Source: Elusimicrobia bacterium HGW-Elusimicrobia-2
GTDB taxonomy: Bacteria; CG03
Direction of reading: 5' to 3'
NCBI GenBank assembly: GCA_002841685.1
Contig: PHAM01000054.1
Span: 1 to 11,941 of the forward strand
DNA length: 11,941 nt
Shown here: one piece after another, positions 1 to 11,941 of the stretch
How positions within the stretch are numbered: position 1 is the stretch's first letter
Layout: each line of letters begins with the position of its first letter
Position numbers and translations under genes: made by a program
The notes under the pieces: generated by a model
Told to the model about the DNA's origin: nothing
Database searches by the model: none
The model's input: only the letters and a program-made list of their open reading frames with translations

Positions 1-2
1 CC

Positions 3-461
3 ACGGATTGCGTGGACGGAATAGTGGCCCGCCGCAGAAAAGAGGTGACGGTTCTCGGCGAATTCATGGACCCCCTTGCCGATAAACTTCTTGTGACATC
101 AGCGCTGGTTTATTTTACGACTGTTGAATGGCTCCATGTGTACTGGTGGATGGTCGTGACGATCATATCCAGGGAATTCATCATATCCGGGCTCAGGGTG
201 CTGGCGGCGCGGCGGAAAATATCCATACCCGCGCTGATTTCAGGCAAGGTGAAGACGACGGTACAGCTGACGGCTGTAATCACGACGCTTCTGATAATAC
301 TGCTCCGGAGCGCCGCGGGCAAATGGAAATTTTATTACGGATGGCTTGATTTTGTTTATGAGCTTCCCATGTATCTGATGCTCTTTGCCGTGGCATCCAC
401 AATCTACAGCGGCGTCAGGTATATCAAAAAATATTTTTATCTGTTCGGAGAGGATATTTGA
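3..461 (+). CDS. pgsA: CDP-diacylglycerol--glycerol-3-phosphate 3-phosphatidyltransferase, 5' end outside window
   Basis: Membrane enzyme that transfers a phosphatidyl group from CDP-diacylglycerol to glycerol-3-phosphate, giving phosphatidylglycerophosphate, the committed step to phosphatidylglycerol and cardiolipin. The frame is open to the window edge. It contains the complete CDP-alcohol phosphotransferase signature: D-x2-DG-x2-AR-x8-G-x3-D-x3-D, read as DCVDGIVAR, then G, then DPLAD. The first Asp is encoded at 6-8, so the GTG at 12 lies inside the catalytic motif and cannot be the start; the N-terminal part is missing from this window. Hydrophobic stretches after the motif (around WLHVYWWMVVTII and TAVITTLLIILL) fit the multi-span membrane topology. 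The C-terminus is complete, with TGA at 459-461. The partner gene for the next step, pgpA, lies downstream but is separated by an unrelated Bro-N gene. Family assignment is very secure. Confidence 0.95.
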   Translation, partial: TDCVDGIVARRRKEVTVLGEFMDPLADKLLVTSALVYFTTVEWLHVYWWMVVTIISREFIISGLRVLAARRKISIPALISGKVKTTVQLTAVITTLLIILLRSAAGKWKFYYGWLDFVYELPMYLMLFAVASTIYSGVRYIKKYFYLFGEDI

Positions 462-476
462 ATTTAAAATAATTTT

Positions 477-1361
477 ATGCAAAAAATGAACAAGAAACAG
501 CTCGCAATTTTTGAAGGCCGAAAAATTCGCCGACTTTGGGATGAGGAAAAACAAAAGTGGTATTTTTCGGTAATTGATATTATTGCTGTTCTTACTGAAC
601 AGCCCGATTTTAAAAAATCTAAAAGTTACTGGACAACACTTAAAAGCCGCCTGAAAAATGAAGGGAGTGAGTTGGTCACAAAATGTGACCAACTCAAATT
701 GCAATCTGCTGACGGAAAATTTTACAAAACCGATGTCGCGGATGTGGAAACATTGTTGCGCCTTATTCAATCTGTGCCAAGTCCAAAAGCTGAACCGGTT
801 AAACTTTGGCTTGCCAAAGTCGGCTATGAACGAATGCAGGAAATAAGCGATCCGGAGAAAGCGCTTAATCGCGGACGGGATTATTGGCAAAGAATGGGGC
901 GAAGCAAAAAATGGATTCAGCAAAGAATGATGGGCCAGGAAATCAGAAATAAATTGACGGATTACTGGAAAGACAATGAAGTTAAAGAAAAAGACGGATA
1001 TGCCATTTTGACAAATATTATCCATCAGGAATGGAGCGATCTGTCCATTAAAGAACACAAGAATTTAAAAAGGTTGAAAACACAAAATTTGCGCGATCAT
1101 ATGACAGATGCGGAATTGGTTTTTACGGCCTTGGCGGAACTGTCCACCCGTCAGATTGCCGAATCTATGAAAACCAAAGGATTGGAAAAAAATAAAATTC
1201 CAGCCAGAAAAGGCGGTCGCATTGCCAAAAATGCGCGAAAAGAATTGGAGAATAAAACGGGTAAAAAAATTGTGAGCGGAGAAAGTTTTTTACAATTCCC
1301 CAAAAGTAATAAAAAATTAAATGAAAAAATTAAGGGAGTAAGGGAGAGGGATTATGAATAA
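477..1361 (+). CDS. Bro-N / DinD-like DNA-binding protein (phage antirepressor family)
   Basis: A 294-residue protein. The first roughly 120 residues look like a BRO family N-terminal domain (IRRLWDEEKQKWYFSVIDII, then SYWTTLKSRL and TDVADVETLLRLIQSVPSPKAEP, which I quote in parts). The remainder resembles the DinD/antirepressor C-terminal region, with IKEHKNLKRLKTQNLRDHM, ELSTRQIAESM and a GGRIAKNARKELE stretch. Such proteins occur in phages, as SOS-inducible DinD, and as solitary chromosomal genes; most have no known role. The ATG at 477 has no clear Shine-Dalgarno; the ATG at 486 is an alternative. The gene is more AT-rich than pgsA and pgpA on either side (for example 17/60 G+C at 961-1020). 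Its last 8 nt overlap the pgpA start, and it carries the pgpA ribosome binding site within its 3' end. I infer an insertion into a pgsA-pgpA operon. The target of the protein is unknown. Confidence 0.85.
   Translation: MQKMNKKQLAIFEGRKIRRLWDEEKQKWYFSVIDIIAVLTEQPDFKKSKSYWTTLKSRLKNEGSELVTKCDQLKLQSADGKFYKTDVADVETLLRLIQSVPSPKAEPVKLWLAKVGYERMQEISDPEKALNRGRDYWQRMGRSKKWIQQRMMGQEIRNKLTDYWKDNEVKEKDGYAILTNIIHQEWSDLSIKEHKNLKRLKTQNLRDHMTDAELVFTALAELSTRQIAESMKTKGLEKNKIPARKGGRIAKNARKELENKTGKKIVSGESFLQFPKSNKKLNEKIKGVRERDYE
668..696. repeat. perfect 13-bp inverted repeat inside the Bro-N gene
   Basis: Arms TGAGTTGGTCACA (668-680) and its exact reverse complement (684-696) are separated by AAA. The palindrome lies within codons for residues around ELVTKCDQL of the Bro-N protein. 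It could be an operator for a DNA-binding protein, possibly the gene's own product, or an RNA hairpin; nothing here proves either. Confidence 0.8.
1341..1350 (+). promoter_or_regulatory. ribosome binding site for pgpA within the Bro-N 3' end
   Basis: AGGGAGAGGG lies 3 nt before the ATG at 1354 (GGAG core at 1343-1346, about 7 nt away). It is one of the few strong Shine-Dalgarno sequences in this cluster. It lies inside the last codons of the Bro-N gene, so translation of pgpA is likely coupled to, or at least read together with, the inserted gene. Confidence 0.6.
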
Positions 1362-1815
1362 AGTGATCAAATTTCTGGCGACGGGTTTCGGGGTTTCCCG
1401 TTTCGCGCCGCATCCCGGGGAAGGGACTATAGGCACGCTCGTTGGCGTTGTTATTTTTGTGTTATGGCCTGATTCAAGGCTTTATCCGAACGGGTTCTGG
1501 CTGCTTTTGATCTTAGGCCTTACGCTGGGAGTTTATGTGGCGGGCAAAGCCGAGGAAATATTCGCGCAGAAAGACTGCCCGCGCATAGTTATAGACGAGA
1601 TAATGGGTTTCCTCATCGCGGCGGCGTTTCTTCCCAAAACTTTCTGGATGATCTTTTCGGCTTTTATACTGTTCCGCATTTTTGACGGCCTCAAGCCCGG
1701 CCCGGTGAGGTTCGCCGAGAAATTTTCGGGCGGCTGGGGGATAATGGGCGACGATATTGTCGCGGGAATATTCGCGAACATCATAATGCAGATCGTGGTG
1801 TTCCGTTTCTTTTAA
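1354..1815 (+). CDS. pgpA: phosphatidylglycerophosphatase A
   Basis: Integral-membrane phosphatase that removes the phosphate from phosphatidylglycerophosphate (the PgsA product) to give phosphatidylglycerol. It has 153 residues, within the usual family size. Family motifs appear in order: the N-terminal GFGVSRFAPHPGEGTIGT (normally ending PGTxG), IDEIMG with D81-E82, FRIFDGLKPGPV, and GGWGIMGDD with D133-D134. The acidic and Lys/Pro residues of these motifs form the metal and phosphate site in the family. Hydrophobic segments between them fit several membrane spans. The ATG at 1354 is chosen because it is preceded by AGGGAGAGGG and starts directly before the conserved region; it overlaps the Bro-N stop by 8 nt. 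aspS follows after 3 nt. The GEGT in place of PGT is a minor family variation. Confidence 0.93.
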   Translation: MNKVIKFLATGFGVSRFAPHPGEGTIGTLVGVVIFVLWPDSRLYPNGFWLLLILGLTLGVYVAGKAEEIFAQKDCPRIVIDEIMGFLIAAAFLPKTFWMIFSAFILFRIFDGLKPGPVRFAEKFSGGWGIMGDDIVAGIFANIIMQIVVFRFF

Positions 1816-1818
1816 AAC

Positions 1819-3537
1819 ATGAAAGCGCTGTCAGTCAATTCCATCAACACCGGATATGAGAGGAGGGAAATTGAACTTTCGGGCTGGATAGATTCCATCC
1901 GGGACCACGGCGGTGTCATGTTCGCCGATCTGAGAAACCGCTCGGGCAAAATACAGCTTGTGTTCGACGCTTCCAACAAAGGCGGGGATTACAGCGGTGC
2001 CGTGGCTGCTCTTCGCGCCGAATTCGTGGTGAGGGTGAAAGGAACAGTCTCCAAAAGGCCGGAAGATGCCGTGAATAAAAAAATTCCCACCGGAGAAGTA
2101 GAGCTGAAAGTGATGTCTTTTGAGATCCTCAACGAGGCTCTTCCTCTGCCTTTTTATCCCGGCGAGAAAGTGGGTGATGAGGCGGCTTTGAAATACAGGT
2201 TTCTGGATCTGAGGGGCCCTGATATGATGAGTAACCTCGAGGCCGTTGACAGGATAATGAGGATAACGAGGGAATACTTCGCGCAGCTCGGTTTCTGGGA
2301 TGTGCCCACACCGATGCTGACTAAATCAACGCCGGAAGGCGCCCGGGATTATCTTGTCCCCTCCCGCACAAAGGCCGGTTCATTTTTCGCCCTCCCGCAG
2401 TCGCCGCAGCTTTTTAAACAGGTGCTCATGGCCTCGGGAGTTGAGCGTTATTATCAGATAACAAGGTGTTTCAGGGACGAGGATCTGAGAGCGGACCGTC
2501 AGCCGGAATTCACGCAGATAGACATGGAGATGTCTTTCGCGTCTTCTACCGATATAATGGAAACCGTTTGGGATCTCGTTGAGAAGATATTCGCGGCCTT
2601 TGATCACAAACTGCCGCAAGCCCTTTTTATGAAATTTGAAGAGGCCATGGCCTCATACGGTTCTGACAAGCCCGACCTGAGCCTGAACATAGGGCTGCTT
2701 TCGGATATAACAGAGATCTTCAGGAAGAGCGAATTCAAGGTTTTCAGCTCGTCCGTAGAGAAGGGCAATAAAATAGCGGCATTCCTGTGCGCGGGGGATT
2801 TTTCGAGAAAAGAGCTTGATGACGCTGTGGAAGACGCCAAAAAGCTTGGCGCCGGAGGGCTTGTCTGGATAAAGAAAAGCGGCGATGAACTCAAAAGCCC
2901 CGTGGTCAAAATCTTTAGTGACGAGGAAAAAAACGCCCTGAGGAAAAAATTTCCCGGCGACGGGGTGATATTCGCCGGAAGTACGGGGGATTCTTTTTGC
3001 CTCATGGGAGAATTGAGAAAGATTTTCGCGCTCAGAAGAGGGATGAAAAAAGAGGGCTTTTTCCCTGTTTGGGTCGTCGAGGCCCCGCTTTTTGAGAAAA
3101 ACGCCCAGGGCCGGCTCCAGGCGGTGCATCATCCTTTCACGGCGCCGATAGGGGATATATTCGCCGATGACCCGCGATCTCTTAAATCCCATTCCTATGA
3201 TCTTGTTATAAACGGAGAGGAGATCGGCGGCGGTTCGGTCAGGATTCACAAAGCCAGAGAGCAGATAAAAGTTTTTGAGATCATGGGAATAAGCGAGGCC
3301 GAATACCGCGAAAAATTCGGCTTTCTTCTAGACGCTCTTTCTTATGGATGCCCTCCTCACGGCGGTTTTGCCCTAGGCATGGAAAGGCTGGCGGTGAAAC
3401 TCCTCGGCCTGGATTCAATAAGAGACGTTATCGCTTTTCCGAAAACTCAGAACGCTTTCTGCCCGCTGACCCACGCGCCTGATGTTGTCTCGGAGCGTCA
3501 GCTGCGTGAACTCGGCCTGAAGCTGGCGGATGAATGA
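1819..3537 (+). CDS. aspS: aspartate--tRNA ligase, likely non-discriminating (Asp/Asn)
   Basis: Class IIb aminoacyl-tRNA synthetase that charges tRNA-Asp with aspartate in the cytosol. It has 572 residues, slightly below the usual bacterial length of about 590. The OB-fold anticodon-binding domain covers roughly residues 1-105 (ELSGWIDSIRDHGG). The catalytic core has QSPQ, motif 2 (FRDEDLRADRQPEFTQID, residues 218-235) and motif 3 (GFALGMERL, residues 516-524). The bacterial GAD insertion domain lies in between (about 285-425). The HHPFTAP stretch and the C-terminal RDVIAFPKTQ are also typical. His30 in the DHGG loop is the residue I recall as typical of non-discriminating enzymes that also make Asp-tRNA-Asn; discriminating enzymes carry Leu. 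No Shine-Dalgarno precedes the ATG at 1819, 3 nt after the pgpA stop, so translational coupling is likely. Confidence 0.95.
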   Translation: MKALSVNSINTGYERREIELSGWIDSIRDHGGVMFADLRNRSGKIQLVFDASNKGGDYSGAVAALRAEFVVRVKGTVSKRPEDAVNKKIPTGEVELKVMSFEILNEALPLPFYPGEKVGDEAALKYRFLDLRGPDMMSNLEAVDRIMRITREYFAQLGFWDVPTPMLTKSTPEGARDYLVPSRTKAGSFFALPQSPQLFKQVLMASGVERYYQITRCFRDEDLRADRQPEFTQIDMEMSFASSTDIMETVWDLVEKIFAAFDHKLPQALFMKFEEAMASYGSDKPDLSLNIGLLSDITEIFRKSEFKVFSSSVEKGNKIAAFLCAGDFSRKELDDAVEDAKKLGAGGLVWIKKSGDELKSPVVKIFSDEEKNALRKKFPGDGVIFAGSTGDSFCLMGELRKIFALRRGMKKEGFFPVWVVEAPLFEKNAQGRLQAVHHPFTAPIGDIFADDPRSLKSHSYDLVINGEEIGGGSVRIHKAREQIKVFEIMGISEAEYREKFGFLLDALSYGCPPHGGFALGMERLAVKLLGLDSIRDVIAFPKTQNAFCPLTHAPDVVSERQLRELGLKLADE

Positions 3538-3892
3538 AGCGCTGAAGTCCGCCCGTCTTTATAATAAGGACGGCGAATGCCTTTTAAGCAAGGTTGAAAT
3601 AGCCGATACATTCCGGGCCCGCTTCAGGGGCCTGCTGGGAAGAACCCGGATAGAAAAAGATTACGGCCTTCTTCTGGTTCCCTGCGAATCCATACACATG
3701 TTTTTCATGAAGTTCGCCATAGATGTTTTTTTTCTTAAAGAGCGTAACGGCTCATACGAGATCGCGAGCACGGCGCGAAATGTAAAGCCCTGGCGCATGG
3801 CATTAGCCCCCCGGGGCACAGATGCCGTTCTTGAAACCGCGCCCGGCGCTATGAGCGCGGCGCGCTCCGGCGATATTATTACAATAAGCTAA
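3530..3892 (+). CDS. DUF192 family protein
   Basis: A small 120-residue protein that covers nearly the whole DUF192 domain. The conserved pattern is present: the RFRGLLGR segment near residues 32-39, the GLLLVPCESIHMFFMKFAID segment (the family's usual GMLF...WM.n..ipLD), then a VFFL strand and a C-terminal ETAPGAMSAARSGDII. The family has a small beta-rich fold and no established biochemical function. There is no signal peptide here, although many relatives are exported, so this copy is probably cytosolic. The ATG at 3530 overlaps the aspS stop by 8 nt. It ends the first gene cluster; no convincing intrinsic terminator is visible after its stop. Confidence 0.85.
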   Translation: MNEALKSARLYNKDGECLLSKVEIADTFRARFRGLLGRTRIEKDYGLLLVPCESIHMFFMKFAIDVFFLKERNGSYEIASTARNVKPWRMALAPRGTDAVLETAPGAMSAARSGDIITIS

Positions 3893-3919
3893 AGCCCGGC
3901 AAAAATCTATTCCGTACCA

Positions 3920-3948
3920 TTGCTAAAAGTCTGAAAATCTAATAAAAT
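3920..3948 (+). promoter_or_regulatory. predicted promoter of tRNA-Glu
   Basis: TTGCTA (3920-3925) and TAAAAT (3943-3948) are separated by 17 nt, and the tRNA begins 17 nt after the -10 box. The same boxes and spacing recur before tRNA-Ser at 7158-7186, which supports both calls. It probably also drives the methyltransferase and helicase downstream, since no other promoter is evident before 4056. Confidence 0.5.
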
Positions 3949-3965
3949 GCCAGCCTGAATTTAAT

Positions 3966-4037
3966 GGCGCATTCGTCTAACGGTTAGGACGCCGCCCTCT
4001 CAAGGCGGTAGTACGAGTTCGATTCTCGTATGCGCTA
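3966..4037 (+). tRNA. tRNA-Glu (anticodon CTC)
   Basis: The cloverleaf folds by eye. The acceptor stem GGCGCAT pairs with ATGCGCT (4030-4036) with a G-U first pair. The D arm begins GTCT. The anticodon stem CCGCC/GGCGG (3992-3996, 4004-4008) encloses CTCTCAA with anticodon CTC at 3999-4001, reading GAG. The T arm is ACGAG-TTCGATT-CTCGT, and the discriminator is A4037. The 3' CCA is not encoded (CAA follows), unlike tRNA-Ser downstream, so it would be added by the CCA-adding enzyme. The methyltransferase gene starts 18 nt downstream. Confidence 0.93.
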
Positions 4038-4055
4038 CAAAAATATAAAAATTTT

Positions 4056-5219
4056 ATGGAAGACAATACGACAATGGATAGCGCCAACACACAGATGTGC
4101 CCTCACTTCCGACGCTGCGGCGGCTGCTCGTGGCTGGACATCCCGTACGAGGAGCAGCTCGCGAACAAACGCGCCACACTTGAACAGAATCTCGCGCCCT
4201 TTGTTCATTGCGAAAAAGAAGAGCTGATACCCGCTCTGGATCAATTCTATTACAGGAACAAGATGGAATTTACTTTCGGCGGAACAGTCGAGGAACCTCT
4301 CATAGGCCAGCATTACAAGGGCTCTTTCCACAGGATAGAGAATCTCACGCGCTGCCTTCTTTTTGACAGGCGCATAGGCGGGGTGCTGGATAAGGTGCGG
4401 AAATACGCCAAAGCCGGGGCTCTTGAGCCCTATGATCCGAAAACGCACGCGGGTTTTCTCAGACATTTGAAGGTGCGGTGTTCCAAGACCGACGACGAGA
4501 TGATGATAATCCTTGTCACCGCCGCAGAGTTCGCTAAAGCGGGGGAGTTCGCGAAGATCTTTGAGGAATTCCCTTTTATCAAGAGCGTTTATTACGGCAT
4601 CAACTCGCGGCTGTCCGACATTGCCGACTGCGAAAAACTTTTTCTTTTGAGCGGAAAGGAATACCTCGCCGAGAATATGGACGGCACCTCTTTCATGATC
4701 TCTCCCGAATCTTTTTTCCAGCCCAACACGATGATGAGCGCGATGATGTACGGGAAGGCCCGCGAGATGATGGATCTCACCGGTGACGAATATGTGCTCG
4801 ACCTTTACAGCGGCTCCGGCGGTATGGGGCTTTATATAGCCAGAAACATCAAATACCTTTACAGCATAGAGATCCAGAACGAGTCGGTGGAGATAATGAA
4901 AAAAAATCTCTCCTCAAACGGAATAGAGAACGCCGAACCGATATGCGGCGATGTGAAAACCGCTCTGGCGCTGATACGCCGTAAGAGTTTTGATTACGCC
5001 ATCCTGGATCCGCCCAGGTCCGGCATGAGCAAAAAAGCCATAAGAAGAGTCGCGTTGAAGGACATAAATAAGATACTGTTTTTCTCATGCAAGATAGAGA
5101 CCGGCGTCCAGAACCTCATTGAGTTCGGGAAATACGGCTACAAAGTAACGAGGGCAATACCCTTTGACATGTTCCCCAACACGCCTTTTATGGAAACGGT
5201 TTTTCTGCTTTCCAGATGA
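4056..5219 (+). CDS. RlmD/TrmA-family RNA (uracil-C5) methyltransferase
   Basis: SAM-dependent enzyme expected to methylate C5 of a uridine in 23S rRNA or tRNA. It has 387 residues. Four cysteines, C15, C21, C24 (CPHFRRCGGC) and C100 (LTRC), match the [4Fe-4S] cluster motif of RlmD/RlmC. The Rossmann core has VLDLYSGSGGMG (D249) and DPPRSGM (from D318). The catalytic Cys is C345 in FFSCKIET, where most relatives have SCNPxT. The general base is E380 in TPFMETVFLL, where most have HVE. No TRAM domain precedes the cysteines, so it is closer to the short RlmC-like members. The ATG at 4056 has no Shine-Dalgarno; the ATG at 4074, with GGAAG 11 nt upstream, is a credible alternative. It overlaps the helicase gene by 4 nt. 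The exact target uridine cannot be assigned. Confidence 0.85.
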   Translation: MEDNTTMDSANTQMCPHFRRCGGCSWLDIPYEEQLANKRATLEQNLAPFVHCEKEELIPALDQFYYRNKMEFTFGGTVEEPLIGQHYKGSFHRIENLTRCLLFDRRIGGVLDKVRKYAKAGALEPYDPKTHAGFLRHLKVRCSKTDDEMMIILVTAAEFAKAGEFAKIFEEFPFIKSVYYGINSRLSDIADCEKLFLLSGKEYLAENMDGTSFMISPESFFQPNTMMSAMMYGKAREMMDLTGDEYVLDLYSGSGGMGLYIARNIKYLYSIEIQNESVEIMKKNLSSNGIENAEPICGDVKTALALIRRKSFDYAILDPPRSGMSKKAIRRVALKDINKILFFSCKIETGVQNLIEFGKYGYKVTRAIPFDMFPNTPFMETVFLLSR

Positions 5220-7135
5220 GGCCTCTGGATCTTGAGGATAACCTGAATCCCGGGCAGCTGGACGCTGTCGAGCACACCGAAGGCCCCGTCCTTGTCCTTG
5301 CCGGAGCGGGCACGGGGAAGACCAGGGTCATCACCTACAGGATAGCCAATCTCGTCGCGCGGGGTGTGCCCCCGGAGAAAATACTCGCCGTCACCTTCAC
5401 CAACAAGGCGGCGGGAGAGATGAAGGAAAGGGTGCTGAACCTCGTCGGGGATGTGGCCGGGGCGCTGTGGGTCTCCACCTTTCATTCTTTCGCCCTGAGG
5501 GTGCTGAGGATTGAATACCAGGTTTACGGTTTGCGATGGGACTTCAGTATTTTTGACGAGACCGACCAGCGGAATCTCATGAAACAGATACTGAAAGAAC
5601 AGGGTCTGGATGAAAAAATAAAACCCCGGACGGCGCTTTACTACATTGACATAGCCAAAGGGAAGCTCCTGGATTCGCAGAGCCCCTCGCTCTACACACT
5701 TTTTGAGGACGGCTCCGTCGGGGGGCTCGTCGAGGTGTACAGGGCCTATCAGAAGGCACTGAAGAAGAACAACGCGAAGGATTTCAGCGACCTGCTGCTG
5801 GATCTGATAATATTTTTCAAGGAACATCCCGACGCTCTTCTCAGGTATCAGGAGCAGTTCAGCCACATACTCGTGGACGAATATCAGGACACGAATTACG
5901 CGCAGTACTTCCTCGTCAAGGAGCTGGCCAAAAAGAGCAGGAATCTCTGCGTTGTGGGGGATGACGACCAGGCAATATATTCCTGGCGCGGGGCCAATGT
6001 GGACAACATAAAGAATTTTGAGAAGGACTGGCCCGACTGCGCGGTCGTCACGCTTGAGGAGAATTACCGCTCCACGGCCCATATACTCAACGCCGCCACG
6101 GCCGTCATAAACGAGGCCTCGACAAGGCGGGTAAAAAAACTGTGGACGAGGAAAGAGGGCGGCGAAGATGTGAGGGTGGCGATGTTCAGCCGCGATATTT
6201 CCGAGGCCAAGGGCATTGCCGAGGAAATAATGAGTTACACCGATTCTAATTATGATTACAGTGATATCGCGATTTTTTACAGGACCAACGCGCAGTCGCG
6301 GATATTTGAGGAAACGTTCAGGCGGTGCGGCATACCCTACAAGATCATAGGCGGCACGGGTTTCTATGAGAGAAAAGAGATCAAGGACGCCCTCGCTTAT
6401 CTTTATGTGATACTGAACCGCCACGATGACTGGCACCTCAGCAGGATCATCAACATTCCCCCGCGCGGAATGGGGAAGAAAACAAAGGGCATGGACGCTC
6501 TTTCAAGGATTGCTTCAGAAAAAGGTTTAAGTTTATTTGACGCTTTGAAAGAGCTGATAGAACACGGCCCTCTCAGCGCCGCGACAAAGAACAGGCTGAA
6601 GAATTTCTCCGGAAATGTGCTCAGGTGGCATGAGATGATGGATTCCATGCAGGGCTTTGAGTTCGTCAAAAGAGTGCTGGATGAGTCCGGCTATGTGCCG
6701 CTGCTTGAGGCCTCGGGGAATTTTGACGCCAAGGACCGTCTTCAGAACCTTCAGGAGCTCGTCAACGCCGTGCGCTCCCACGAGGAGGAGTCCGGCCAGA
6801 GCATAAGGGATTTTCTTTACGACATATCTCTCATCAGGGAGAGGGACGGGAAGAATTTCCATGAAAAAGGCGTCAGCCTCATGACGCTGCATCTGTGCAA
6901 GGGGCTCGAGTTCCCTGTCGTGTTTTTGACCGGCATGGAAGAAGGGCTTCTTCCTTACGGCGACGATTTCAGCGATGTGGACGGGATGGAGGAGGAAAGG
7001 CGCCTCTGCTATGTCGGGATGACGAGGGCGAAGGAAGTCCTCAACCTCACCTCGTCCATGAGCCGGCGGCTCTGGGGCAGGTGGATCTACCACACGCCAT
7101 CCCGCTTTCTGAAAGACACTGGCCTCGTAAAGTAG
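5216..7135 (+). CDS. uvrD: UvrD/PcrA/Rep-family superfamily 1A DNA helicase
   Basis: ATP-dependent 3'-5' DNA helicase for repair or replication restart. All SF1A motifs are present: Q motif (LNPGQLDAV, Q14), Walker A AGAGTGKT (29-36), motif Ia (TFTNKAAGEM), motif II with D221-E222 (VDEYQDT), motif III (VGDDDQAIYSWRGA), motif IV (LEENYRST), motif V (TLHLCKGLEF, from T557) and motif VI (CYVGMTRAKE, about 598-606). It is 639 residues long, shorter than UvrD/PcrA (about 720) and nearer to Rep. It ends about 35 residues after motif VI, so the C-terminal tail that in UvrD/PcrA carries the RNA polymerase interaction is absent. Motif V reads HLCKG where HSAKG is usual. The ATG at 5216 overlaps the methyltransferase stop in an ATGA junction. 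UvrD, PcrA and Rep cannot be separated by eye. Confidence 0.9.
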   Translation: MRPLDLEDNLNPGQLDAVEHTEGPVLVLAGAGTGKTRVITYRIANLVARGVPPEKILAVTFTNKAAGEMKERVLNLVGDVAGALWVSTFHSFALRVLRIEYQVYGLRWDFSIFDETDQRNLMKQILKEQGLDEKIKPRTALYYIDIAKGKLLDSQSPSLYTLFEDGSVGGLVEVYRAYQKALKKNNAKDFSDLLLDLIIFFKEHPDALLRYQEQFSHILVDEYQDTNYAQYFLVKELAKKSRNLCVVGDDDQAIYSWRGANVDNIKNFEKDWPDCAVVTLEENYRSTAHILNAATAVINEASTRRVKKLWTRKEGGEDVRVAMFSRDISEAKGIAEEIMSYTDSNYDYSDIAIFYRTNAQSRIFEETFRRCGIPYKIIGGTGFYERKEIKDALAYLYVILNRHDDWHLSRIINIPPRGMGKKTKGMDALSRIASEKGLSLFDALKELIEHGPLSAATKNRLKNFSGNVLRWHEMMDSMQGFEFVKRVLDESGYVPLLEASGNFDAKDRLQNLQELVNAVRSHEEESGQSIRDFLYDISLIRERDGKNFHEKGVSLMTLHLCKGLEFPVVFLTGMEEGLLPYGDDFSDVDGMEEERRLCYVGMTRAKEVLNLTSSMSRRLWGRWIYHTPSRFLKDTGLVK

Positions 7136-7164
7136 TAAGCAATAGGAACCGTCCCCATTGCTTA
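7136..7164. repeat. 8-bp inverted repeat after the helicase gene
   Basis: TAAGCAAT (7136-7143) and ATTGCTTA (7157-7164) flank a 13-nt loop containing GGAACCGTCCCC. It starts immediately after the helicase stop. No T run follows, so it is a poor intrinsic terminator. The loop resembles, from memory, a REP-like sequence common in environmental genomes. Its 3' arm overlaps the -35 box proposed for tRNA-Ser. Confidence 0.6.
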
Positions 7165-7186
7165 AAGGCAATTAAAAAATTAAAAT
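7158..7186 (+). promoter_or_regulatory. predicted promoter of tRNA-Ser
   Basis: TTGCTT (7158-7163) and TAAAAT (7181-7186) are 17 nt apart, 13 nt before the tRNA. The arrangement copies that of tRNA-Glu (TTGCTA, 17 nt, TAAAAT). The -35 box lies in the 3' arm of the 7136-7164 inverted repeat. Confidence 0.45.
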
Positions 7187-7199
7187 GAGAGCCATTTAC

Positions 7200-7287
7200 G
7201 GAGAGGTGACCGAGCGGCTTAAGGTGTACGCCTGGAAAGCGTATGTACTGAAAGGTACCCAGGGTTCAAATCCCTGCCTCTCCGCCA
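7200..7287 (+). tRNA. tRNA-Ser (anticodon GGA), CCA encoded
   Basis: Acceptor GGAGAGG (7200-7206) pairs with CCTCTCC (7277-7283), discriminator G7284, encoded CCA 7285-7287. The anticodon stem TACGC/GCGTA encloses CTGGAAA with anticodon GGA at 7234-7236, reading UCC and UCU. A long class II variable arm and the T arm CAGGG-TTCAAAT-CCCTG complete the fold. The last 9 nt belong to the 23-bp repeat that recurs at 11821, which marks this gene as the probable integration site of the downstream island. Confidence 0.95.
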
Positions 7288-7301
7288 ATTCAATCGTTCC
7301 G
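7279..7301 (+). repeat. 23-bp direct repeat, left copy (att-like, tRNA-Ser 3' end)
   Basis: Begins TCTCCGCCA, the last nine bases of tRNA-Ser, and continues ATTCAATCGTTCCG. The identical 23 bases occur at 11821-11843. The copies diverge immediately outside, with C versus G before and C versus A after once aligned positions 7302 and 11844 are reached. This is the expected left junction of an element integrated at a tRNA 3' end. Confidence 0.85.
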
Positions 7302-7375
7302 CTTTTTGACTGAATACCCCCTCAAAAATTTCGCGTCCGCCTGCGGCGCTTATTTCATTTTTAAGAGAGCCCCTT

Positions 7376-7897
7376 TCATTTTTTTTGGAAGAAACAATTA
7401 CCTCTGCCTTCCTGCGTCGGAACAAATCTCATCGGCAGGCGATAGGTGGGTCGCCTGCCTGCAAAGAAATCAAACGGCTTTCGGAACGAAAATGACAGGG
7501 TATTGTCCCTTAATACGAAGTTCGAACCGGTTTTTCGGCAAATTTTCACCAAATTTGCGTAATTCCGCTCTTTTATTATTTTCTCGACGGAATTACAGGT
7601 TAAAACAATATCCTTCGCGAGTTCGAACCAACTGTTACTCTCATTCTTCGAACTGGTTATTTTTTGCTTTAGTTCAATTTTTTCTTCAATCAAGGGCGCT
7701 TTCTTATTCTGATATTCGGCAGGGTCAATCAGTCCGCTGATGTAACCTTCAAGCAAGCGATCCAACCTCTGACTAATATCAGTCAAAGTCTTTTCAAACT
7801 TTTCCGAGAGCGACGAGATATTTTTGCTTTCATCAGTTCTGTATTTCTCTAAGTCCTCTAAAATCTTCTTAGCAAAATATTGTGATGCATTATGACG
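7376..7897 (-). pseudogene. C-terminal remnant of a large serine recombinase
   Basis: Reading the minus strand, an open frame begins right after the in-frame stop at 7898-7900 and runs to the stop at 7376-7378. The conceptual protein opens NASQYFAKKILEDLEKY, continues through RLDRLLEGYISGLIDPAEY and a charged, coiled-coil-like stretch, and reaches RKTGSNFVLRDNTLSFSF and KPFDFFA. This is the pattern of the coiled-coil and C-terminal end of large serine recombinases. The catalytic resolvase domain (with its Ser and Arg motifs), the recombinase domain and the zinc ribbon are all absent. About 25 extra residues after FDFFA are encoded by an inserted-looking palindromic repeat. The TTG at 7786 gives an artificial shorter ORF. 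No start codon or promoter is evident. It is a degraded mobility gene and supports the island interpretation. Confidence 0.6.
7434..7459. repeat. 9-bp inverted repeat at the end of the recombinase remnant
   Basis: GGCAGGCGA (7434-7442) and TCGCCTGCC (7451-7459) are perfect reverse complements around an 8-nt loop. On the minus strand it begins directly after the codon for the last conserved recombinase residue (FDFFA). This suggests that a dispersed palindromic element replaced the original gene end. Confidence 0.7.
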
Positions 7898-7967
7898 TTA
7901 AAACACCAGACTCTGCCCGTTGATGGATAGGCTTAGTCCGAAGAACGTCGAAGAAAACGGTACAAGT

Positions 7968-7985
7968 CGCCAACTTCAGTTGGCG
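7968..7985. repeat. 8-bp palindromic hairpin upstream of the cassette promoter
   Basis: CGCCAACT, 2-nt loop TC, AGTTGGCG; the arms are exact. It ends 25 nt before the proposed -35 box. Similar GCCAACT/AGTTGGC palindromes are, from memory, common dispersed elements. A transcription factor site is also possible. Confidence 0.65.
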
Positions 7986-8010
7986 GAGTTTCAGAAGATA
8001 CGTATCGTAT

Positions 8011-8040
8011 TAGACAGGAGATTGTAAATTATGCTATAAT
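8011..8040 (+). promoter_or_regulatory. extended -10 promoter giving a leaderless sucC-like mRNA
   Basis: TAGACA (8011-8016), an 18-nt spacer ending in TGC (8032-8034), and a consensus TATAAT (8035-8040) form an extended -10 promoter. Transcription should start about 6-7 nt later, at or next to the ATG at 8047. No Shine-Dalgarno lies between the -10 box and the ATG, so the transcript is predicted to be leaderless. Confidence 0.65.
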
Positions 8041-8046
8041 AAAATT

Positions 8047-9174
8047 ATGAAACTTTACGAATTTGAGGGTAAAAAAATTTTAAAAGAGCACTCCATCCCT
8101 GTTCCAAGGGGGGGGGTATATGAAGAATATAGCATAGATAGGGAATCTTATCTCTCCAATATACCAGTTGTTTTAAAAGCCCAGGTTCTGACAGGCGGAC
8201 GTGGTAAAGCAGGTGGAATCAAGTTAGTGGATACAGAGGATGAAGTACGTAGCAGCTTTGAACATATTTTAAAACTTAAAATCAAAGGTTTGCAGGTCAA
8301 AAAAATCCTTATTGAAGAAAAACTTGATGTGAAGCATGAACTTTACTTAGGTTACAGCATACTGCGATCAGAAGCAAAAATAGTTTTCATGATTTCAAAA
8401 GAAGGTGGTATGGATATTGAAGATCTTGCACGTACAAATCCTGAAGCTATAATCAAATTCCCCATAAACATCATTGATGGATTTGATAAAGATACAATTG
8501 GAGATTTAGTTGGAAAACTTGGGTTTGCTAATGAAATCACTTTACAAATAACAAATATTGCGGAAATTCTGTATGGTATTTTTACAGACTATGAATGTGA
8601 TGTTGCGGAAATTAATCCTCTTGTTATTACCGATGATGATAAACTAATAGCGGCTGATGCTAGAATATCAATATATGATGAGGCTATTTATAAACATCCT
8701 GAATATCAAAAAGAAGAAGACACATATACCACTCTGGAAACCAAGGCTAGAAGAATTAATCTCGGCTATGTTGAAATGGATGGTAATATAGGAGTTACAG
8801 GCAATGGAGCCGGGTTGAATATGGCAACACTTGATATCATAACATACTTTGGTGGTAAACCGGCTAATTTTCTTGAAGTATCCGGACGAACCTACCACAA
8901 GGCAAAGGAAGCTATAGAAATAATTCTTTCCAATCCTAATGTTAAAATTATATTCGGCAATTTTTTTGGATGTATATCCAGATGTGATGTTATTGCAGAA
9001 GGTTTAGCCGCAGCAATAAAAGACGGAATATTGAATGTTCCATTGGTTATAGCCATGCGAGGTACAGGTTCGGAAGAAGGTTTGAAGACATTGAAAAATG
9101 CTGGTGTAGAAGAACTCTATGAAGATGATATTGACGCCGGAAAAAGGGTTATTGAAATTTTGAAAAAATTATAA
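8047..9174 (+). CDS. sucC: divergent succinyl-CoA synthetase beta-type subunit (ATP-grasp)
   Basis: Beta subunit of an ADP- or GDP-forming acyl-CoA ligase; the family makes succinyl-CoA from succinate and CoA, or runs the reverse reaction to make NTP. It has 375 residues against about 388 in E. coli. The ATP-grasp domain shows AQVLTGGRGKAGG (G50-G57), LIEEKLDVKHELYLGYS, SKEGGMDIEDLA (from G120) and EINPLV (E188). The CoA-ligase domain shows GNGAGL (252-257), as in archaeal-type relatives. It is unusual: the normally conserved GGGA after FLDV is SGRT (279-282), and the FGGI near the active-site interface is FGCI (308-310). It therefore may use another acid. A 9-G run covers codons 21-24. The stop overlaps the sucD-like start in TAATG. 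The family is certain; succinate as substrate is not. It is AT-rich and lies within the putative island. Confidence 0.85.
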   Translation: MKLYEFEGKKILKEHSIPVPRGGVYEEYSIDRESYLSNIPVVLKAQVLTGGRGKAGGIKLVDTEDEVRSSFEHILKLKIKGLQVKKILIEEKLDVKHELYLGYSILRSEAKIVFMISKEGGMDIEDLARTNPEAIIKFPINIIDGFDKDTIGDLVGKLGFANEITLQITNIAEILYGIFTDYECDVAEINPLVITDDDKLIAADARISIYDEAIYKHPEYQKEEDTYTTLETKARRINLGYVEMDGNIGVTGNGAGLNMATLDIITYFGGKPANFLEVSGRTYHKAKEAIEIILSNPNVKIIFGNFFGCISRCDVIAEGLAAAIKDGILNVPLVIAMRGTGSEEGLKTLKNAGVEELYEDDIDAGKRVIEILKKL

Positions 9175-10043
9175 TGGCAATTCTTATAAATAAAAAGACT
9201 AGAGTTCTGGTTTCAGGGATGACGGGAAAGGAAGGAACATTCCATTCTCGTAAGATGTTGGATATGGGAACAAACATTGTTTGTGGAGTTACCCCGGGAA
9301 AAGGCGGAACAACGCATTTGGGTAAACCCATATACAATTCAGTAAAAGATGCATTGGTTAAACATGAACTTGATGCATGCGGAATATTTGTTCCTTCAAA
9401 ATTTACCATGGCCGCTGCTAACGAAGCTGTTGATGGTGGTATCAACCTTATAATCGTAATCGCAGAAGGAATATCTCCTCACGATTCTCTTAAATTTATA
9501 TCCAAAGCAAAAAAGAATAATGTCATTTTGATAGGCCCTAACACTCCAGGACTTTTAACTCCAGGAGAAAGCAAAATAGGTGTTTTAGCCACTGAATATG
9601 TACAAAAAGGTAATATTGGCGTTATATCTCGAAGTGGAACTTTGACAGTTGAGATTTGTTATTATCTTGTCAAAGAAGGATTAGGGCAGAGCACAATTGT
9701 AGGTTTGGGCGGAGATCCTGTTGTGGGTTCTACCTTCAAGGAGATGTATAAACTTTTTGAGAAAGATAAAGAAACAAGAGGAGTAGTTGTTGTTGGAGAA
9801 ATTGGTGGAACAATGGAGGAAGAACTAGCGGAGTATATATTACAGAGCCAAAATAAAATACCAACAGTTGCATTTATAGCCGGGCAAAATGCTCCTCCTG
9901 GTAAAAGAATGGGTCATGCGGGGGCTATTATCGAAGGTGGTATGGGCTCGGCGGATTCAAAGATTGAAGCACTTAAAAAGGCAGGTGTTAGTATAGCTAA
10001 AGTACCGTGGGAAACAGGAAAATTAATGAAGGATATCTTATGA
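9174..10043 (+). CDS. sucD: succinyl-CoA synthetase alpha-type subunit
   Basis: Alpha subunit of the same ligase, carrying the CoA-binding domain and the histidine that is phosphorylated during catalysis. It has 289 residues, the normal length. The CoA-binding Rossmann region starts NKKTRVLVSGMTGKEGTFH (from residue 6). GPNTPGLLTPGE and ISRSGTLTVE match the family, with Thr where GPNCPG is usual. GLGGDPVVGSTF and the phosphohistidine loop KRMGHAGAI (H248) are present, so catalysis should be possible. The ATG at 9174 shares one base with the sucC-like stop, and its own TGA lies in an ATGA overlap with the next gene, so the three proteins are translationally coupled. The alpha subunit is less divergent than its beta partner. 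Confidence 0.9.
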   Translation: MAILINKKTRVLVSGMTGKEGTFHSRKMLDMGTNIVCGVTPGKGGTTHLGKPIYNSVKDALVKHELDACGIFVPSKFTMAAANEAVDGGINLIIVIAEGISPHDSLKFISKAKKNNVILIGPNTPGLLTPGESKIGVLATEYVQKGNIGVISRSGTLTVEICYYLVKEGLGQSTIVGLGGDPVVGSTFKEMYKLFEKDKETRGVVVVGEIGGTMEEELAEYILQSQNKIPTVAFIAGQNAPPGKRMGHAGAIIEGGMGSADSKIEALKKAGVSIAKVPWETGKLMKDIL

Positions 10044-11329
10044 GAATGATAGATGCTCATATACACTGCGGCAACTGGACAAAAATCTATACGCTTGAAA
10101 AAATGAAGAAAGATTTAAAAGAAGCCGGGTGCTGTGGAGCAGCGGTATTTGCTTTTCCTGAAGACATGTACCGCTTAACCGACACCCCTGAAAGGCGAAT
10201 AGAAGCAAATAATTATGTGTTGGAAATTTCAAAAGGAGAAAAAGAAATAGAACTTTATCCATTCTATTTTGTCTGGAACGATTTCATAGTACCGGATAAC
10301 CTGAAAGATTATAAAGGAATAAAATGGCATCGTCATCCTGATGAGCCAAGATATGATTACAACAAACTTGAATGTAAAGAAATACTCTCTCTTATCAAAG
10401 AATTGGAATTGCCTGTAATTTTGGAGGAAGAAACAAAGATAACAGCTCAATTTATAGACAGAAATCCTGAAATTAAAGTAATAATTCCTCATATGGGAAA
10501 ATTAAGCGGCGGGTATGACAAAATGGATATTTTCTTTGATAATCCTAATATTTACTTTGATACCAGCGATGCATCATTTGAAGCAATTGAAAATGTTTTA
10601 AATAAAGTTGGCGCCATGCGGGTAATTTTTGGATCAGACATCTCAGGTACAAAGGAACCCTTTTATAATTTCCCCAAAGTAGAACTTGATAAATTATCAC
10701 AATTGAAATTAGATCATTTGAGTAAAAGTCTGATATTTTCCAGAAATATTGAAAAATTAATGCATGTGAAGATTCGCGATAAAATTAAAAATTTCCAGAT
10801 AAAAAAAAGAAATATCGAAAATATTCAAGACTGGAAACAATATTTTTCTGATCTATCCAGAATAGTTGGTTTTAGTAAAATAACCGAACAACAAGGACAT
10901 CATGATATTATGGTAAGGGATAGCGCTGATTCTGTTAATGATAACAATTTTAAAGAATTGATTGTCGGTAATTTATTTTGGTCAAAATATGGAAAAATAT
11001 TTATCAAGCATCCAGAGTTATTTAAACAATATCTTGAAATCATCTTAATTCACGAAACGGGTCATATATTATCATCTGCAATAAGGTATCAGTATGATGA
11101 AGCTATTGCTACGATGACCGGAGCCGAAAGTTTTGGCTACCAAAAAAAAGAAATTTTGGATCTGTTATCAGTAGTCGCTGCTGTTGATTGTGTTATATAT
11201 CCCACAGAAAATTATTTTGAGGCAGTGAGGGTAAAATACAGCAAATTATTTTTTGATGAATTAACAGATAGTGAAGTAAATTTAATTATAGATAAGGCGA
11301 TTTCCATTTACAATACAAAATTAAAGTGA
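10040..11329 (+). CDS. amidohydrolase-type TIM barrel fused to an HExxH zincin-like domain
   Basis: A 429-residue protein with two apparent domains. Residues 1-about 230 resemble amidohydrolase-2/TatD-like metal-dependent hydrolases: MIDAHIHCG (H7, H9), GIKWHRHPDE (from G93), PHMG (H151) and IFGSDISG (D200). The strand that usually carries a metal-binding His reads PVILEEE (E129-E131), so this ligand is missing or replaced by Glu. Residues about 270-429 contain ILIHETGHI (HETGH at 338-342), a zinc-metalloprotease motif, with E354 in YDEAIAT as a candidate third ligand, faintly like ImmA/IrrE peptidases. I do not recognise this fusion. The start at 10040 gives an ATGA overlap with the sucD-like stop and begins MRMIDAH; an in-frame ATG at 10007 would add 11 residues inside sucD and is less likely. 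The coupling suggests a function linked to the acyl-CoA ligase; substrate unknown. Confidence 0.7.
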   Translation: MRMIDAHIHCGNWTKIYTLEKMKKDLKEAGCCGAAVFAFPEDMYRLTDTPERRIEANNYVLEISKGEKEIELYPFYFVWNDFIVPDNLKDYKGIKWHRHPDEPRYDYNKLECKEILSLIKELELPVILEEETKITAQFIDRNPEIKVIIPHMGKLSGGYDKMDIFFDNPNIYFDTSDASFEAIENVLNKVGAMRVIFGSDISGTKEPFYNFPKVELDKLSQLKLDHLSKSLIFSRNIEKLMHVKIRDKIKNFQIKKRNIENIQDWKQYFSDLSRIVGFSKITEQQGHHDIMVRDSADSVNDNNFKELIVGNLFWSKYGKIFIKHPELFKQYLEIILIHETGHILSSAIRYQYDEAIATMTGAESFGYQKKEILDLLSVVAAVDCVIYPTENYFEAVRVKYSKLFFDELTDSEVNLIIDKAISIYNTKLK

Positions 11330-11400
11330 AACTAAAGTTCCGACATAACGAGCAAGTATCCCCGACTTCACAGACTGTGTCATAATAATTCTCCGCTTTG

Positions 11401-11436
11401 CGTTAAAAAAATGTAAAGAAAAATAATGTTTTAACG
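11401..11436. repeat. 8-bp inverted repeat downstream of the cassette
   Basis: CGTTAAAA (11401-11408) and TTTTAACG (11429-11436) are exact reverse complements around an AT-rich 20-nt loop. The right arm extended to TGTTTTAACG (11427-11436) is the reverse complement of 7896-7905, which lies at the broken end of the recombinase remnant. Confidence 0.6.
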
Positions 11437-11559
11437 ACAAAAGGAATGTTTTTAGTATGGGGGTTACAACTGCTATATTGCTATAGCCACAGGTATGTGA
11501 TATTGCCCTATCTGAATGCTACCAAATATTTTAGTAGACTGTAAAATTGAGTCAATAAA

Positions 11560-11715
11560 AATACTGAACCCCGCCTCCTCCGAGCTCTCTTGCGTATGGC
11601 GAGCTTGCGAGCCATAAAAGAATAATGAATAAGATTCCTCACTACGTTTCGGAATGACAAATAAAATATAAAGATCACCCTCACCTAAGTCCTCTCCCAT
11701 CAAGGGAGAGGATGA
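11560..11715. repeat. dispersed intergenic repeat with terminal hairpin
   Basis: Includes GATTCCTCACTACG followed by a CGGAATGACA-like end, and the palindrome TCCTCTCCC (11690-11698)/GGGAGAGGA (11704-11712) with a 5-nt loop. The minus strand reads ...VIPKRSEESYSLFFYGSQA, a phrase I recognise as a recurrent spurious translation of intergenic repeats in many environmental genomes. It is not a protein gene. Confidence 0.6.
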
Positions 11716-11817
11716 ATGAGAAAATCAATGAGTGAATTGATTTATGATGATGAAACTTATAAAATGCCCTTAATGAATGATGAGGTGCTTTCTACTATAA
11801 GTTCGAACATAGTTTGA
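11716..11817 (+). pseudogene. 33-residue ORF, possible N-terminal scrap of a GxxExxY-family gene
   Basis: ATG at 11716 is preceded by GGGAGAGG at 11704-11711, a strong Shine-Dalgarno that lies inside the 3' arm of a hairpin. The product reads MRKSMSELIYDDETYKM and ends after 33 codons at TGA 11815-11817. MSELIYDDETYK resembles, from memory, the N-terminus of GxxExxY proteins, a small family with a nuclease-like fold; the rest does not. It is either a broken gene or a chance ORF, and it ends 3 nt before the right 23-bp repeat. Confidence 0.3.
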
Positions 11818-11820
11818 AAG

Positions 11821-11843
11821 TCTCCGCCAATTCAATCGTTCCG
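11821..11843 (+). repeat. 23-bp direct repeat, right copy (att-like)
   Basis: Exact copy of 7279-7301, including the last nine bases of tRNA-Ser with CCA. No tRNA precedes it. With the next bases it forms CGTTCC-GAG-GGAACG (11837-11851), a 6-bp inverted repeat that the left copy lacks. It marks the likely right end of the island. Confidence 0.85.
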
Positions 11844-11941
11844 AGGGAACGGCAAATACATCGTAACCCCTTTTATTTGAAAAAGCAATTTTTTTCTTAA
11901 GCAAAGAACAAAGATCAACAGGCGGGATCATAGCAATGTTG
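11844..11941. other. sequence beyond the right repeat, no assigned gene
   Basis: Short stretch to the window edge. If the island model is right, this is the original sequence downstream of tRNA-Ser. A minus-strand frame is open from the edge to TAA at 11770-11772 (56 codons) and runs through the repeat, but I cannot support it as a gene. Confidence 0.3.

Follow-up and report, generated by a model that had tools for sequence, protein, structure and literature searches.

Within a contig of Elusimicrobia bacterium HGW-Elusimicrobia-2, of which 11,941 nucleotides were analysed here (the window), one gene had been predicted to join a metal-dependent amidohydrolase barrel to a domain with a HETGH motif. 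The question raised by this locus is whether the two parts are truly encoded as one protein, and whether that protein would hold two metal centres. The features on which the analysis rests are collected in Table 1.

A single reading frame for both parts

The frame at 10040-11329 runs uninterrupted through 429 codons, and the opposite strand holds no rival long frame across the same interval. Its translation contains H7, H9, H151 (PHMG), D200 (GSD), H338-E339-T-G-H342, D353 and E354, all at the positions named in the original prediction, and its claim that barrel and HETGH part share one polypeptide was likewise borne out. The fusion of the barrel with the C-terminal region (the tail) is real as sequence, with one case so far: it is known from a single genome among all collections searched, which limits the weight that it can carry. 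A search of the literature turned up no paper relevant to amidohydrolase-HEXXH fusions.

Table 1. Features of the window that bear on the fused gene and its surroundings
Feature	Position	Strand	Basis
tRNA-Ser (GGA), presumed insertion site	7200..7287	+	ARAGORN, Rfam
Perfect 23-bp direct repeat, left copy (putative attL), overlapping the tRNA 3' end	7279..7301	+	
C-terminal remnant of large integrase	7376..7786	-	PHROG 95 integrase, E 9.3e-7, with the fragment lengthened upstream as far as about 7880
sucC, beta subunit of succinate-CoA ligase, preceding the fused gene in its operon	8047..9174	+	NCBIfam NF001913, 375.5 bits, above cut-off
sucD, alpha subunit of succinate-CoA ligase	9174..10043	+	NCBIfam NF004230, 363.7 bits, above cut-off
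Barrel, residues 1-243 (HxH H7/H9, K95-W-H97, E129-E130, H151, D200)	10040..10768	+	Pfam PF04909, AF2 model, Foldseek, relatives L002, L003, L004, L005, L044
Orphan C-terminal region, residues 244-429, mostly helical	10769..11326	+	Open frame, codon usage
HETGH motif, residues 338-342, context IILIHETGHILS	11051..11065	+	Sequence
D353-E354, candidate third metal ligand, +11/+12 from H342	11096..11101	+	Sequence; ligand role inferred
Perfect 23-bp direct repeat, right copy (putative attR)	11821..11843	+	

The amidohydrolase barrel

Residues 1-243 are an Amidohydro_2-type TIM barrel, in agreement with the amidohydrolase assignment made from the motifs. They score 34.9 bits against Pfam Amidohydro_2 (PF04909; cut-off 26.4, E 1.9e-8), and the AF2 model, for which eight relatives were used, is confident in the barrel. 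With the barrel model Foldseek returned the amidohydrolase 3cjp first (E 1.3e-8), decarboxylases and ACMSD also being matched, and a profile of the six-member barrel subfamily found 3cjp, 3ij6, 2f6k and ACMSD among PDB sequences. With the known members of Amidohydro_2 (CAC3332 3cjp, 3ij6, 2f6k, ACMSD) the barrel shares HxH on strand 1, H151 on strand 6 and GSD on strand 8. HxH, H151 and D200 of the expected metal site are thereby present. However, E129-E130 stands in place of the strand-5 His, the barrel is short at about 243 residues, and it continues into a C-terminal extension.

The five nearest relatives of the barrel (35-41% identity) are stand-alone single-domain proteins of 239-257 residues, which end where the HETGH part begins. 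Their sources include Omnitrophota, Desulfobacterales and Planctomycetota genomes and one unclassified bacterium. Homology that seemed to continue past the stop codons of L002 and L003 was rejected, the frames beyond them consisting of repeated stops and unrelated sequence. In an alignment of the fused protein with these five, D5, H7, H9, K95-W96-H97, E129-E130, H151 and G198-S199 are invariant, and D200 is conserved except in L003, which has Gly. On strand 5 a Glu is found in six of six members, as opposed to 'PVLLH' in the more distant L012. Because the invariant Glu-Glu replaces the strand-5 metal His in all six, we read these 'GIKWHRH / LEEE' barrels as an uncharacterised subfamily of Amidohydro_2 with an altered predicted metal site. 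This subfamily is the more secure point of the present analysis, and the replacement on strand 5 should change the metal chemistry. The subfamily, whose Glu-Glu pair lies at window 10424-10429, occurs in several phyla.

The barrel is most likely the working part of the fused protein, a metal-dependent enzyme that hydrolyses or decarboxylates a small carboxylated substrate. Its metal would be held by H7, H9, D200 and E129, the last in the place of the strand-5 His, and H151 would serve as the catalytic histidine. These roles are proposed because of what is known of the family, and the fold and the subfamily are shown by the model, the matches and the alignment.

Coding status and relatives of the tail

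The tail comprises 186 codons without a stop at 29% GC, and none of 20,000 composition shuffles kept a frame of this length open. Its in-frame codon usage, scored as likeness to the rest of the operon, lies above 2000 of 2000 shuffles. From the open frame and the codon usage together it follows that the tail is very probably translated, barring sequencing error.

No credible family match to the tail was obtained from Pfam, NCBIfam, PHROG, PADLOC or the PDB sequences, and none of the zincin families in Pfam scores it credibly. For ImmA/IrrE (M78) nothing was matched in Pfam up to an E of 10, in a search whose filters drop weak matches. Relatives of the tail were absent from 386 genomes spread over the domain, from 384 genomes of the phylum to which the Omnitrophota relative belongs, from the 16 genomes available for the source organism's own phylum, and from viral contigs, phages and plasmids. 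One marginal match among the 384 genomes, to CoaB (phosphopantothenate-cysteine ligase; L065, E 1.1e-4), was rejected as chance, as a CoaB profile made without L065 gave the tail a score no higher than shuffled sequences receive. Weak HETGH-like matches (L074, L075, L076 and L078) were also discarded, all being short local alignments that lie in giant proteins or in unrelated frames. Neither the stand-alone barrel relatives nor the sucCD genes of the other examined genomes are adjoined by a HExxH gene with the strict context, and there is therefore no partner in the form of a separate gene that would support the fusion.

The HETGH motif: metal site or chance

The original prediction had inferred either two metal centres that act on one substrate or a peptidase domain that controls the hydrolase, and had asked for structure prediction followed by fold comparison. 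The motif itself was upheld and fits the zincin-consensus context (IILIHETGHIL around 338-342), but a zincin fold was not established, given the missing family match and the poor modelling of the tail. The tail is of low confidence in both AF2 models, where it is all-helical with no strands. At HETGH the pLDDT falls below 50, the helix is broken and the motif lies in a loop between helices. Foldseek and VIA-align searches with the tail model gave generic helical proteins and no zincin among the matches listed, from a model so poor that these matches are uninformative and would not exclude one.

The strongest rival explanation gives the tail no catalytic role: HETGH would have arisen by chance in a helical extension that evolves quickly, serves oligomerisation or regulation, and was gained by an ordinary amidohydrolase in the island. 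The orphan status of the tail and its modelling as helices with HETGH in a loop agree with this, as do the frequencies of the bare motif. When the 186-residue tail was shuffled, HExxH turned up in 0.7% of cases, and across the ten listed proteins of the window the rate was 6%, so a bare HExxH is not rare for a scan of the whole window. A survey of proteins at large counted 151,223 occurrences of HExxH where chance would give 80,000 (PMC3650047); because this is only about a twofold excess, conservation is the real test of such a motif. However, the stricter zincin context, with its hydrophobic surroundings, was reached in just 0.06% of tail shuffles and 0.3% for the ten proteins, and these frequencies make chance an unlikely source of the motif in its context. 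D353 and E354 also stand at a distance from H342 that is plausible for a predicted third ligand, and HETGH is followed by an ExxAxxxG pattern that presumably resembles the glutamate helix of Glu-zincins (M48-type proteins). With these points on both sides, we consider a chance motif a serious contender that falls a little short of an even chance.

A strand-then-helix order ahead of the motif (GKIFI...LEIILIHETGH) is possible from the residues, as in mini-zincins, for which a minimal plan has been described (PMC3890501). The tail resembles mini-zincins and Glu-zincins (DUF1025, M95, ImmA/IrrE M78, M48) in that its HExxH stands in a zincin-consensus context and is followed at +11/+12 by an acidic residue. 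Unlike these families, it has no sequence or fold match, and the spacing of D353/E354 is not that of HEXXHXXGXXD.

Another explanation, which we regard as improbable, makes the tail a HEXXH oxygenase-like domain that uses iron and 2-oxoglutarate and is not proteolytic. HEXXH domains fused to radical SAM enzymes are found in RiPP pathways and were earlier mis-annotated as peptidases (PMC12636437), so that fusion of such a domain to another metalloenzyme has a parallel in the ChlBH-like proteins, and co-transcription with succinate-CoA ligase would be compatible with 2-oxoglutarate metabolism. In contrast to those fusions, the tail has no family match (none in NCBIfam at E up to 1, with filters that drop weak matches), its partner is an amidohydrolase, and no precursor peptide or RiPP gene was recognised nearby. 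With only about 185 residues, the tail is also small for this role.

The explanation that we prefer, and to which we assign an even chance, is that of a Glu-Glu amidohydrolase barrel with an appended mini-zincin-like tail in a lineage-specific island. A barrel of the stand-alone Amidohydro_2 type would have acquired a C-terminal domain specific to its lineage. H338 and H342 of this domain, together with D353 or E354, would make up a small metal site of zincin type, in which E339 would be the general base, and a short strand region (GKIFI) would lie ahead of the site. We hold the presence of a zincin-like site in the tail to be about evenly balanced, would sooner expect the tail to lack proteolytic activity than to have it, and find two metal centres on one chain plausible. 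Tethered to the barrel, the tail may then serve the same pathway as an accessory metal domain, either as a peptidase or in a non-proteolytic capacity. The most specific form of the proposal, a two-metal-centre enzyme composed of a Glu-Glu amidohydrolase barrel and an undescribed mini-zincin domain and encoded with sucCD in a tRNA-Ser island, is more tentative and somewhat less probable than not. If the tail were a true zincin, it would represent a domain family without recognised sequence relatives, and a hydrolase barrel and a peptidase-like site would be carried on one chain.

The sucCD operon and the tRNA-Ser island

The fused gene is the last in the order sucC-sucD-fusion, and its ATG overlaps the sucD stop by four nucleotides (ATGA). 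It is apparently coupled to sucCD, and the fused protein may be made together with SucCD through translational coupling. Elsewhere in the small phylum of the source organism sucC is 56-79% identical, the closest copy being from the same genus, and the fused gene is absent from the other genomes of this phylum that carry sucC. In the same-genus genome G003 a fabF-like gene, and not the fused gene, comes after sucCD. The only sucC detected in the source genome sits inside the tRNA-Ser island.

The operon is located between the two 23-bp repeats, in an AT-rich island of about 4.5 kb within window 7200-11843. The island segment has 36% GC, against about 50% in the flank, with a sharp step near 7300-8000. 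A 17-base core of the repeat occurs at these two sites only in the whole genome, even when two mismatches are allowed. Because a tRNA gene, direct repeats, a GC difference and an integrase remnant are found together, the fusion is most likely carried by an integrative island that has decayed.

The least probable explanation, and a highly unlikely one, is a chimeric contig in which the fusion or its surroundings would be an assembly artefact: the GC step is sharp and the contig of this multi-contig draft genome ends in a repeat, but the step coincides with the tRNA gene, direct repeat and integrase remnant of a classic island, the last 98 bp are shared with other contigs of the genome, which speaks for this half of the contig belonging to it, the nearest sucC (79% identical) comes from the same genus, and the domain junction shows no break in frame or composition save a modest drop in GC.

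About nine other contigs of the genome also carry the 98 bp in question (11844-11941) at their ends. This multicopy repeat starts exactly after the right 23-bp repeat, the assembly breaks there, and it is probably the end of an insertion sequence. Positions 98-192 of L047 (G000, contig C90) have 27 bp in common with the left end of the island (7287-7313) and, in inverted orientation, 77% identity to 11482-11558; they are possibly the remnant of a related small element. At window 477-1361, between pgsA and pgpA, there is a gene for a BRO-N domain protein (PHROG 15286, E 2e-92), a DinD-like phage-associated gene.
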